Shown in pieces: positions 1-64,000 of a stretch of DNA of 64,000 bases. The DNA is from Salibaculum griseiflavum (lineage in GTDB: Bacteria > Pseudomonadota > Alphaproteobacteria > Rhodobacterales > Rhodobacteraceae). Position 1 is the first letter of the stretch, and each line of letters starts with the position of its first letter. The position numbers and the translations under genes were made by a program. A model generated the notes under the pieces. The model saw nothing but the letters and a program-made list of their open reading frames with translations. It made no database searches and was not told the origin of the DNA. Location: the NCBI RefSeq assembly GCF_003129565.1, contig NZ_QETF01000003.1, positions 186,001 through 250,000 of the forward strand, in the 5' to 3' direction.

Positions 1-1
1 C

Positions 2-2311
2 AGCGCGCTTGCTGCCCCAGAGGTCGCAGAGAAGGTTCTGGCGTCAATCAAACCCTTGTTCCGCCCCGGTGACGTGGTGCAGCTCACTGCTTTGGATCCC
101 GAAGACGGGCCGCCACACATCCTTTGCGCGGACCCGTTCACTGAGGTGGGTCATGGGGAGCTGATCGCGTTCATTCAGGCGCATAACGGCCGCCGCAATC
201 TGTATTTCGGCGTCAACCCGCGCTCCAGCGAACTGGCGGGGACGAACCAGGCAGCTCAGGCAAAGGATGTCGTGCGCCGCCGGTCAGCCTTTGTGGACAT
301 TGATATGAAGGACGCTCCCGACAGCGACGTAGACTGGACCCGGACGCGTGCGGAATTGGAAAATCTGGGCCCGATCCTCTTTGTAGAGACTGGCAACGGG
401 TTTCATGTTCATTACGCTGTAGAAGAAGTCGCCGGTGAAGTCCTTGAGGCATCCGTTGCGCCGCTGGCGGGCGCAATGGCAGCGCTGGGGTCAGACAACG
501 TCTCTGACCTGCCCCGCATTGCCCGCCTGCCCTACACGGTGAACCTGCCCACTAAGAGCAAACGCGCTCGTGGCGCTATCCCCATTTTGGCGCGTCCTGT
601 GCAGCAAAGCGAGCCTTTGTCCAATGCACCACATTCGGTTGTCGAGATTTCAGATGCCCTCAGGGACGTGGCACATCGCCTTGCCCTGCCCGGCCGGAAG
701 TCAGGTGGCGCGGCCGGGGTAGACCGGACAGGAACAAAGATCGGGTGGGCCGCACCGAGCGCGGACCTCTTGCGCCTGGCGATGCAGGAAATGCCCAACG
801 ACGGCCCTTTTGATGACCGTGGCGACTGGTGCTCTCTCGCCTATGCCGTGAAGGGCGCTGCTAGGGTCGGAGAAATGGAGGCTGAAGGTCGGGAGATCTG
901 GCTGGAATGGTGCGACAAGTGGATCGGCGCTGTTGACCCAGCTGCGGACGAGAAAATGTGGGATAGTATCAAGCAGCCGTCTACGGGCTGGGGAACGCTG
1001 ATGGGCATGCTTGAACAGCACAACCCGGCGGGACGGAAACGTGTCAAAGAAGCGGAGGCCAAAAGCGCTTTTCCGCCCATCCCCTCCGCCTTCCAATTGC
1101 AGCCCATCCAGCCCTTCCAGATTTCGAACCTTCCTCCAAGGCGGTGGCTCTACGGCAGGGCCTACTTCGCAGGAAATGTTTCGGTTCTGGTCGCACCTGG
1201 CGGAACGGGTAAGTCTGCGCTTGCTATGACAGAGGCTGTCGCGATGGCTTCCGGAAAGACCCTCATTGGTGGTGACACGCCACACCATGCTTTGCGCGTA
1301 TGGTATCACAACGCGGAGGACGACAAGAACGAGCAGTTGCGGCGTGTCGCAGCCACGATGGAGCATCATGGCATCACCCATTTGGACCTCGGCAGGCGGC
1401 TTATTCTGACCTCAGGGCGGGATTTACCCCTGAAGCTCGCAAGCGACGGCCGCGACGGGATCACGATTAACCAGGAGGCTTTAGAATCCCTGATAGCGGA
1501 GGTGGAAAAGGTCGGGATCGAGGTGCTGATCCTTGATCCGCTCGGTGCCATGCACACGCTGCCTGAAAATTCGAACGAAGCCGCAAATCTGCTAATGGGG
1601 GCGCTTCGCGAGATCGCAGAGCGGACTGGAGTGGCGATCTGTCTTGTTCACCATGCAAGCAAGGCTGCCGCTAGGGACATGGATGCCGCAGGCGCTGGCG
1701 CAGCACGTGGCGCCTCCGCGCTTGTTGATGGCGCGCGCGTAGTGCGCCAGCTACGCCCTGCTACGGTGAATGACGCCAAAACGCTAGGTATCCCCACCGG
1801 CGAGCGCAGGTTCTATATCCGGGTCGACAACGGAAAGGCTAACCTCGCCCCGATTGACGACGCGCGGTGGTTGCACTTGGCTTCCGTCAATCTCCGGAAT
1901 GGCACCCAAGACTATCCGAAGGGCGACGATGTCCAAACCGTCGAACGGTGGGTTCCCCCGAGTCCGCGTGGCAACGTCACCCACCAGGAGGCTCTCCAGA
2001 TCCACAATGCTGTTGCAGCGGCACCGGCGACGCAGCGCCGCGCAAGGGCGGCAGCGCAAGGCTGGATTGGGTACTTGATCGCAGAAGAACTGGGGCTGGA
2101 ACTCGGGCTGCATGGCATCAAAGTTGAGCAGCGCGAGGCTGATCACATCCAAAATCGCCGCGAGGTGTCCGCCGTGATCGACAAGGGATTGCAGGAAGGG
2201 TGGCTGTGCGAGACCAAAGAAAAGGGACCTGACCGCAAAGACGCCCCGCACATCGCGGCGGGGGAGGATCCGGTCCCGGGCGACGTGCTGGACGCAGCCG
2301 ACGATGAATAG
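2..2311 (+). CDS. Primase-helicase (RepB/PrimPol-type primase plus AAA ATPase), 5' partial
   Basis: Replication protein of plasmid, phage or island type. From the TTG at 56 it reads 751 residues, but the same frame is open without a stop to base 2 of the window, and the upstream residues look like ordinary protein, so the true start probably lies outside. Residues about 75-200 resemble a RepB/PrimPol primase core (acidic FVDID, later SDLPRIARLP). Residues 250-330 look like a PriCT-type linker (DRGDWCSLAYAVKG). An AAA_25/RepA-like ATPase follows, with Walker A APGGTGKS (Lys386 counted from the TTG), Walker B LILDPLGAM near 494 and a LVHHASKA motif. The family normally primes and unwinds DNA for mobile elements. 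The C-terminus is unassigned. The architecture is clear, but the parent element cannot be named. Confidence 0.85.
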   Translation, partial: SALAAPEVAEKVLASIKPLFRPGDVVQLTALDPEDGPPHILCADPFTEVGHGELIAFIQAHNGRRNLYFGVNPRSSELAGTNQAAQAKDVVRRRSAFVDIDMKDAPDSDVDWTRTRAELENLGPILFVETGNGFHVHYAVEEVAGEVLEASVAPLAGAMAALGSDNVSDLPRIARLPYTVNLPTKSKRARGAIPILARPVQQSEPLSNAPHSVVEISDALRDVAHRLALPGRKSGGAAGVDRTGTKIGWAAPSADLLRLAMQEMPNDGPFDDRGDWCSLAYAVKGAARVGEMEAEGREIWLEWCDKWIGAVDPAADEKMWDSIKQPSTGWGTLMGMLEQHNPAGRKRVKEAEAKSAFPPIPSAFQLQPIQPFQISNLPPRRWLYGRAYFAGNVSVLVAPGGTGKSALAMTEAVAMASGKTLIGGDTPHHALRVWYHNAEDDKNEQLRRVAATMEHHGITHLDLGRRLILTSGRDLPLKLASDGRDGITINQEALESLIAEVEKVGIEVLILDPLGAMHTLPENSNEAANLLMGALREIAERTGVAICLVHHASKAAARDMDAAGAGAARGASALVDGARVVRQLRPATVNDAKTLGIPTGERRFYIRVDNGKANLAPIDDARWLHLASVNLRNGTQDYPKGDDVQTVERWVPPSPRGNVTHQEALQIHNAVAAAPATQRRARAAAQGWIGYLIAEELGLELGLHGIKVEQREADHIQNRREVSAVIDKGLQEGWLCETKEKGPDRKDAPHIAAGEDPVPGDVLDAADDE

Positions 2312-2387
2312 GCGCAGCGCGCGCCGCGAACACCCTTGGGACGACCCGGCAGTGGGGCCGTTCCATACTCGATCATACCAGACCGCA

Positions 2388-2430
2388 ACTCCCGCAAAAC
2401 TCCCGCAAAACTCCCGCGCGGTCCCGCACG
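2388..2430 (+). repeat. Phased TCCCGC repeats, left cluster
   Basis: TCCCGC begins at 2390, 2401, 2412 and 2422, so spacing is 11, 11 and 10 bp, about one helical turn. The first two units are identical (ACTCCCGCAAA); the third and fourth diverge after TCCCGC. Such phasing is typical of protein-binding repeats such as iterons. The repeats lie just downstream of a replication-type gene. Confidence 0.6.
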
Positions 2431-2615
2431 CAGGCAACAGGGGAAGGGAGGTCCTACGGACCCCGCGCGCTCAAAGCGCGGGGGGTGCGGGACCACCGTT
2501 ACCTATTAGGCGGCAGCTCCCGCACCGCAGAAGAATAATCGGGTTTTGAAGAACACCATACCCCCCTGCCCGGACATTAGAATTCTTTCCGCGATGTCAC
2601 CGGGTGCAGACAAGA

Positions 2616-2637
2616 AGTCCCGCAAGACTCCCGCACC
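2616..2637 (+). repeat. Phased TCCCGCA repeats, right cluster
   Basis: Two more copies, with TCCCGCA at 2618 and 2629 (11 bp spacing), about 200 bp from the left cluster and partly at the stop of the gene on the minus strand. They carry the same core as the left cluster. Confidence 0.55.
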
Positions 2638-2639
2638 AT

Positions 2640-3350
2640 TCAACGGGGGCTGAACCGTCCGACGACCTCAAGCCAGCGACCCTGAGCTGCGCGATCAGCA
2701 GGTTGCCGAACAACATCCCGAAGGGCACGCAACAGGGCAACCTGATCCCCGGACGTGCGGCAGCGTTCCATCATCGGCGCGACAGTCTCCCGGCAGCTTC
2801 GGTAAACTGCCATCAAATCCGCCATCTCATCCACGTCTGCCGTCCGCGTCCGCGGCCGCCCCGGACGAAGATACCCCTTCCCTCGGGCCTTGGGGGGAGC
2901 CTTAGGCCTATCCGGCTGCTGTCGCTTGGAAAAGGCTGTCCCGGCGTGATCGCCCGGCGTCCATAGGCAGCCCCCCGCCGGGCCTCCACCTGGAACCTCC
3001 ATCTCTAACTTGTGTGACGCTGGGGGCGGTCCAGCATTCTTCACACGGAGGGGCAAATCGTGGCTCAGCACCCTTTCCCAACGCGCGACGTCCGTTCTGT
3101 CGACTTGGAGCCGGCGGAACCTCCACCTTAGCCAGTCGGCAATGGCCGGAGCGAGCCCCCGCAGGTCGTCAGGGACACCCCGTGCTATGAGGTCCGCCCG
3201 CAAGCTCTCCTCGTGCTCCTGCAGGTCTATCGTGGTGCCCGGCAACCATGGATTCTTGCGCCATGCGCGGGACAGCCTGTTGGCCGCACGGCGCGCCTCC
3301 GAGCGACTCCACTCCTCGGGGCTGACCCGTCCTGTCTCCAGCCCCTTCAA
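2640..3350 (-). CDS. Hypothetical protein, island or phage type
   Basis: A 236-residue protein of unknown function. Its ATG overlaps the stop of the upstream HGG-type gene by four bases (ATGA), so the two are probably co-translated. It is rich in Arg, Trp and Glu, with no signal peptide or membrane segment. It has two helical regions (about 10-105 and 165-236) joined by a Pro/Gly/Arg-rich linker, which suggests a basic nucleic-acid-associated protein. The coupling and the neighbouring replication gene support a real gene. Function is not assignable; a packaging or DNA-binding accessory role is only a guess. Confidence 0.6.
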   Translation of the reverse strand: MKGLETGRVSPEEWSRSEARRAANRLSRAWRKNPWLPGTTIDLQEHEESLRADLIARGVPDDLRGLAPAIADWLRWRFRRLQVDRTDVARWERVLSHDLPLRVKNAGPPPASHKLEMEVPGGGPAGGCLWTPGDHAGTAFSKRQQPDRPKAPPKARGKGYLRPGRPRTRTADVDEMADLMAVYRSCRETVAPMMERCRTSGDQVALLRALRDVVRQPADRAAQGRWLEVVGRFSPR

Positions 3351-3568
3351 TTGGCGCTCTCGGTGCCACGGGCCGCGTGCGGTCCCGCGTGGCGCAGGCA
3401 GCGCCCCTTACCCTCACGGATCGGAATATTCTTGCAAAGGCTCCCCTGCCGGGTTTGAGCGGCACAGATCGGCGCGTCCGGCCCTCCACGCTTGACCCGC
3501 GCGCGCCCGATCTCGAAGGCACGCTCATGTTCGTCATCAGAGAATGAGTAGCGCTCGGACAAGTTCAA
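3347..3568 (-). CDS. Small HGG-motif (HGGxSTG-like) protein
   Basis: A 73-residue protein whose second half matches the short phage/island family with CxA.T..G..C.N.....G.GRC..HGG. Here that reads CAAQTRQGSLCKNIPI, then KGRCLRHAG. The Cys/Cys/Cys/His pattern could bind a metal. In this copy the usual second Gly of HGG is altered (HAG). It is the first gene of a two-gene unit, overlapping the next by ATGA. Members are often found near phage packaging genes, which fits an integrated element; biochemical function is unknown. Confidence 0.65.
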   Translation of the reverse strand: MNLSERYSFSDDEHERAFEIGRARVKRGGPDAPICAAQTRQGSLCKNIPIREGKGRCLRHAGPHAARGTESAN

Positions 3569-3738
3569 CTCGTTGGCAGGCAGACCTTACATGGCTTGTT
3601 ATAACATAACACATTAGCTTTGCCACTGGTTCGTCGACAGTAGAAGCAAGATCGTTACGGCCATGACAGGCGGTCGAGACTTTTCTTTTCTGAGGGCGTG
3701 GGGGCCAACGCTTTGGCTGCCCCCCCTTTCTGTTTGTC
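3569..3738. other. Intergenic, imperfect hairpin
   Basis: Short gap between the autotransporter stop and the HGG-protein start. An imperfect hairpin at 3701-3723 (GGGGCCAA paired with TTGGC..CCCC) lies just after the autotransporter stop and may aid termination, but it lacks a clear U-run on the minus strand. Confidence 0.3.
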
Positions 3739-6700
3739 TTAGAACTGATGTTCGATCTTGAACTGGACGCCTGTGCGGGTCGTGTCGCCCACCCGGTCGA
3801 CGCTGAAGATGGTGTTCAGCCTGCTCAGGCCATCTTCGGAGTTCGAGGTAAAGCCCAGCTCGAGGCCCCCGCCGCACTCCTCGGTGGTCTGATCGGCAAC
3901 CGTGCGCTCGCAGATCAGCCGTGGGGAGAGGGTCGCGGTCTCGAGGCTCGTGGCGATAGGACGACCGTCCATTGGGACCCGCAGCTGCGGCGTGAGCGTC
4001 AGCGTTGTCAGGCTCACATGCCCGGCATCAAGGCTCAGCTCGTCGGTCAGCTCATAGGCATCCGCCGTGAAATTCATCTCCCCGATCTCGGTATAACCAT
4101 GCGTGAAGGCCAACTCAGGCCAGATCTCATAGCGCTCGCGCGCGATCACACCGGTCACAGACCCGCCAAGCATCAGCGTCCGCGTCGTGTAGTCGCTCTG
4201 CAGATCAAGCGTGCCATTGCTCAGCTCAAGATCGTTCATGCCAAGCCCCACCGAGGCAAACCCACTGGCGAACACCGTCTCTGAGAGCGCCACGACCCCG
4301 TAGCCGCCCAGATTGACACCGAAGCTGTCCTGTGTGCCTTCAAAGCTGCCCTCAAGCGTGGCCGTGCTCAGGTCAGCCCCGACATAATAGCCCAGCATAC
4401 GGTCCGCATCGAGCATATGTTCCCACGCCATCTTGCCCGAGAGCGTGCCGGATGTGTTGCCATCCTCGTCGCGCTGGATATCAAAGTCCCCGAAGAACAG
4501 GCGCCGCTGCGTCCCCGCATAGTTGCCATCCTGCTCAAAGAACGTCCCCTCGGCCACAAAGCTCTGCCCACGCAGCTCCGCCCGGCCGTCGATATCGAAG
4601 CCGATCTTGTTGCGTGACGCCAGCCCCGAACCACTCTCAGGATTGTTCATCTGCCGGCGGCTGAGCATGAACCGGTCCCGGGCCTCACGGACCAGTCGCA
4701 CATTGGCAGCCACCTGGCTGCGCAACGTCTTTTGCGCCTGCGTCGTCACGATGTCCCGGATTTCTTCACGATGCGCCTCAAACTCCGAAGCCGGAGAACC
4801 CGCAAGGATCGAGTAGGTGTTCGAGGCCACGTTATTGTTGCCAGCCACATCTTGCGCCGAGGCGGCTGGGACCTGTGCCGTGACGGTTTTGCCCAACTCA
4901 GGAGAGATGGTCAGCGTGTAAACCGCACCGCTGCCCTTCAGGTTGGATGCCTGCGCATTGGCCACAGTCACATCTCCAACGGCCAACCCCGTCACCTCTT
5001 CCGAGAAGGTCAGCGTAATCGTGAAGTCCTCGACGACAACATCGGTCGGCCCTTCGACCGTCACCGTCGGTTTGGTCGTATCGGGATTGTTCGGATCGGT
5101 ACCATTGGTCAGCTCTGTTGCGTCATCAAGCCCATCGCCGTCACTATCCGTGACCAGCGGGTTGGTGCCCGCCGCACGCTCCTCGGCATCGGTCACACCG
5201 TCACCATCGCTGTCAGGATCGTTTGGATCCGTCCCGGCCGCGGTCTCCGTGCCGTCACCAACCCCGTCTCCGTCGGTGTCGGTGTCCTCGCGCGGATTGA
5301 ACGGAAAGGCATCTTCATTGTCGCCCACGCCGTCACCGTCGCTGTCATGGCTCTCGCCCGGGTCGTTCGGGAAGACGTCCTCACTGTCCGGTACGCCGTC
5401 ACCGTCGCTGTCCGTTTTCGTTGGATCAGTGCCATTGGCGCGCTCGTCGCCGTCCGGCACACCATCGCCGTCGCTATCCACGCCGCCATCGCTGGCCCCG
5501 GCATCGTTGGGATAGTCGTCATAGGCATCGTCTACACCGTCCCCGTCGCTATCCCGCGCCATGGGATCCGTACCCGCCGCCACTTCGGCCCCGTCGGAGA
5601 TCCCGTCATTGTCGCTGTCAGGATCATTGGGATCCGTGCCAAGCTCCTTCTCGCGCTTGTCGCTCAGACCATCGCCGTCGGTATCTGCACTCGCCGGGTC
5701 CGTGCCGTTGTCGCGCTCTTCATTGTCGCCCATGCCATCGCCGTCCGTATCCGCGTCCTCGCTCGGGTCATTCGGGAAGGCGTCCTCGCCGTCCGGCACG
5801 CCATCGCCGTCGCTATCGCCTGAGGTCGGGTCGGAGCCCGCGTCCTTCTCATCACCATCAGAGACGCCATCACCGTCACTGTCGGGATCGTTGGGGTTCG
5901 TCCCGTCAGCGACTTCCTGGCTGTCGCCAACACCGTCACCGTCGCTATCGGTGTCATCATTCGGATTGTTTGGGAGCGCATCCTCACCGTCCGGCACACC
6001 GTCCCCGTCACTGTCGGAGTTGCCTGGATCAGTGCCGGCATCAATCTCGGTGCCGTCCGGGATACCGTCGCCGTCGCTGTCAGGATTGCCCGGATCCGTG
6101 CCAGCCGCGCGTTCCTCGGCGTCAGTCAGCCCGTCACCGTCGCTATCAGGGTCGTCTGTCTTGGTGCCAACAAACCCTTCTTCACGGTCGCCGATCCCGT
6201 CACCATCGGTATCGGTATCTTCCGACGGGTCCCGCGGGAAGGCGTCTTCACCGTCCGGCGTACCGTCCCCGTCGCTGTCCGAATTGCCCGGGTCCGTGCC
6301 CGCGTCCCGCTCGTCGCCGTCCGAGACCCCGTCGCCGTCGCTGTCGGGGTTCTCCGGGTCCGTGCCGTCAGCAATCTCGTCGGCATCGCTCACGCCGTCG
6401 CCGTCGCTGTCCTTGCCGCCCGAGGGATCATTGGGCAGGTCGTCCTCGCCGTCCGGCACGCCGTCGCCGTCGCTGTCGCCGTTCGTGGGATCAGAGCCCT
6501 CTTCAACCTCACGGCCATCCGGGATGCCGTCCCCGTCACTGTCAGGGTCGTTGGGGTCCGTGCCGCGGTCCTTCTCTTCCTTGTCACTCAGACCGTCGCC
6601 GTCACTGTCTTCGCTCGTCGGGCTGGTACCGTCCTTGCCTTCCTGATTGTCACCAACTCCATCACCGTCGCTGTCGGTGTCCTCGTTCGGGTCATTCGGG

Positions 6701-9700
6701 AAGGCGTCTTCCGCATCCGCCGTACCATCCCCGTCCGTGTCACGCCGGGCCGCAACCGAGAAGGAGGTCGCGGCAATGTTGTCGTTCGGGACCGGTCTGC
6801 CTTCGTTGTCAATGGCCTTGTCCGCGACCTTGCCCGCCGCCAGATCAAGCGTCACCACCCCATCGGCCACTGGCGTGACCTCGAAGGTCCAGACCTTGTC
6901 CGGCGTCTGTTCTTGCCGGTTGCCCAAGGCCGCGTTGCGCGTGCTCACCCGGACGTCCGACAACGTGAAGCCCGTCACCTCCTCGTTGAACGAGATCGTA
7001 GCCGTAAACGGTCCGACCTCCGGCTCGCCCGGCGTCGTCGGCGTGTAGCTGAAGCTCGGCACCGGCGCTTCCTCGTCTACCTCGAGTACGGTCACGCTCA
7101 CCATCTGCGAGGTTATGTTGCCCGTCACATTGCCCGCAGCGTCCACATCGCGCGCAAACACTTCCACCTGCCAAATGCCGTTGTCGTCGTGATCCCCCCG
7201 CGGCGCGTCAAAGTCCGGTGCCTCACCGCTCTTGAACGAGAGCTGACCCGAGACCGGGTCGATCTCAAAGTCGCTCTGGTCTGTTCCGCTGCCGGCAGCG
7301 CCGCTCATATCCGTTAGATACCAGCGCACCGTCTCGTCAGCCACAAAGCGCGCCACGCCAAGGGTGTTCTCTGACAGCTCCGCATTCGCCGTCGCCCCCG
7401 TTGTCGTGCCATTGCCCGCCGCATCCGGGCCCGTGATCACCGGCGCGGTATTGTCCAGCGTGTAGCCCGCCTCGTTGGGCGCAGGCATCGACGCCGTCTT
7501 CCACGGGTTGCCCTCAAGATCCACGATATCATTGCCCGCAGCAAAGCCCAGCGTGACCGTCCCGTCGAGACCCGCCAGATCGCCCCCGCTCGCCGTGATC
7601 CGCCAGGTGTTACCGCTCGTTTTGAAGGCCGAGGCGATCGTCGCACTTGTCCCCGCCAGAGTGAAGTCCGGCGTCGCGCCACCCACATTCCGAACGGGCT
7701 CCGAGAAGGTCACGTCCCAGACTAGCGTATCGGCCGCCGTCTTCATGTATGACGGAGCGACACGGGTCACGCTGATCGCCGCCGGGCGTACCGCCTCAAC
7801 CTGCACACCCGAAAGCGTACCGATCGACAACGCTGGCTCGAGGTCATTGCCGACGACGTCCTGAACGCTCGCCCCGTTCAGATCGATCGCATCTTCAACC
7901 TCGATGCCGTCAGGGTCGAGATCGTTGCCCTGTACGGCATAAGTGAAGACCAGCGTCTGGTCGCTGCTCTCGCCCGCCTTGTAATCCGCATACCTGGTCC
8001 CGCTTTGCATCGCGAAGGGAATGCGCGGCACCCCACCCGAGACCGTCACCGCTTCCGACATCGACAGCTGGAAGCGCAGCACACGCGAGGACGCAGACAA
8101 GCTGTAGGTCTGATCACTCGGCACGCTCGTCTGCGTCACCGCAGGCGGCGCGTTGTCCACCAGATAGTCCGGCTCGTCAGTTCCCGCCACCGTCGGCGTC
8201 GGCGCCAGCGCGTTGCCCGCGATATCCGTGATGTTGTGCCCCGAGAAGAAGGACAGCGTGATCGTATCCTCCAGATCCGCCAAATCGCCCCCCGAGGCCG
8301 TCACACGGTAGATATTGCCACCCTGATCCGCGACACTCAGCACAGCACTCGTGTTCGCCACGCGGAAGTCCGCCGCGTCCACATTCGCGACTGCCTCATC
8401 AAAGGCCACGTCCCAGCTCAGGCTGTCAGCATTGGTCGGGTTGGTGTCCACCCGCGTCACCGACGCCACGCCCGGCGCCGTCTCGTCAACCGTGATCTCA
8501 ACCGCGAACGCCGAGGTGGCCGTGTTGCCCGCCACATCCGTCTGGCTCACTTGCACGTTTGGAGAAGCGTAGGTTGCCTCGGCCAATGTGAAGCTCGTCC
8601 CGCTGCCCGGACTCCAAGTGCTGCCCTCGTCGGTGCTGTACTCCCAGCTCGCCACGTCCTCGGCCAGCGTCACCGATACCTCTCCATCGCGCGTGATCTG
8701 GTCACTGTCACTCGCGCCTGTATCGTTCTCCAGACCGAACAGAGGCAGCTCAACGCTCGTGTCGATCTCCAAAGACAGTGCCGACGAGGCCGGCGAGACG
8801 TTCCCCGCCGCGTCCGTCGCCGTCGCCGTGATCGCATGTGTCCCGTCCGGCAGAGCAAAGTCAGCGGTCACGCTCCAATTGCCAGAACCGTCCGCACTCG
8901 TCGTCCCGAGCAGTGTCGTCGAGACAAAAACCTCGACCGTCGCATCGGCCTCCGAAGTCCCGGCAAACTCCGGCTGTGTCTCATTTGTGATGTCGTCGGC
9001 ATCCGACACGCCGCTGTCAGACCCCACCAAAAGATCCGGCACAGACGGCGCAACAGGCGCCGTCGTGTCAACCTCCTGAGCAGGCGACGTGCCCGCCAGA
9101 CCGTCATGAAAGGGAAGGGCCTGCTGAATTGTCGAAGCACCAATGAGACTGGCGTCACCAAAATCAAGCGAATCCGCGATAACCGCAACACCGTCCGTAT
9201 CCGTATCGCCGGGCTGAACAGTGTACTCGAAGCGCATCGTATCGCTACCGCCGGGGGCGTTGGACTGACCAGCAAAAGCCGCAGTCACCTGAGGTGGAGA
9301 TGCATTAGTGCCAAGCCCCAACTTGATGGACGGGCCGACCCCACCCCCACCGCTCCTGTTCAGCAACTCGGAAAACTGAAGATCTACAACAATCACAGAC
9401 CCCGCCTTGTAAGGGCCCGTCGAGGCAAAGCTCACATTTGTGACCACGGGAGCATCTACTGTCTTGAACACATAGTCAGACGCCGGAACCTCCGCGGTCG
9501 GGTTGCCGGCAGCGTCAACAAATGCGCCCTCCGGGATCTCGACAGAGTAGTTCGTGTTGATGTCGAAGTTGCTCACAGGGTCAATCTCGACAACCGTCGA
9601 GGCTCCGCTCCCGCTGATCGTTGCCTGGGCGACGTCAATAGACTCGAAGGACTGACCCGCATCTTCGTCTGTGATCTCGATGCTACCGGACCCAGCAACC

Positions 9701-11313
9701 ACACTCTCGTCAAAGAACAGAGTAATCACATCGCCCAACAGCGCATCGACTTCTCCATTGGCGGGATCCGCGTCCTCGGCTAAGGCCGGATCGATCGCAG
9801 GCGCAATGCCGTCAACCAGAATTCCAGAAGGGTCGTTGAAAGGCAGGGCAAAAACGTTCAAGTTATTGCCTTCGAGGTCCTCGATTATTCCCGAGTCCAA
9901 GTCCAGATCGGACGCAACGGTCAGGCCGTCTACGTCAAGATCACCGGCTTTGACCGTATACTCGAAAGTGAGCGTATCGCTGCCACCACCACTCACATAC
10001 TCGGCATACTCGGTGGTTGACCCGATGGTCAAAGGAATCCGGGGCGTTCCGACAACAGGGCCGATCTCTTCCGTGAAAACGACATCTAAACTAAGCGTGT
10101 CACCAAGCTTGTAATACCCATCTGTAGGGAGAGAGACAGAAGCCATCTCAGGCCGTGTAACGTCAGGAACCGAAAATTGCTGCGAAAGCGAGACTGTTTC
10201 AACATCATAGTCACCGCTCCCTTTAAGTGCCTGGTCTTTCACATCGATTGTATATGTCGTATCTTCATAAACACATTCGTGCGGCAATGTTACCGTAAGG
10301 TCCTTGCCACTGACGCTTGCGGCACTTGCGGCAGTCCCGTCAATTGACGTCTGAAAAGGAAAGCAGCTGCTGAGGTCCTCAGCACCGCCAGTGAAGTCGA
10401 TTATGATTGCGTCTACGTCCGATGCAGTCGATCCAGTAACCAGATTGACATCATAGGTCAGCGAAATGGCCAGGTCCGTGTCAAGATCAACCTGGGCGCT
10501 GACATCCTGACTGCCATTGGTGATATCAATGCCGGACTGTGCAAAAGACTGCGCTTCGAAGGTTGGGCTGTAGGAATAGTACAGCACACCACTTGCCCGT
10601 GCTGAGAAGTCGACTTTACTCGAAAACGAATTAGATATACATTGACTGTTCGTACCTCTATCGTCGACCCGAATATTGACGCGAGTTGCGTTGTCATATA
10701 CGAAGGTCGCTACAGGATCTGAGTATGTGCTGTAATTGAAGCCAGCGCAATTGGGAACACTTAGGGAATTATCGTCATATCCATAATTTGTAAAACTGTC
10801 AGAGCTATAGCCAGAGATTAGCGGATAGCTGCCTATCCAATCCAGATCACGAACGAGGCTAGTATTTTCGGACTTTTCTGAGTTGACAGAAACTCTACCC
10901 GAAGAAAAACACTGCGTGGATCCGTCATTCAGTTGCCCGCATACAGTCGAGTTTGCAGTATAGTAGCCTCGGTAGCCTATGAAGATATTGTTCCCTTCAC
11001 CGTAGCGATTTGAGTTGATAGTCAGGATTCCGGCGTCGCGGTCTTTTGCCATGACCTTTGCAACATCAATGAACCACCCGTGATACTGGTATCCAGTAGA
11101 ACTGTAGATTGTGCCGCTCTCGATAAAGGAATCATAGTTTCCCGCGACTTCACCCACAGCTTTGGTTGAAGTCGCAAAAAACAAGCCTGTCGCCAGGATG
11201 AACAGTAGTGCTGTGCAGGCTCGAGCGCCTGACAAACAGCTATGAGCTGTCCTTGCCAGCATGGTTTTGTCCAGCCGAGCGCACAAACAGACACATTTGA
11301 AAGATTTCACCAT
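3739..11313 (-). CDS. Giant autotransporter with Ig-like domains and about 25 thrombospondin type-3 repeats
   Basis: Surface adhesin-type protein of about 2524 residues. I start it at 11313 because AGGGG lies about 7 bases upstream; the frame extends to 11427 without a good ribosome site. An N-terminal hydrophobic stretch ([13 protein letters not shown]) is a signal peptide with a long n-region. Then come a unique domain, several Ig-like/cadherin-like repeats with SEP, SEE or DEAV..VD motifs, and residues roughly 1520-2075 made of about 25 D[ST]DGDG calcium-binding repeats (DNA about 5090-6755). One more Ig-like domain, a helical linker and a C-terminal beta-barrel ending in Phe (IEHQF) complete it. 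The barrel predicts type V export to the outer membrane, with calcium stiffening the stalk. The divergent wHTH gene at 11511 may regulate it. The target surface is unknown. Confidence 0.88.
5090..6755 (-). repeat. Thrombospondin type-3 (DSDGDG) coding repeat array
   Basis: About 25 tandem units encoding D[ST]D[GN]DG followed by loops such as GTDPN or EDAFPNDP. The nucleotide units are similar enough to give long spurious open frames on the opposite strand. The array is prone to expansion and contraction by recombination and to assembly error. Confidence 0.85.
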
Positions 11314-11510
11314 TCCGACCCCTGCCAATGCGCGTTTTTCCTTGCCGGGAGGTGTGCCAAGAGTTCGGAGCGGGCGCCAGATGGGCGGTTTGGCCATGGC
11401 CAGGATGGGCATATCTTTAGTGTGCATTGGCTTAGGTGACCGAGGCCACTACCTATGACCGGCAGGATCACTGCGCCCCACCTCGCCCTTCATCACCCGG
11501 GACCGTCACC
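11314..11510. promoter_or_regulatory. Divergent control region, autotransporter / wHTH regulator
   Basis: About 200 bp between the two chosen starts, pointing outward in both directions. It is the only place for both promoters if these starts are right. No convincing -35/-10 pair or strong dyad is seen by eye. Confidence 0.4.
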
Positions 11511-12077
11511 ATGCTCAGCACAGATCCGAGAACCATGAACTTGGTTGCCCTTGGCGTCGCCAAGCTGAGCTTTGGCTCTCTGTCCACCATGCGCCGCTAT
11601 CTCGGCAATGATCTGGAGCTGGGCCTAATCGGCTTTGCGGTCGTCTTGCGCACCCGGCGTGACTGGTTCGAGTACGTGCAGCACCATGGCCTGACCGACG
11701 CGGTGATCGGGATGATCAACAGCCACAAGGGTTACACGACGTCGATCTACGAGATCGCCAACTTCACTGGCATCAGCCGCGCGACAGTACGTCGCAAGAT
11801 GGCAAAGCTTGAGCAGCTGGGGATCGTAGAGCGGACGAGGGAGGGCAGCTGGAGCTTGATAGACTTCCAGCATGGGGAGCCGTCACGCCCTGCACTCATG
11901 CTCCAAGAGATGCTCCGGTGCTACATCACCGTGACACAGACGCTTGAGCAGCTCTTGCCTGATGAGGTTGATCAAGCCAAGGCCCTGAGCGCAAAAGAGG
12001 GTGCCCCTGTGGCGCCCGATGCGCTGCTCGAAGACGAGGCCGACGACAAGCGAAAACGTGGTCAGTCGCTCGACTAA
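11511..12077 (+). CDS. Winged-helix transcriptional regulator
   Basis: A 188-residue DNA-binding protein. The frame also opens from a GTG at 11436, but the ATG at 11511 has GGGA about nine bases upstream and begins nearer the conserved part. A winged HTH is visible around TTSIYEIANFTGISRATVRRKMAKLEQLGIV (recognition helix SRATVRRKMAKL), with the wing at RTREGSW. The C-terminal third is helical and ends in an acidic/basic tail. It is MarR/IclR-like in fold, with no ligand domain recognised. Divergent placement next to the giant autotransporter suggests local control of that gene. Confidence 0.75.
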   Translation: MLSTDPRTMNLVALGVAKLSFGSLSTMRRYLGNDLELGLIGFAVVLRTRRDWFEYVQHHGLTDAVIGMINSHKGYTTSIYEIANFTGISRATVRRKMAKLEQLGIVERTREGSWSLIDFQHGEPSRPALMLQEMLRCYITVTQTLEQLLPDEVDQAKALSAKEGAPVAPDALLEDEADDKRKRGQSLD

Positions 12078-12374
12078 TCAGGCGGATTGACCGGAGCGTG
12101 CTCACTCGTGCCATGTCTCGTTGTTTGGAGGACCTGCGACGGAGACTCGCTTACTAGAAACGACACAAAACGGGCTGAATTTTTTTTCTTCTACTTTTTT
12201 GACCATGCGCTCCGGGAGTGAGGCCCCAAAATGCACAGGCGTTCGGCTGGCTTTACCGAACCGACCATCGGCAAAGTTGTACCGCTTTTCATCCCTGAAG
12301 TGAGGAGTATTTCACAAAATAAACATTTAATTTCAAATATTTGTATGTAATCTCCGCAAGCGATAGGGAGGCGT
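12078..12374. other. Intergenic, no gene seen
   Basis: Lower-GC stretch with T-runs at about 12180-12200. Short open frames here have poor codon use and no ribosome site. Nothing functional is recognised. Confidence 0.4.
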
Positions 12375-12614
12375 CTACCTGACTCTGGCGGATTTCGAGG
12401 TTCGGATTGCCATGTATGCGAAGCCTTTTTTCTCTCGTTTCTGCACCAAGTTAACAAAGCCGCTTGTTTGCATGTAGCGGGCAAGTTCCATGACCGACCT
12501 TGAAGCCCGACTTTCGCTGTAGCCGTAGACATAGGATTCCCGCGGTTTCGCCGTTTGAACGAAGCTCAAAAGCGCTTCTTCATCTGGTTTGCGCTTGCGG
12601 TCATTCTGCATCAT
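12375..12614 (-). CDS. Small hypothetical protein, 79 residues
   Basis: I choose the ATG at 12614 because an AGGGGG ribosome site lies about nine bases upstream; the longer frame to 12746 has no such signal. The product is basic and helical, with a middle segment (YVYGYSESRASRSVMELARY) followed by KKGFAYMAIR, resembling a small helix-turn-helix or winged domain. No family is recognised. It stands alone between the wHTH regulator and the signalling group. A small regulator is possible. Confidence 0.5.
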   Translation of the reverse strand: MMQNDRKRKPDEEALLSFVQTAKPRESYVYGYSESRASRSVMELARYMQTSGFVNLVQKREKKGFAYMAIRTSKSARVR

Positions 12615-13171
12615 GCCTGCCCCCTCAGTGAAAGTCTTTCGATCATTCTGTGATATCCTGCCGCACGTGCGTGATTCGGATTGGGACATAACGGGAGTCC
12701 GCTCCGACAAAGGCCATTGAACAAGACAACATTTGAACACCAGCATCTGTGTCGTTCAAAAAATATCCGGCCAGATCAAACCTAATGGGGAAAGGAGACC
12801 TGGCCGGACAAGGTACCGACACGGGGAGCCACAATGCGGAACATGAGCACTGTGTTCTAGCGTATCAGCTGGCACTCGGCGGAGCACCAAATCTGAGTTT
12901 TCCAGTGATTGGCGGGCAGTTACAATATCTCGAAAGTTTTCATCCGCACGTTGGTTTTCTGGATCGACGGCCCAACTGCTAGGAGGGTTGGTTGCCCCAG
13001 TTTCATAGCCAGCGGCACCCCCAAAAAGCCCTGCTCTTAAAGGACATGAAGCACCAAGCCCGCACCACCCTGTGGAAACGAAAGTTTTATATAACAGACC
13101 GCGGAAACCTGCTAGGGACACGTCGACCTTGGATCTGGGATCAGTCTTTGCGCACCGAGAGGGAAAGACAG
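12615..13171. other. Intergenic, no supported gene
   Basis: A 557-bp region between divergently oriented genes. It contains short frames on both strands, none with a ribosome site or recognisable product. It should hold the promoter of the 13172 gene and that of the small minus-strand gene. Confidence 0.4.
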
Positions 13172-13702
13172 ATGGAAAAGCGCCGCTTCATGATATTGTT
13201 CGCGATTGCTCTGACGGTCGCGACCCCGTTTCTGGCGATGGATCGAGCTCTTGCGGATGACGCGGCTGTCTTGCTGTCCGTTCAGGTCTCACAGGACACG
13301 CCACCGATCGGGCTGACCGATGCCGACCTCTTGGCGATGGACCAGAAATCCTTCGTGACCTCGACGCTCTGGACCTCAGAGGAACACAGCTTTTCCGGGC
13401 CGTCGCTACGTCAGGTCCTGGAACAGGTTGGGGCAGATCCGTCCGTGCCGGTCAGACTGGTTGCCGCCAATGACTATGCCGTGACACTCGATCCCGAAAT
13501 GATCGACGACGATTATCCCATCATCGCGAACAGGTTGGATGGTGAGACTTTTTCAATTCGTGAAAAGGGTCCACTTTGGGTAATGTATCCATTCGACCAA
13601 GACTCCCGATACAAGACCGAGCTGCATTACAGTCTTTCGGTCTGGCAGTTGACCGAAGTCAGGTTGGTTCAGCCTGGCGAGGGGCCGGATGCCGGAAACT
13701 GA
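13172..13702 (+). CDS. Periplasmic sulfite-oxidase-fold (molybdopterin oxidoreductase-like) protein lacking cysteine
   Basis: A 176-residue exported protein. The ATG at 13172 is preceded by GAGAGGGA; the frame upstream is not coding-like. An N-terminal signal peptide (FMILFAIALTVATPFLA) ends near ALA. The body resembles the oxidoreductase molybdopterin-binding domain: SFVTSTLW, then FSGPSLRQVLEQVGA, AANDYAVTLDPEM and GPLWVMYPFD. Active members bind Mo through a cysteine; this protein has no cysteine at all, so a redox role is unlikely. It lies 18 bp upstream of a hybrid histidine kinase and may be its periplasmic ligand or redox-state sensor, by inference from position. Confidence 0.75.
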   Translation: MEKRRFMILFAIALTVATPFLAMDRALADDAAVLLSVQVSQDTPPIGLTDADLLAMDQKSFVTSTLWTSEEHSFSGPSLRQVLEQVGADPSVPVRLVAANDYAVTLDPEMIDDDYPIIANRLDGETFSIREKGPLWVMYPFDQDSRYKTELHYSLSVWQLTEVRLVQPGEGPDAGN

Positions 13703-13720
13703 TCCCGGAGACCGCACACC

Positions 13721-16252
13721 ATGCAGATGATGCGCCGAGCCGCCGGTGGTCTTGCGCTTGTCCTTGCCTTTGCCGTGCTGGTGGCAATGGGTCATCAACT
13801 GTCAGAAAAAGTGGACCACTTCGCCCTGGCGCGGTCCGACAGCGACGCTTGGAACTTTGCGCAAGTCGAAGTCGCCTATAACCGGTTTCATTTGTCTCTT
13901 CAGGACGGACTGATCGAGCTTCAAGATCAGGGTCAGCTGCCGACGTCGATAAAGGCCGAGATACTGGAACAGTTCAATATATTCTATTCGCGCGTGGACA
14001 CCGTAGCCGAGCGCTATAACCAGTTCACGGCGCACCCCGATGTCGAAGAGATGCTCGGGAAGGTTCAGCACCTGCGCGACGGCTTGACATACCAAATCGA
14101 TGCTGGCCTCTATGTCACCGAGCAACAGTTGCATGACATCCTAGGGCTGGTCCGCGATGGCCGCCCCTCGGTTCGAGATTTTGCACTGGCCGCGATGTTG
14201 GCAGCCATCGAAGACCAGGAAGCCGAGCGGGAGCAGGTTCACACCTCGCTAAGGGCGGCATTCTTGACACTGTCTGTTTTCGTCCTCGTTCTGCTGATTT
14301 TGGGCGGATTTCTATCGTATCTTTGGCGGTCCCTGGCGAAGAAGAACGCGTCGGAACGGAACCTGACCAGTTACCTTGCAAAGATGATCGAGGTATCGAA
14401 CGATGGCATTGTGGTTGTTGATCGAAACCTCAAGGTCGCGGACTTCAATCACACTGCAGAACAGATTTTTCGGCAAGACCGAGCGGCGGTGTTAGGTCGC
14501 GACGCCATGGCCGAACTTGCGCCACGCCGTGAGCACGCGGCGATGGCGGCACGTCTGCACGCACTGCTTGATCAAAACGATGCGACCAGCGCCGAGATGC
14601 GCCGCGTGCCGGTCATTGGGCGCCGAGGCGACGGAACGCTATTCCCTGCTGAACTGAGCGTTGTACGCGTCAGAGATCGAGAACGCCGACGCGTGCTGGT
14701 CGGCTTCGTTCGCGACCTTTCCCCCGAGCGCAACGCGCGGCGTCGAACCAGGCGCGCTCTGGTGCAGGCTCGACGCGACGCCGCCGCCAAGCAGCGATTT
14801 CTTTCAACAATGAGCCACGAGATGCGTACGCCCTTGCACAGCATCATGGTGGCCGCGGACTTGGCTGATAAGGCCGATACTGCAAGTGCGGCCAAAAGCT
14901 ATCTGCCAAAGGTTCAAGCCGCCACTCGGACCGCTCTGGCACAGGTCGAAGAGGTGCTCGAAGTGGCCCGGAACAGCGAAGTTGTCAGCCCTACGACGCT
15001 GGAGACATTCGACGCAAGAGCTGTCACGCATACGGTTTTCCTGCAGATGCAGCCGCTCGCGGCTGCACGTGGGAACAAGCTGATTCTTGACTGGACCATA
15101 CCGGCGACACTGCACGGCGTGCCGCGCGATCTGTTCCGTATCGTATACAACCTCGTCTCGAATGCAGTCAAGGCGACCAAGGGTGGCACCGTGACGATCC
15201 GAGCGTTGGAGGGTGAACTTTCCAGCAAACCCGCACTGCTCTTGGAAGTTGCGGATACCGGAACTGGAATAAGCGCAAAACATGCCCGTCACATCTTCAC
15301 CGATTATGTGTCGGGATTTCGCAAACAGTCCAATGTCGGAACGGGGCTCGGGCTAGGTATCGTTCGCAAAGCGGTGCAAAGCCTGAATGGTCGGATTGAC
15401 GTGGACAGCACGCCGGGCGTGGGGACAACCTTTCGGGTGCTCGTCCCACTGTCTGCGGAGACGGTCACGATCCACGCGGCACCGTCGGACTTGCACCACG
15501 TAGGCCGAGGCGCCGATCTGTTGTCAGAATATCGTCCGAGCCAGGCCAAGAATATACTATTGGTAGAGGACCATGCGACCAACCGTCAGCTGCTGACTGA
15601 GATGCTCGGGAGTATCGGCTACACTGTCACAGCTGCCGAGAACGGCCTCGATGGACTTCGGGTCGCCCTTGAGACACCCTTTGATCTGATTCTGACCGAC
15701 CTGAACATGCCCGGGTTGTCCGGCGAGACCATCGCAAGATGCCTTCGGCATTCCAGCGTTGCCGGCGACACCTGCATCATTGCGGCGACCGCGCGCGCGA
15801 CAATGTCAGAATCCGATCAGGAGAGCATCGTCGCCGGAAGCATCGACGCACTCCTATTCAAGCCATTCGACAGCGCGCGACTCGAGGCCGTGATCTCAGA
15901 CGCTCTTGAGGAACGAGCCCTGAGCGATCACACTCTGGACGAGACAGATGCGACGAATGATCCCGAAATGCTCGCCCGGTCGGCGCAGGACCTTGAACAG
16001 GTTCTGGCCTTGCTTCCGCGGGGCGGCGATCTGGCAGAGGCGCCCTCTATCGACGAATTGGCCCGCTTGGCGCATCACGCAGGCGGGGCGTTGCTATGCA
16101 TCGGGCATGCCCGGCTCGGCCATGCGCTGCTGGAACTGGAGCGCATCTGTGGGCTGCATGACAGAGAAGGCTTTCGCGGCATGACGCTCGTCCTCGACAC
16201 CGATATCAAGAGGTTCCTCGCCGTTGCAGGCGAACGCGTCGCACCTGCCTGA
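13721..16252 (+). CDS. Hybrid sensor histidine kinase with PAS, receiver and Hpt domains
   Basis: An 843-residue inner-membrane kinase. TM1 is about residues 6-24, then a periplasmic helical sensor region, TM2 about 180-205, and a PAS domain about 216-335 (NDGIVVVDRNLKVADFN). HisKA carries the H-box with His366 (STMSHEMRTPLHS). The ATPase domain has the N-box NLVSNAVKAT, G1 DTGTGIS and G2 GTGLGLGI. The receiver begins near 611 (acidic pair E616/D617) with phospho-acceptor Asp660 (LTDLNMPG). A C-terminal Hpt-like segment has a probable His785 (AHHAGGALL), although the usual Lys after the His is Gly. It follows the sulfite-oxidase-fold gene by 18 bp. Phosphorelay output probably goes to a separate regulator. 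Confidence 0.9.
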   Translation: MQMMRRAAGGLALVLAFAVLVAMGHQLSEKVDHFALARSDSDAWNFAQVEVAYNRFHLSLQDGLIELQDQGQLPTSIKAEILEQFNIFYSRVDTVAERYNQFTAHPDVEEMLGKVQHLRDGLTYQIDAGLYVTEQQLHDILGLVRDGRPSVRDFALAAMLAAIEDQEAEREQVHTSLRAAFLTLSVFVLVLLILGGFLSYLWRSLAKKNASERNLTSYLAKMIEVSNDGIVVVDRNLKVADFNHTAEQIFRQDRAAVLGRDAMAELAPRREHAAMAARLHALLDQNDATSAEMRRVPVIGRRGDGTLFPAELSVVRVRDRERRRVLVGFVRDLSPERNARRRTRRALVQARRDAAAKQRFLSTMSHEMRTPLHSIMVAADLADKADTASAAKSYLPKVQAATRTALAQVEEVLEVARNSEVVSPTTLETFDARAVTHTVFLQMQPLAAARGNKLILDWTIPATLHGVPRDLFRIVYNLVSNAVKATKGGTVTIRALEGELSSKPALLLEVADTGTGISAKHARHIFTDYVSGFRKQSNVGTGLGLGIVRKAVQSLNGRIDVDSTPGVGTTFRVLVPLSAETVTIHAAPSDLHHVGRGADLLSEYRPSQAKNILLVEDHATNRQLLTEMLGSIGYTVTAAENGLDGLRVALETPFDLILTDLNMPGLSGETIARCLRHSSVAGDTCIIAATARATMSESDQESIVAGSIDALLFKPFDSARLEAVISDALEERALSDHTLDETDATNDPEMLARSAQDLEQVLALLPRGGDLAEAPSIDELARLAHHAGGALLCIGHARLGHALLELERICGLHDREGFRGMTLVLDTDIKRFLAVAGERVAPA

Positions 16253-16377
16253 GAGCATAGGCCTAAAGGGTCCTCCCAATCATCTGAACATGTCGCAGAC
16301 ACTTTAGTTAGCACACATTGGCGCGCTGTTGATGGCATCATCTGCTGGTCAATGACAGAGAGGAAGGACGGTCCGCG

Positions 16378-16863
16378 ATGTTCAACGTGTTTGATGGCCC
16401 GGATGCCAAATGTATTATACTCAGCAGTCGGCCATTCGTACTGGATAGCCTGCGGGACCTTCTTGAGCAAAACGAGGCTGAACTCGTTCAGGTAACCGAC
16501 TATACCGCACTTGATCGTACTCTACGGTGTGATCCGGAAGTCAACTTCGTTATCATCGATTTGGACAGCTTCGATAGCGTCATCTCCCAGTTCGAATCCC
16601 TGAGTCGTATGCGCGTAGCGCATTGCGACCGCCCCACCATTTTGCTTTCCGAGGAATTCGAGACGGACGAGTTCGGCACTCATCGCAAAATGCTCGGAGA
16701 CATCTCCTTGAGGGTGCCCGTTTTGCACGCCTCCCTAGAAATCGCACTTCTACAGGCCCCGGTGAACAATCTCGAATGGCGCAAGCACCTCGATGCTGTG
16801 CCGTCAGCGCCTGACTTGGCCCAAAGCGCACAGCACGAGGCAATCGGTTACATGCACGCGTAG
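16378..16863 (+). CDS. Degenerate receiver (pseudo-response-regulator) protein
   Basis: A 161-residue cytoplasmic protein with receiver-like alternation of strands and helices: CIILSSRPFVLDSLRDLL for strand 1/helix 1, then FVIIDLDSFD at the usual phospho-acceptor strand. The acidic pair normally ending strand 1 is missing (SSRP), and the KP motif of strand 5 appears as VLHASL, so canonical phosphorylation is doubtful. There is no output domain. It lies 125 bp after the hybrid kinase on the same strand and may be an adaptor in that pathway. The assignment rests on fold pattern only. Confidence 0.6.
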   Translation: MFNVFDGPDAKCIILSSRPFVLDSLRDLLEQNEAELVQVTDYTALDRTLRCDPEVNFVIIDLDSFDSVISQFESLSRMRVAHCDRPTILLSEEFETDEFGTHRKMLGDISLRVPVLHASLEIALLQAPVNNLEWRKHLDAVPSAPDLAQSAQHEAIGYMHA

Positions 16864-17005
16864 TACGAAGCCGGATATCGGGTTTTCTGAGCCCCACTTC
16901 CTTTTTTGACTACGTTCAGGTCTGTGGTGGGGTAGGTCAGCACAAGTGCAGCAAAGCGCGTTTCGAACAGGGCATACTGAGATCACTCAGCTGCCAAAGT
17001 CCTGT

Positions 17006-17671
17006 TCATAGCAAGTTGGCTTTGGACGCCACGATCACGGCATGAGCCCGGTTGCGTGCATGCAGCTTCTGGCAGATCGTGCGCATCTTCATCTTCACGG
17101 CGACCTCGCTCCGGCTGATCTCCAGAGCAATTTCCTTGTTGGTTTTACCGTCGGCCACGGCTCTGAGGATGAACAGCTCGATGTCATTCAAAGACGCCCC
17201 CGAATCTTCATTAGAAGTCTCACGCCGGGACAATGACATCGGAACGAACTCGTTTCCGTCATTTATCAACTGCAACGTTGTCGGCAGACTGCGCAGCTGT
17301 TGCGATTTCGAGATGAACCCTTTGGCCCCCAGGTCGATCGCGCGCCAGACGAAATCGGCATCACTAGTACCCGAAAAAAGAACGACCGATCCATTGGGCA
17401 CCGCATCAATCACCTGCTTTACCGAACGCAGACCCTGCATCCCGGGCATGGTGATGTCGAGCAGAACAAGTATCTTTTCCTTCCTGTTCGCACGCAGCAC
17501 GCCGAGTGTCCCGTCAAGCGTTTCACTCAGGCTGACCAAGAACCCACCATGCGCGAGGAGCGTGCCACGCAAGGCTTCTGCAATCATCCGGTGGTCATCC
17601 GCGATGAGAACGTGAATCTGCTCCGGTGTCGGCTCTGCCTTATAAGCGAAGTTCTTCTTGCTATTCGTCAT
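17006..17671 (-). CDS. LuxR/NarL-family response regulator
   Basis: A 221-residue two-component regulator. The N-terminal receiver has the acidic pair (LIADDHRMIAEAL), phospho-acceptor Asp in LLDITMPGMQG, Thr/Ser in FSGTSDADF and Lys in GFISKSQ. The C-terminal LuxR HTH is LNDIELFILRAVADGKTNKE and the following recognition helix (SEVAVKMKMRTICQKL). AAGGA precedes the ATG. It is convergent with the degenerate receiver gene and lies less than 1 kb from the hybrid kinase, so it is the likely DNA-binding output of that relay. Its targets are not visible. Confidence 0.9.
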   Translation of the reverse strand: MTNSKKNFAYKAEPTPEQIHVLIADDHRMIAEALRGTLLAHGGFLVSLSETLDGTLGVLRANRKEKILVLLDITMPGMQGLRSVKQVIDAVPNGSVVLFSGTSDADFVWRAIDLGAKGFISKSQQLRSLPTTLQLINDGNEFVPMSLSRRETSNEDSGASLNDIELFILRAVADGKTNKEIALEISRSEVAVKMKMRTICQKLHARNRAHAVIVASKANLL

Positions 17672-18398
17672 TGAGTTCCTTGAGCCGCCGTTTCTAGGCG
17701 CATGGGCGCCATTTCAAATATGTGATTTTCCGATCAACTCATTCGACGCGTGAAGAGCTATGTGAGCGTGAGCTACGAGGATCTTTGATATTTCGCACTA
17801 GTCATAAACGTAATGAGAAACCGTCGTTAAGACCTGCCACCATGGGTTATTCTTTTGCCTACACTCTAGATACGAAAGTTTTCCCTAACTGGATCCATGG
17901 TCCGACGAAAATATTGAAGTTAAACGTCTCTCCGTTGAATGGCCTATGCGGGCGCAGGACTGCCCGGTTTGGATGATTGAGAGCACTTCTAAACTGGCAA
18001 GGAGTCACAATCCCCTGTAACTGCTCGACACCATCACTTGGAGCAGCCCACTAGTTGAACCGGTCATCACACCACCCAACAGTGACTGAACTTGCCGCAA
18101 CTGTACTTGTGGCGCTGTACGGGTTACATAACGTCGATGGCGCTGCGCACAGCTGATTATCAGGCAGCGCAGCTTCGCTCTTTGCCAACTGAGCGATCTA
18201 ACGAGAATTCCGGAGGCATTCGGACCGGAGATTTGCAATTCGCAAATATTCCTCCATGTTAAGTCCGTAGCGGCTTGGGTCGCCGTCTCTATCAGATCTA
18301 CTGGAAACATTGTCTGGCAGAGTGGCAATCGTCCATGGCTGGCTTTGGCTTGTCTGTTTTGTCAAAAAGCTCGAAAAACATCGGCTATGCGCTTGTGG

Positions 18399-18419
18399 GG
18401 TATGTCAGAAAAACATACC
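18399..18419. repeat. Inverted repeat GGTATGT / ACATACC
   Basis: Perfect 7-bp arms separated by 7 bases (CAGAAAA). It could be a regulator site or a small hairpin. No gene start lies close by, so its role is unknown. Confidence 0.45.
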
Positions 18420-18542
18420 GCGCCGGTGTAGGTCGGAGGGACACAGGACACAGAACAGAGTTATACTTCCGCAGTCAATGGCTCAGAATATTGTTGGGTG
18501 TAGCCTAGTGAGTCCGCTCTCTCTTGCGAACAACTCGGCATG

Positions 18543-18565
18543 AAAAGGGGGCACAAAAGGGGGCA
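18543..18565. repeat. Direct repeat AAAAGGGGGCA (two copies)
   Basis: Two exact 11-bp copies at 18543-18553 and 18555-18565, about 55 bp beyond the 3' end of tRNA-Ser. Recombinase arm or core sites near tRNA attachment sites can look like this, but no integrase gene is present in the window. Confidence 0.45.
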
Positions 18566-18620
18566 GACAGAACCGACCCAAAACATTATTTTTTCTTGTC
18601 AGATACTTAATGGGCCTTAA

Positions 18621-18710
18621 TGGCGGAGACGAAGGGATTCGAACCCTCGAGACGGTTTCCCGCCTACTCCCTTAGCAGGGGAGCGCCTTCGACCACTCGG
18701 CCACGTCTCC
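18621..18710 (-). tRNA. tRNA-Ser (anticodon GCU), CCA encoded
   Basis: A 90-base class II tRNA read on the minus strand. The acceptor stem GGAGACG pairs with CGTCTCC, followed by discriminator G and an encoded CCA. The T-loop is GGTTCGAATCC. The anticodon stem-loop CTCCCCTGCTAAGGGAG gives anticodon GCT, reading AGC/AGU serine codons. The long variable arm is present. Its 3' end faces the accessory region, the usual polarity of tRNA-integrated islands. Confidence 0.95.
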
Positions 18711-18772
18711 GCCGACCCGTCTAATCAAACCCGTGATGGGGGGCAAGGGCAGAATCGGCACCGGCACGATGA

Positions 18773-19870
18773 TCAGGTGTTGAACAGGAAGTGCAGCACG
18801 TCGCCATCCTTGACGACATAGCCCTTGCCTTCGGCGCGCATCTTGCCCGCCTCCTTGGCACCCTGTTCGCCGTTGCAGGCGACAAAGTCGTCATAGGCAA
18901 TGGTTTCGGCGCGGATGAAGCCCTTTTCGAAATCCCCGTGGATGACACCCGCGGCCTGCGGGGCAAGTGTTCCGGTGCGGATGGTCCAGGCACGCGCCTC
19001 CTTCGGGCCGACAGTGAAGTAGGTTTCCAGATGCAGCAATTCGTAGCCTGCCTTGATCAGCCGCGACAGGCCCGCTTCGGACAGACCCATTTCCTCTAGG
19101 AACATCGCCGCCTCGTCCTCGTCCAGCTGGCTGATTTCCTCTTCGATCTGGGCCGAGATGATGACGTGGGAATTGCCCTGCGCGGCAGCCATCTCTGCAA
19201 CCGCGTTGGAATGGGCATTGCCGGTGGCCGCCTCGGCCTCCCCGACATTGCAGACATAGAGCACCGGCTTGGTGGTCAGCAATTGCAGCATCTTCCAGGC
19301 CTTGGCATCTTCGGCATCCACCTCGACCACGCGGGCGGGCTGGCCGTTTTCCAGCACCTCCTGGGCGGCGGCGAGCAGGCGGTCCTGCTGCTGGGCGTCC
19401 TTGTCGTTGCCCTTGAGCTTGCGCACCAGACCGGCGCGACGTTTCTCGATGCTTTCGAGATCGGCCAGCATCAATTCGGTCTCGATCACCTCTGCATCGG
19501 CCACCGGATCAACGCGCCCCTCCACGTGGGTCACGTCGCCATCCTCGAAACAGCGCAGGACATGGGCGATGGCGTCCACCTCGCGGATATTGGCCAGGAA
19601 CTGGTTGCCCAGCCCCTCGCCCTTGGAGGCGCCCTTCACCAGCCCCGCAATGTCGACGAAGGTCATGCGGGTCGGGATGATCTGTTTAGAGTTCGCGATC
19701 TCGGCCAGAGTGTCCAGCCGGGCGTCGGGCACGTTCACCTCGCCCACATTGGGTTCGATCGTGCAAAAGGGGAAATTCGCCGCCTGCGCCGCCGCCGTCC
19801 TCGTCAGCGCGTTGAACAGCGTCGACTTGCCCACGTTCGGCAGCCCGACGATACCCATCTTGAAACCCAT
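18773..19870 (-). CDS. ychF: Redox-regulated ATPase YchF (Obg family)
   Basis: A 365-residue P-loop protein of the usual YchF length. G1 is [14 protein letters not shown] (Lys15), G3 lies in [19 protein letters not shown], and the G4 position reads YVCNVGEAE rather than NKxD, the change associated with ATP preference. A coiled-coil insertion sits around 130-175, and the C-terminal TGS domain ([15 protein letters not shown]... [10 protein letters not shown]) is complete. It associates with ribosomes and stress responses in characterised bacteria. It is divergent from trpA. Confidence 0.97.
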
Positions 19871-19997
19871 TGCGTCGCTCCTTCGCTTGGCCCTGGCGCG
19901 TCATACGCAGCAAGGCTTGCACCTGCAAGTCACAGCCCCATTGATTTTCCGCGCCTCGCGGGGCAAACCGCATTGGATTGAATCAGGGGGACCGGAG

Positions 19998-20789
19998 ATG
20001 ACAAGGATCGACGCCAAATTCGCAGAGCTGCGCGCGGCCAATCGCAAGGCTTTCGTCGCCTATGTCATGGCGGGCGACCCCGACTACGATACGTCATTGA
20101 AAATCGTGAAGGGATTGCCGGGTGCAGGCGTGGACATCATCGAGCTGGGCCTGCCCTTCACCGACCCGATGGCCGATGGCCCGACCATCCAGCTGGCGGG
20201 CCAACGCGCGCTGGAGGGTGGGCAGAACCTCGACAAGACGCTACAGATGGCCCGCGAATTGCGCAAAGAGGATGACACCACCCCGATCGTCATGATGGGG
20301 TATTACAACCCCATCTATTCGCGCGGCGTCGACCGTTTCCTTGAACAGGCCAAAGAAGCCGGAATCGATGGGCTGATCGTCGTCGACCTGCCGCCCGAGG
20401 AGGATGAGGAATTGTGTATTCCCGCCCAGAAAGCAGGGCTGAATTTCATCCGTCTGGCCACCCCCACCACCGATGACAAACGCCTGCCCAAGGTTCTGAC
20501 GAACACCTCTGGCTTTGTCTATTACGTCTCGATCACCGGGATCACCGGCGCGGCGGATGCCGAGGCCGGCGATGTCGGCCCGGAAGTGGCGCGGATCAAG
20601 GCCCAGACTGATCTGCCCATCATCGTGGGCTTTGGCATCAAGACGCCGGAACGGTCCAAGGCGATTGCCGAGGTCGCCGATGGCGCGGTCGTCGGATCGG
20701 CCATCGTAGAGCGCATCGCCAAGGGCGACAGCGTCACCGATGTTCTGGCCTTCGTCAAAGCCCTCGCCGACGGTGCGCATTCGGCCTGA
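19998..20789 (+). CDS. trpA: Tryptophan synthase alpha chain
   Basis: A 263-residue TIM barrel that cleaves indole-3-glycerol phosphate to indole and glyceraldehyde-3-phosphate for TrpB. I start at ATG 19998, which has GGAG immediately and AGGGGGA slightly further upstream; the longer frame runs antisense through ychF. Catalytic Glu ([13 protein letters not shown]) and Asp ([10 protein letters not shown]) are present. The phosphate-binding motifs are FGIKTPE and [12 protein letters not shown]. Its partner trpB lies about 9 kb away on the other strand, so the two are not in one operon here. Confidence 0.96.
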
Positions 20790-20821
20790 CGCCTCTTTGA
20801 CAGCCAGCAAGAGGAGCTTTG

Positions 20822-20843
20822 CCCGCGGGTCCGGACCCGCGGG
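20822..20843. terminator. Possible trpA terminator, perfect palindrome
   Basis: A 22-base perfect palindrome (CCCGCGGGTCC and its complement) begins 33 bases after the trpA stop. It is followed by only a weak T-tract (GGTTCCT), so termination strength is uncertain. Confidence 0.5.
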
Positions 20844-20916
20844 GGTTCCTATGCAATTGCGCAAAATGTTTCGAATTGGTAATGGAACCTAACCAATATA
20901 GCGAAAAGGCGTCGCC

Positions 20917-22080
20917 ATGCCCGTCATAACCTGCATCGACGATCTGAAACGCCTGCACCGGCGCCGCACGCCCAAGATGTTCTATGACTACGCGGAGTCG
21001 GGCAGCTGGACAGAACAGACCTTCCGCGAAAACACCTCTGATTTCGACAAGATCTATCTGCGCCAGCGGGTTGCCATCGACATGACGGGGCGTTCGACGG
21101 CCAGTCAAATGATCGGGCAGAACGTGTCAATGCCGGTTGGCTTGGCGCCGGTGGGCATGACCGGCATGCAATCGGCGGATGGAGAGATAAAGGCGGCACG
21201 GGCGGCCGAAAGGTTCGGCGTGCCTTTCACCCTGTCCACGCTGTCGATCTGCTCCATCGAGGACGTGGCCGAGAACACCGAGGAACCGTTCTGGATGCAG
21301 GTCTACACGCTGAAGGACGATGATTTCATGCAACGGCTGTTCGACCGGGCCAAGGCGGCCAAGTGTTCGGCTGCTGTCATCACCGTCGACCTGCAATTGA
21401 TGGGTCAGCGCCACAAGGACATCAAGAACGGGCTTTCCGCCCCGCCGAAACTGACGGCAAAGTCCGTTGCCAACATGATGACCAAGGTCCGCTGGGGGTT
21501 GGGCATGCTGGGCACAAAGCGGCGCTTTTTCGGCAATGTCATCGGCCACGCGCAGGGTGTGACGGATGGCTCGTCGCTGGCGACATGGATCGCCGAGGCC
21601 TTTGACCAGGCTTTGGACTGGGACCGTATCCGCGAATTCCGCAAGATGTGGGACGGCCCATTGATCATCAAGGGCATCATGGATCCCCGCGACGCGCTTG
21701 AGGCTCTGAACGTAGGGGCCGATGCGATCATCGTGTCCAATCATGGCGGTCGCCAGCTGGACGGCGCAATCAGCTCCATAAGGGCGCTGCCGGCGATCAT
21801 GGATGCGGTGGGAGACAAGATCGAGGTGCATCTGGATAGCGGCATCCGGTCCGGGCAGGACGTGCTCAAGGCGCTCGCCATGGGGGCCAAGGGCACCTAT
21901 ATCGGCCGCGCCTATATAAACGGGCTGGGCGCGATGGGCGAAGCGGGCGTCACCCGCGCTCTGGAGGTCATTCACAAGGAACTGGACGTGTCCATGGGCC
22001 TGTGCGGCAGACGCAACGTGGACTCGTTGGATCGTGACATCCTGATGGTGCCGAACGATTTCGAGGGGCGCTGGGCCTGA
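20917..22080 (+). CDS. lldD: FMN-dependent L-lactate dehydrogenase / alpha-hydroxy-acid oxidase
   Basis: A 387-residue flavoprotein of the LldD/glycolate oxidase family that oxidises L-lactate or related 2-hydroxy acids and passes electrons to the respiratory chain. Visible signatures are FYDYAESGSWTE (family N-terminus), PVGLAPVGMTGM, WMQVYTLKD, the active-site segment SNHGGRQLDGA with catalytic His and substrate Arg, DSGIRSGQDVLKALAMGAKG, and GRAYINGLGA for FMN phosphate. AAAAGG precedes the ATG. It stands alone, with no lactate permease or regulator beside it, so the exact substrate is uncertain. Confidence 0.9.
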   Translation: MPVITCIDDLKRLHRRRTPKMFYDYAESGSWTEQTFRENTSDFDKIYLRQRVAIDMTGRSTASQMIGQNVSMPVGLAPVGMTGMQSADGEIKAARAAERFGVPFTLSTLSICSIEDVAENTEEPFWMQVYTLKDDDFMQRLFDRAKAAKCSAAVITVDLQLMGQRHKDIKNGLSAPPKLTAKSVANMMTKVRWGLGMLGTKRRFFGNVIGHAQGVTDGSSLATWIAEAFDQALDWDRIREFRKMWDGPLIIKGIMDPRDALEALNVGADAIIVSNHGGRQLDGAISSIRALPAIMDAVGDKIEVHLDSGIRSGQDVLKALAMGAKGTYIGRAYINGLGAMGEAGVTRALEVIHKELDVSMGLCGRRNVDSLDRDILMVPNDFEGRWA

Positions 22081-23226
22081 TCACGCACGGCGGGCTTGAA
22101 GGGCCTTCACGGCGAGTCCCAATGGCACGGAAAGCAAGAGCACCCCGGCGACCCCGGCATAGGACACGCGCAGACCCCAAAGCTCACTCGACCATCCCAT
22201 GAGAACCGGGGCGAAAAAGAAGGCCGAGAACCCCACGATCGCCACACGGGAAATGGCTCTGGCCCGCTGGCGCGGCGTAACCAGCCTGCCCACCATTCCC
22301 AGACCCAGGGGGCCAATCACCGACACCCCCAACCCCAGGATACCGAAGCCCAGATAGGCCACCACGGGCGTCGCGGCCAGGGCGGCGATCACTGCACCGC
22401 TGGCCGAAACGCAGCCGGCCACAATGACCACTGTCGTTGCGCGGAATCTTTCCGATACGGCCTGCCCCGCGAACCGGCCGAACGCCATGGTCAGCCCCAG
22501 TGTCGCCGGGCCCATAGCGCCCTCGGCCGCGCCGCCCTGCAGGGTGCGCTCGATATGCAGGGCCGACCAGGCCTCGACCGTCGCCTCCGCCCCGAAGGCC
22601 ACGAGAACGACCAGTCCGCAAAGGATGACGGGCCAGAACGGTGAGCGTGTTCCCGACGGATCCTCGCCGTCCTCTGCGGCAGGTTGCATCCGCAGCCCCA
22701 GCAACACCGCCCCCATGATCAGCGCAACGCCGGCGAAGATCGTGAAAGAGTGCAATCCGGCCTCGCGACCCAGTCCGGCAAGGACCGCCCCCACGGCGTA
22801 ACCGACCGAGAACAGCGCATGATTGGCATTCATCAGCGGCTTGCCCGTTGCGGCCTCAAGGTCGCTGACACGGGTATTCATCAGAACGTCGAGCAACCCC
22901 GCCGCAAAGCCAAGGACCATCATGACAAGGAAGAATCCCCATTGGACGGTCACGATGCCCGGCAGCAGCATGGCCAGCGCGATCAGCAGCGCCGCCGCCT
23001 GCATGCCCCTGGCGCCCAGGGCAGCGTCCACCCTGGGGGCGATCAGCATCGCCGTCACCAACCCGAAAGCCGACCCCAGCAGCAAGGTCCCGAACAGACC
23101 GTCCGACGCGCCAAGGCCGGCCTTGAGCACCGGAACCTGCGCGGCGAAACTGCCCCAGAACAGGCCCAGAGCCAGAAAGGCGGACCCGGGCACCCGGGAA
23201 ATCCTGATAGCGCTCACAATCGACAT
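22081..23226 (-). CDS. MFS transporter
   Basis: A 381-residue inner-membrane protein with about twelve hydrophobic segments. I begin at ATG 23226; the frame continues to a TTG at 23311-23313, but that extension looks untranslated. The first helix region is AFLALGLFWGSFAAQVPVLK and the loop after helix 2 contains PRVDAALG. The pattern resembles the YbjJ/FucP-like group of MFS proteins in alphaproteobacteria (ISRVAIVGFSAFFFAPVLMG in the C-half). The substrate cannot be read from sequence. It converges with lldD, with stops immediately adjacent. Confidence 0.85.
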   Translation of the reverse strand: MSIVSAIRISRVPGSAFLALGLFWGSFAAQVPVLKAGLGASDGLFGTLLLGSAFGLVTAMLIAPRVDAALGARGMQAAALLIALAMLLPGIVTVQWGFFLVMMVLGFAAGLLDVLMNTRVSDLEAATGKPLMNANHALFSVGYAVGAVLAGLGREAGLHSFTIFAGVALIMGAVLLGLRMQPAAEDGEDPSGTRSPFWPVILCGLVVLVAFGAEATVEAWSALHIERTLQGGAAEGAMGPATLGLTMAFGRFAGQAVSERFRATTVVIVAGCVSASGAVIAALAATPVVAYLGFGILGLGVSVIGPLGLGMVGRLVTPRQRARAISRVAIVGFSAFFFAPVLMGWSSELWGLRVSYAGVAGVLLLSVPLGLAVKALQARRA

Positions 23227-23433
23227 TGCTTGCACTGAGCACAGAGCGCCGGTCCCGGCAAGACCCTTCCGAATGCGACTCGCGCTCGACGGCGTCAAAG
23301 AATCCCTTTTCAACGGGGCGAAACCGTCCTATACGCGCGGCTTCACCGGGTCCTCCTGCCATCAGGGGGTCCCTCTCATGGCAAAGTGGGCCCCGAACAG
23401 AAGACGGGGTGCGCGAATTGAAAGGACAGACCT

Positions 23434-24090
23434 ATGGCTGGTGAGATTCCCGATCTTATCGCACATGAACGCAAAGGCACCGGCAAGGGTGCGGCCCGTC
23501 AGGCCCGCCGCGACCACATGGTGCCCGGCATCGTCTACGGTGGCGAGGCCGATCCGCTTCCCATCAACATCCCCTACAACGTGCTGATCAAGCGCCTCAA
23601 GGATGGTCGTTTCCTGTCGACGCTCTTCAACCTCAAGGTCGAGGGCCACGAAGATGTCCGCGTCATCTGCCGGAACGTCCAGCGCGACGTGGTCAAGGAC
23701 CTGCCGACGCACCTGGACCTGATGCGTCTGAAGCGGACCACCAAGATCAACCTGTTCATCCCGGTTGAATTCGAAGGCGAAGACGAGTGCCCCGGCCTGC
23801 GCAAGGGCGGCATTCTGACCGTCGTGCGCCCCGAGGTCGAACTGGTTGTCACTGCCGGTGACATCCCCGAGAAGCTGACCGCTTCCCTGGAGGGCCTGGA
23901 GATCGGCGACACGATCACCATTTCCTCGATCGACCTGCCCAATGGCACCAAGCCGACCATCGACCGCGACTTCGTGATCGCCAACGTGCAGGCACCCTCC
24001 AGCCTGGCCGCGGCCGAGGACGAGGAAGAGGGCGAAGAGGCCGCCGCCAACGAGGTTCCCGCCACCGAGCAGGACAGCGACGAGGAATGA
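23434..24090 (+). CDS. rplY: 50S ribosomal protein L25/general stress protein Ctc
   Basis: A 218-residue long (CTC-type) L25 that binds 5S rRNA. The N-terminal L25 domain is recognisable ([20 protein letters not shown] then [10 protein letters not shown]), as is the C-terminal CTC beta-domain ([30 protein letters not shown]). The end is a short acidic tail (EDEEEGEE), common in alphaproteobacterial L25. AAGGA precedes the ATG. It is followed by a strong terminator and then pth, the usual rplY-pth pairing. Confidence 0.96.
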
Positions 24091-24116
24091 TCCTCGCTCG
24101 CAATGCGAATTATCCC

Positions 24117-24143
24117 AAGGGCGCCCATCGGGGCGCCCTTTTT
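24117..24143 (+). terminator. Rho-independent terminator after rplY
   Basis: GGGCGCCC, ATCG loop, GGGCGCCC then five T. It lies 30 bases after the rplY stop and 40 before pth, so it may reduce rather than abolish read-through. Confidence 0.85.
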
Positions 24144-24184
24144 CGTTCTGGCCCGTGCCCCCCGCCCCGCGTTATAGAGCGGCC

Positions 24185-24859
24185 ATGAAACTCTTTGTCG
24201 GCCTTGGGAATCCCGGCGCGAAATACGCGCAGAACCGTCACAATATCGGCTTCATGGCGCTGGACCGGATCGCCGAGGATCACGGCTTCGCGCCGTGGCG
24301 GTCCAAGTTCCAGGGCCTGGTCAGCGAGGGCCGGCTGGGCACCGAAAAGGTGATCCTTCTGAAACCCCAGACCTTCATGAACCTTTCTGGCCAATCCGTG
24401 GGCGAGGCGATGCGGTTCTACAAGCTCGACAGCAGCGATGTCGTGGTATTCCATGACGAGATCGACCTGGCGCCGGGCAAGCTGCGCCTGAAATCGGGAG
24501 GCGGGCATGCGGGCCATAACGGGCTGCGCTCGATCCATCAGCATATCGGGCCGCATTACGACCGCGTCCGTCTGGGCGTGGGTCATCCCGGCCACAAGGA
24601 CAAGGTGCCAGGCTATGTCCTGTCGGATTTCGCCAAGGCCGATCAGGACTGGCTGGACGACCAGATGCGCGGCATATCCGACGGCGCGGCCCACCTTGCG
24701 CAGGACGAGGGGCCCAAATTCCTCAATGCCGTGGCGCTGAGGGTTGCACCGCCGAGGTCCTCGACCACCCCGTCAAAACCCGCCGCCAAGCCCGCCGCGG
24801 AACCGGACCCCGAAGACCAAAGAAGCCCGCTGCAGAAGCTGGTAGACAAGTTCAAATGA
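24185..24859 (+). CDS. pth: Peptidyl-tRNA hydrolase
   Basis: A 224-residue enzyme that releases peptides from peptidyl-tRNA. I use the ATG at 24185 because the protein then begins MKLFVGLGNPG, the family N-terminus. The catalytic His is in QNRHNIGF, Asp in VVFHDEIDL and Asn in GHAGHNGLRSI. The core ends near residue 190; the remaining Pro/Ala/Lys-rich tail (about 35 residues) is longer than in E. coli. The stop overlaps the next ATG (ATGA). Confidence 0.96.
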   Translation: MKLFVGLGNPGAKYAQNRHNIGFMALDRIAEDHGFAPWRSKFQGLVSEGRLGTEKVILLKPQTFMNLSGQSVGEAMRFYKLDSSDVVVFHDEIDLAPGKLRLKSGGGHAGHNGLRSIHQHIGPHYDRVRLGVGHPGHKDKVPGYVLSDFAKADQDWLDDQMRGISDGAAHLAQDEGPKFLNAVALRVAPPRSSTTPSKPAAKPAAEPDPEDQRSPLQKLVDKFK

Positions 24860-25875
24860 CGACACGGCTCGGCGCGGCCTTTACTGAGCAGGCCCAGAGT
24901 TGCGCGGCGCTCGGGTCGCCGTTCATGGAGCAGCTTTGCACCGTTTTGGCGGAACGCTTGTCGCCGGATAATCCGATTGGACACCGCCTGTTCGACTGGC
25001 CCGGTGACCTCGGCCCTGGCGCCGAAAGTGTGCCCTTGCGCCTCTGCGGGGCGCTGCACGCGCTGTGCTTGATGGGTCGAGGCGGGTTGGACCGGGTCTA
25101 TCCACCGCACAAGGTCGATGATGACACGCTCTGGGCCGGGATCGCCCACGCATTGGACTCCGAGACAGAATTCATAGATCGCTTCATCGACACCCCGCCC
25201 CAAACCAACGAGGTGCGGCGCAGCGCCGCCCTGATCGCGGCGGGGCATATCGTCCAAGACCGGTTCGGCCTGCCGCTGCGCTTGTCTGAACTGGGTGCCA
25301 GCGCTGGCTTGAACCTGCACTGGGATCGCTTCGCGCTGCGGATCCACGACACCGTTCTGGGGCCGGCCGACAGCCCGATCATCCTGTCGCCGGACTGGGC
25401 CGGGCCTCTGCCGCCCAAGGCCCGGCCGGATGTGATCGAACGGCGCGGTGTCGACCTGAACCCTCTTGACCCTCTGCGCGACGGGCTGCGCCTGCGAGCC
25501 TATCTGTGGCCTGACCAGCCGGACCGGCTGCGCTGGACCGAAGCCGCCATCGCCATGTCGGACCATGTCGTGGACCGGGCCGACGGGGTTGATTGGCTGG
25601 AAACCCGTTTACCCCACCAAGCCGGCACCTGCCACATGATCTATTCGACAGTCGCCTGGCAGTATTTCCCTGCTGCGGCCCGCGCTCGTGGCACCGCGCT
25701 GATCGAGACAGCCAGCCGCAGCGCGACGGACCGGTCCCCGCTGGCATGGTTCACCATGGAAAACGACGGCACCTCACCCGGCGCGGTCATGACTCTGCGG
25801 CTATGGCCGGGTGATGTCACGCTGGACCTCGGGCGGATCGACTTCCACGGACGCTGGGTTCGGTTCAACGGCTGA
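24856..25875 (+). CDS. DUF2332 family protein
   Basis: A 339-residue cytoplasmic protein matching DUF2332 as I recall it: an N-terminal helical region, NEVRRSAALIAAG, then LSELGASAGLNLHWDRF, and a C-terminal segment with YSTVAWQYF and LAWFTMEND. The GASAGLNL stretch resembles a nucleotide- or SAM-binding loop, but no reaction is established for the family. It overlaps pth by four bases, suggesting co-translation. The family call is good; function is unknown. Confidence 0.85.
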   Translation: MTTRLGAAFTEQAQSCAALGSPFMEQLCTVLAERLSPDNPIGHRLFDWPGDLGPGAESVPLRLCGALHALCLMGRGGLDRVYPPHKVDDDTLWAGIAHALDSETEFIDRFIDTPPQTNEVRRSAALIAAGHIVQDRFGLPLRLSELGASAGLNLHWDRFALRIHDTVLGPADSPIILSPDWAGPLPPKARPDVIERRGVDLNPLDPLRDGLRLRAYLWPDQPDRLRWTEAAIAMSDHVVDRADGVDWLETRLPHQAGTCHMIYSTVAWQYFPAAARARGTALIETASRSATDRSPLAWFTMENDGTSPGAVMTLRLWPGDVTLDLGRIDFHGRWVRFNG

Positions 25876-25914
25876 CGCTTGCCCGTCCCGCAGGCGCGTG
25901 ACACTGTTTCGAAC

Positions 25915-27087
25915 ATGAAAAATGCGCTTCGTCTCCTGCTTGTCCTTGTCGCCGTTCTGGCGGTCCTCGCGCTTTGGCAGCGTGAACGCATCGCGAGGCT
26001 TTCGACGGTTATTACCCTGTTCGACGAAGGCCGAATCGTGGGCAACTTCACCAGCATGGGCGACGCCTTTGAGACCGTTGCCATGCCCCTGCCTGACGCC
26101 GCGCCCAATCGCCTTCCGAAAGGTGCGCCCATGACCATGCCGGCCGGCTATGAAGCCTGGGCTGCTGAACGCGCCGTCACCGGTATCGTGGTGCTGAAAG
26201 ACGGTGTCATCCGGCACGAGGCCTACCCGTTGTCCGAACCAGGGCGCGACGATGACCCTGCCCTGCGCACCCGCATCAGCTGGTCAGTGGCCAAGAGCTT
26301 TCTTTCGGTGCTGTTCGGCGTGGTCTACGAAGAGGGCGCGATCGACAGCCTCGATGACCCGGTCACGAAATATGCCCCCGAACTGGCCGGCACGGCCTAT
26401 GACGGGGCCAGCATCCGCGACGTGCTGCAAATGTCCTCGGGCGTGGTCTTTGACGAGGATTACCTGGATTTCTGGAGCGACATCAACCGGATGGGCCGGG
26501 TTCTGGCCCTTGGCCGGTCGATGGATCGGTTCGCCGCGGCGCTCGACGAGACCTTCGTGGAACCGGGCACCGACTGGCAATACGTGTCGATCGACACGCA
26601 TGTGATCGGCATGGTGATACGGGGTGCGACGGGTCGTCCCGTCCCCGAATTGCTGAACGAAAAGGTTCTGCAACCGTTGCGCCTGACGGTCGAGCCCTAT
26701 TACGTCACGGACGGTTACGGTGTGGCCTTCGTGCTCGGCGGGCTGAACATGACGACCCATGACTACGCGCTTTTCGGGCACATGGTCGCCTCGGGCGGGA
26801 TTGCCTTCGGGCGGCGCATCGTTTCGGACTCGTGGCTCGCCGAGAGCACCCGCGCCTCGGCCCCGACCGATCCGGGCGATATCGGCTATGGCTACCAGTG
26901 GTGGATTCCGGTCGGCGCGGCGCCGGGGCAGTTCATGGGGCGTGGAATTTACGGGCAATACCTCTATGTGGACCGGCCAAGGGGCGTCGTCATCGCGGTC
27001 AACGGGGCCGACCGGGCCTTTCGCGAGACGGGCGTGAATGAAGAGAACGTGGAAATGTTTCGACGCATTTCGGAGGCATTGGAATGA
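25915..27087 (+). CDS. Serine hydrolase, beta-lactamase/PBP family
   Basis: A 390-residue envelope protein. Starting at ATG 25915 gives an N-terminal hydrophobic anchor (LRLLLVLVAVLAVLAL). The active-site SxxK motif is SVAK (Ser124/Lys127), followed by a YVSID tyrosine motif near 223. The C-terminal part contains GYGYQWWIP and a terminal GIYGQYLYVD segment typical of the beta-lactamase-related (class C-like) hydrolases. These act as esterases, peptidases or amidases; the substrate is unknown and antibiotic resistance is not implied. The stop overlaps the start of the next gene. Confidence 0.88.
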   Translation: MKNALRLLLVLVAVLAVLALWQRERIARLSTVITLFDEGRIVGNFTSMGDAFETVAMPLPDAAPNRLPKGAPMTMPAGYEAWAAERAVTGIVVLKDGVIRHEAYPLSEPGRDDDPALRTRISWSVAKSFLSVLFGVVYEEGAIDSLDDPVTKYAPELAGTAYDGASIRDVLQMSSGVVFDEDYLDFWSDINRMGRVLALGRSMDRFAAALDETFVEPGTDWQYVSIDTHVIGMVIRGATGRPVPELLNEKVLQPLRLTVEPYYVTDGYGVAFVLGGLNMTTHDYALFGHMVASGGIAFGRRIVSDSWLAESTRASAPTDPGDIGYGYQWWIPVGAAPGQFMGRGIYGQYLYVDRPRGVVIAVNGADRAFRETGVNEENVEMFRRISEALE

Positions 27088-27464
27088 TGGAAATGGATCC
27101 GGCGGTGAACGTGCTGGGCGAGGAACTGGTGACCTGTTCCCTTGATCCGGTGACCGGCTTCTTCCGCGATGGGGCCTGCAATACCTGCGCGCAGGACCAG
27201 GGCAGCCACACGGTCTGCGCCGTCATGACGGCGGAATTCCTGGCCTATTCGAAATATGTGGGGAATGACCTGAGCAGCCCGCGCCCGGAATTCGGCTTTG
27301 CCGGGCTAAAGCCGGGCGATCAATGGTGCCTGTGCGCTAGCCGCTTCCTGCAAGCCCATGACGAAGGCTGCGCGCCCAATGTCAGCCTTGCGGCGACACA
27401 TCGGCGCGCGCTGGAGATCGTGCCTCTGGAAGTTCTGCGTCAATACGCGCTTGGTCCAGACTGA
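27084..27464 (+). CDS. DUF2237 family protein
   Basis: A 126-residue protein typical of DUF2237: NVLGEELVTCSLDPVTGFFR, then a C..C pair (CNTCAQDQGSHTVC), AEFLAYSK, a PRPEFGFAGLKPGD segment, WCLCASRF and ATHRRALEIVPLE. The many conserved Cys residues hint at metal or redox chemistry, but no function is established. Its ATG overlaps the serine hydrolase stop. The 3' end overlaps the opposing LuxR-type gene by 83 bases, tail to tail. Confidence 0.88.
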   Translation: MMEMDPAVNVLGEELVTCSLDPVTGFFRDGACNTCAQDQGSHTVCAVMTAEFLAYSKYVGNDLSSPRPEFGFAGLKPGDQWCLCASRFLQAHDEGCAPNVSLAATHRRALEIVPLEVLRQYALGPD

Positions 27465-27939
27465 CCGCACCATCCATCAGGTCTTCGATGAACAGACTCA
27501 AGAGCTGGGGTCGCCCGCTGACACCTGCCTTGCGGTAAATCGCGTTGGTCTGCGCCTTGACGGTCCCGTCCGAGGTTTCACGCATGGCCGCGATTTCCGC
27601 GGTCGACAGGCCCTTTATCGAGAACAGCGCCACATCCATCTCGGCGGGGGTCAAGCCCCATTCCTCGAATCGGTCCTGCATCAAGTCAAGGAAGGCGCCG
27701 GACGCCACGCGCAGCTGCTGTTCGGCCCTTGTGGTCCGGCGATGCGCACGGCGGAGGGCGAGTGCACCCATGACGATCCCGAGAGCCAGCCCAATCGCCG
27801 CCCCTATCTGGATCAATTCGTAGGCTTGCCAGCCTATCGGCGGCAGGCCCAGCAACGATTCCAGGATCGTCCAGACGAAGAATGCCGCGCAGAGAACCTG
27901 CACAACCAACGCGGCGAGGATGAAACGGTCAACCTGCAT
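27382..27939 (-). CDS. Membrane-tethered LuxR-type HTH regulator
   Basis: A 185-residue protein with two N-terminal membrane helices (about 7-25 and 41-62), a basic/helical linker, and a C-terminal LuxR-type HTH (LTPAEMDVALFSIKGLSTAE, with recognition helix region DGTVKAQTNAIYRKAG). It has no receiver or ligand domain, so the signal may be sensed through the membrane part. It is the last gene of the acidic-protein operon, 20 bp after the Asp-rich gene, and is the candidate controller of that operon. It overlaps the DUF2237 gene by 83 bases in antisense. Confidence 0.85.
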   Translation of the reverse strand: MQVDRFILAALVVQVLCAAFFVWTILESLLGLPPIGWQAYELIQIGAAIGLALGIVMGALALRRAHRRTTRAEQQLRVASGAFLDLMQDRFEEWGLTPAEMDVALFSIKGLSTAEIAAMRETSDGTVKAQTNAIYRKAGVSGRPQLLSLFIEDLMDGAVSLDQARIDAELPEARSPARADVSPQG

Positions 27940-27959
27940 CCAAAGGTCAGCAGGCGGTG

Positions 27960-28424
27960 TCAGTCGTCATCCGGCTCATCGTCGTCATCCGGCTCATCAT
28001 CGTCATCATCGTCATCATCACTTTCATCGTCACTGTCATCGTCATCATCGTCATCGTCATCATCGTCATCGTCATCGTCATCATCGTCATCCCAATCGTC
28101 GTCGACTTCATCGTCATCGTCATCCCAATCGTCTTCGTATTCGTCCTCCGGGATGTAGATTCGGATACTGTCGCCTTCGTCATCATCCTCGAAAAGTTCG
28201 ACCCAGTAGTCGCGCAGTATCGCACCGGTGTTGGGATCGATCACAAGCTCGCGACGATACCGTTCGTTGGAGGCGACCACTCGCAAACGACCCAGCAATG
28301 TGCGCTGTATCGAAATCTCGACAAAACCCTGGGCCTGAAGCTGGGACAGGACCTGGTCTTCGACGCTTTGCGCAAAGGCCGGAGCAGCAGATAGGGCGAA
28401 GGTGATCAGGGCAGCTCGGATCAT
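27960..28424 (-). CDS. Secreted PepSY-like protein with poly-Asp tail
   Basis: A 154-residue protein. Signal peptide MIRAALITFALSAAPAFA precedes QS. Residues about 20-85 form a PepSY-like unit (LQAQGFVEISI, GRLRVVASNERYRRELVIDP, TGAILRD). From about 95 the chain is almost only Asp, with a few Glu, Trp, Val and Ser. The tail is extremely acidic and likely disordered, suited to Ca2+ or other cation binding in the periplasm or outside. It is a distant paralogue of the protein at 29195, and a 2OG oxygenase gene lies between them. Function is unknown. Confidence 0.85.
   Translation of the reverse strand: MIRAALITFALSAAPAFAQSVEDQVLSQLQAQGFVEISIQRTLLGRLRVVASNERYRRELVIDPNTGAILRDYWVELFEDDDEGDSIRIYIPEDEYEDDWDDDDDEVDDDWDDDDDDDDDDDDDDDDDDDSDDESDDDDDDDDEPDDDDEPDDD
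27963..28130 (-). repeat. GAC/GAT low-complexity coding tract
   Basis: Near-pure GAT/GAC codons encoding the poly-Asp tail. Such trinucleotide tracts can slip in replication, and every third-base choice varies, so selection appears to act on the protein rather than on the DNA. Confidence 0.75.
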
Positions 28425-28469
28425 GGAAGTCTCTTTAGCATGGGAACCCGGCAGGGGGCAGGGGCAAGG

Positions 28470-29090
28470 TCATGATTTGGCCTTTTTGAAGGTCGCGTTG
28501 AAGGCGATGGACCACCGTTCGTCGTCCGCCTCGTTGGGATAGACCCAATGCACAAGGTATGACGGGAACAGGATCATCTCACCCGGGCCGGGGCGCAGCT
28601 TCTTCTTCATCCGGAACGATGGTGCCTTGAGGATGCGCCAGTTGGGCAGGTCCGTCCGAGGGTCGATGAATTCGATCATCCCCGAATTGCCGGTCTCGAT
28701 CGCGGGCTGGGCAACGTAGTAGACCCCCGACCAGTGGGCACCGGGATGGGTATGGGGCGCATTGAAGCCCCCCTTGGGATTGGCGTTCATCCAGGCGAAC
28801 ATCTTGAGGGACAGCGCGCTTCTCGGAGTGCGTGCCCCGATCTTTTCATTGGCCTCGAAGACAGCTTCGGTCGCAAGATCGCGCAGCTTGGCAAAGCAGT
28901 CCGTCTCTTCGTCGAAGAGGTTCCCCTCGGAATGCCAGCCGCCCCGGTTGGATTTCGATGCTCCGGCAGACCCGGCGCGCATCCGGTTTCCTTCGGCCAG
29001 CAGCTCGGCATTGAACTCGGCGTGGTCGGGTACGCGGAACCGCAAAACCGGGGTCGAGAATAGCTTTTCGTTCTTGATCGTTTCGAGCAT
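28470..29090 (-). CDS. Putative 2OG-Fe(II) oxygenase (TIGR02466-like)
   Basis: A 206-residue protein resembling the TIGR02466 group. The N-terminus FSTPVLRFRVPDH is typical. The double-stranded beta-helix carries NAPHTHPGAHWSGVYYV (metal-site His candidates), GMIEFIDPR, then PGEMILFPSYLVHWVYPN with the distal His, and a C-terminal RWSIAFN. Family members are expected to hydroxylate an unknown substrate using 2-oxoglutarate, Fe(II) and oxygen. It lies between two secreted Asp/Glu-rich protein genes on the same strand (gaps of 104 and 45 bp). Modification of those proteins, or of a common metabolite, is inference. Confidence 0.82.
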   Translation of the reverse strand: MLETIKNEKLFSTPVLRFRVPDHAEFNAELLAEGNRMRAGSAGASKSNRGGWHSEGNLFDEETDCFAKLRDLATEAVFEANEKIGARTPRSALSLKMFAWMNANPKGGFNAPHTHPGAHWSGVYYVAQPAIETGNSGMIEFIDPRTDLPNWRILKAPSFRMKKKLRPGPGEMILFPSYLVHWVYPNEADDERWSIAFNATFKKAKS

Positions 29091-29194
29091 GTCTTCTGGC
29101 CTGGCATTCGAATTTCGAGAAATGACCGCCCCGCCGGTGCGGCACCGAGGGGCGGTCCAGATGATGAGCCGGTCGATCCGGTCAACAGGCGAGA

Positions 29195-29710
29195 TCAGTC
29201 CTCGTCGTCTTCGTCGTCGTCGGACTCGTCATCACCCTCGTCATCGTCTTCGTCGTCATCATCCTCGTCGTCGTCTTCGTCGTCATCATCCTCGTCGTCA
29301 TCATCCTCGTCATCATCTTCGTCGTCATCTTCATCATCATCTTCGTCGTCATCTTCCTCGTCGTCGTCTTCATCATCCATTTCATCATCGTCGAGGAAGT
29401 CTTCGTCATCCATTTCGAATTCGACACCGGTGCGGGACGCGTCGTCATCGTCGGCCGCTTCCGTCTCCTGCTTGAGCAGCATGGTCAAAGTCCCATCCTC
29501 AGGATTGTAAAGGTAGATCTCCTCGATCTTGACGCCGTCCTTGACCGCCTCGATCTTGATCTGGGTCGGCCCCTGCTTGATTTCGATGTAGTTGTAGCCC
29601 TCCGCCTGGAGCGCTTCGAGATATTGCTGCGCGGTCTGGCCGGTCTGGGCATGCAGCGGGCTGGTTGCAAGGGCAACAAGGGCGGTCGTGGTCAAGAGCG
29701 TCTTTCTCAT
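29195..29710 (-). CDS. Secreted PepSY-like protein with Asp/Glu-rich tail
   Basis: A 171-residue protein. Signal peptide MRKTLLTTTALVALATSPLHA precedes QT. A PepSY-like unit follows (YLEALQAEGYNYIEIKQG, KIEAVKDGVKIEEIYLYNPEDG). From about residue 85 there is a long D/E tail (repeating DDDED) to the C-terminus. GGAGACAG precedes the ATG. It is the first gene of the operon, with the oxygenase, the second acidic protein and the membrane LuxR-type regulator downstream. A cation buffer, mineral-binding or export-quality role is possible; none is demonstrated. Confidence 0.85.
   Translation of the reverse strand: MRKTLLTTTALVALATSPLHAQTGQTAQQYLEALQAEGYNYIEIKQGPTQIKIEAVKDGVKIEEIYLYNPEDGTLTMLLKQETEAADDDDASRTGVEFEMDDEDFLDDDEMDDEDDDEEDDDEDDDEDDDEDDDEDDDDEDDDDEDDDEDDDDEDDDEGDDESDDDEDDED
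29199..29400 (-). repeat. GAN (Asp/Glu) low-complexity coding tract
   Basis: Codons GAT, GAC, GAA and GAG in DDDED-like periodicity encode the acidic tail. The DNA is a mixed trinucleotide repeat, prone to length variation between strains. Confidence 0.75.
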
Positions 29711-29784
29711 GGGTCTGTCTCCATAGGTTACAATGCACCGCGAATTCGGCGTGCGGTCACCATCGCCGGCAAAGGCCAGCGCGC

Positions 29785-29800
29785 ACCATTGTTCAATGGT
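29785..29800. promoter_or_regulatory. Dyad ACCATTG-TT-CAATGGT upstream of the acidic operon
   Basis: Perfect 7-bp arms with a 2-base centre, 75 bp upstream of the first operon gene. Size and symmetry suit a dimeric regulator, for example the operon's LuxR-type protein, but no experimental motif is known to me. Confidence 0.5.
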
Positions 29801-29831
29801 TTAGACAGGGCGCAATAAACCGCAGGTAGTC

Positions 29832-29855
29832 GGCCATAAACCCAGGTTTATGGCC
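29832..29855. promoter_or_regulatory. Dyad GGCCATAAACC-CA-GGTTTATGGCC
   Basis: Eleven-base perfect arms around a 2-base centre, 122 bp upstream of the acidic operon and 24 bp after the trpB stop. No U-run follows on the trpB strand, so an operator is at least as likely as a terminator. Confidence 0.5.
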
Positions 29856-29878
29856 TGCCTTCCAGGATCAATCGGGGA

Positions 29879-31126
29879 TCAGTCCGCGTCGCGGCCTTCC
29901 TCGGTGTCTGACATGTCGAACCCGAGGTGCCGGGCCACGGTCTGCACATCCTTGTCGCCACGGCCACACATATTCATGATGATGATATGGTCGCGCGGCA
30001 GGTCCGGGGCGATCTTCATGACATGGGCCAAGGCATGGCTCGGCTCCAGCGCGGGGATGATACCCTCGGTCGCGCAGCAGAGCTGGAAGGCCTCCAGCGC
30101 CTCGGTATCGGTGATCGACACATATTCCGCACGGCCCGTATCATGCAGCCATGAATGCTCTGGCCCGATGCCCGGGTAATCCAGCCCTGCCGAGATCGAG
30201 AACCCTTCGAGGATCTGCCCATCGTCGTCCTGCAAAAGGTAAGTCCGGTTGCCATGCAACACGCCGGGGCGGCCACCGGTCAGGGACGCGCAATGCTCCA
30301 TCCGGTCATCGACACCCTTGCCGCCGGCCTCGACCCCGATGATCCGCACCTCCTTGTCGTCAAGGAACGGGTAGAACAGACCCATCGCGTTGGACCCACC
30401 ACCGATCGCTGCGATGATCGTATCGGGCAGGCGGCCCTCGGCCTTGTGCAGTTGTTCCTTGGCTTCCTTGCCGATGATCGACTGGAAGTCGCGCACCATG
30501 GCCGGATAGGGATGCGGGCCCGCCACGGTGCCGATGCAGTAGAACGTGTCGCGGACGTTGGTGACCCAATCACGCAACGCGTCGTTCATCGCATCCTTGA
30601 GGGTGCCACGACCGGACGTCACCGGAATCACCTCGGCGCCCAGCAAGCGCATGCGGAACACGTTGGGCGCCTGGCGGCGCACGTCATGGGCACCCATGTA
30701 GACGACGCACTGCAGGCCGAACTTGGCACAGACAGTGGCGGTGGCCACACCGTGCTGCCCGGCGCCGGTTTCGGCGATGATCCGGGTCTTGCCCATGCGC
30801 CGCGCCAGAAGGATCTGGCCCAGCACGTTATTCACCTTGTGCGCACCGGTATGGTTCAGCTCATCCCGCTTGAGATAGATCTTGGCCCCGCCCAGATGCT
30901 CGGTCAGGCGCTCGGCGAAATAGAGCGGGCTGGGGCGACCGACATAGTGGGTCCAAAGATCGTTCATCTCGTCCCAAAAGTTCTGGTCATCCTTGGCCTT
31001 TTCATACTCCGCCTGCAGATCAAGGATCAGAGGCATCAAGGTTTCGGACACGAACCGCCCACCGAAATCACCGAACCGGCCGTTCTCGTCCGGGCCGTTC
31101 ATGAAGGAGTTGAAGAGGTCGTTCAT
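29879..31126 (-). CDS. trpB: Tryptophan synthase beta chain
   Basis: A 415-residue PLP enzyme joining indole and serine. The ATG at 31126 is chosen for AGGGAG eight bases upstream and the family-like start [20 protein letters not shown]. The PLP lysine lies in [14 protein letters not shown]. The phosphate loop is GGGSNAMG. Other signatures are [14 protein letters not shown] and a C-terminal MCGRGDKD. It is the 3' gene in a same-strand series after trpF, from which it is separated by about 130 bp. Confidence 0.97.
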
Positions 31127-31257
31127 CGCTGGCTCCCTGCTGCGTTGCTCCCCTCTAGCCCAAGCCTTCGCGCTAGGAAAGCATGCAGACAAAGTTTGAA
31201 GGGTCGTCTTGGCATGCAATTTGATTTAGCCTGCCGGTGCCCATGAACCAGCCGCAA

Positions 31258-31902
31258 TCAGGACTGCGCCGCGCGAATGAAGGCGGCCATCTTGCCCGCG
31301 TCCTTGACGCCTGGCGCACTTTCCACACCCGATGCCACATCGACCTGCTTTGCGCCGGTCCGTGCGATCGCCTCGGCAACGTTGTCCGGCGTCAATCCGC
31401 CGGCCAGCATCCAGGGCCGGGTCCAGTACTTTCGCCCGGCCAGCAATTGCCAATCGAAAGCGAGCCCGTTGCCACCGGGCAGAACAGCATCTTTTGGCGG
31501 CTTTGCGTCCAGCAGAAGCTGATCTGCGACCGCGCTGTAACTGTCGATCGCATCAAGGTCTTCTGCACTGGCCACGCCGAGCACCTTCATCACCGGCAAA
31601 CCGTAGCGCCCGCGGATTTCAGCCACGCGCTCGGGTGTCTCGGAGCCGTGCAATTGCAGCATGTCCAAGGGCACCGTTTCGATCAGCCGGTCAAGTTCCG
31701 CATCCGTTGGGTTGACCAGCAACGCCACCTTGGCAACGCCAGCCGGCACGTCGACCGCAAGGGCGCGGGCTGTTTCGGCATCGACCGACCGCGGGGATTT
31801 CGGGAAAAAGTTGAAGCCGAGATAGCGCGCCCCGGCCGAAACGGCAGCCGCAACATCCTCTGCGGTTCGAAGGCCGCAGATCTTGACCTGGATGTCAGCC
31901 AT
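31258..31902 (-). CDS. trpF: Phosphoribosylanthranilate isomerase
   Basis: A 214-residue TIM barrel that performs the Amadori rearrangement in tryptophan synthesis. The start at 31902 gives [12 protein letters not shown], with catalytic Cys9; the catalytic Asp is in [10 protein letters not shown]. Other landmarks are [20 protein letters not shown] and [11 protein letters not shown]. One base separates it from the lapA stop. It precedes trpB on the same strand, consistent with shared transcription. Confidence 0.96.
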
Positions 31903-31903
31903 G

Positions 31904-32254
31904 TCAGCTGGCCTTGTCGAGCAGTGCCAGAACCTCGTCCTGACCTTCGTGCTTTTCATCCTTCAGGCGGTCGACCTCGCGCCGAAGCCGTTCCAGTTCG
32001 CGTGACTTGGACCGTGCCTCCGAGCGAATGTGGTGTTCGCGCAGCCATTCCCACAGGAACCCGATGATCAGGCCCAACGCCACGCCAAGGAAAAGCACGA
32101 CGAACAGCGGCAATTCAATGGTCGGCGAAAGCCCCAGGAAGGCCGCCAACTGGTCGGGCATGGCGCGCAATTGTGTCAACTCGCGATTGGCAAGGCCGAC
32201 AACGACGAGCGCGACCGCGACAAGGCCCCAGAACGTGTAGCGGATGTAGCTCAT
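31904..32254 (-). CDS. lapA: LapA-family (DUF1049) membrane protein
   Basis: A 116-residue inner-membrane protein with two hydrophobic helices (about 5-22 and 47-68), then a charged coiled-coil tail ([20 protein letters not shown]). This matches lipopolysaccharide assembly protein A, which in E. coli acts with LapB in regulating LPS synthesis. It starts directly after the ihfB stop and ends one base before trpF, so it lies in a tight ihfB-lapA-trpF unit. Confidence 0.85.
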
Positions 32255-32545
32255 TTAAGTGCCTTCATATCCGTTCAACCGGTCGCGCAGCAGCTTGCCT
32301 GTCTTGAAGAACGGAACGTGTTTCTCGTCCACCTGCACGGCTTCGCCGGTGCGCGGGTTACGCCCTACGCGCGCGTCGCGCTTCTTGACCGAAAAGGCCC
32401 CGAAGCCGCGCAACTCTACCCGGTTCCCGTCAGCCATGGCGTCGATGATACTTTCGAAAACGGTGTTCACGATGCGCTCGACATCCCGCTGGTATAGATG
32501 CGGGTTCTCTTCGGCGATCTTCTCGATCAGCTCCGAACGGATCAT
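32255..32545 (-). CDS. ihfB: Integration host factor subunit beta
   Basis: A 96-residue DNA-bending protein. The ATG at 32545, preceded by AGGGGGG, gives [20 protein letters not shown], the family start; the longer frame is spurious. The HU/IHF signature [20 protein letters not shown] with the intercalating Pro is present. It pairs with IhfA, encoded elsewhere. It lies downstream of rpsA, as in many proteobacteria. Confidence 0.97.
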
Positions 32546-32767
32546 CAGGTCATCCCCCCTACGGATGGAGCGCCGGTTTTCCAGCGGCATGTCTTTCAGG
32601 GCCTCACTATAGGTGGCTTGCCGCTTTCGTGAAATAGCGGCGAAGGCGATTCTTTGTGCATTTCGCCGCAACACAGAGGGTTTAGGACCCGCCCTGCACG
32701 GTCTCAGACCCCGGCAGCCATGACAGGTGGGGGCGGTGAGACCGTATGCGCAGGGATTGATTCGCAA

Positions 32768-32803
32768 CAAAAAAGCCCCCGCCGTGATCTCGGCGGGGGC
32801 TTT
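32768..32803 (-). terminator. Rho-independent terminator after rpsA
   Basis: On the minus strand AAAGCCCCCGCCG and CGGCGGGGGCTTT form a 13-bp stem around a 6-base loop, continuing into six or more T. It lies 20-55 bases after the rpsA stop. Confidence 0.92.
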
Positions 32804-32824
32804 CGAGTTTCAATGACGGCCGTG

Positions 32825-34507
32825 TCAGTCGTCGTCGCCTTTCAGCGCGGCGCCGAGGATGTCGCCCAGCGACGCACCCGAATCCGAGGACCCGTACTGC
32901 TGGACGGCCTCTTTCTCTTCGGCGATCTCGCGCGCCTTGATGGACAGTCCAAGGCGGCGCGACTTGCTGTCGATATTGGTGACACGCACATCGACCTTGT
33001 CACCGACCTGGAAGCGCTCGGGGCGCTGCTCGGCACGGTCGCGGCTCAGGTCCGAACGACGGATGAAGGATTTCATGCCCTCGTATTCGACCTCGATGCC
33101 GCCATCCTCGATCGAGGTGACCTCGACCGTGATGACAGAGCCGCGCTTGATGCCGCCGATGGCCTCGGCATAGGGGTCACCGTCCAGCGCCTTGATCGAG
33201 AGCGAGATGCGCTCTTTCTCGACGTCCACCTCGGTGACCTTGGCTTTGACCATGTCGCCCTTGCGGTAGTTCTGGATGGCATCCTCGCCACGTTCGTCCC
33301 AGCTGAGGTCGGACAGGTGCACCATGCCGTCGATGTCGCCTTCCAGACCAATGAACAGACCGAATTCGGTGATGTTCTTGACCTCGCCCTCGACCTCGGT
33401 GCCCTCGGGATGGGTTTCGGCAAAGACTTCCCAAGGGTTGCGCATGGTCTGCTTGAGGCCCAGCGACACGCGGCGCTTGGCTTCGTCGATCTCCAGAACC
33501 ATGACTTCCACTTCCTGAGAGGTGGAGACGATCTTGCCCGGATGGACGTTCTTCTTGGTCCAGGACATTTCCGAAACGTGGACCAGGCCTTCGACACCCG
33601 GCTCAAGCTCAACGAACGCACCGTAGTCGGTGATGTTGGTCACGCGGCCGGTATGCACCGATTCCAGCGGGTACTTGGCGGCGACGGCATCCCACGGATC
33701 GTCCTGAAGCTGCTTCATGCCGAGGCTGATACGGTGGGTTTCCTTGTTGATCTTGATGACCTGAACCTTGACGGTTTCGCCGATCGACAGGATCTCGGAG
33801 GGGTGGTTCACACGGCGCCATGCCATGTCGGTGACGTGCAGCAGGCCGTCGACACCGCCCAGGTCCACGAAGGCCCCGTATTCGGTGATGTTCTTGACGA
33901 CACCGTCCACGGCCTGACCTTCGGCCAGCTTGCCGATGACCTCGGCGCGCTGTTCGGCGCGGCTCTCTTCGAGGATCGCGCGGCGCGAGACAACGATGTT
34001 GCCACGGCGACGGTCCATCTTGAGGATCTGGAAGGGCTGCTTGAGACCCATCAGCGGGCCGGCATCGCGCACGGGGCGCACATCGACCTGAGAGCCAGGC
34101 AGGAAGGCCACGGCGCCGCCAAGATCGACGGTGAAGCCGCCTTTGACACGACCGAAGATGGCGCCTTCGACACGCTCTTCCGCGGCATAGGCTTTTTCGA
34201 GACGGTCCCAGGCCTCTTCGCGGCGGGCCATCTCGCGGGAAATCACGGCTTCGCCGCGGGCGTTCTCGGACGCGCGCAGGTAAACCTCGACCTCGTCGCC
34301 AACGGCGATTTCGGGGGCTTCACCGGGATTTGCGAATTCCTTGAGCTCGACGCGGCCTTCCATCTTGTAGCCGACATCGATGATGGCTTGTCCCGCCTCG
34401 ATGGCGATGACCTTGCCTTTGACGACAGAGCCCTCTTCGGGGGTGTCCATTTCGAAGCTTTCGTTCAGGAGGGCTTCGAATTCCTCCATGGATGCGTTCT
34501 GAGCCAT
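32825..34507 (-). CDS. rpsA: 30S ribosomal protein S1
   Basis: A 560-residue protein with six S1/OB repeats, the usual proteobacterial size. Repeats 3-6 show VDLGGVDGLLHVTDMAW, VELEPGVEGLVHVSEMSW, IGLEGDIDGMVHLSDLSW and VEYEGMKSFIRRSDLS. AAGGAAAC precedes the ATG. S1 brings mRNA to the ribosome. It sits upstream of ihfB on the same strand and is closed by a strong terminator. In related genomes cmk is the neighbour on the other side; here the tau genes lie between. Confidence 0.98.
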   Translation of the reverse strand: MAQNASMEEFEALLNESFEMDTPEEGSVVKGKVIAIEAGQAIIDVGYKMEGRVELKEFANPGEAPEIAVGDEVEVYLRASENARGEAVISREMARREEAWDRLEKAYAAEERVEGAIFGRVKGGFTVDLGGAVAFLPGSQVDVRPVRDAGPLMGLKQPFQILKMDRRRGNIVVSRRAILEESRAEQRAEVIGKLAEGQAVDGVVKNITEYGAFVDLGGVDGLLHVTDMAWRRVNHPSEILSIGETVKVQVIKINKETHRISLGMKQLQDDPWDAVAAKYPLESVHTGRVTNITDYGAFVELEPGVEGLVHVSEMSWTKKNVHPGKIVSTSQEVEVMVLEIDEAKRRVSLGLKQTMRNPWEVFAETHPEGTEVEGEVKNITEFGLFIGLEGDIDGMVHLSDLSWDERGEDAIQNYRKGDMVKAKVTEVDVEKERISLSIKALDGDPYAEAIGGIKRGSVITVEVTSIEDGGIEVEYEGMKSFIRRSDLSRDRAEQRPERFQVGDKVDVRVTNIDSKSRRLGLSIKAREIAEEKEAVQQYGSSDSGASLGDILGAALKGDDD

Positions 34508-34837
34508 GTGGCGTCTGTTTCCTTTAGCGTCGTATTCCGGCCGCGCGGTTGTCTCCGCGGGTCTTGGGGTGAATTGGTCGAAACGATCAAAACGAAAGGA
34601 GGGCCGGATGATCCGACCCTGCTCGCCTTGCGGCTGTCCCGCCGCTTCAACAGGCGCGCGTATAGGGGATTATGGCGGCATAGGCAAGGGGGCGGACGCC
34701 CTGACCGCTTCGTGTTCCCGCTCGCAAAACAGCCGGACCTTTTGCCGACCCTTTGGGTCGGATCAGCCAAGTCCGGGGCTCCGCCCGCAAAGGCTTCGAA
34801 AGGTCCACTGGACCTTTCGCCGACCCTTTGGGTCGGA
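34508..34837. other. Intergenic rpsA / tau region with direct repeats
   Basis: About 330 bp with no gene. It should contain the rpsA promoter and leader. Its right part holds a 34-bp direct repeat pair and a short palindrome (AGGTCCACTGGACCT) between the copies. Confidence 0.6.
34735..34768. repeat. 34-bp direct repeat, copy 1
   Basis: Matches 34810-34843 with one mismatch. Each copy carries a CCGACCC-TTT-GGGTCGG hairpin. Confidence 0.8.
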
Positions 34838-34843
34838 TCAGCC
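34810..34843. repeat. 34-bp direct repeat, copy 2 (overlaps permease stop)
   Basis: Second copy, 75 bp from the first. It includes the stop codon of the tau permease, so its hairpin may end transcription of the tau operon, and the first copy may be a duplicate of that end. Confidence 0.8.
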
Positions 34844-36172
34844 TTTGCCCTTCCACGGCACGAGCCACTTCTCGGCCTGCCGCATCAGCATGTCGATGCC
34901 GAAGCCGATCACCCCGATCAGGATGATGCCCATGATGACGATATCCGTGTTCTGGAATTTTGACGCGGTCATGATCATCATCCCCGCGCCCTTCTCCGCG
35001 GCCACCAGTTCGGCGGCCACGACCGTGCCCCAGCAGACGCCCATTGCGACACGGGCGGCGGTGAAGATTTCCGGCAGGGAATTGGGGATGATGACGTGGC
35101 GCATGATCTGCCACTTGCTTGCGCCCAGCGAATAGGCGGCGTGCACTTTCGAGATCCGCACACCGCTGACCCCAGATCTTGCTCCGATCGCCATGATCCA
35201 AAGGGCGGCCAGGAACAAAAGGATGATCTTGCCCTCTTCGCCGATCCCCGCCCAGATGATCACCAGCGGGATCAGCGCCAGGGGCGGCACGGGCCGCATG
35301 AATTCGACAATCGGGTCGAACCAGCCACGGAACCAGTCCGACAGGCCCATCGCGTAGCCCAGCGGAATGCCGACCATGGCACCGATCACGAAGCCTACGA
35401 TGACACGGAAGAGCGAATAGCCCAGATGTTCGCCCAGGGTCGAATTGCGGAACCCTTCGGTCGAGATTTCCATGAGGCGCGACCAGACGTCTTCCGGCGG
35501 CGGAAGCCAGATCGGCTCCATCTGCCAGCCAGTCGCAGGCGTCACATTCAATGTCCCCCGCCCGGTGAGCGAGACCTCTCCGAAATCGACCGCAACGGGG
35601 CTGCCCGCCTCGATCGGCGTTCCGTTCACGGCGGTGATCATCGCCCCGTCATCGCGGGTGATCTCGTCATTGTCGTCCCACCGCATCAATTCGCTGCGGT
35701 AGGCCGCGACCACCATCGTGTCGTCCTTGGCGAACCCGTCGCCAAGCGGCATTTCGGGCGCGTCGACATCCTCGCCTACCGCATGGATGATGACCGAAAC
35801 GGTGGCATCATCGGTGCTGCCGTCTTCGGCCATAGCGGTATAGGTGAAGCTGCTTTCGCCGGTATAGGCCCCCGGCGCATGCATGAAACCGGGCAGCAGT
35901 TTTGAGCCTGTAAAGGCCCCCCAGAGAACGAAAATGAGCACCACGGAAATGACCGAGGCGGCAAAGTTGGAATTTACCGCGCTCTCGTCCCCGAAGGTCA
36001 CGGTCTTGAGCGAGCCGAAATCGCGCCGCGGGGTCAGGCCTCGCTTCACCGCCTTCCAGACGACAAGCAGCAACAGGATCAGCAGCACATAGCCGAGGAT
36101 GAAGGGCACGGCAGCGGCAAGCGTGGCCAGTATATTGCCCAGCTCACCGGCGAGATCGGAAAACAGTTCCAT
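34838..36172 (-). CDS. tauC: Taurine-type ABC transporter permease with extracytoplasmic insertion
   Basis: A 444-residue inner-membrane permease. The C-terminal 225 residues are a standard TauC/SsuC core, with the coupling loop AAYSLGASKWQIMRHVIIPN. The N-terminus has two extra hydrophobic helices (about 20-42 and 72-86). Residues about 92-220 form a soluble, beta-rich, acidic insertion (SFTYTAMAEDGSTDDATVSV, AMITAVNGTPIEAG) lying just before WLPPPEDVWSRL. It looks like a VCBS/cadherin-like domain facing the periplasm. The start overlaps the tauB stop (TAATG). Taurine is the likely substrate from the subunit set, but no taurine catabolic gene is adjacent. Confidence 0.82.
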   Translation of the reverse strand: MELFSDLAGELGNILATLAAAVPFILGYVLLILLLLVVWKAVKRGLTPRRDFGSLKTVTFGDESAVNSNFAASVISVVLIFVLWGAFTGSKLLPGFMHAPGAYTGESSFTYTAMAEDGSTDDATVSVIIHAVGEDVDAPEMPLGDGFAKDDTMVVAAYRSELMRWDDNDEITRDDGAMITAVNGTPIEAGSPVAVDFGEVSLTGRGTLNVTPATGWQMEPIWLPPPEDVWSRLMEISTEGFRNSTLGEHLGYSLFRVIVGFVIGAMVGIPLGYAMGLSDWFRGWFDPIVEFMRPVPPLALIPLVIIWAGIGEEGKIILLFLAALWIMAIGARSGVSGVRISKVHAAYSLGASKWQIMRHVIIPNSLPEIFTAARVAMGVCWGTVVAAELVAAEKGAGMMIMTASKFQNTDIVIMGIILIGVIGFGIDMLMRQAEKWLVPWKGKG

Positions 36173-36975
36173 TACGATGCCTCCTGCCGGCCCATGATTT
36201 CCTCTTCCATGTCCCAGATCATGGAGAGGATTTCTTCCCGGCGTTCGCCGAATTCAGGGTGTTTCTTGACCTCGCGCAGGTCCGCGCCAACGCCGAGATC
36301 GGCAAATGGCAGGCGGTATTCCTTGTGAATGCGTCCCGGTCGCGGCGCCATGACGATCAGCCGCTCACCCAGCAACAAGGCCTCTTCGACCGAGTGGGTG
36401 ATCAGGATGATTGTCTTGCCGGTTTCCTTCCACAGCTTGAGCACCAGCCCCTGCATCTTTTCGCGGGTCAGCGCATCAAGCGCCCCCAGCGGTTCGTCCA
36501 TCAGGATCACGTCCGGATCATTGGCAAGGCAGCGGGCCAGGGCCACCCGTTGCTGCATGCCGCCTGATAATTCGTATATCGCCTTTTCCTTGAACTCCTG
36601 AAGTCCGACCACGTCCAGCAGATGGTCGACATTGTCCATGTATTGCGACGGCTTCTGCCCTGCCATGCGGGGGCCAAAGCTGACGTTTTCGCGCACGCTC
36701 ATCCATTCGAACAGGGCGCCCTGCTGAAACACCATGCCGCGTTCCGCATCGGGGCCGGTCACGACATGACCATTCATGCGCGTCTGACCCTCGGTCGGGG
36801 CAAGGAACCCGGCGAGGATATTCAGAAGCGTGGTCTTGCCGCAGCCCGACGGGCCGAGCACGCTCATCAATTCGCCCTGTTTCAGTTCCAGGCTGACATC
36901 CTTGAGTGCCTGCACCGAGCTGCCGTTGGGCAGGTCGAAACGCATGGAAATGTTTTCGATATGAAGTCCCGACAT
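36172..36975 (-). CDS. tauB: Taurine-type ABC transporter ATP-binding protein
   Basis: A 267-residue ATPase. The ATG at 36975 has GGGGACAG upstream; a further Met at 37005 is less likely. Walker A is GPSGCGKTTLLN, the signature LSGGMQQRVALAR and Walker B VILMDEPLGALD, with the switch His in LITHSVEEAL. This is the nitrate/sulfonate/taurine importer subfamily. It lies between the binding protein and permease genes in the order tauA-tauB-tauC. Confidence 0.92.
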   Translation of the reverse strand: MSGLHIENISMRFDLPNGSSVQALKDVSLELKQGELMSVLGPSGCGKTTLLNILAGFLAPTEGQTRMNGHVVTGPDAERGMVFQQGALFEWMSVRENVSFGPRMAGQKPSQYMDNVDHLLDVVGLQEFKEKAIYELSGGMQQRVALARCLANDPDVILMDEPLGALDALTREKMQGLVLKLWKETGKTIILITHSVEEALLLGERLIVMAPRPGRIHKEYRLPFADLGVGADLREVKKHPEFGERREEILSMIWDMEEEIMGRQEAS

Positions 36976-37068
36976 GCTGTCCCCACGCCTTTTTGTATTG
37001 GACATCCCGGTCGGTCTCGCCGGGCCGGGATGTCGAAAGGGCCGCCAGATCGGCGGCCCGATCGGCGA

Positions 37069-38079
37069 TCACATCTCGGCGGCAGCCTGAAGCGGGCCGG
37101 TATTGATGTTGTCTTCGTAGGTATCGAGCGAGGCGTCGATCGAGCCGGCCTCGACAAAGACGTCCGCGACGCCCTTGAGGAAAGTCGTGGCGTTGCCGCC
37201 AAGCCATGCCTGCGACAACTGCGTGTCCACATCCGGGAAGACGAATGTGCTGAGCGTGTCGGCGGTGGCGTCCTCGTCCATACCGGCATCCTGCGCGATC
37301 ACCGGCAACATCATGTCGGTGTTTTCGCCCGAGTTCCACATGGCGTTGGCCTCGGCTGTCACGCCAAGGAAAGCCGAAACGAGATCCGGGTTCTCGGCAA
37401 CGAAATCGGCCGGGGCCGACGTCACGTCGAAGACCAGAATGCCAAGTTCGGTCTTTTCGTCGCCAGTCAGTAGGACATTGCCGTATTCCTTGGCCCGGCG
37501 CAGGGACCCGCCCCAGCCGCAGAACAGGTCGACCGAGCCCTGTGCGATCGCGGCAGCCCCATCCGGCGGCGCCATGTCGACGATTTCCATGGTGCTGATA
37601 TCCACGCCGAAATGGTCCATCTGGCGCAGGAAGCCATAATGCGCCGCAGTGCCGAGCGGTACGGCTGCTTTCTTGCCGGCCAGATCGCCGGCATTGGAGG
37701 CGTCGATTTCAAGATCGGACCGGGCGACACAGTTGTCGTTATCCGCATAGGACACGGCAACGTCGAGCATCTGCAGGTCCTGGCCTGCGCTGGTGGCGAC
37801 CACGAAAGGCGGCACACCCTGGCTGACCGCCAGTTGCACGTCGCCCGAGGCCATGGCGGCGCTCATGGCGGTCCCGGTGTCGAAGCTGACCCAGTTGATA
37901 TCGACGCCCAGCGCGTCTTCATACATGCCTTCGACCTTGGCATACTGGAACGGCATCGGCCATTCGAGGAAATAGGCCACGGTGATTTCGTCCAGATGTG
38001 CCTCGGCCACGGCGGAACCGGCGCTGGCCAGAAGGGCCATACCGGCGGCGGCGCCGGCGAGTTTTGTCTTGAGCTTCAT
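37069..38079 (-). CDS. tauA: Taurine-type ABC transporter substrate-binding protein
   Basis: A 336-residue periplasmic protein. The signal peptide ends at SAVAEA. The mature part matches TauA-like binding proteins: TVAYFLEWPMPFQYAKVEG, MASGDVQLAVSQGVPPFVVA, LAGKKAAVPLGTAAHY and VDLFCGWGGSLRRAKEYGNVL. It should deliver taurine or a similar sulfonate to the TauBC pair. It is the first gene of the operon; the 278 bp upstream should hold the promoter. No tauR-type regulator is adjacent, unlike many roseobacter tau loci. Confidence 0.9.
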   Translation of the reverse strand: MKLKTKLAGAAAGMALLASAGSAVAEAHLDEITVAYFLEWPMPFQYAKVEGMYEDALGVDINWVSFDTGTAMSAAMASGDVQLAVSQGVPPFVVATSAGQDLQMLDVAVSYADNDNCVARSDLEIDASNAGDLAGKKAAVPLGTAAHYGFLRQMDHFGVDISTMEIVDMAPPDGAAAIAQGSVDLFCGWGGSLRRAKEYGNVLLTGDEKTELGILVFDVTSAPADFVAENPDLVSAFLGVTAEANAMWNSGENTDMMLPVIAQDAGMDEDATADTLSTFVFPDVDTQLSQAWLGGNATTFLKGVADVFVEAGSIDASLDTYEDNINTGPLQAAAEM

Positions 38080-38357
38080 GTTATCGTTTCTCCCAGTTGC
38101 TATCGGACGCGAATTCTATGTGTCGCGTCTTCTGGTGATGGCGCACACAAACCCGCGCACCGTCACATCAAATGGTGGTCCAGAACGCCCCCGCCGATCA
38201 ATGATTTTCATGCGATAATCGCGATTTGGCGGGGGCCGAGCGGACGAGTGCCGCGTAACTGCGCAAAACCCCAAAATGCCGAGGGAAAACTGTGCTGACC
38301 CAAGGGAAAGCAGTGTTGCGCCCCGGCGCTGGATATACCAAACGCGTATTTTTGGAC
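38080..38357. promoter_or_regulatory. tauA upstream region
   Basis: Non-coding 278 bp between the tauA start and cmk stop. It presumably holds the tau promoter. I see no clear dyad matching a known sulfonate regulator; a GC-rich GGCGGGGGCCGAG block lies near 38228-38241. Confidence 0.4.
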
Positions 38358-38966
38358 TTACGCCCGCGCAGAGTCCACGGCAGAGATCGCACAGGCAACG
38401 GCCTGGTCTATCGTCATATCCGACGTATCGATCCGAACTGCGTCCTTCGCCGGCTTCAACGGGGCTGTGGCGCGCTCGGAATCCCGCGCATCCCGCGCCC
38501 GAACATCGGCCAGAACCCCTTCAAATTCGGCCTCGTGCCCGCTCTCTTTCAGCTCCTTGAACCGCCTCTCGGCGCGACATTCCGCACTGGCTGTCACAAA
38601 GAGCTTCACCTCGGCCTCGGGGCAGATCACCGTGCCAATATCGCGCCCGTCCAGAACCGCGCCACCGGCGCGCCGGGCAAAGGCCCTCTGGAAATCCACC
38701 AAGGCTTCGCGAACATCCGCGATCACGGCCACCCTGCTGGCCGCCTGCGCCACCGCAGGGGTCCGCAGGCCAGGGGCGTCCAGGTCCTCGGCGCGTAATG
38801 CCCGCGCGGCCGCGACCGGCTCTTCGCCCTCCAGCACGCGTTTGCCGACCGCGCGATAGAGCAGCCCCGTATCCAGGTGAGCCAGGCCGAAATGCGCGGC
38901 CACCGCACGCGACACCGTTCCTTTTCCGGCAGCGGCAGGGCCATCTATGGCGACGGTGAAACTCAT
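38358..38966 (-). CDS. cmk: Cytidylate kinase
   Basis: A 202-residue P-loop kinase phosphorylating CMP/dCMP. The ATG at 38966 follows GGAGGAGG. The P-loop is [12 protein letters not shown]; other signatures are [10 protein letters not shown] and [18 protein letters not shown]. The start overlaps the stop of the upstream membrane gene (ATGA), placing it in the aroA-(membrane protein)-cmk unit. In many relatives rpsA follows directly; here it is about 3.9 kb away. Confidence 0.96.
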
Positions 38967-39442
38967 GCGGTGCGCCTCCTCCATTGCACGATCAAGACAA
39001 GCACGGTCAGGTAGAGCGATGCAAATTTCGCCTTGGTCAGGGACGAGGCCGCCGCCACCGCGCCCGGCTCCAGTATATCAACGAATACCGCCCGATAGAT
39101 CGCGGCGTTCTCGGCCAGGTCGATGATCGCATAGAGCACCGCCAACCCGGCGATCACGAACCGCAACGGACCATCGCGCCACCCCATCACGGCCAGCCAC
39201 AGCGCCAGTGCGACGATAAAGACCCTGTCCCACATGGTCAGAAGTGCGGCGTAACTGTCGCGTGCCGGTTCAGTGAGCGCCGTGACGAAGGGGGCGATGG
39301 CAGCCGCGTCATATCCCAGCAGGCGAAAATCCGGAGGGAAATGGTCCTGAGCGCCCGGGATGATCGTGAAATACAGCATCATGCCCATGATCAGGTAGCT
39401 CACCAGGGCCAGGCCGCCGGTTATGCGCAGCGCCAGCCGCAT
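38963..39442 (-). CDS. Small membrane protein, unknown function
   Basis: A 159-residue protein with about four hydrophobic helices (residues about 8-28, 68-88, 92-112 and 135-155) and a basic C-terminus. The middle holds an acidic stretch ([18 protein letters not shown]). No family is recognised with certainty. It abuts aroA (start next to the aroA stop) and overlaps cmk by ATGA, so it is very probably co-translated with them. Confidence 0.8.
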
Positions 39443-40792
39443 TCAGTTCGACCGGGTAAGGCCCGCGCCCAGTCCGGTCATCAGCTCTTCGAAGATCGGA
39501 AAGGAGGTCGCGATCGGGCCACCATCATCCACACGCATGGGGCTTTGCGTCGCCAACCCCATCACCAGAAAGGACATGGCGATACGGTGGTCCAGCCGGC
39601 TTTCGACAGTTACACCGCCGGGCACATCACCATGGCCACGGCCATGAACCACCCACCAGTCTTCGCCCTCTTCGACCTCGATGCCGGCTGCGCGCAAGCC
39701 CTTGGCCATGGCGTCGATCCGATCACATTCCTTGACGCGCAGTTCCTTGACGCCACGCATCTCGGTCCGGCCCTTGGCAAAGGCCGCCACGACCGACAGC
39801 ACCGGATATTCGTCGATCATGCTGGCGGCCCGCTCCGGCGGCACCGCGATGCCTTCCATCTCGGGCGAGAACCGGGCACGCAGGTCGGCCACCGGCTCGC
39901 CGCCTTCCTCGCGCATGTTCTCGAAGGTCAGGTCGGCCCCCATCTCCTGCAAGGTGTAGAAAAGGCCGGCGCGGGTCGGGTTCAACCCGATATTGGGCAC
40001 CAGCACATCCGAACCTTCGACAAGCAGCGCCGCACAAACCGGAAACGCAGCCGAGGACGGGTCGCGCGGAACGATGATGGTCTGCGGCACCAGCTCCGGC
40101 TGACCGTTCAGGGTAATAACCCGACCCTCTTCGGTTTCTTCAACCGACAATTCGGCCCCGAACCCCGCCAGCATCCGCTCCGTATGATCGCGGGTCGCTT
40201 CCTTCTCGATCACCACCGTTTCACCAGGCGCGTTCAAACCGGCCAGCAGAACCGCCGACTTCACCTGTGCCGAGGGCACGGGCACTGTATAACGCACGGG
40301 CACCGGGTCCGAGGCACCCACGATGGTCATCGGCAGCCGCCCGCCGTCGCGCCCGAACGCCTGCGCCCCGAACAACGCCAGCGGGTCGGTCACCCGGCCC
40401 ATCGGCCGCGCATTCAAGGAGGCATCACCGGTAAAGGTCGCGGTGATCGGGCTGGTGGCCATGGCCCCCATGATCAACCGCACGCCCGTGCCGGAATTGC
40501 CGCAATCGATCACCTGGTCCGGCTCGGCAAAGCCGCCGACCCCGACACCATGCACAGTCCATTCGCCACCGCCGTGATCCGTCACTTCGGCGCCGAAGGC
40601 CCGCATGGCCTTGCCGGTATCCAGAACGTCCTGACCTTCCAGCAAGCCGGTGATCCGGGTCTCGCCCACGCTCAGCGCCCCGAGGATCAGCGACCGGTGA
40701 GAGATCGACTTGTCGCCCGGCACATGCGCCTCGCCTGTCAGGGGTCCGCCCTTGCGGGAGGTCATCGGGATAGGGTCACCATGGCTCGACAT
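39443..40792 (-). CDS. aroA: 3-phosphoshikimate 1-carboxyvinyltransferase (EPSP synthase)
   Basis: A 449-residue shikimate-pathway enzyme. I take ATG 40792, preceded by GGAG. The backbone follows the alphaproteobacterial CP4-like class: [70 protein letters not shown] and [14 protein letters not shown]. At the site where the tolerant CP4 enzyme has Ala (NAATG) this protein reads NSGTG, i.e. Gly as in sensitive enzymes. It leads the unit with the small membrane protein and cmk. Confidence 0.95.
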
Positions 40793-40889
40793 GTCAGTCT
40801 CCGAAATTCCTGTCCGCAGCCTGATAAACCGGCCCGCCGTTAGCGTCCACACCATGTGCTTCTTTGGGTCGAAAATACCGCGGGGGAGG

Positions 40890-40931
40890 CCGCGCGCGCT
40901 GCGCGCGGTCGGGGGCAGCGCCCCCTGCCCC
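40890..40931. repeat. Two adjacent GC-rich hairpins
   Basis: CCGCGCGC-GCT-GCGCGCGG at 40890-40908 followed by GGGGCAG...CTGCCCC up to 40931, directly after the trmB stop. It has no U-run, so it may be a dispersed palindromic element or mRNA end-stabiliser. Confidence 0.55.
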
Positions 40932-40933
40932 GG

Positions 40934-41644
40934 TTAGAGCTTGCGAAAGGTCAGGTAATGCGGCACCCGGCCCTCGCGCAGGGCCTTCTGCTCGTAGCGG
41001 GTCGACAGCCAGTCATCCCATGGCGCGCGCCAATCCTGCGGCCCCTCGGCCAACCACTCGAAGCCATGGCGCGGGACCTGTTCCAGCGTCTGCCGCACGT
41101 AGTCGGGAATGTCCGTGGCCACGCGAAACTCGGCCCCCGGCTTGACCACCCGTGCCAGCGCTTCCAGGTATTCCGGCGTCACGAAACGGCGACGGTGATG
41201 CCGCTTCTTGGGCCAAGGGTCGGGATAAAGCAGGAAGGCCTTGGAAATAGAGGCCTCGGGCAGCACGTCGAACAGGTCGCGCACATCGCCGGGATGCACG
41301 GCCAGGTTTTCCACGCCCGCCTTGCGGATCTTGCCCAGAAGCATGGCGACCCCGTTGATATAGGGCTCGCACCCGATGATGCCGATACCGGGGTTTTCGG
41401 CGGCCTGGTGCACAAGATGCTCACCACCACCGAACCCGATTTCGAGCCATACATCCTTCCCACCGAACAGCGCCTCAAGGTCCAGCGGGCTGCGGTCGGG
41501 GTTCTTATCCCAATCCACGGCGCCTGGGGACAGTTTCGCCAGATCCTCGTCAAGATAGGCCTGCTGGCTGTCTCGCAGTCCTTTGCCCTTGATCCGGCCA
41601 TAGAAATTGCGCCACGGCGCCTTTGGGTGCTTCTGGTCACTCAT
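40934..41644 (-). CDS. trmB: tRNA (guanine-N7-)-methyltransferase
   Basis: A 236-residue SAM-dependent enzyme making m7G46 in tRNA. It has the family N-terminus with FYGRIKGKGL, motif I LEIGFGGGEHLVHQA, then GCEPYINGVAMLL, the catalytic-region YPDPWPKKRHHRRRFV and ATDIPDYV. Length is normal. It is near metK, its cofactor source, as in related genomes, with the plus-strand DoxX gene in between. Confidence 0.95.
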   Translation of the reverse strand: MSDQKHPKAPWRNFYGRIKGKGLRDSQQAYLDEDLAKLSPGAVDWDKNPDRSPLDLEALFGGKDVWLEIGFGGGEHLVHQAAENPGIGIIGCEPYINGVAMLLGKIRKAGVENLAVHPGDVRDLFDVLPEASISKAFLLYPDPWPKKRHHRRRFVTPEYLEALARVVKPGAEFRVATDIPDYVRQTLEQVPRHGFEWLAEGPQDWRAPWDDWLSTRYEQKALREGRVPHYLTFRKL

Positions 41645-41800
41645 GGGCGGCTCTTAGCCGCGTGGCGGGAAATGCGCAACGTCGGGCGGCATCAATCCCG
41701 ATTGTGCATCAACGCACTTCATTTGATATTTTTTGCTGGATTGTGAGTTTGGCCGAGAAGGCCGAAACAACCGCCATATCGTTTACAAAGGAAAAGGCAG

Positions 41801-42223
41801 ATGTCTCAGCTCACACAATTCGCCGCACCGCTCGGCCGGTTGCTCCTGTCCTTCATGTTCATCATGTCAGGACTGCAAAAGATCACCGGCTATGCCGGCA
41901 CCCAGCAATACATGGAAATGATGGGCGTGCCCGGCGCCCTGTTGCCGCTTGCCATCGTGACCGAGGTCGCGGGCGGCCTGGCTTTGCTGCTGGGCTGGCA
42001 GGCCCGCATCGCCGCCTTCCTGTTGGCCGGTTTCTCGGTTGTCTCCGGCATTCTGTTCCACCTTCTTCCATCCTTCGGGATGGAGGGCATGGCCGCACAG
42101 GCCGAGATGATCGGTTTCATGAAGAACATGACCATCGCCGGCGGCATGCTGATGGTCGTGGCCTTCGGACCGGGCGCCTGGTCGCTCGACATGCGCGGCA
42201 AGACCGCGACGCTTGCCGGCTGA
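41801..42223 (+). CDS. DoxX family membrane protein
   Basis: A 140-residue inner-membrane protein with four hydrophobic helices. The start PLGRLLLSFMFIMSGLQKITGY matches DoxX, with AIVTEVAGGLALLLGW in helix 2-3. AAGGAAAAGG precedes the ATG. DoxX-like proteins are linked to quinone, sulfur or redox homeostasis, but most are uncharacterised. It is transcribed alone, opposite its neighbours, with its own terminator. Confidence 0.88.
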   Translation: MSQLTQFAAPLGRLLLSFMFIMSGLQKITGYAGTQQYMEMMGVPGALLPLAIVTEVAGGLALLLGWQARIAAFLLAGFSVVSGILFHLLPSFGMEGMAAQAEMIGFMKNMTIAGGMLMVVAFGPGAWSLDMRGKTATLAG

Positions 42224-42242
42224 GTCCGATCAGCAAACCAGC

Positions 42243-42272
42243 AAATGGCCCCGCGTCGCGGGGCCATTTTCG
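42243..42272 (+). terminator. Terminator after the DoxX gene
   Basis: AAATGGCCCCGC and GCGGGGCCATTT form a 12-bp stem around GTC, then TTTTCGTTTT. It lies 20 bases after the DoxX stop. Confidence 0.9.
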
Positions 42273-42463
42273 TTTTACCGGTCTCTGCCGGTCAAATAGC
42301 GCAGCGGTGATCTGGCAAGCCGGCCGTGTCTGGCATTCGACGACCCGGGCCGGAAACGCTTGATGGGCCAAGAAACGCTTGGGCTGCCCCAAGGCGACGC
42401 CTGCCGCGGGGATTGTCAGCAAAACCACCAGCATCAACGATCAGAGCAAGGCCCGGCCCAGCA

Positions 42464-43645
42464 TCAGACGGCTTTCTTCAACGCCTCGACCAGGTCGGTG
42501 TTCTCCCAGCTGAAGCCCCCATCGCTATCTGGCGCGCGGCCGAAATGGCCATAGGCTGCAGTGCGGGCATAGATCGGCTTGTTCAGATCAAGGTGGGTCC
42601 GGATTCCGCGCGGGGTCAGGTCCATCACCTGCGGGATCGCGGCCTCGATCGCGGCGGCGTCCACTTCGCCGGTGCCGTGAGTATCGACATAGATCGACAG
42701 CGGCTTGGCGATGCCGATGGCATAGCTGAGCTGGATCGTGCAGCGCTCGGCCATGCCGGCGGCCACGACATTCTTGGCCAGGTAGCGCGCGGCGTAGGCG
42801 GCCGACCGGTCCACCTTGGTCGGGTCCTTGCCCGAGAAGGCACCGCCCCCGTGGGGCGCGGCACCGCCATAGGTGTCCACGATGATCTTGCGGCCGGTCA
42901 GCCCCGCATCGCCGTCGGGTCCGCCGATCACGAAACGCCCGGTGGGGTTCACCCACCACTCGGTGCGGTCACTGAACAGGTCGGCAGGAAGGATCTCGCG
43001 GATATAGGGTTCGACGATCGCGCGGATGTCGTCGCTGGTCTGGCCCTCGTCGGAATGCTGGGTCGACAGCACGATCTGGGTCACCTCGACCGGCTTACCG
43101 TTTTCGTAGCGCAGGCTGATCTGGCTTTTCGCGTCCGGACGCAAGGTCGGCTCGGTACCATGTTTGCGCACCTCGGCCAGGCGTTTGAGGATCGCGTGGG
43201 AATAGAGGATCGGGGCCGGCATCAGCTCGGGGGTCTCGGTGCAGGCATAGCCGAACATGATGCCCTGGTCGCCGGCGCCTTCGTCCTTGTCATCCCCCGC
43301 ATCGACACCTTGGGCGATATGGGCGGATTGCTCGTGCAGCAGGTTGGTGATTTCGCAGGTCTGCCAATGGAACTTGTCCTGCTCGTAGCCGATGTCGCGA
43401 ATGCAATCGCGGGCGATGTCCTCGATCGCCTCCATCTTCTCGGCCAGCTTGCTCTTGTCCGCCAACCCGATCTCGCCACCGATGACGACACGGTTGGTCG
43501 TCGCAAAGGTTTCGCAGGCCACACGTGCCTCGGGTTCTTCGGCGATCAGCGCATCCAGAACGGCATCCGAGATACGGTCGCACACCTTATCCGGGTGCCC
43601 TTCGGAAACAGACTCCGAGGTGAACGTGTAGTTGTTGCGTGTCAT
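42464..43645 (-). CDS. metK: S-adenosylmethionine synthetase
   Basis: A 393-residue enzyme making SAM from methionine and ATP. The ATG at 43645 gives the family start with [22 protein letters not shown]. Other signatures are [32 protein letters not shown] and [13 protein letters not shown]. The leader carries a SAM/SAH-type riboswitch whose 3' part covers the ribosome site, implying translational feedback. It follows lnt on the same strand. Confidence 0.98.
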
Positions 43646-43649
43646 GAAA

Positions 43650-43697
43650 GTGCTCCATTCATTTTGCCGCGCCACGCCAGGAAGCCGTTGTGGCCGG
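43650..43697 (-). promoter_or_regulatory. SAM/SAH riboswitch in metK leader
   Basis: On the minus strand, GGCCACAACGGCTTCCTGGC then GTGG, followed after a spacer by ATGGAGCA eleven bases before the ATG (the start-proximal GGAG is the ribosome site). This matches the compact SAM/SAH class described upstream of metK in Rhodobacterales: a stem CCAC/GTGG with the conserved AACGGCTTCCTGGC loop, and a pseudoknot with the ribosome-site strand. Binding of SAM should hide the ribosome site. Confidence 0.9.
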
Positions 43698-43715
43698 AAT
43701 TCATGTCAACATCGC

Positions 43716-45266
43716 CTAGCCGCCGGTCCCGGCGGCGTCAACGCGAAACCGCCGACCGCCGATCCAGGCCAACCCGAGTGTGGCAAGCAATGCCACGATC
43801 ACGGGCCAGTCACCGGTCCGGGAATAGAGGGTCGGCGGCAGCGGCACGCTGACCTGCACATCCAGAAAGCCCCCCTGCCCCAGCGCAAGGCGGTCACCGA
43901 TGCGCCCGCGCCCGTCAATCACCGCCGAAATCCCCGTATTGGCCGCGCGCAGCACCGGCAGGCCCTGTTCAATGGCCCGGGCGCGTGCCTGGACAAGGTG
44001 CTGTCGCGGGCCCGGCCCGGTGCCGAACCAGGCGTCATTGGTCATGATGACCAACACATCGGGGCGCGGGCCGTCCTCGATGATCTCTTCGGGAAAGATG
44101 CCCTCGTAGCAGATCAGGATACGGGCACGGCCCAGCCCAGCCACGTCGATCGTGCCGGACCCCGTGCCGGGGGCGAAGCCCATCGCCATGTCGACGACTC
44201 CGGTCAGCCCGAGCTTGCCGAATATCCAGACAAGCGGCACGTATTCCCCGAAGGGCACGAGGTGCTGTTTGTCGTAGAGCGCGGCCACGCTCCCGTCCGT
44301 TTCAATCACGATGGCGCTGTTGTGATAGCCCGCCTGCGGGTTCCAGCGCTGGATACCGGCCAGAACCGGCGCGCCGCGCCCGGCCTCGCCCATCCTTTCC
44401 AGCCAAGGGTCAGCATTGCGCAAAAGGGTCGCCACGGAGGTTTCCGGCCAGATCACCACGTCGGGCGGGGGATCGGTAGCCGTGGCCTCGACCGCGCGCT
44501 GAAAAAAGACCGGGATCCATTCCAGATCCCATTTCAGGTGCTGGGGTGCATTCGGTTGCACCAGACGGACCGTAGGCGCGGCGGGATCGGTGGTCGGGGT
44601 CGGCATCCACAGGCTACCAACCGCCAGGGCCAGACTAGCAGCGGCCAAGCCGGGCCATAAGAGGAACCGACCCCGGCACACGCCAAAGGCCGCGAGCGCC
44701 GACACTGAGACCAGAACCGCGCTTGCGCCATGCGGACCGATCAGCGCGAAAAGATAGTCCACCGGCGCCCCGATCATGGAATAGGACAGCAACGCCCAAG
44801 GGAAGCCGCTGAGGACATGCGCGCGGGCAAATTCGGCGAGCAGAAGCGCCGCCCCGATCATGGTGAAACGGGGCCCCGGCGCCCGCGCGCCCCGCGTTCC
44901 GGCCCAGAACGCCGCCGCCCAGAACAGAGCCAGGCCGCCGGACATGCCAAGGATGGCAAACGGCGACATCCAGCCGTGCCGCCACGGTTCGACGAAAAAG
45001 GGTTCGACGATCCAGCGCAGGGTGATCCCGAAATAGGCGACACCGATAGTCCAGCCGAACCAGGCGGCCTGTTTCGGGTTCAGATGCTGACTGGCGCCCA
45101 ATGCCAGGACCAGACCGGCCACGACCCACAGCAAGCGCGCCGCCGCATCGCCCATCTGCCCCAGCGACAGGATCGCCCCGATGCCAAGTGCCAAAGCGAC
45201 CCGGCGCCAGCGCCCCCAGCCGGGGATCGCGGCCCAGAACGCCGACAAGCGCGCGTTTTCAGCCAC
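43716..45266 (-). CDS. lnt: Apolipoprotein N-acyltransferase
   Basis: A 516-residue inner-membrane enzyme adding the third acyl chain to lipoproteins. I place the start at GTG 45266, which overlaps the corC stop by eight bases and has GCGAGG upstream; a longer frame to 45344 lies inside corC. About six N-terminal helices are followed by a nitrilase domain with the expected triad: Glu in IWPETSV, Lys in LYDKQHLVPFGEYVPL and Cys in LICYEGIFPEE. A C-terminal helix (DWPVIVALLATLGLAWIG) anchors the end. Confidence 0.95.
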   Translation of the reverse strand: MAENARLSAFWAAIPGWGRWRRVALALGIGAILSLGQMGDAAARLLWVVAGLVLALGASQHLNPKQAAWFGWTIGVAYFGITLRWIVEPFFVEPWRHGWMSPFAILGMSGGLALFWAAAFWAGTRGARAPGPRFTMIGAALLLAEFARAHVLSGFPWALLSYSMIGAPVDYLFALIGPHGASAVLVSVSALAAFGVCRGRFLLWPGLAAASLALAVGSLWMPTPTTDPAAPTVRLVQPNAPQHLKWDLEWIPVFFQRAVEATATDPPPDVVIWPETSVATLLRNADPWLERMGEAGRGAPVLAGIQRWNPQAGYHNSAIVIETDGSVAALYDKQHLVPFGEYVPLVWIFGKLGLTGVVDMAMGFAPGTGSGTIDVAGLGRARILICYEGIFPEEIIEDGPRPDVLVIMTNDAWFGTGPGPRQHLVQARARAIEQGLPVLRAANTGISAVIDGRGRIGDRLALGQGGFLDVQVSVPLPPTLYSRTGDWPVIVALLATLGLAWIGGRRFRVDAAGTGG

Positions 45267-46143
45267 CCTCGCGCCCGCGCAGCCGCACGCGCAACCGCTT
45301 GATGCGGCGCGGATCGGCCTCGACCACTTCGAATTCAGGTCCATCTGGATGAGGGATCACCTCGCCACGAGCCGGCACATGACCGGCCAGCATGAACACC
45401 AGACCGCCCAGCGTGTCGACCTCGTCCTCATCGATTTCTTCGTGCTCGGTCAGGACGCGGCCGATCTCGGCCTCGAACTCTTCCAGCGGCGCGCGGGCCT
45501 CGGCCATGTAGACACCGGGCTGCTCCAGCTTCCAAGGGACGGCCTCGGCGGTGTCGTGCTCATCCTCGATCTCGCCGACGACCTGTTCCAGCAAGTCCTC
45601 GATGGTCAGCAAACCATCGGTGCCGCCGTATTCGTCGATCACCAGCGCCATGTGGATTCGGTCGGACTGCATCTTCTGCAAAAGCACGCCCAGCGGCATC
45701 GAGGGCGGCACGTAAAGGAGCGACCGCAACAAGCCACGCAGGTCGAAATGATCGCTGTCGCAGTCGAAACCGTAGGTCAGCGCCACGTCCTTGAGATTGG
45801 CAAAGCCGACCGGCGTGTCCAGCGTGCCGTCAAAGACCGGCAGCCGGGTATAGCCACTGTCCCGGAACACCTTGACCAGGTCCTCCTTCGAGATGTCGAC
45901 CGGGACCGCGACGATCTCGGCCTTGGGGATCATGACATCCTCGACCCGCATCCGCCGCAGGTTCGCAAGACCCGGACGCGGGGCGGCGACCGGTTGCCCG
46001 TAGGCACCGGAGGCGTCGGTTTGGGATGTGTCGGAGGGGCTGAGCGCCTCGACGATGCGGCCGAAAAAGCCGCGTTGATTATGGGTCGGTGATCCATGCG
46101 CGCTATGCGCCGCGCTAGAAGACCCGTCGGTGGTGTCGCCCAT
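45259..46143 (-). CDS. corC: CorC/HlyC-type CBS-domain protein
   Basis: A 294-residue cytoplasmic protein: an N-terminal low-complexity stretch (60 residues), a CBS pair starting at RVEDVMIPKAEIVAVPVD and continuing to MALVIDEYGGTDGLLTIEDL, then a CorC-HlyC domain (EFEAEIGRVL, GGLVFMLAGHVPARGE). It lacks the membrane DUF21 part, like E. coli CorC/YbeX. Its role in Mg/Co efflux or ribosome biology is by homology. GGAG precedes the ATG. It lies between ybeY and lnt. Confidence 0.92.
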   Translation of the reverse strand: MGDTTDGSSSAAHSAHGSPTHNQRGFFGRIVEALSPSDTSQTDASGAYGQPVAAPRPGLANLRRMRVEDVMIPKAEIVAVPVDISKEDLVKVFRDSGYTRLPVFDGTLDTPVGFANLKDVALTYGFDCDSDHFDLRGLLRSLLYVPPSMPLGVLLQKMQSDRIHMALVIDEYGGTDGLLTIEDLLEQVVGEIEDEHDTAEAVPWKLEQPGVYMAEARAPLEEFEAEIGRVLTEHEEIDEDEVDTLGGLVFMLAGHVPARGEVIPHPDGPEFEVVEADPRRIKRLRVRLRGREGG

Positions 46144-46197
46144 TTTCTCCTACCAGTCGCGGCCCTTGGAAAAAACGCCGGGCCAAAGAGGCGTATC

Positions 46198-46680
46198 TCA
46201 TGAATATGGGTCAGGCAGACCCAGTTTGCCAAGTATCTCGACCTCCAAAGCTTCCATGAGGGTGGCATCCCCGTCACGCTCATGGTCATAGCCCAGCAAA
46301 TGCAGGGTTGCATGAACGATCAAATGCGTCACATGCGCGTCGAATGACTTGCCCTGCGCCACGGCTTCGCGCTGGCAGGTCTCATAGGCGATGGCGATAT
46401 CGCCGAGTTCCGGATCATCGGGCGGTTCCGGACAGGTGCCTTCCTCGTCCGCCCCGCGCTCCTCGTTGGGCCAGCTCAGCACATTGGTTGCCTGTGGCTT
46501 GGCCCTGAAATCGCCGTTGAGCTCGGCAATCCGGGCATCGTCGCAAGCCAGGATCGCTACCGACCACTCCCCCCCTCGAAGGCCCAGATGGGACAACGTG
46601 GCCGTAACGGCACGTTCGGCCAGCGCGGCAAGCGGCACCGCCTCCCATGGCGGCGCCTCGATCATCACATCCGCGATCAT
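46198..46680 (-). CDS. ybeY: Endoribonuclease YbeY
   Basis: A 160-residue metallo-RNase for 16S rRNA maturation and ribosome quality control. The start at 46680 overlaps the upstream membrane gene by ATGA. The zinc motif HATLHLLGYDHE is complete, and the N-terminal family features ILACDDARIAELNGDFR and ATNVLSWP are present. A short acidic insertion (ADEEGTCPEPPDDPE) precedes LGDIAIA. It is between phoH and corC, the classic order. Confidence 0.95.
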   Translation of the reverse strand: MIADVMIEAPPWEAVPLAALAERAVTATLSHLGLRGGEWSVAILACDDARIAELNGDFRAKPQATNVLSWPNEERGADEEGTCPEPPDDPELGDIAIAYETCQREAVAQGKSFDAHVTHLIVHATLHLLGYDHERDGDATLMEALEVEILGKLGLPDPYS

Positions 46681-47066
46681 GACCGCTGACCCATGCCCCG
46701 CGCTGCGATCCAGCCCAGAACGGCGCCCGGAATAAACAGGAACCCTTGCGGCAAAGCCAAGAATCCGGCCCCGGTCAGTGGTGCGGCGGCCAGCCCGGCG
46801 ATCGCCAGCACTGCAGAGATGGCGGCCGCAACGATCATGGCGTCGCGCGCCCCTTTCACAGCCGCCCAAGCGAACAAAAGCGCCAGAAATAAGAGAAGCC
46901 CGGTAACCATGTGCCAGACCATCCAGGCCGGGGCCATGACCGACATCGGCAGATCAGAGGCGCGCAACGGCCCGGCCACCTCTGCCCCGCCGACGAATGT
47001 GTGCACAAGAAACCACGTGAATGTCAGCGCGGCCGCGATCCAGCCCAGTTGTCTAGCGCGCTTCAT
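46677..47066 (-). CDS. Small membrane protein, unknown function
   Basis: A 129-residue protein with about four membrane helices (WIAAALTFTWFLVHTF, MVWHMVTGLLLFLALLFAWA, MIVAAAISAVLAIAGLAA and PQGFLFIPGAVLGWIAA). It starts at 47066 (or 47075), inside the phoH end, and overlaps ybeY by ATGA, so it sits inside the phoH-ybeY unit where most genomes have nothing. No family is recognised. GAGG precedes either start. Confidence 0.75.
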   Translation of the reverse strand: MKRARQLGWIAAALTFTWFLVHTFVGGAEVAGPLRASDLPMSVMAPAWMVWHMVTGLLLFLALLFAWAAVKGARDAMIVAAAISAVLAIAGLAAAPLTGAGFLALPQGFLFIPGAVLGWIAARGMGQRS

Positions 47067-48063
47067 CGGCGTCATAAGCCTCGATGATCGCCGCAACAAG
47101 CGGGTGGCGCACCACGTCCTTTGCAGTGAAGTAGTCAAACGAGATCTTGTCGATACTCTTGAGCAAACGTTCCGCGTCCTGCAGCCCCGATTGCTGCCCG
47201 CGCGGCAGGTCCACCTGGGACCGGTCGCCGGTGATCACCATGCGGCTGCCCTCGCCCAGGCGGGTCAGGAACATCTTCATCTGCATGGTGGTGGCGTTCT
47301 GGGCCTCGTCCAGCACGACGAAAGCGTTGGACAGGGTGCGCCCGCGCATGAAGGCCAAGGGCGCGATCTCGATCTTCTTTTCCTCGATAAGCTTGGTAAC
47401 CTGCTTGCCCGGAAGGAAATCGTTCAACGCGTCGTAGAGCGGCTGCATGTAAGGATCGACCTTTTCCTTCATGTCGCCGGGCAGATAGCCGAGCTTCTCG
47501 CCTGCCTCGACCGCCGGGCGGGACAGGATGATCCGATCCACATGGCCGCCGATGAACATGTTCACACCCACGGCCACGGCCAGGTAGGTCTTGCCGGTGC
47601 CGGCCGGACCGATCCCGAAGGCCAGTTCGTTCTCGAACAGCGACCGGACATAGGCCTTTTGCGCAGCGGTGCGGGGTTCGATGATCTTCTTGCGGGTCTT
47701 GATCTCGACCCGGGCGTCGGGCAGCAGGTCCAGCTGGTCGCCTGCACGGGCGCCGGTTTCGCGGTCCGATCCGCCCATGCGGACCTCGCGGTCGATATCT
47801 GCGGCCTCGACGGACTTGCCGGCCTCCAGACGCTCGTAAAGCGCCGTCAAAATCTCTGCCGCCTCGCGCCGCGCGGCATCCTCGCCATGAATCTTCAGCT
47901 GATTTCCCCGGCGCAGGATCTGCACGCCGGTCTTGAGCTCGATATCTGCCAGGTGCCTGTCATGCTCGCCGCACAGGTCGATCAGCAGAAAATTATCAGG
48001 AAATTCCAGAATCTCTGGCGCTTCCGCGACAGTCTCGGACGGGGGCAGCGTGGTTGTGGCCAA
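47053..48063 (-). CDS. phoH: PhoH-family ATPase
   Basis: A 336-residue protein. The start is TTG at 48063: AGGAG lies at ideal spacing before it, and the protein then begins with the expected N-terminus. An N-terminal KH-like region is followed by Walker A GIGPAGTGKTYLA, Walker B NAFVVLDEAQNAT and sensor RMVITGD. PhoH/YbeZ proteins are linked to RNA metabolism and act with YbeY. It is the first gene of the phoH-(membrane protein)-ybeY-corC-lnt series. Confidence 0.93.
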   Translation of the reverse strand: MATTTLPPSETVAEAPEILEFPDNFLLIDLCGEHDRHLADIELKTGVQILRRGNQLKIHGEDAARREAAEILTALYERLEAGKSVEAADIDREVRMGGSDRETGARAGDQLDLLPDARVEIKTRKKIIEPRTAAQKAYVRSLFENELAFGIGPAGTGKTYLAVAVGVNMFIGGHVDRIILSRPAVEAGEKLGYLPGDMKEKVDPYMQPLYDALNDFLPGKQVTKLIEEKKIEIAPLAFMRGRTLSNAFVVLDEAQNATTMQMKMFLTRLGEGSRMVITGDRSQVDLPRGQQSGLQDAERLLKSIDKISFDYFTAKDVVRHPLVAAIIEAYDADEAR

Positions 48064-48152
48064 ACAAGACTCCTGGCTGGTGTTTCATCAATGGTGGCAA
48101 CTGGCGACGCCCAGCGCAAGGGACCTTGCTGCAATGTCACCGAATTGAAACG

Positions 48153-48183
48153 AAAAAGGGGCCGCAAACTGCATTGCGGCCCC
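48153..48183 (-). terminator. Terminator after the lipoprotein gene
   Basis: On the minus strand GGGGCCGCAA, TGCAGT, TTGCGGCCCC then TTTTTCG. It separates the lipoprotein/OmpA pair from phoH. Confidence 0.92.
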
Positions 48184-48206
48184 GGTCGTGCTCGATTTTC
48201 CGCCAG

Positions 48207-48530
48207 TCACGGAAGAATGTCGATCAGTCCCGTTCTCTGAGGGTTGGAAATGACCGCGCCGGGCGGGATGCGATCAGTGCAGATGGGCTTGCCCGTCACC
48301 GGGTCATAGCGGGCGTTCGCATAGCCTTCGGCCCCGTCGTCGCCGAACCAGTGCATGCAGCCGTCAGGATCAATGGCGATGGCCATCGGGCGGTCGGACA
48401 ACAGGTCGGTGTTGTTGACGGCACTGTCCGTCGCGCGGGCCAGCATACGGGGGCCGTCCGCAGTTGTCTGACCCATTTCGCAGGCTGCGAGAACGGGCGT
48501 CATAGCAAGAAGGAAAAAGGAAATACGCAT
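48207..48530 (-). CDS. Putative lipoprotein sharing a DGCMHWF motif with the adjacent OmpA protein
   Basis: A 107-residue protein with a short signal and a lipobox (VLAAC, Cys16), so probably lipid-anchored. The mature part has PDGCMHWFGDDGAEGYANAR, then DPVTGKPICTD. The neighbour at 48534 has nearly the same block (DGCMHWWADGGLEGYMTTRF, then NPETGRPLC). It lies three bases after the OmpA gene on the same strand. A common outer-membrane partner is likely; function is unknown. Confidence 0.82.
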   Translation of the reverse strand: MRISFFLLAMTPVLAACEMGQTTADGPRMLARATDSAVNNTDLLSDRPMAIAIDPDGCMHWFGDDGAEGYANARYDPVTGKPICTDRIPPGAVISNPQRTGLIDILP

Positions 48531-48533
48531 GAC

Positions 48534-49121
48534 TTACCTCGCCATATGATAGCAGACGACCTCGACCCGGCGGTTCTGTTGCCAGGCGGTCTCGTTGTGG
48601 CCGGTCGCAATCGGGCGCGTCTCACCGAAGCCCTCCTCGACCTCGACAAAGGCCCCGACAGACCGGGCGACGCTCGCAACCGTGTTGGCTCGACGTTCCG
48701 AGAGCGCCTGGTTGTAGGCATGCGAGGCGCGTTCATCGGTATGGCCGTATACGGCATAGGAAAACGCCCCTTCGGAGCGGAAGAAGCGTTCCAGAACCTC
48801 GCGCTGACCGGGCTTCAGGTGGTGGCTGTCGGTGTGGAACAGCGTGTCGGTGGATTCCGTGAGGCAGCTTTCCTTCTGAAGGCAGAGCGGCCGGCCAGTT
48901 TCGGGGTTGAACCGCGTCGTCATGTAGCCTTCGAGGCCGCCATCGGCCCACCAATGCATGCAGCCGTCCCGATCGACGAAAATGCCCCACTCGACCATGC
49001 CCGATACGACGATCCTGTCCTGAGATTGCTGGGCGGCGACCGGCGCCACCAGCGCCGAAGATGCCGCGAAGGCCGCGGTCAGACCCGCTGCTAGGACTTT
49101 TCCGAATTTCATTCTGAACAT
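48534..49121 (-). CDS. OmpA-family protein with N-terminal DGCMHWW domain
   Basis: A 195-residue envelope protein. ATG 49121 has AGAGG upstream and yields a signal peptide ending at VAAQ. Residues about 40-80 form the DGCMHWW block shared with the lipoprotein downstream. The C-terminal OmpA domain carries YAVYGHTDERASHAYNQALS and a following RRANTV, the peptidoglycan-binding loop, ending in NRRVEVVCY. It probably links the outer membrane to peptidoglycan. It is transcribed with the lipoprotein. Confidence 0.88.
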   Translation of the reverse strand: MFRMKFGKVLAAGLTAAFAASSALVAPVAAQQSQDRIVVSGMVEWGIFVDRDGCMHWWADGGLEGYMTTRFNPETGRPLCLQKESCLTESTDTLFHTDSHHLKPGQREVLERFFRSEGAFSYAVYGHTDERASHAYNQALSERRANTVASVARSVGAFVEVEEGFGETRPIATGHNETAWQQNRRVEVVCYHMAR

Positions 49122-49360
49122 TACCAAACCTCTATCCCCCAGATCTCTCCCAACCCACAGGGCCGGAGCCGGCACGCATGGTGGCCGTCGACACACAATC
49201 TTCTAAATGAAAACCAATTCTGGTCAAATTTAAACGCAAAAACGCCACATTTCGTGTCCGATAGCGCGACAGAGTTGGAAATCAGGCCGAATTGTCCATT
49301 ACGCCGCGCGCATTGACCAAGATTCCTCAACCAAGGATTGCGCGCTCTTTCCGCGGCTGG

Positions 49361-50674
49361 TCAGGCAAGACTGCCGCCCAGCGAATTCGGCGCGCTTTGC
49401 TCGATCAGAACCTTGCGGATATCGCCGGGTGCGACATCGGCGCCCGACACGTGAACCGCGTGCAGGTATTCCGACTTTCCGACCATCTGACCGTCAAGCC
49501 GACCCGGCTTTTCGAACAGCACCGACACCTCGCGCCCCACCATGGCATCCTGCAAGGTCCGCTGCTGGGTGTTGATCTGGTCCTGAAGGCGTTGAAGCCG
49601 CTCGCTTGCGACATCCGGATCGACCATCTTTGCGGTCTTCTCGGCAGCCGGCGTGCCCGGACGCGGCGAATACTTGAAGGAAAACGCGGTGCCATAGCCC
49701 GCCTCGCGGGTGATGGTCAGGGTATCCTCGAAATCCGCATCGGTCTCGCCGGGAAAGCCGACGATGAAATCCCCTGACAGGTGCAGGTCGGGCCGCGCCG
49801 CGCGGATCCGCTCTATGAGGCGCAGGTAGTCTTCGGCGGTATGCTTGCGGTTCATCGCCTTCAGAATCCGGTCCGACCCGGACTGCACGGGCAGATGCAG
49901 GTAGGGCATCAGTTTTTCGCAGGTGCCATGTGCCTCGATCAGCGCGTCGTCCATGTCATTGGGATGGCTGGTGGTGAAACGGATTCGGGCCAGCCCGTCG
50001 ATCTGGTCCAGTTCCCAGATCAGGCCCGCCAGCCCCCTGTCATGGCCGTTATAGGCATTCACGTTCTGGCCCAGCAGCGTGATCTCGCGGACACCGGCTT
50101 CGACCAGCTCCTGCGCTTCGCGGATGATGCGGTCCGCCGGGCGGCTGACCTCGGCGCCGCGCGTATAAGGCACCACGCAGAAGGAACAGAACTTGTCACA
50201 GCCCTCTTGCACCGTGAGAAAGGCCGTCGGGCCGCGCCCGGACTTTGGGCGTCTCTTGAGGATTTCGAATTTGTCTTCCTCGGGAAAATCGGTGTCGAGC
50301 GCCTTTTGCCCTTGGGCCAGCGCATCTTCCATTGCCGGAAGCCGATGATAGCTTTGCGGGCCGACCACCAGGTCGACCATGGGCTGGCGGCGCATGATCT
50401 CCTCACCCTCGGCCTGGGCCACGCAGCCGGCGACACCGATCTTGAGGTCGGGGTTCTCCGCCTTCAGCCCCTTGTAACGACCCAGCTCGGAATAGACCTT
50501 TTCCGCCGCCTTCTCGCGGATGTGGCAGGTGTTGAGCAGGATCATGTCCGCGTCATCAGGGCTTTGGGTCTCGACATAGCCCTTGCCGCCCAACGCCTCT
50601 AACATGCGTTCGCTGTCATAGACGTTCATCTGGCAGCCATAGGTCTTGATAAAGAGCTTCTTGGGCGCGGACAT
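49361..50674 (-). CDS. miaB: tRNA-2-methylthio-N6-dimethylallyladenosine synthase
   Basis: A 437-residue radical-SAM methylthiotransferase modifying A37 of tRNA. The ATG at 50674 gives the normal start ([20 protein letters not shown]). Auxiliary-cluster cysteines lie in [15 protein letters not shown] and GCVAQAEG; the radical-SAM cluster is [17 protein letters not shown]-terminal TRAM domain is present. It is upstream of the phoH group on the same strand, with the OmpA pair between. Confidence 0.97.
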
Positions 50675-50792
50675 GGGGCACCTATCGCGAATGGGGGCAG
50701 CTTTGGCGGGCCTCTTAGCGTGCATCCGGAGCGCTTGCAATGAAAGGCGATTTGCCGGAGTTTAACCCCGATCGGGCAAGACCACGGGCAAG

Positions 50793-51656
50793 ATGCACTA
50801 TTCCTCGCTTTCAGATTTCCTGTCACAGGGCAAGGCGGCGCTGGCCAAGGGGCCGGTCGCGTTGATCATGGCCGAGGATGAGGTCGAGCTGGACAGCACG
50901 ATCCGTCACCATATCGACAGCGGCTTCAAGGCCGTCGTCGTCTTTGCCATGCCGGGGTTCACTCTGGCCGGGGATGTGGCCGACCTTGTGCACCGTGTGG
51001 ATTATCAAACGACCGGTGACGGCGCGCTGGAAACTGCGGTGAACGCGGTAATCGGGGCGGCTGGGCCGATCTGGCTGTTCTACTGTTACAACGCGGAATA
51101 CCTGTTCTACCCGTTCTGCGAAAGCCGCACGGTGGGCGAGATGATCGCCTTCAACATCGAAGAACGACGCGACACGATCCTGACCTACGTGATCGACCTT
51201 TACGCCGGGGATCTCGGCCAGCACCCGCTCGCGGTGGCGTTGGAAGACGCCCATCTGGACAAATCCGGTTACTATGCCTTGTCCCGCAAGGACCGTTGGA
51301 ACAACGTTCTCGACCGGCAGATGGATTTCTTCGGTGGACTGCGCTGGCGGTTCGAGGAACACGTGCCCAAGCCCCGCCGGCGAATCGATAGGGTGTCGCT
51401 ATTCCGGAACAAACCAGGGCTGGAACTGCTGCCCGGCCATCTTTTCAACGACCCTGAATACAACACCTATTCCTGCCCCTGGCATCACAACCTGACCGCG
51501 GCGGTCTGTTCCTTCCGCACGGCGAAGGCGCTCAAGCGGAATCCCGGCAGCACATTCGAAATCGAAACCTTCCGCTGGCACAATTCCGCCCCGTTCGAGT
51601 GGCATTCCCAGCAATTGCTGGACCTCGGGCTGATGGAACCGGGGCAGTGGTTCTGA
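50793..51656 (+). CDS. Conserved protein, possibly glycosyltransferase-like
   Basis: A 287-residue protein with no signal peptide. The N-terminal 100 residues alternate strands and helices (GPVALIMAEDEVELDSTIRH, KAVVVFAMPGF, GPIWLFYCYNAEYLFYPF), and a later ILTYVIDLYAGDL segment resembles the DxD region of GT2/GT92-type enzymes. The C-terminus is rich in His and Trp (CPWHHNLTAAVCSF, RWHNSAPFEWH). This type is common in Rhodobacteraceae as far as I recall. The enzymatic role is not proven by visible catalytic residues. Confidence 0.7.
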   Translation: MHYSSLSDFLSQGKAALAKGPVALIMAEDEVELDSTIRHHIDSGFKAVVVFAMPGFTLAGDVADLVHRVDYQTTGDGALETAVNAVIGAAGPIWLFYCYNAEYLFYPFCESRTVGEMIAFNIEERRDTILTYVIDLYAGDLGQHPLAVALEDAHLDKSGYYALSRKDRWNNVLDRQMDFFGGLRWRFEEHVPKPRRRIDRVSLFRNKPGLELLPGHLFNDPEYNTYSCPWHHNLTAAVCSFRTAKALKRNPGSTFEIETFRWHNSAPFEWHSQQLLDLGLMEPGQWF

Positions 51657-51680
51657 CCCAGCCGTCTTTCCGGTGACGCC

Positions 51681-52130
51681 TCAGGCGACCACCAGATCGC
51701 GCCGATTTGCACCGCGGTGGTGCAGCGAGGAATAGGGCCAATCCGCCGCATCGCGCACCAGACCGGCCCGGACCGGAGCCGCGAGGATGAACCGGCGCCG
51801 CGCCTCGATCGCTGGCCCATGAACCCGCGAAACTGGGCTTTCCGTATCCCAGGCCGGCCGCCCATCGGCCGCATGGCGGGTAAAACTGTCGCGGATCAGA
51901 CGCAGGGCAGCCCCGGGCTCCTCCCCCGGCATCATTCGGCACAGAAAATGCATTTCCGCCGGCAGCACGGTGGCGGTGTCAATCTCGATGCCCGTATGCA
52001 ACCGGGCCAGCGCCACGCAGTCGCGGAGGACCGGAATTCGGCGTATCAGGAGGTCGGAAGACGCATCGGCCAGGCGCAAGGTCACGGCGAAATACGCGAA
52101 GAAGCGGGAAGGGGCAGGCAAATCTGTCAT
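51681..52130 (-). CDS. Degenerate REP-associated tyrosine transposase-like protein
   Basis: A 149-residue relative of the RAYT/Y1 transposases. The N-terminal FFAYFAVTLRLAD and the C-terminal APVRAGLVRDAADWPYSSLHH match the family. The HUH motif region (normally MPNHVHL) reads LPAEMHFL, losing the first His. The segment that normally carries the nucleophilic Tyr (xYIHxNPV) reads FILAAPV without Tyr, after an apparent internal shortening. It is therefore probably inactive as a transposase and may be a relic or a domesticated DNA-binding protein. No REP hairpins flank it. Confidence 0.75.
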   Translation of the reverse strand: MTDLPAPSRFFAYFAVTLRLADASSDLLIRRIPVLRDCVALARLHTGIEIDTATVLPAEMHFLCRMMPGEEPGAALRLIRDSFTRHAADGRPAWDTESPVSRVHGPAIEARRRFILAAPVRAGLVRDAADWPYSSLHHRGANRRDLVVA

Positions 52131-52185
52131 GCGGACAGCTTTGCCCCGACAAGGTTAACGACCCATGAACGCCGACAGATGCGGA

Positions 52186-52602
52186 TCAGCTCTTGCGCAA
52201 CCGGATCACCACGTCGACCGAGGCGATCTCGGCCCCGTCGGGCGCATGGGGCAGGCTGGCGATGCTCAGCTCGTCGGATGGCGCATCGGAAAGATGGCCA
52301 TCCTCTTCCCAGTAGAAATGCGGATGGTCGGACATGTTGGTGTCGAAATAGCTTTTGGACCCGTCCACTGTGATCTCGCGCAGCAGCCCCGCATCGCAAA
52401 ACGCCTTGAGCGTATTGTAGACCGTGGCCAGTGAGACCTTTTCACCCGCCCGGTCGGCAGCGGCGAACAGGCTTTCAGCGGTTACATGCCGGTCCTTGCC
52501 ATCCCCCACCAGAAGCTCGGCAAGCGCAAGCCGTTGGCGCGTCGGACGTAGCCCTGCCCCCGCCAGCCAGTTACTGCTTCGCTCGGTTGTCATGTCAGCC
52601 AT
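52186..52602 (-). CDS. irr: Iron response regulator (Fur family)
   Basis: A 138-residue Fur-family repressor. The start at 52602 is chosen because the longer frame runs antisense into the fabA leader. The HTH region is LRPTRQRLALAELLVGDG and LATVYNTLKAFCDAGLL. The C-terminal half has the Irr-like SDHPHFYWEEDGHL block rather than the Cys-rich Fur zinc sites. Irr responds to haem status in alphaproteobacteria. It is divergent from fabA, a known Irr-fabA neighbourhood in Rhodobacterales, and the 150-bp gap should hold both promoters. Confidence 0.85.
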   Translation of the reverse strand: MADMTTERSSNWLAGAGLRPTRQRLALAELLVGDGKDRHVTAESLFAAADRAGEKVSLATVYNTLKAFCDAGLLREITVDGSKSYFDTNMSDHPHFYWEEDGHLSDAPSDELSIASLPHAPDGAEIASVDVVIRLRKS

Positions 52603-52755
52603 CAAAAGACCCGCCTTTGTTTCATTGGACAATATGGCCGATTGCGAACAGTTTTCAATACCAAAGCCACGCAGCGAAGCGCTCTGCCCAGCTTGCCCTT
52701 GCGCGTATCGGGGTGCTAGAGGGCAGGAAACCACTCAGACGGGGATTACACCGAT

Positions 52756-53265
52756 ATGACAGACTTTCCGCGCAGCTTCGACCGTGACGACCTTTTGAAA
52801 TGCGCGCGCGGCGAGTTGTTCGGGCCGGGCAATGCCCAACTGCCCGAGCCGCCGATGCTGATGATGGACCGGATCACCGATATCAGCGGCGACGGAGGGC
52901 TTCACGGCAAGGGTCACGTGGTCGCTGAGTTCGATATCACGCCGGACCTGTGGTTCTTCGAATGCCATTTCCCCGGAAACCCGATCATGCCGGGCTGCCT
53001 TGGTCTTGATGGCCTCTGGCAGCTCACCGGCTTCAACCTTGGCTGGCGCGGATGGCAGGGGCGCGGCTATGCGCTGGGCGTCGGCGAAGTAAAGCTCAAG
53101 GGCATGGTGCGACCCGACCGCAAGATGCTGACCTACAAGGTGGATTTCACCAAGGCAGTCCAAACCCGCCGCCTGACCATGGGCGTCGCCGACGGCATCG
53201 TCGAGGCGGATGGCGAGGTGATCTACGAGGTCAAGGACATGAAAGTCGCGCTGAGCGAGAGCTGA
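52756..53265 (+). CDS. fabA: 3-hydroxydecanoyl-ACP dehydratase/isomerase
   Basis: A 169-residue hot-dog enzyme that introduces the cis double bond in anaerobic-type unsaturated fatty acid synthesis. The active-site helix has His and Asp in [16 protein letters not shown] and [10 protein letters not shown]. The N-terminal [11 protein letters not shown] and the C-terminal [10 protein letters not shown] are typical. It is followed by fabB and fabI on the same strand; the trio makes monounsaturated acids. Confidence 0.97.
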
Positions 53266-53375
53266 TCTGCGCGACCGGTGACACAGCGTCCCGTGGACGC
53301 GCCCCGCCCTAACCGCTTGCCCCCATCCCCTTGCATACCCTACACGGGAAAGCGGACAAGAAAGGGAGGCCGCGA

Positions 53376-54605
53376 ATGCGCCGCGTCGTCGTTACCGGGC
53401 TGGGGATCGTCTCGCCCGTTGGAAACAACGCCCAAGAGGTCACTGCCGCGCTGAAGGCAGGCAAGTCGGGAATCGAGGCCGTCCCGGAGATGGCAGAACA
53501 CGGGTTCCGCAGCCAGATTGCCGGGACGCTCAAGATCGATGTGGCCGAGCATGTGGACAAACGCACCCTGCGCTTCATGGGACCGGGCGCGGCCTATGCG
53601 CATATCGCCATGGGTCAGGCCATTGCCGATGCAGGGCTGGAAGAAGGCGACGTCGTCAACCCGCGCACAGGCCTTGTCGCCGGGTCCGGCGGGCCGTCGA
53701 CCAGCGCCATGTTCGCCGCGCACCAGACGGTGCTGAAATCGGGCGGCCCCAAGCGGATCGGGCCCTTCGCCGTGCCCAAGTGCATGAGCAGCACGATCAG
53801 CGCGAACCTGTCCACGGCCTACAAGATCAAGGGCCTGAACTATTCCATCACCTCGGCCTGTTCGACCAGCCTGCATTGCATCGGCAATGCCGCCGAACAG
53901 ATCATGATGGGCAAACAGGACGTTATGTTCGCCGGCGGCGGCGAAGAGCTTGACTGGACCCTGTCCTGCCTCTTCGATGCCATGGGCGCGATGTCGTCCA
54001 AGTATAACGATGACCCCACCCGCGCCAGCCGCGCCTTCGATGCCGACCGCGACGGATTCGTCATCGCTGGCGGCGGCGCCATCGTGGTTCTGGAAGACCT
54101 CGAACACGCCAAGGCCCGCGGCGCCAAGATCTATGCCGAGGTCACGGGTTATGCCGCCACCTCGGACGGGCATGACATGGTCGCCCCATCGGGCGAAGGC
54201 GGCGAGCGCGCGATGCGCCTGGCGCTGGACAGCCTGCCCGAAGGCCGCAAGGTCAGCTATATCAATGCCCACGGCACCAGCACGCCGGTCGGCGATGTCG
54301 GTGAGGTCGAAGCGGTGCGCCGGGTCTTCGGCGAGGGCAGCACGCCGCCGATTTCTTCGACCAAGTCGATGACCGGGCACAGCCAGGGCGCGACCGGCGC
54401 GCAAGAGGCCGTCTATTGCCTGCTCATGCTGGAAAACGATTTCATCACCCCGTCGATCAACGTTGAAACGCTCGATCCGGCCATCCATGTCGGCGAGATC
54501 GCGACGGATTTGGTGGAACGTGCCGGGCTTGATACTGTAATGACCAATTCCTTCGGCTTCGGCGGCACCAACGGGTCGATGCTGCTTTCCAAATATCGGG
54601 ACTGA
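53376..54605 (+). CDS. fabB: 3-oxoacyl-ACP synthase I
   Basis: A 409-residue condensing enzyme extending cis-3-decenoyl-ACP. The ATG at 53376 follows AGGGAGG. The nucleophile is Cys in TSACSTSLHCIG; His residues are in NAHGTSTPVGD and TGHSQGATGA. GFGGTNGSM near the end is the conserved gate. It is between fabA and fabI, the latter starting five bases after its stop. Confidence 0.97.
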   Translation: MRRVVVTGLGIVSPVGNNAQEVTAALKAGKSGIEAVPEMAEHGFRSQIAGTLKIDVAEHVDKRTLRFMGPGAAYAHIAMGQAIADAGLEEGDVVNPRTGLVAGSGGPSTSAMFAAHQTVLKSGGPKRIGPFAVPKCMSSTISANLSTAYKIKGLNYSITSACSTSLHCIGNAAEQIMMGKQDVMFAGGGEELDWTLSCLFDAMGAMSSKYNDDPTRASRAFDADRDGFVIAGGGAIVVLEDLEHAKARGAKIYAEVTGYAATSDGHDMVAPSGEGGERAMRLALDSLPEGRKVSYINAHGTSTPVGDVGEVEAVRRVFGEGSTPPISSTKSMTGHSQGATGAQEAVYCLLMLENDFITPSINVETLDPAIHVGEIATDLVERAGLDTVMTNSFGFGGTNGSMLLSKYRD

Positions 54606-54610
54606 CCAAG

Positions 54611-55399
54611 ATGACAATCGAACTGAACGGCAAGCGCGGTCTGATCATGGGGGTCGCGAATGACCGTTCCATCGCCTGGGGCATTGCCAAGGCCTGTCAC
54701 GCCGCCGGGGCGGAACTGGCCTTTTCCTACCAGGGCGAGGGCCTGAAGAAACGCGTCGAGCCGTTGGCCGCCTCGGCAGACAGCGATTTCCTGATAGAAG
54801 CGGACGTGACCAACGACGAGTCGATGGATGCCTGTTTCGCTGCCCTCAAAGAGCGGTGGGGATCGCTAGATTTCGTTGTTCACGCGATTGCCTATTCCGA
54901 CAAGAACGAGCTGACCGGCCGGTTTTCGGATACGACGCGGAACAACTTCACCAATTCCATGTTGATCAGCTGCTATTCCTTCGTCGACGTGGCACGCCGC
55001 GCCGCCGACCTGATGCCCGAAGGGGGCTGCCTGCTGACACTGACCTATCAAGGCAGCCAGCGCGTGACACCAAACTACAACGTCATGGGTGTGGCCAAGG
55101 CCGCGCTGGAAAGCGCCGCCCGCTACCTTGCCGCCGATCTCGGCCCGCAGGGCATCCGCGTCAATGCGATCAGCCCTGGCCCGATGAAAACCCTCGCCGG
55201 CGCCGCGATTGCCGGGGCACGCCGCACCTTCAAGCACACCGAACAGAATGCGCCCTTGCGCCACAATGCAACGCTGGAGGCCGTCGGCGGCACCGCCGTC
55301 TACCTGGCCTCGGATGCCGGCAACTGCACCAGCGGCGAGATCATCAAGGTGGACAGCGGCTATCATGTCATGAGCATGCCGGTGCTGGACAACCTCTGA
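54611..55399 (+). CDS. fabI: Enoyl-ACP reductase (NADH)
   Basis: A 262-residue SDR reducing enoyl-ACP. The cofactor region is GVANDRSIAWGIA; the catalytic pair is the Tyr-x6-Lys in NYNVMGVAKAAL, and the second Tyr lies in LTLTYQGSQ. NAISPGPMKTLA is typical. The stop overlaps the next ATG (TGATG), coupling it to the M50 protease. Triclosan-type inhibitor sensitivity cannot be judged by eye. Confidence 0.97.
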   Translation: MTIELNGKRGLIMGVANDRSIAWGIAKACHAAGAELAFSYQGEGLKKRVEPLAASADSDFLIEADVTNDESMDACFAALKERWGSLDFVVHAIAYSDKNELTGRFSDTTRNNFTNSMLISCYSFVDVARRAADLMPEGGCLLTLTYQGSQRVTPNYNVMGVAKAALESAARYLAADLGPQGIRVNAISPGPMKTLAGAAIAGARRTFKHTEQNAPLRHNATLEAVGGTAVYLASDAGNCTSGEIIKVDSGYHVMSMPVLDNL

Positions 55400-56190
55400 T
55401 GCCGGCACCAATGGTGCTGCTTGGCGCGCTGGCCATCTGCGCCGGGCTGGGCTGGGCTTTGCGCGGCGGGTTTTCCGGACAAGGCAACGGCACCATTGTC
55501 GGCATGGACATGCAGGGGCTGCTATTCGCCGTGATCTCCGTTGGCGCCGCTGTCTGGTTTTTCGGGCCGATGTTCGGCGTGGCCATCATCGTGGCGGTGG
55601 TGATCCACGAATTCGGTCATGTCGCCGCCTATCGTGTGGCAGGGCACCACGATGCGCGGTTTCGCCTGATTCCGCTGGTCGGGGGTGTGGCGATTTCCGA
55701 CCGCCTGCCCGACAGCCAGATCAAGGATTTCTTCATCACCCTGATGGGGCCTGCCATCGGGATCGGCCCGATGCTGCTGGCCTTTGGCATGGTGCCCTAC
55801 ACGATTCACGCCGCACCTATGCTGACGGAATTCCTTCTCGTTTTCGCCAGCGTCACCGGAGCGCTGAATTTCTTCAACATGCTGCCCTTCTGGCCGCTCG
55901 ATGGCGGGCGGATGCTGTCGGTCATCGCCGGGGCGTTCTGGCCGCCTCTTGGCATCATCCTGCCTGCGGTGATGTGCGGGCTGCTGGTGACAGCGGCGAT
56001 TGCCATGCAATCGCTTCTGCTGTTCGTGTTCGCCGTGATCGGCGCGCAGGGCCTGATGCGTGCAGGAGAGATCTCGCGCATGCAGGCGCCCATCGGCAAG
56101 CCCCGCGCCGTTCTTGCACTGGGCGCCTATCTCGCCGTCGCGGGCACGCTGCTATTCGGCGGCCTGGGCTTGCTGACCCGTTTCCTGTAA
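55399..56190 (+). CDS. M50-family membrane metalloprotease
   Basis: A 263-residue inner-membrane site-2-protease-like protein. The zinc motif HEFGH lies in IHEFGHVAAYRVAG; the third ligand motif is PFWPLDGGRML. About six hydrophobic segments are present, and no PDZ domain is seen, as in the short S2P group. Its ATG overlaps the fabI stop, so it is translated with the lipid genes. The substrate is unknown; a regulator of membrane-lipid homeostasis is a plausible inference. Confidence 0.88.
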   Translation: MPAPMVLLGALAICAGLGWALRGGFSGQGNGTIVGMDMQGLLFAVISVGAAVWFFGPMFGVAIIVAVVIHEFGHVAAYRVAGHHDARFRLIPLVGGVAISDRLPDSQIKDFFITLMGPAIGIGPMLLAFGMVPYTIHAAPMLTEFLLVFASVTGALNFFNMLPFWPLDGGRMLSVIAGAFWPPLGIILPAVMCGLLVTAAIAMQSLLLFVFAVIGAQGLMRAGEISRMQAPIGKPRAVLALGAYLAVAGTLLFGGLGLLTRFL

Positions 56191-56192
56191 CG

Positions 56193-56215
56193 AAAAAGGG
56201 CGCCCGAAGGCGCCC
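56193..56215 (-). terminator. Terminator between M50 gene and FKBP gene
   Basis: GGGCGCC, CGAA tetraloop region, GGCGCCC. On the minus strand it runs into TTTTTCG, so it serves the FKBP gene; it may also slow the opposing fab operon. Confidence 0.85.
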
Positions 56216-56241
56216 CCATCCATATCTTCAATCCGGTCGCC

Positions 56242-56676
56242 TCAGGCGGCCTTGATCTCGACCAGTTCGATCTCGAAGTTCAGGTCCTTGCCCGCCAGCG
56301 GGTGGTTGGCGTCCAAGGTCACTTCTTCCTCGGTCAATTCAACCACCGTCACAGGGATCGCCTGCCCGTCAGGGGATTGCATCTGAAGCTGCATCCCCAT
56401 CTCCAGCGGAATCTCCGGCGGCACCTGGGCGCGCGGAACGGCCTGGCGGGCATTGGGGTCGGCTTCGCCATAGGCCTCGGCGCAGGGCACTTCGACGGTC
56501 TTCTTGTCGCCCACGGCCATGCCGGGGATCGCGTTGTCCAGGCCGGGAATGATCTGCCCGGATCCCACGGTGAATTCCAGCGGCTCACGGCCTTGGGAGC
56601 TGTCGAAGGTTTCGCCGCTGTGCAGCGTGCCGGTGTAATGAATAGCGACGGTGTCACCCGCTTTGACCTGGGTCAT
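56242..56676 (-). CDS. FKBP-type peptidyl-prolyl isomerase
   Basis: A 144-residue SlyD/FkpB-like PPIase. The ATG at 56676 follows AAGGAAATCTC. FKBP features are VAIHYTGTL, SGETFDSS, the insert-in-flap arrangement VPCAEAYGEADPNA and a C-terminal LDANHPLAGKDLNFEIELV. It lacks the His-rich tail of E. coli SlyD. It is convergent with the M50 gene. Confidence 0.93.
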   Translation of the reverse strand: MTQVKAGDTVAIHYTGTLHSGETFDSSQGREPLEFTVGSGQIIPGLDNAIPGMAVGDKKTVEVPCAEAYGEADPNARQAVPRAQVPPEIPLEMGMQLQMQSPDGQAIPVTVVELTEEEVTLDANHPLAGKDLNFEIELVEIKAA

Positions 56677-56836
56677 GAGATTTCCTTTGTAGGGGGGATT
56701 GATGGCAGGGGCCGCGCACGCTCGCGCGGGTGCCCTGATTGACTCGGCAGTGAAACTAACCATGCCGGTCCCGGATTGCAAACCGGGCCTTTTCCCGCGC
56801 GTGGCCTCGTGTCACTCTGACCTCAACAGGGAGAGA

Positions 56837-57517
56837 ATGATGACCATCACCACCTGCGTCTTCGACGCCTACGGAACACTGTTCGATGTCAATGCCGCCG
56901 CCCGCGTCGTGGCCGAAGAGCCCGGCCAGGAAAAACTGGCTGACCTCTGGCCGGAACTGGCCGCGCTGTGGCGCCGCAAACAGTTGGAATACAGTTGGCT
57001 GCGGGCGGTGTCCGGGCGCCACCTCGATTTCTGGGAAGTGACACAGGACGGCCTCGACTACGCGATGGAGGCGATGGACCTGCATGACAACGCCCTGCGC
57101 GCCAAGCTATTGGGCGTTTACAAGGAACTGCCCGCTTTCCCCGAAGTTCCGGAGATGCTCAAGACGCTCAAGGAGCGCGGCATGACCACGGCCATTCTGA
57201 CCAATGGCAGTCCGGAAATGGTCGTGGCCGCCGTGAAGTCCGCCGGGATCGGACCTTGGCTGGATGATGTTCTTACCGTCGAGGAAGTGCGCAGCTACAA
57301 GCCGGACCGCCGGGTTTACGACCTGGTTTTCGACCATTTCGGCGCCGTTCAGCAAGAAGTGCTCTTCGCCTCGGCCAATGGCTGGGATGCTGCTGCCGCG
57401 GCGGGATACGGATTTGCCACGGTCTGGGTCAACCGCGAAGGCGCCCCGCAAGACAGGCTCTGGGCCGCGCCCCATCGTATTCTGCCGGACCTGTCCACGA
57501 TACCGGACCTGATCTGA
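56837..57517 (+). CDS. HAD hydrolase, L-2-haloacid dehalogenase type II
   Basis: A 226-residue HAD enzyme. It starts at ATG 56837 after AGGGAGAG (a second Met follows). Motif I is FDAYGTLFDV (nucleophile Asp), motif II ILTNGSPE, motif III SYKPDRRVY, and motif IV is in FASANGWDAAAAAG. The SxxxGWD-like end (SANGWDA) matches the haloacid dehalogenase subgroup. Its stop overlaps the next start (TGATG). The native substrate may be another 2-substituted acid. Confidence 0.9.
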   Translation: MMTITTCVFDAYGTLFDVNAAARVVAEEPGQEKLADLWPELAALWRRKQLEYSWLRAVSGRHLDFWEVTQDGLDYAMEAMDLHDNALRAKLLGVYKELPAFPEVPEMLKTLKERGMTTAILTNGSPEMVVAAVKSAGIGPWLDDVLTVEEVRSYKPDRRVYDLVFDHFGAVQQEVLFASANGWDAAAAAGYGFATVWVNREGAPQDRLWAAPHRILPDLSTIPDLI

Positions 57518-58335
57518 TGCCGCATTTTACCGCCGCCGACGGCACACGGCTGTTCTACACTGAAAACGGCGAGGGCCCGGCGGTGCTGGCGCTGGCCGGG
57601 CTGACCCGCAATTCGGGCGACTTCGACCATGTCGCCCCCTATTTGCCCTGCCGCCTGATCCGGATGGATTATCGCGGACGCGGGCAATCCGATTGGGCCG
57701 ACCCGGCCACCTACACGATCCCGCAAGAGGGCGCCGACGCACTGGCGCTGCTGGACCATCTGGGACTGGACAAGGCCGCCATCCTCGGAACGTCCCGTGG
57801 CGGACTGATCGCCATGATGCTGGCAGCGACGCACAAGGACCGGCTGACCGGTGTCGCGCTCAACGATATCGGGCCCGAAATCGACCCCAAGGGACTGAAA
57901 GTCATCGAGAATTATATCGGCCGCAATCCGGCACAAAAGACCTATGAAGAGGCCGCGCTGTTCCGCGCCCGCAACTGGGTGCATTTCAGGGGCGTGGGTC
58001 ACGACCGCTGGCTGCACGAGGTGCGCAACCATTACGAGGAGACCCCCGAGGGCCTCGTGATCCGCTATGATCCGAAGCTGCGCGAGGCCGTGTTCGAAAA
58101 CGCGCAGGTCCAGCCCGCCCCGGACCTGTGGCCGTTGTTCGAGGCGTTGCACGGCCTGCCGCTCTGCCTGATCCGGGGCGAAAATTCCGACCTTCTGACA
58201 GAGGCGACATGGGACAGGATGCGGAATTTGCGCCACGACGCCATCGCCGCCGAGGTGCCTGATCGGGGCCACGTTCCCTTTCTTGACGAACCGCAGGCGC
58301 TTCACGCCCTGCAAAGCTGGATCGACATCCTATGA
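57517..58335 (+). CDS. Alpha/beta hydrolase
   Basis: A 272-residue cytoplasmic hydrolase. The nucleophile elbow is GTSRGG, the oxyanion region ALAGLTRNSGDF, the acid in RGENSDLLTE and the His in DRGHVPFLDE. Substrate is unknown. It overlaps both neighbours by four bases or less, in a run with the HAD gene and the PLP gene. Confidence 0.9.
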   Translation: MPHFTAADGTRLFYTENGEGPAVLALAGLTRNSGDFDHVAPYLPCRLIRMDYRGRGQSDWADPATYTIPQEGADALALLDHLGLDKAAILGTSRGGLIAMMLAATHKDRLTGVALNDIGPEIDPKGLKVIENYIGRNPAQKTYEEAALFRARNWVHFRGVGHDRWLHEVRNHYEETPEGLVIRYDPKLREAVFENAQVQPAPDLWPLFEALHGLPLCLIRGENSDLLTEATWDRMRNLRHDAIAAEVPDRGHVPFLDEPQALHALQSWIDIL

Positions 58336-59303
58336 ATATCGACATGATCCGCGAGGCCGCTACCCGCTTGGCTGGGCACGCGCGGCACACACCGCTTCTG
58401 TCCTCGCCATTTCTGGACGAGATCGCCGGCCGGCGCGTCCTGATCAAACCGGAATGCCTGCAGCACACGGGCAGCTTCAAGTTTCGCGGCGGCTGGTCTG
58501 CTGTGTCGGCGCTCGATCCCGAGACACGCGAACGCGGCGTGATCGCCTATTCCTCGGGCAACCATGCTCAGGGCGTGGCCTATGCGGCGCAATTGCACGG
58601 CGCGCCATCGGTGATCGTGATGCCATCCGATGCGCCCGCTCTGAAAATCCGCAATACCCGCGCGCTGGGGGCCGAGGTCGTCCTGTATGATCGCGCGACC
58701 GACAGCCGCGAGGAGATCGGTGGCCGGATCGCCGAGGAGCGCGGCTTGACCCTGATCCGGCCCTATGACGAACCGGAGGTGATCGCCGGCCAGGGCACAT
58801 GCGGCCTTGAGATCGCGGCTGATGCAAAAGCATGCGAAATTGATGAAGCCGACGTATTGGTTTGCTGTGGCGGTGGTGGTTTGACATCCGGCATCGCGCT
58901 GGCCTGTGCGGCCGATCACCCCGGTCTGACGGTCCGAACCGTTGAACCCGAAGGGTTCGACGACGTGAAACGGTCGCTTGAAAGCGGAACAATCCAGACC
59001 AATGACCGGCGCGACGGCAGCATCTGCGACGCCATCATAACGCCCGCGCCCGGTGACCTGACCTTTCCGATCATGGCTCGGCTTTGCGGCCCGGGCCTCA
59101 CCGTGACAGAGGAAGAGGCCCTGCGCGCCATGGGGCATGCCTTTCAACGGCTGAAACTCGTGGCCGAGCCGGGCGGCGCCGTGGCCCTGGCGGCGGCCCT
59201 GTTCCATGGCGACCAGCTCAACCACGACACTGTTATCGTCACCATCACCGGCGGCAATGTGGATGCCGCCATGTTCAAGAAGGCACTGGATACGCTCTCA
59301 TGA
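58332..59303 (+). CDS. PLP-dependent serine/threonine dehydratase-like enzyme
   Basis: A 323-residue fold-type II PLP enzyme. The Schiff-base Lys is in GSFKFRGGW; SSGNHAQGVAYAA binds the substrate carboxylate, and CGGGGLTSG binds the phosphate. Short form, without the regulatory ACT domain of biosynthetic IlvA. Threonine or serine dehydratase, serine racemase or hydroxyaspartate dehydratase are all possible. It overlaps the neighbours at both ends (ATGA). Confidence 0.88.
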   Translation: MNIDMIREAATRLAGHARHTPLLSSPFLDEIAGRRVLIKPECLQHTGSFKFRGGWSAVSALDPETRERGVIAYSSGNHAQGVAYAAQLHGAPSVIVMPSDAPALKIRNTRALGAEVVLYDRATDSREEIGGRIAEERGLTLIRPYDEPEVIAGQGTCGLEIAADAKACEIDEADVLVCCGGGGLTSGIALACAADHPGLTVRTVEPEGFDDVKRSLESGTIQTNDRRDGSICDAIITPAPGDLTFPIMARLCGPGLTVTEEEALRAMGHAFQRLKLVAEPGGAVALAAALFHGDQLNHDTVIVTITGGNVDAAMFKKALDTLS

Positions 59304-60505
59304 CCCATTTCACGATCGCCAGTTTCAACGTCAAGAACCTCATCGGGCCGGACCAGGAATACTACGAATTCCAGTCCTACACGCCGGAGGAATACGCCTG
59401 GAAAAAGGACTGGCTGGCCGACCAGTTGCTGACGATGGATGCGGATATCGTCGGCTTCCAGGAGATTTTCGAGGAAGACGCCTTGCGCGACGTGGTGGCC
59501 GAGGCTGATAGCCGTGGCATTGCAATGAACAGCGCCGCGATCCCCGATGCCTCCAAGCGCTATCACCGCAAGGCGATCTTTCGCAAACTGGCCTACACAC
59601 CCTATTCCGGCGCCGAACTGGCCTTCGCACCGAATATTGCCGATGCCGGTCCCGGCAAGCGGCGACCCGGCGTTGCCATCCTGTCGCGCCACGGGTTCGC
59701 AGAGCCGCCCGAGGTGCTGCAAGACCTCGACGATCCGCTGGAAATTCCCTTTCAGCCCTTGCGCGGGCTGGAGGGCGAGGCCGGGTCGTTCACCCTTCAG
59801 CGGCTGTCCCGACCGATCCTCAAGGCCCGGGTCGCCGTTGGCGGCGAGGTTATCACCGTCTTCAATTGCCACCTGAAATCCAAGCTGGGCGAATACATCG
59901 TGCCGCCGGGCGCGGATTTCGCGCGTGAAGAGGTGCTGACGCGATATGACCCGCTGGGGCGCGCGATGGGCAGTCTGCGCGCCGCGCTGCGCCGTATGGC
60001 CGAGGCCTGGGTGCTGCGCCGGGAAATCCTCAAGGAACTGAACCACGGCAAGCCTGTCATGGTTCTGGGCGATTTCAACGACGGGGAAAACGCCGTCAGC
60101 TCGGAAATCATCTCGGGCGAGGTGCCGTTCAAGAATTACAGCTGGATGCTGCGCCACGACGCCAAGGATTACGGCGACCGCTATTCGAAAGAGGAAAACG
60201 TCCAGATCACGGAAAGCGTCGAGCGGGTGCGCCTGCATTCCGCCGAAAAGCTCTTCGTGCGCAAATCCAACCGCGACATGGTTTTCACCTCGGCCTTTGG
60301 CGGCGTTTTCGAATCCATCGACCAGATCTACATGTCGCGGCATTTCCACCCCGACTACAAGCGACGCATCGGCGAGATGGAGTATTTCAGCGTCCTCAAC
60401 GACCACCTGACAGACGGGTCACACCCCGAGGCGCCCTATAACAAGCTGGCCTCGGATCATGGACAGATCATCGCGCACATGCGGATCGGGACAGAGGCGG
60501 AATGA
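59300..60505 (+). CDS. Endonuclease/exonuclease/phosphatase-family protein
   Basis: A 401-residue EEP-fold protein starting at ATG 59300 (ATGA overlap with the PLP gene). Fold landmarks: FTIASFNVKNLIG, DIVGFQEIFEED, FNCHLKSKLGEY (catalytic His), VMVLGDFNDGENA (Asp-Asn) and LASDHGQIIAHMR (final Asp-His). No signal peptide. It may act on DNA, RNA, a phosphoester or a small molecule. It overlaps the next gene by four bases. Confidence 0.88.
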   Translation: MTHFTIASFNVKNLIGPDQEYYEFQSYTPEEYAWKKDWLADQLLTMDADIVGFQEIFEEDALRDVVAEADSRGIAMNSAAIPDASKRYHRKAIFRKLAYTPYSGAELAFAPNIADAGPGKRRPGVAILSRHGFAEPPEVLQDLDDPLEIPFQPLRGLEGEAGSFTLQRLSRPILKARVAVGGEVITVFNCHLKSKLGEYIVPPGADFAREEVLTRYDPLGRAMGSLRAALRRMAEAWVLRREILKELNHGKPVMVLGDFNDGENAVSSEIISGEVPFKNYSWMLRHDAKDYGDRYSKEENVQITESVERVRLHSAEKLFVRKSNRDMVFTSAFGGVFESIDQIYMSRHFHPDYKRRIGEMEYFSVLNDHLTDGSHPEAPYNKLASDHGQIIAHMRIGTEAE

Positions 60506-61287
60506 AGACGGGTTCGGTAGATCGGGGCGGATACGCCATAACCTACGAGATGGCGGGCGACGGACCGGACGTCGTCTTTGCCCATGCGCTGGGGCTGGAT
60601 CGGCAGATCTGGGACGATGTCGCCTATCACCTGCCCGATCATCGCACGATCCGGATCGACATGCGCGGTCACGGGCGCTCGGGCGTTCCGGACGGGCCAT
60701 ATTCGATGGGTGGGCTGATCGCCGACACCGAGGCCGTCTGCGATGCGCTTGACGTGCGGGACGCGGTCTTCGTCGGCCTGTCGGTTGGCGGCATGATCGG
60801 CCAGGGTTTGGCGGTCAAACGGCTGGACATGCTGCGCGGGCTCGTCCTTTCCAACACGGCCGCGAAATTCGGGCAGCCGGGTCCGTGGCAAGAGCGCGCC
60901 GCCCTGGTGCGCAAACAGGGCATGAAGGCGGTGGCCGACATGACGCTGGAAAAATGGTTCGGCCCGAAGGACCGCGACGGTGCCGCCGCGACCTGGGCGC
61001 GCGAACGCCTGCTGCAATGCGATCCCGAAGGCTATGCCGGATGCTGCGAGGCCATCGCGGGCACGGATTTCTATTCGCCGACCAGCGGGCTGCGCCTGCC
61101 GACGCTGGGTATCGCCGGGGATCGCGACGGCTCGACCCCGCCGGATCTGGTGCGCGAAACGGTCGAATTGATCCCGGGCGCCGAGTTCAAGCTGATGCGC
61201 GGATCGGGTCACTTGCCCTGCCTCGATGCGCCGTCGGATTACGCCCGACTTCTCTACGGTTTCTTCCGGACGATCGGGCATGTCTGA
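60502..61287 (+). CDS. Alpha/beta hydrolase, PcaD-like
   Basis: A 261-residue hydrolase resembling 3-oxoadipate enol-lactonase: VFAHALGLDRQIWDDV, RGHGRSGVPDGPYSM, the nucleophile elbow GLSVGGMIGQGLA, Asp in AGDRDGSTPP, and His in GSGHLPCLDAP. No other beta-ketoadipate gene is in the window, so PcaD activity is not certain. It is coupled upstream to the EEP gene and overlaps the next hydrolase by eight bases. Confidence 0.87.
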   Translation: MKTGSVDRGGYAITYEMAGDGPDVVFAHALGLDRQIWDDVAYHLPDHRTIRIDMRGHGRSGVPDGPYSMGGLIADTEAVCDALDVRDAVFVGLSVGGMIGQGLAVKRLDMLRGLVLSNTAAKFGQPGPWQERAALVRKQGMKAVADMTLEKWFGPKDRDGAAATWARERLLQCDPEGYAGCCEAIAGTDFYSPTSGLRLPTLGIAGDRDGSTPPDLVRETVELIPGAEFKLMRGSGHLPCLDAPSDYARLLYGFFRTIGHV

Positions 61288-61990
61288 ATTGCTCCTGGTT
61301 CACGGTTCCTGCCACGGGGCATGGTGCTGGGATCGCCTGATCCCCGAATTGGCCGAGCGTGGCTTTCGCGCGCGGGCCATAGACCTTCCCGGGCATGGTG
61401 CGGACAAGACACCATTGGCCGAGGTCACGCTGGATGGCTACGCCGAGGCCATCCTGGCAGAGATGGATGGCCCCACCGTTCTGGTCGGCCATTCGGCGGG
61501 CGGATACGCCATCACCGCCGCCGCGCAAAAACGTCCCGATCTCGTTGCCGCCTTGGTCTATGTCTGTGCCTACGTGCCCATGCCGGGAAAGTCGCTGGCT
61601 CAAATGCGCCGCATGGCCCCCAGCCAACCGCTGATCGAGGCGGTGCAGGTCGCGCCGGACAGGGTCAGCTTCACCATCGACACCGCCATGGCCCCGGAAA
61701 AGTTCTACCATGATGTCGCGCCGGACCTCGCCGCCTGGGCCACGGATCGGCTTGGACCACAGCCCATCGCGCCGCAGGATACCGCGCTGGCCGATACCGC
61801 CCGGGCCGAAGCCCTGCCCCGGCACTACATCCGGTGCACGCAGGACCGCACTATTCCGCCAGACTTCCAACGCACCATGACAGAGGGGTGGAGGGGCGGC
61901 CGCGTGGTTGACCTGCCGATGTCGCATTCGCCGTTCCTTGCCGACCCGGCCCGGCTGGCAAAGACAATGGCGGAAATCCTGACCGACTGA
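61280..61990 (+). CDS. Alpha/beta hydrolase, plant-esterase-like
   Basis: A 236-residue protein starting at ATG 61280. ELLLVHGSCHGAWCWDRLIP and the elbow VGHSAGGYAI match the MES/hydroxynitrile-lyase-like (AB_hydrolase_6) group; the acid is in CTQDRTIPP and the His in MSHSPFL. The substrate is unknown. It ends the coupled hydrolase run; the MFS gene starts 38 bases later. Confidence 0.88.
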   Translation: MSELLLVHGSCHGAWCWDRLIPELAERGFRARAIDLPGHGADKTPLAEVTLDGYAEAILAEMDGPTVLVGHSAGGYAITAAAQKRPDLVAALVYVCAYVPMPGKSLAQMRRMAPSQPLIEAVQVAPDRVSFTIDTAMAPEKFYHDVAPDLAAWATDRLGPQPIAPQDTALADTARAEALPRHYIRCTQDRTIPPDFQRTMTEGWRGGRVVDLPMSHSPFLADPARLAKTMAEILTD

Positions 61991-62028
61991 GGCTTTCCGA
62001 ACCGAACGGTTCAGATTAAAGCACGCGC

Positions 62029-63252
62029 ATGGAACGCGCACAGCGCCGCCGGGCGTTCACATTCATCCTCATCACGCTGGTGATCGACGCCATGGGCATC
62101 GGTCTCATCCTGCCCGTCCTTCCCGATCTGATCGCGGAATTGAACGGATCGGGCATCGGGGCCGCAGCGGTGTGGGGCGGCATCCTGACCACCAGCTTCG
62201 CTGTCATGCAGTTCCTTTTCGGTCCCGTCCTCGGCTCTCTATCCGACCGGTTCGGACGACGACCGGTCATTCTTGTCGCGCTTCTCGTGATGGCGGTGGA
62301 TTACCTCATCATGGCCTCGGCCCAGACCATCTGGCTGCTGCTGTTCGGACGCGTCATCGCAGGGATCACGGCCGCGACCATGGCCACGGCCAGCGCGGCC
62401 ATCGCGGACATGTCCAGTCCGGAACAGAAAAGCGCCAATTTCGGCCTGGTCGGCGCGGCCTTCGGCGTGGGATTCGTGCTCGGGCCGATCATTGGCGGCC
62501 TGCTGGGAGAGCTGGGCATCCGGGCGCCGTTCTATGCTGCGGCAATCCTGGCCGGGGCGAACATGATCTTCGGGTTCTTCGTGTTGCCGGAAACCGTCAC
62601 CGACGCGATCCGCCGCCCCTTGGATCTGCGCCGAGCCAACCCGTTCGGGGCTTTTCGCAAGTTGTCCGAGCTTGAGGGCGTGCGGCGGCTACTGTTCCTG
62701 TTCTTCACCTATGAATTCGCCTTCATCGTCTACCCGGCCATCTGGGCCTATTTCACAAAGGCGCGCTATGACTGGACCCCCGGAATGGTCGGGCTTTCGC
62801 TGGCCCTGTTCGGGATCGGCATGGCGATCGTTCAAGGCGCGCTTATCGGTTCGATCCTGCGCCGGTTCGGGGAACGCATGACCATCGTCTATGGGCTGGT
62901 CTTCAACCTTGCCGCCTTCGTCGTGCTGACCCTCATCGGAAATGGTTGGCTGGCGCTGGCCTTCATCCCTCTGACCTCGCTGGGTGCGGTCGTCACACCT
63001 GCCCTGCAGGGCCGGATGAGCCGTATCGCCAGCGATGACCAGCAGGGCGAATTGCAGGGCGTGATCGCCTCGGCAAAATCACTGGCCCAGATCGTTTCCC
63101 CCCTGGTCATGACACAGATCTTCTGGGCGGCCACAGATCGCGGGGCGCTGCATTTCCCCGGTGCGCCTTTCGTGCTGTCAGCCTGCCTGATGCTGGTCTG
63201 CCTCGCGGTGTTTCTGGCACCGGCTCCAAAAGCGGACAGCGCAGCCCTCTGA
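62029..63252 (+). CDS. MFS transporter, TetA/drug-exporter type
   Basis: A 407-residue twelve-helix antiporter. The loop-2 motif GSLSDRFGRRPV, the helix-1 motif IDAMGIGLILPVLPDL and the helix-5 GPIIGGLLG are those of the TCR/TetA group. Many such chromosomal proteins do not give tetracycline resistance; the substrate is unknown. It lies just after the hydrolase run and may export one of its products. Confidence 0.87.
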   Translation: MERAQRRRAFTFILITLVIDAMGIGLILPVLPDLIAELNGSGIGAAAVWGGILTTSFAVMQFLFGPVLGSLSDRFGRRPVILVALLVMAVDYLIMASAQTIWLLLFGRVIAGITAATMATASAAIADMSSPEQKSANFGLVGAAFGVGFVLGPIIGGLLGELGIRAPFYAAAILAGANMIFGFFVLPETVTDAIRRPLDLRRANPFGAFRKLSELEGVRRLLFLFFTYEFAFIVYPAIWAYFTKARYDWTPGMVGLSLALFGIGMAIVQGALIGSILRRFGERMTIVYGLVFNLAAFVVLTLIGNGWLALAFIPLTSLGAVVTPALQGRMSRIASDDQQGELQGVIASAKSLAQIVSPLVMTQIFWAATDRGALHFPGAPFVLSACLMLVCLAVFLAPAPKADSAAL

Positions 63253-63324
63253 AAGTCGATTTCCGACTTGCGGCCAACCTCGGCAAACGCCACCCTGCCC
63301 CAACAACAAGGGAAGGTCCGGAAG

Positions 63325-64000
63325 ATGACACGCATCAAGGCCGCCGTGTGCCATGAATTCGGCGCTCCGCTGAGCATCGAAGAGATCGAGATTCGCCCGC
63401 CCGAGGGCAGTGAGGTCGAGGTTAAGCTGGCAGCCTGTGCCGTCTGCCATTCCGATATTTCCTATGCGGACGGGGCCTGGGGCGGCTCGCTGCCCGCCGT
63501 CTATGGCCATGAAGCGGCCGGGATCGTGACAGCCGTGGGGGATCAGGCCCGCGGTGTTTCCCTCGGTGATCGGGTCGTGGTTACGCTGATCCGGTCCTGC
63601 GGCACCTGCCCCAGCTGTTCCACCGCGAAACCCACCAATTGCGAAACGCCCTATGACGGCGATCATGGGCCCATCAGGACAGCAGATGGCAGCACGCTGC
63701 ATCAGGCCATGGCCTGTGGCGGTTTCGCCGAGAAGGTTGTCGTCGATGCCTCTCAGGTGGTGGCCTTGCCAGAGCAGATCGACCTCGACGTGGCCTCCCT
63801 GATCGCCTGCGGCGTGATCACCGGTGTCGGCGCGGTGGTCAATGCCGCCGGGCTGCGACCTGGACAGGACGTGGTGGTGATCGGAGCGGGCGGCGTCGGC
63901 CTCAACGCGATCCAGGGCGCGCGCATTGCCGGGGCACGTCGTATCGTTGCCGTCGACATGACCGAAGAGAAGCTGGCCGTCGCCCGTGACTTCGGCGCAA
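63325..64000 (+). CDS. Zinc-dependent alcohol dehydrogenase, 3' partial
   Basis: The frame runs off the right edge (225 complete codons). AAGGTCCGGAAG precedes the ATG. Catalytic zinc ligands lie in CAVCHSDIS and YGHEAAG; the structural zinc cysteines are in CGTCPSCS with a fourth in TNCETP. The Rossmann motif VVIGAGGVGLNAIQG is complete. This is the long-chain ADH / S-(hydroxymethyl)glutathione dehydrogenase-like group; the substrate depends on the missing part. Confidence 0.9.
   Translation, partial: MTRIKAAVCHEFGAPLSIEEIEIRPPEGSEVEVKLAACAVCHSDISYADGAWGGSLPAVYGHEAAGIVTAVGDQARGVSLGDRVVVTLIRSCGTCPSCSTAKPTNCETPYDGDHGPIRTADGSTLHQAMACGGFAEKVVVDASQVVALPEQIDLDVASLIACGVITGVGAVVNAAGLRPGQDVVVIGAGGVGLNAIQGARIAGARRIVAVDMTEEKLAVARDFGA

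Follow-up and report, generated by a model that had tools for sequence, protein, structure and literature searches.

The alpha protein of phage P4 consists of a primase, a helicase, and a winged-helix origin-binding domain, in that order. In PICIs, the origin is described as the region immediately 3' of rep, where two sets of iterons flank an A+T-rich stretch, and it was tested in plasmids (PMC6092414). SaPI Rep is reported to read repeats of this kind with its C-terminal domain (PMC7581432), and in PLE, per PMC8263062, the RepA DNA-binding domain and the origin swap as a module, with the origin as the target of a phage nuclease. An initiator has to fit its origin, and how such partners change is poorly understood. 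Here we analyzed a 64-kb stretch of DNA (G000:C23:186001-250000, hereafter the window), in which positions 2388-2635 are very probably the origin from which a small integrated mobile element replicates, with the C-terminal winged helix of a primase-helicase as the predicted binder of 9-bp iterons of the form [A/G][C/G]T-CCC-GCA.

Clustered Repeats Downstream of a Primase-Helicase Gene

The window begins inside the primase-helicase gene, whose 3' part spans positions 1-2311 on the plus strand with its frame open upstream. The full protein is 841 aa long, with its ATG about 214 bp ahead of the window, and 769 aa are encoded inside it. A Pfam scan of the protein matched AAA_25 (E=3.9e-38) and PriCT_2 and found no Toprim primase domain. 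The repeats begin 77 bp past the stop codon. The original prediction had placed TCCCGC at 2390, 2401, 2412, 2422, 2518, 2618, and 2629, and all of these coordinates are right, as is the inverted TCCCGCA that it located at 2486-2492. In total, 2388-2635 holds seven copies of TCCCGCA and one of TCCCGCG (the copy at 2412). Taken as 9-mers, these copies begin at 2388, 2399, 2410, 2420, 2486 (inverted), 2516, 2616, and 2627 and are, in order, ACTCCCGCA, ACTCCCGCA, ACTCCCGCG, GGTCCCGCA, inverted GGTCCCGCA, GCTCCCGCA, AGTCCCGCA, and ACTCCCGCA.

These sites fall into an ordered layout. Iteron set A comprises the four direct copies on the plus strand at 2388-2428 (starting at 2388, 2399, 2410, and 2420) and is followed by a G+C-rich hairpin at approximately 2441-2503, which as DNA folds better than 200 of 200 shuffles (z = -5.5) and encloses the inverted copy GGTCCCGCA on the minus strand at 2486-2494. 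Next come the palindrome CCTATTAGG at 2502-2510, a lone direct copy at 2516-2524 (plus strand), a spacer at 2525-2615, and iteron set B, two direct copies on the plus strand at 2616-2635 (starting at 2616 and 2627). The steps of 11, 11, and 10 bp in set A and 11 bp in set B bear out the spacing originally described. The A+T fraction reaches 0.48-0.52 in 2511-2585 versus a window mean of 0.38, and the spacer contains CCCCCCTGCCCGG, which has close matches in all three nearest homologs.

Composition alone would be expected to yield TCCCGCA about 17 times per window, which is the argument for repetition by chance or from base composition in G+C-rich intergenic DNA. The window in fact holds 15 copies, and seven of the 15 lie inside these 250 bp, whereas the densest 250 bp in each of 60 dinucleotide shuffles of the window held one to three. 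When any 7-mer was allowed, 20 shuffles of the window never gave more than four copies in the densest stretch, and 2000 shuffles of 2312-2640 gave at most three copies of TCCCGCA. The original prediction had also raised the concern that the repeats might be common genome-wide. The close tandem ACTCCCGCA-ACTCCCGC proved confined to this locus in the 3.27-Mb genome (two places; control, none), while looser repeat pairs occur in three places at the locus and one elsewhere (control, six). With clustering above all shuffles and its recurrence with other words in homologs, chance is already refuted as an explanation, and we give it a negligible probability. In the unshuffled window, clustering of other 7-mers is equally dense only for triplet-like CGTCATC repeats at 27.9-29.3 kb; this dense run of CGTCATC/CGTCGTC at 27964-29260 is the strongest 7-mer clustering in the window.

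The Surrounding Element

The gene order of the element is integrase, alpA, primase-helicase, and then the repeats. The integrase gene (Pfam domains Arm-DNA-bind_3, Phage_int_M, and Phage_integrase; L005:3995-5245) and the gene of the AlpA regulator (L005:5350-5694) both lie upstream of the window start. Downstream of the repeats is a 236-aa frame on the minus strand (2640-3350), which has no Pfam or PHROG match and is conserved in related elements, with tblastn identities of 45% in L055 (G290) and 38% in L057 (G301); the integrase recurs in these same two elements. Beyond this frame lies the gene of a TSP3/Big-domain protein, which adjoins the element (3739-11427, minus strand) and encodes 2562 aa with 15 TSP3 repeats and bacterial Ig-like domains.

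A second, distant primase-helicase is present in the same genome (G000:C6:1935-2654; L074, L006) with its own downstream repeat, GGAGATGA, in four copies. Near it, C6:165-739 matches window positions 3702-4264 at 64%, and the TSP3-type gene may thus travel with such elements.

As a candidate attachment site, we considered a 14-nt direct match between the 3' end of tRNA-Ser(GCT) (window 18621-18634) and L004:17664-17677, about 320 bp ahead of the integrase ATG and with the tRNA end 21 kb off. This candidate was not accepted, as the match sits in a terminator-like hairpin. The genus comparison gave no empty site, and searches with the flanks in the genus gave scattered repeats only. A contig scan of genomes with the window protein (P0001) returned 22 pattern matches and no relative, and a viral contig scan with query A1 returned no matches.

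A Layout Shared by Homologs with Different Words

Protein matches were found in 62 of 394 genomes of the family; not counting the window's own, three of the matches are full-length, with identities of 48-52%. The original prediction proposed checking whether homologous genes carry similar repeats and took their absence as evidence against it. The same layout is present beside all three closest homologs, with the common order of word cluster, hairpin, lone copy, CCCC-TGCC-type motif, and second cluster after the stop codon, but clusters of the exact TCCCGCA are absent from all three. The words there are ACTGGCGCA (G290), ACTGTCGCA/ACTGGCGCA (G301), and AAGGTGCTGC (G355), and the locus records L011, L012, and L013 hold ACTGGCGCA, AAGGTGCTGC, and ACTGTCGCA/ACTGGCGCA, respectively. 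As the layout is kept with other words, a test based on the exact word would mislead.

We widened the search to more genomes, viral contigs, and plasmid and phage records. The first set comprised 131 loci, 127 of them with a stop codon and 125 with enough downstream DNA; 69 had a word (that of G355 was hand-assigned from two copies), and 53 remained after dropping those at least 90% identical. The second set started from 235 loci; an ORF was present at 234 of them, DNA at 233, and a word at 89. From these 89, 47 were removed as at least 90% identical to first-set proteins and 13 as redundant, leaving 29 to be tested. In the first set, the commonest downstream 8-mer was significant (p<=0.02) at 79 of 125 loci, compared with 1 of 125 inside the gene and 2 of 117 a further 1 kb away.

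The words fit one grammar, [A/G][C/G]T-NNN-GCA. Downstream, a single [CG]TNNNGCA word occurred three or more times in 68 of 125 first-set loci (control, 3/119; in-gene, 0/125) and in 89 of 233 second-set loci versus 4 of 225 controls. Pooled, this amounts to 157 of 358 downstream stretches versus 7 of 344 controls, where the 358 are locus records and not independent elements, as the two sets overlap in contigs. By this grammar the word is absent from 57 of the 125 loci in the first set and 144 of the 233 in the second, some of which have other repeats (e.g., L302), and in a viral clade (L210-L289, mostly from query A3, with an RDPVQRK-like wing) such words occur downstream in only 3 of 79.

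Across the family, inverted copies lie near 0-10 and 60-70 bp after the stop codon and direct copies near 20-50, 100-110, and 130-160 bp, and same-strand steps peak at 8-11 bp, against 10-11 bp in the window, where the arrangement resembles this template drawn out in length. Of 53 downstream stretches, 29 contain a CCCTAAAGGG-like palindrome, versus 4 of 53 controls. The 9-mer CCTATTAGG at 2502-2510 is possibly the counterpart of this palindrome, although the family search pattern had no match there and matched CCCTTGGG instead, 21 bp past the stop codon.

In the phage collection, one query of this class matched six records, and in the plasmid collection another matched 16; these are mostly partial, so the class looks little studied. 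A relative with ACTGGCGCA words like those of the alphaproteobacterial elements occurs in a Microcystis phage record (L080, OP028995.1), the host assignment of which may deserve a check.

A Predicted C-Terminal Winged-Helix Domain

The helicase domain resembles RSF1010 RepA both in profile comparison (E=1.7e-29 to 1g8y) and in structure comparison with VIA (Z 25.4, rmsd 3.0, 243 residues aligned). AlphaFold2 models, weak winged-helix matches, and the covariation reported below all point to a DNA-binding winged helix encoded at 1955-2308 (plus strand). In the model of the 769 aa (mean pLDDT 87), it is placed at the C-terminal end, with helices at 661-673, 689-697, and 713-732 and strands at 735-741 and 747-753, in the numbering of the window protein (P0001); modelled alone, the C-terminal domain has a pLDDT of 83. 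When this model was compared using VIA, the matches listed were mostly winged-helix proteins with Z up to 6.6. We rejected naming a winged-helix family from matches this weak. The P4 alpha and SaPI Rep domains are absent among the VIA matches listed, Foldseek with the same model returned nothing at E<=0.001, and Pfam searches of 23 C-terminal domains gave no family common to the members.

Two Residues Covary with Two Bases of the Word

Over the 53 dereplicated loci, we scored all 374 alignment columns for mutual information with each base of the word, against label shuffles. For base 2, which is C or G, column 684 stands out with z=22.5 (next column, 7.9): R or K accompanies C in 13 of 15 loci and Q accompanies G in 36 of 38. 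For base 6, column 746 has z=14.7 and the next, column 744, 6.8; here K or H goes with C (20/21), R with A (10/10), and N, M, E, or D with G (16/18). At bases N1 and N2, no column is prominent as these two are, the best for N2 being again 746 with z 6.7. Counted by single copies, R/K accompanies C 125 times and G 11 times, and Q accompanies C 4 times and G 267 times. In the window protein, the putative specificity positions are Ala684 and Lys746, both within the part encoded at 1955-2308; the model places 684 just ahead of helix 689-697 and 746 at the wing turn.

We recorded both rules before retrieving the 235 new loci and tested them on the 29 held-out loci. Base 2 was predicted correctly at 28 of the 28 loci covered, one residue falling outside the rule (shuffled-label mean 15.0, p 5e-5), and base 6 at 23 of 29 (shuffled-label mean 9.5, p 5e-5). 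Among the six misses, L300 and L298 look like cases of the aligner misplacing the wing, and L243 is possibly another; all were counted as misses. When each column was given its own look-up table, 684 and 746 ranked first of 388.

Related loci have words and residues in common, and controls cannot fully remove relatedness. The repeats could accordingly be sites for a host protein, or be kept for DNA structure, with the helicase covarying through common descent only. Several results speak against this. Two columns stand out of the 359-388 in the whole alignment, and both fall in the winged helix. Their signal also persists when nearest neighbors are contrasted in disjoint pairs: a change of base 2 in 14 pairs was matched by a change of residue class in 13, and an unchanged base came with an unchanged class in 25 of 27; base 6 changed in 24, the class along with it in 21, and stayed with an unchanged class in 14 of 17. 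By plain residue identity, the nearest-pair contrast ranks column 684 first of 369 and 746 only third. The proteins of G302 and L183, 93% identical in the helicase, differ in wing (GPIRKPVP vs. DAKRMERP) and word (GTGACGCA vs. GTGGGGCA) together, while the window protein and the phage protein L160, only 39% identical in the helicase and 28% in the C-terminal domain, have the same word and the same wing, GPDRK. Common descent alone is thus a very improbable explanation. Indirectly, the covariation and the held-out prediction together suggest that the adjacent primase-helicase itself very probably binds the repeats. From these sequence comparisons, residue 684 is predicted to set base 2 (R/K for C, Q for G) and wing residue 746 to set base 6 (K/H for C, R for A, N/M/E/D for G).

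The Ala at 684 of the window protein is outside the rule, and base 2 of its sites is mixed, with five C and three G. This mixture is what a loss of discrimination by Ala684 would predict, only four loci being without R, K, or Q at this position.

The Repeats as a Candidate Origin

Covariation speaks for binding and not for function, and iterons elsewhere act in copy control too, according to PMC3832669. The same protein might therefore bind the repeats for regulation only, as an operator or a copy-number sink. We consider this unlikely. The repeats lie past the gene and not at its promoter, with one stray 8-mer copy upstream in the element, inside alpA (L005:5561), which also tells against the autoregulatory operator that the original prediction offered as an alternative. 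A fusion of helicase and primase would suit an origin. Additionally, in pVL1_6, a 31.5-kb circular plasmid, such repeats follow the helicase gene, and the only replication genes annotated are a Toprim gene and this RepA helicase, although the PLSDB gene table is incomplete. The GC skew of pVL1_6 lends the origin reading no support, as it shows no turn at the plasmid's repeats and has its minimum at 30,861. Overall, the reading first proposed, origin-type iterons tied to the primase-helicase, is strongly supported by the homologs, by the covariation of initiator and repeats, and by the match to published PICI and SaPI origins.

At such an origin, the winged helix of the primase-helicase would dock on the 9-bp iterons, and the copies, about one helical turn apart and in two sets, would load helicase rings around the A+T-richer spacer, which the helicase domain would then open. 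The fused primase would make primers and start synthesis, with the hairpin as a possible priming site. The element presumably still excises.

A Probable Code of Origin Specificity

The layout is that of known PICI and SaPI origins, and the kind is thus already known. What appears new is a RepA-type initiator family with a fused, Pfam-less winged helix and a two-position residue-to-base code; we found no paper describing such a code in the open-licence PMC literature. We think it probable that origins of this class are widespread among phages, satellites, and plasmids, have received hardly any study, and are set by a readable code, in which single-residue swaps at two positions of the Pfam-less winged helix that ends the helicase reset the frame [A/G][C/G]T-NNN-GCA. 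In this way, elements would switch among compatibility groups that exclude one another, perhaps in response to competing elements or to nucleases that cut origins, and their origins would be predictable from protein sequence alone. The covariation of PLE RepA and origin shows that nucleases directed at origins can drive switches of this kind (PMC8263062). Nature offers many word switches here, some of them between nearly identical helicases whose wings and words differ, so that how partners change can be tested base by base. The code would also let origins be found, and replication systems that phages, satellites, and plasmids share or compete for be predicted, from sequence alone.

Comparison with Known Systems

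The element is similar to the pri-rep-ori arrangement of Gram-negative PICIs such as EcCICFT073, described in PMC6092414 as integrase, AlpA, primase-rep, and an origin immediately 3'. Here too sets A and B flank a spacer, 2525-2615, although its A+T fraction rises only to about 0.5. Unlike in those PICIs, the helicase here belongs to the RSF1010 RepA type and carries an unnamed winged helix. The likeness covers gene order and origin layout; PICIs are further recognized by helper-phage induction, packaging in phage particles, and a specific attachment site with defined element ends. As in the self-loading helicases SaPI Rep and SCCmec Cch2, a C-terminal domain would recognize short repeats directly downstream of the gene (PMC7581432). 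The helicase families differ, and the residue-to-base code is found only here, as far as PMC7581432 shows.

With the RepB'-RepA-RepC system and oriV of RSF1010 (IncQ), the element has the RepA-type hexameric helicase domain in common. In contrast, an N-terminal PriCT_2 primase, the helicase, and the covarying winged helix are joined here in one chain, where RSF1010 has separate proteins per PMC4234260, and the iterons here are 9 bp. Phage P4 alpha and its ori are alike in this respect, with primase, helicase, and winged-helix origin-binding domain in one chain, but the P4 primase is described as Toprim-type (PMC4234260) and the protein studied here has no Toprim match. Similar to PLE RepA and its iterons, the initiator's DNA-binding domain and the origin covary; as PMC8263062 presents it, PLE RepA differs in belonging to the RepA_N family without a helicase, with a few allele groups and no base-by-residue code. 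Finally, the phased short direct repeats beside the initiator gene are like those of iteron origins read by their own initiator.
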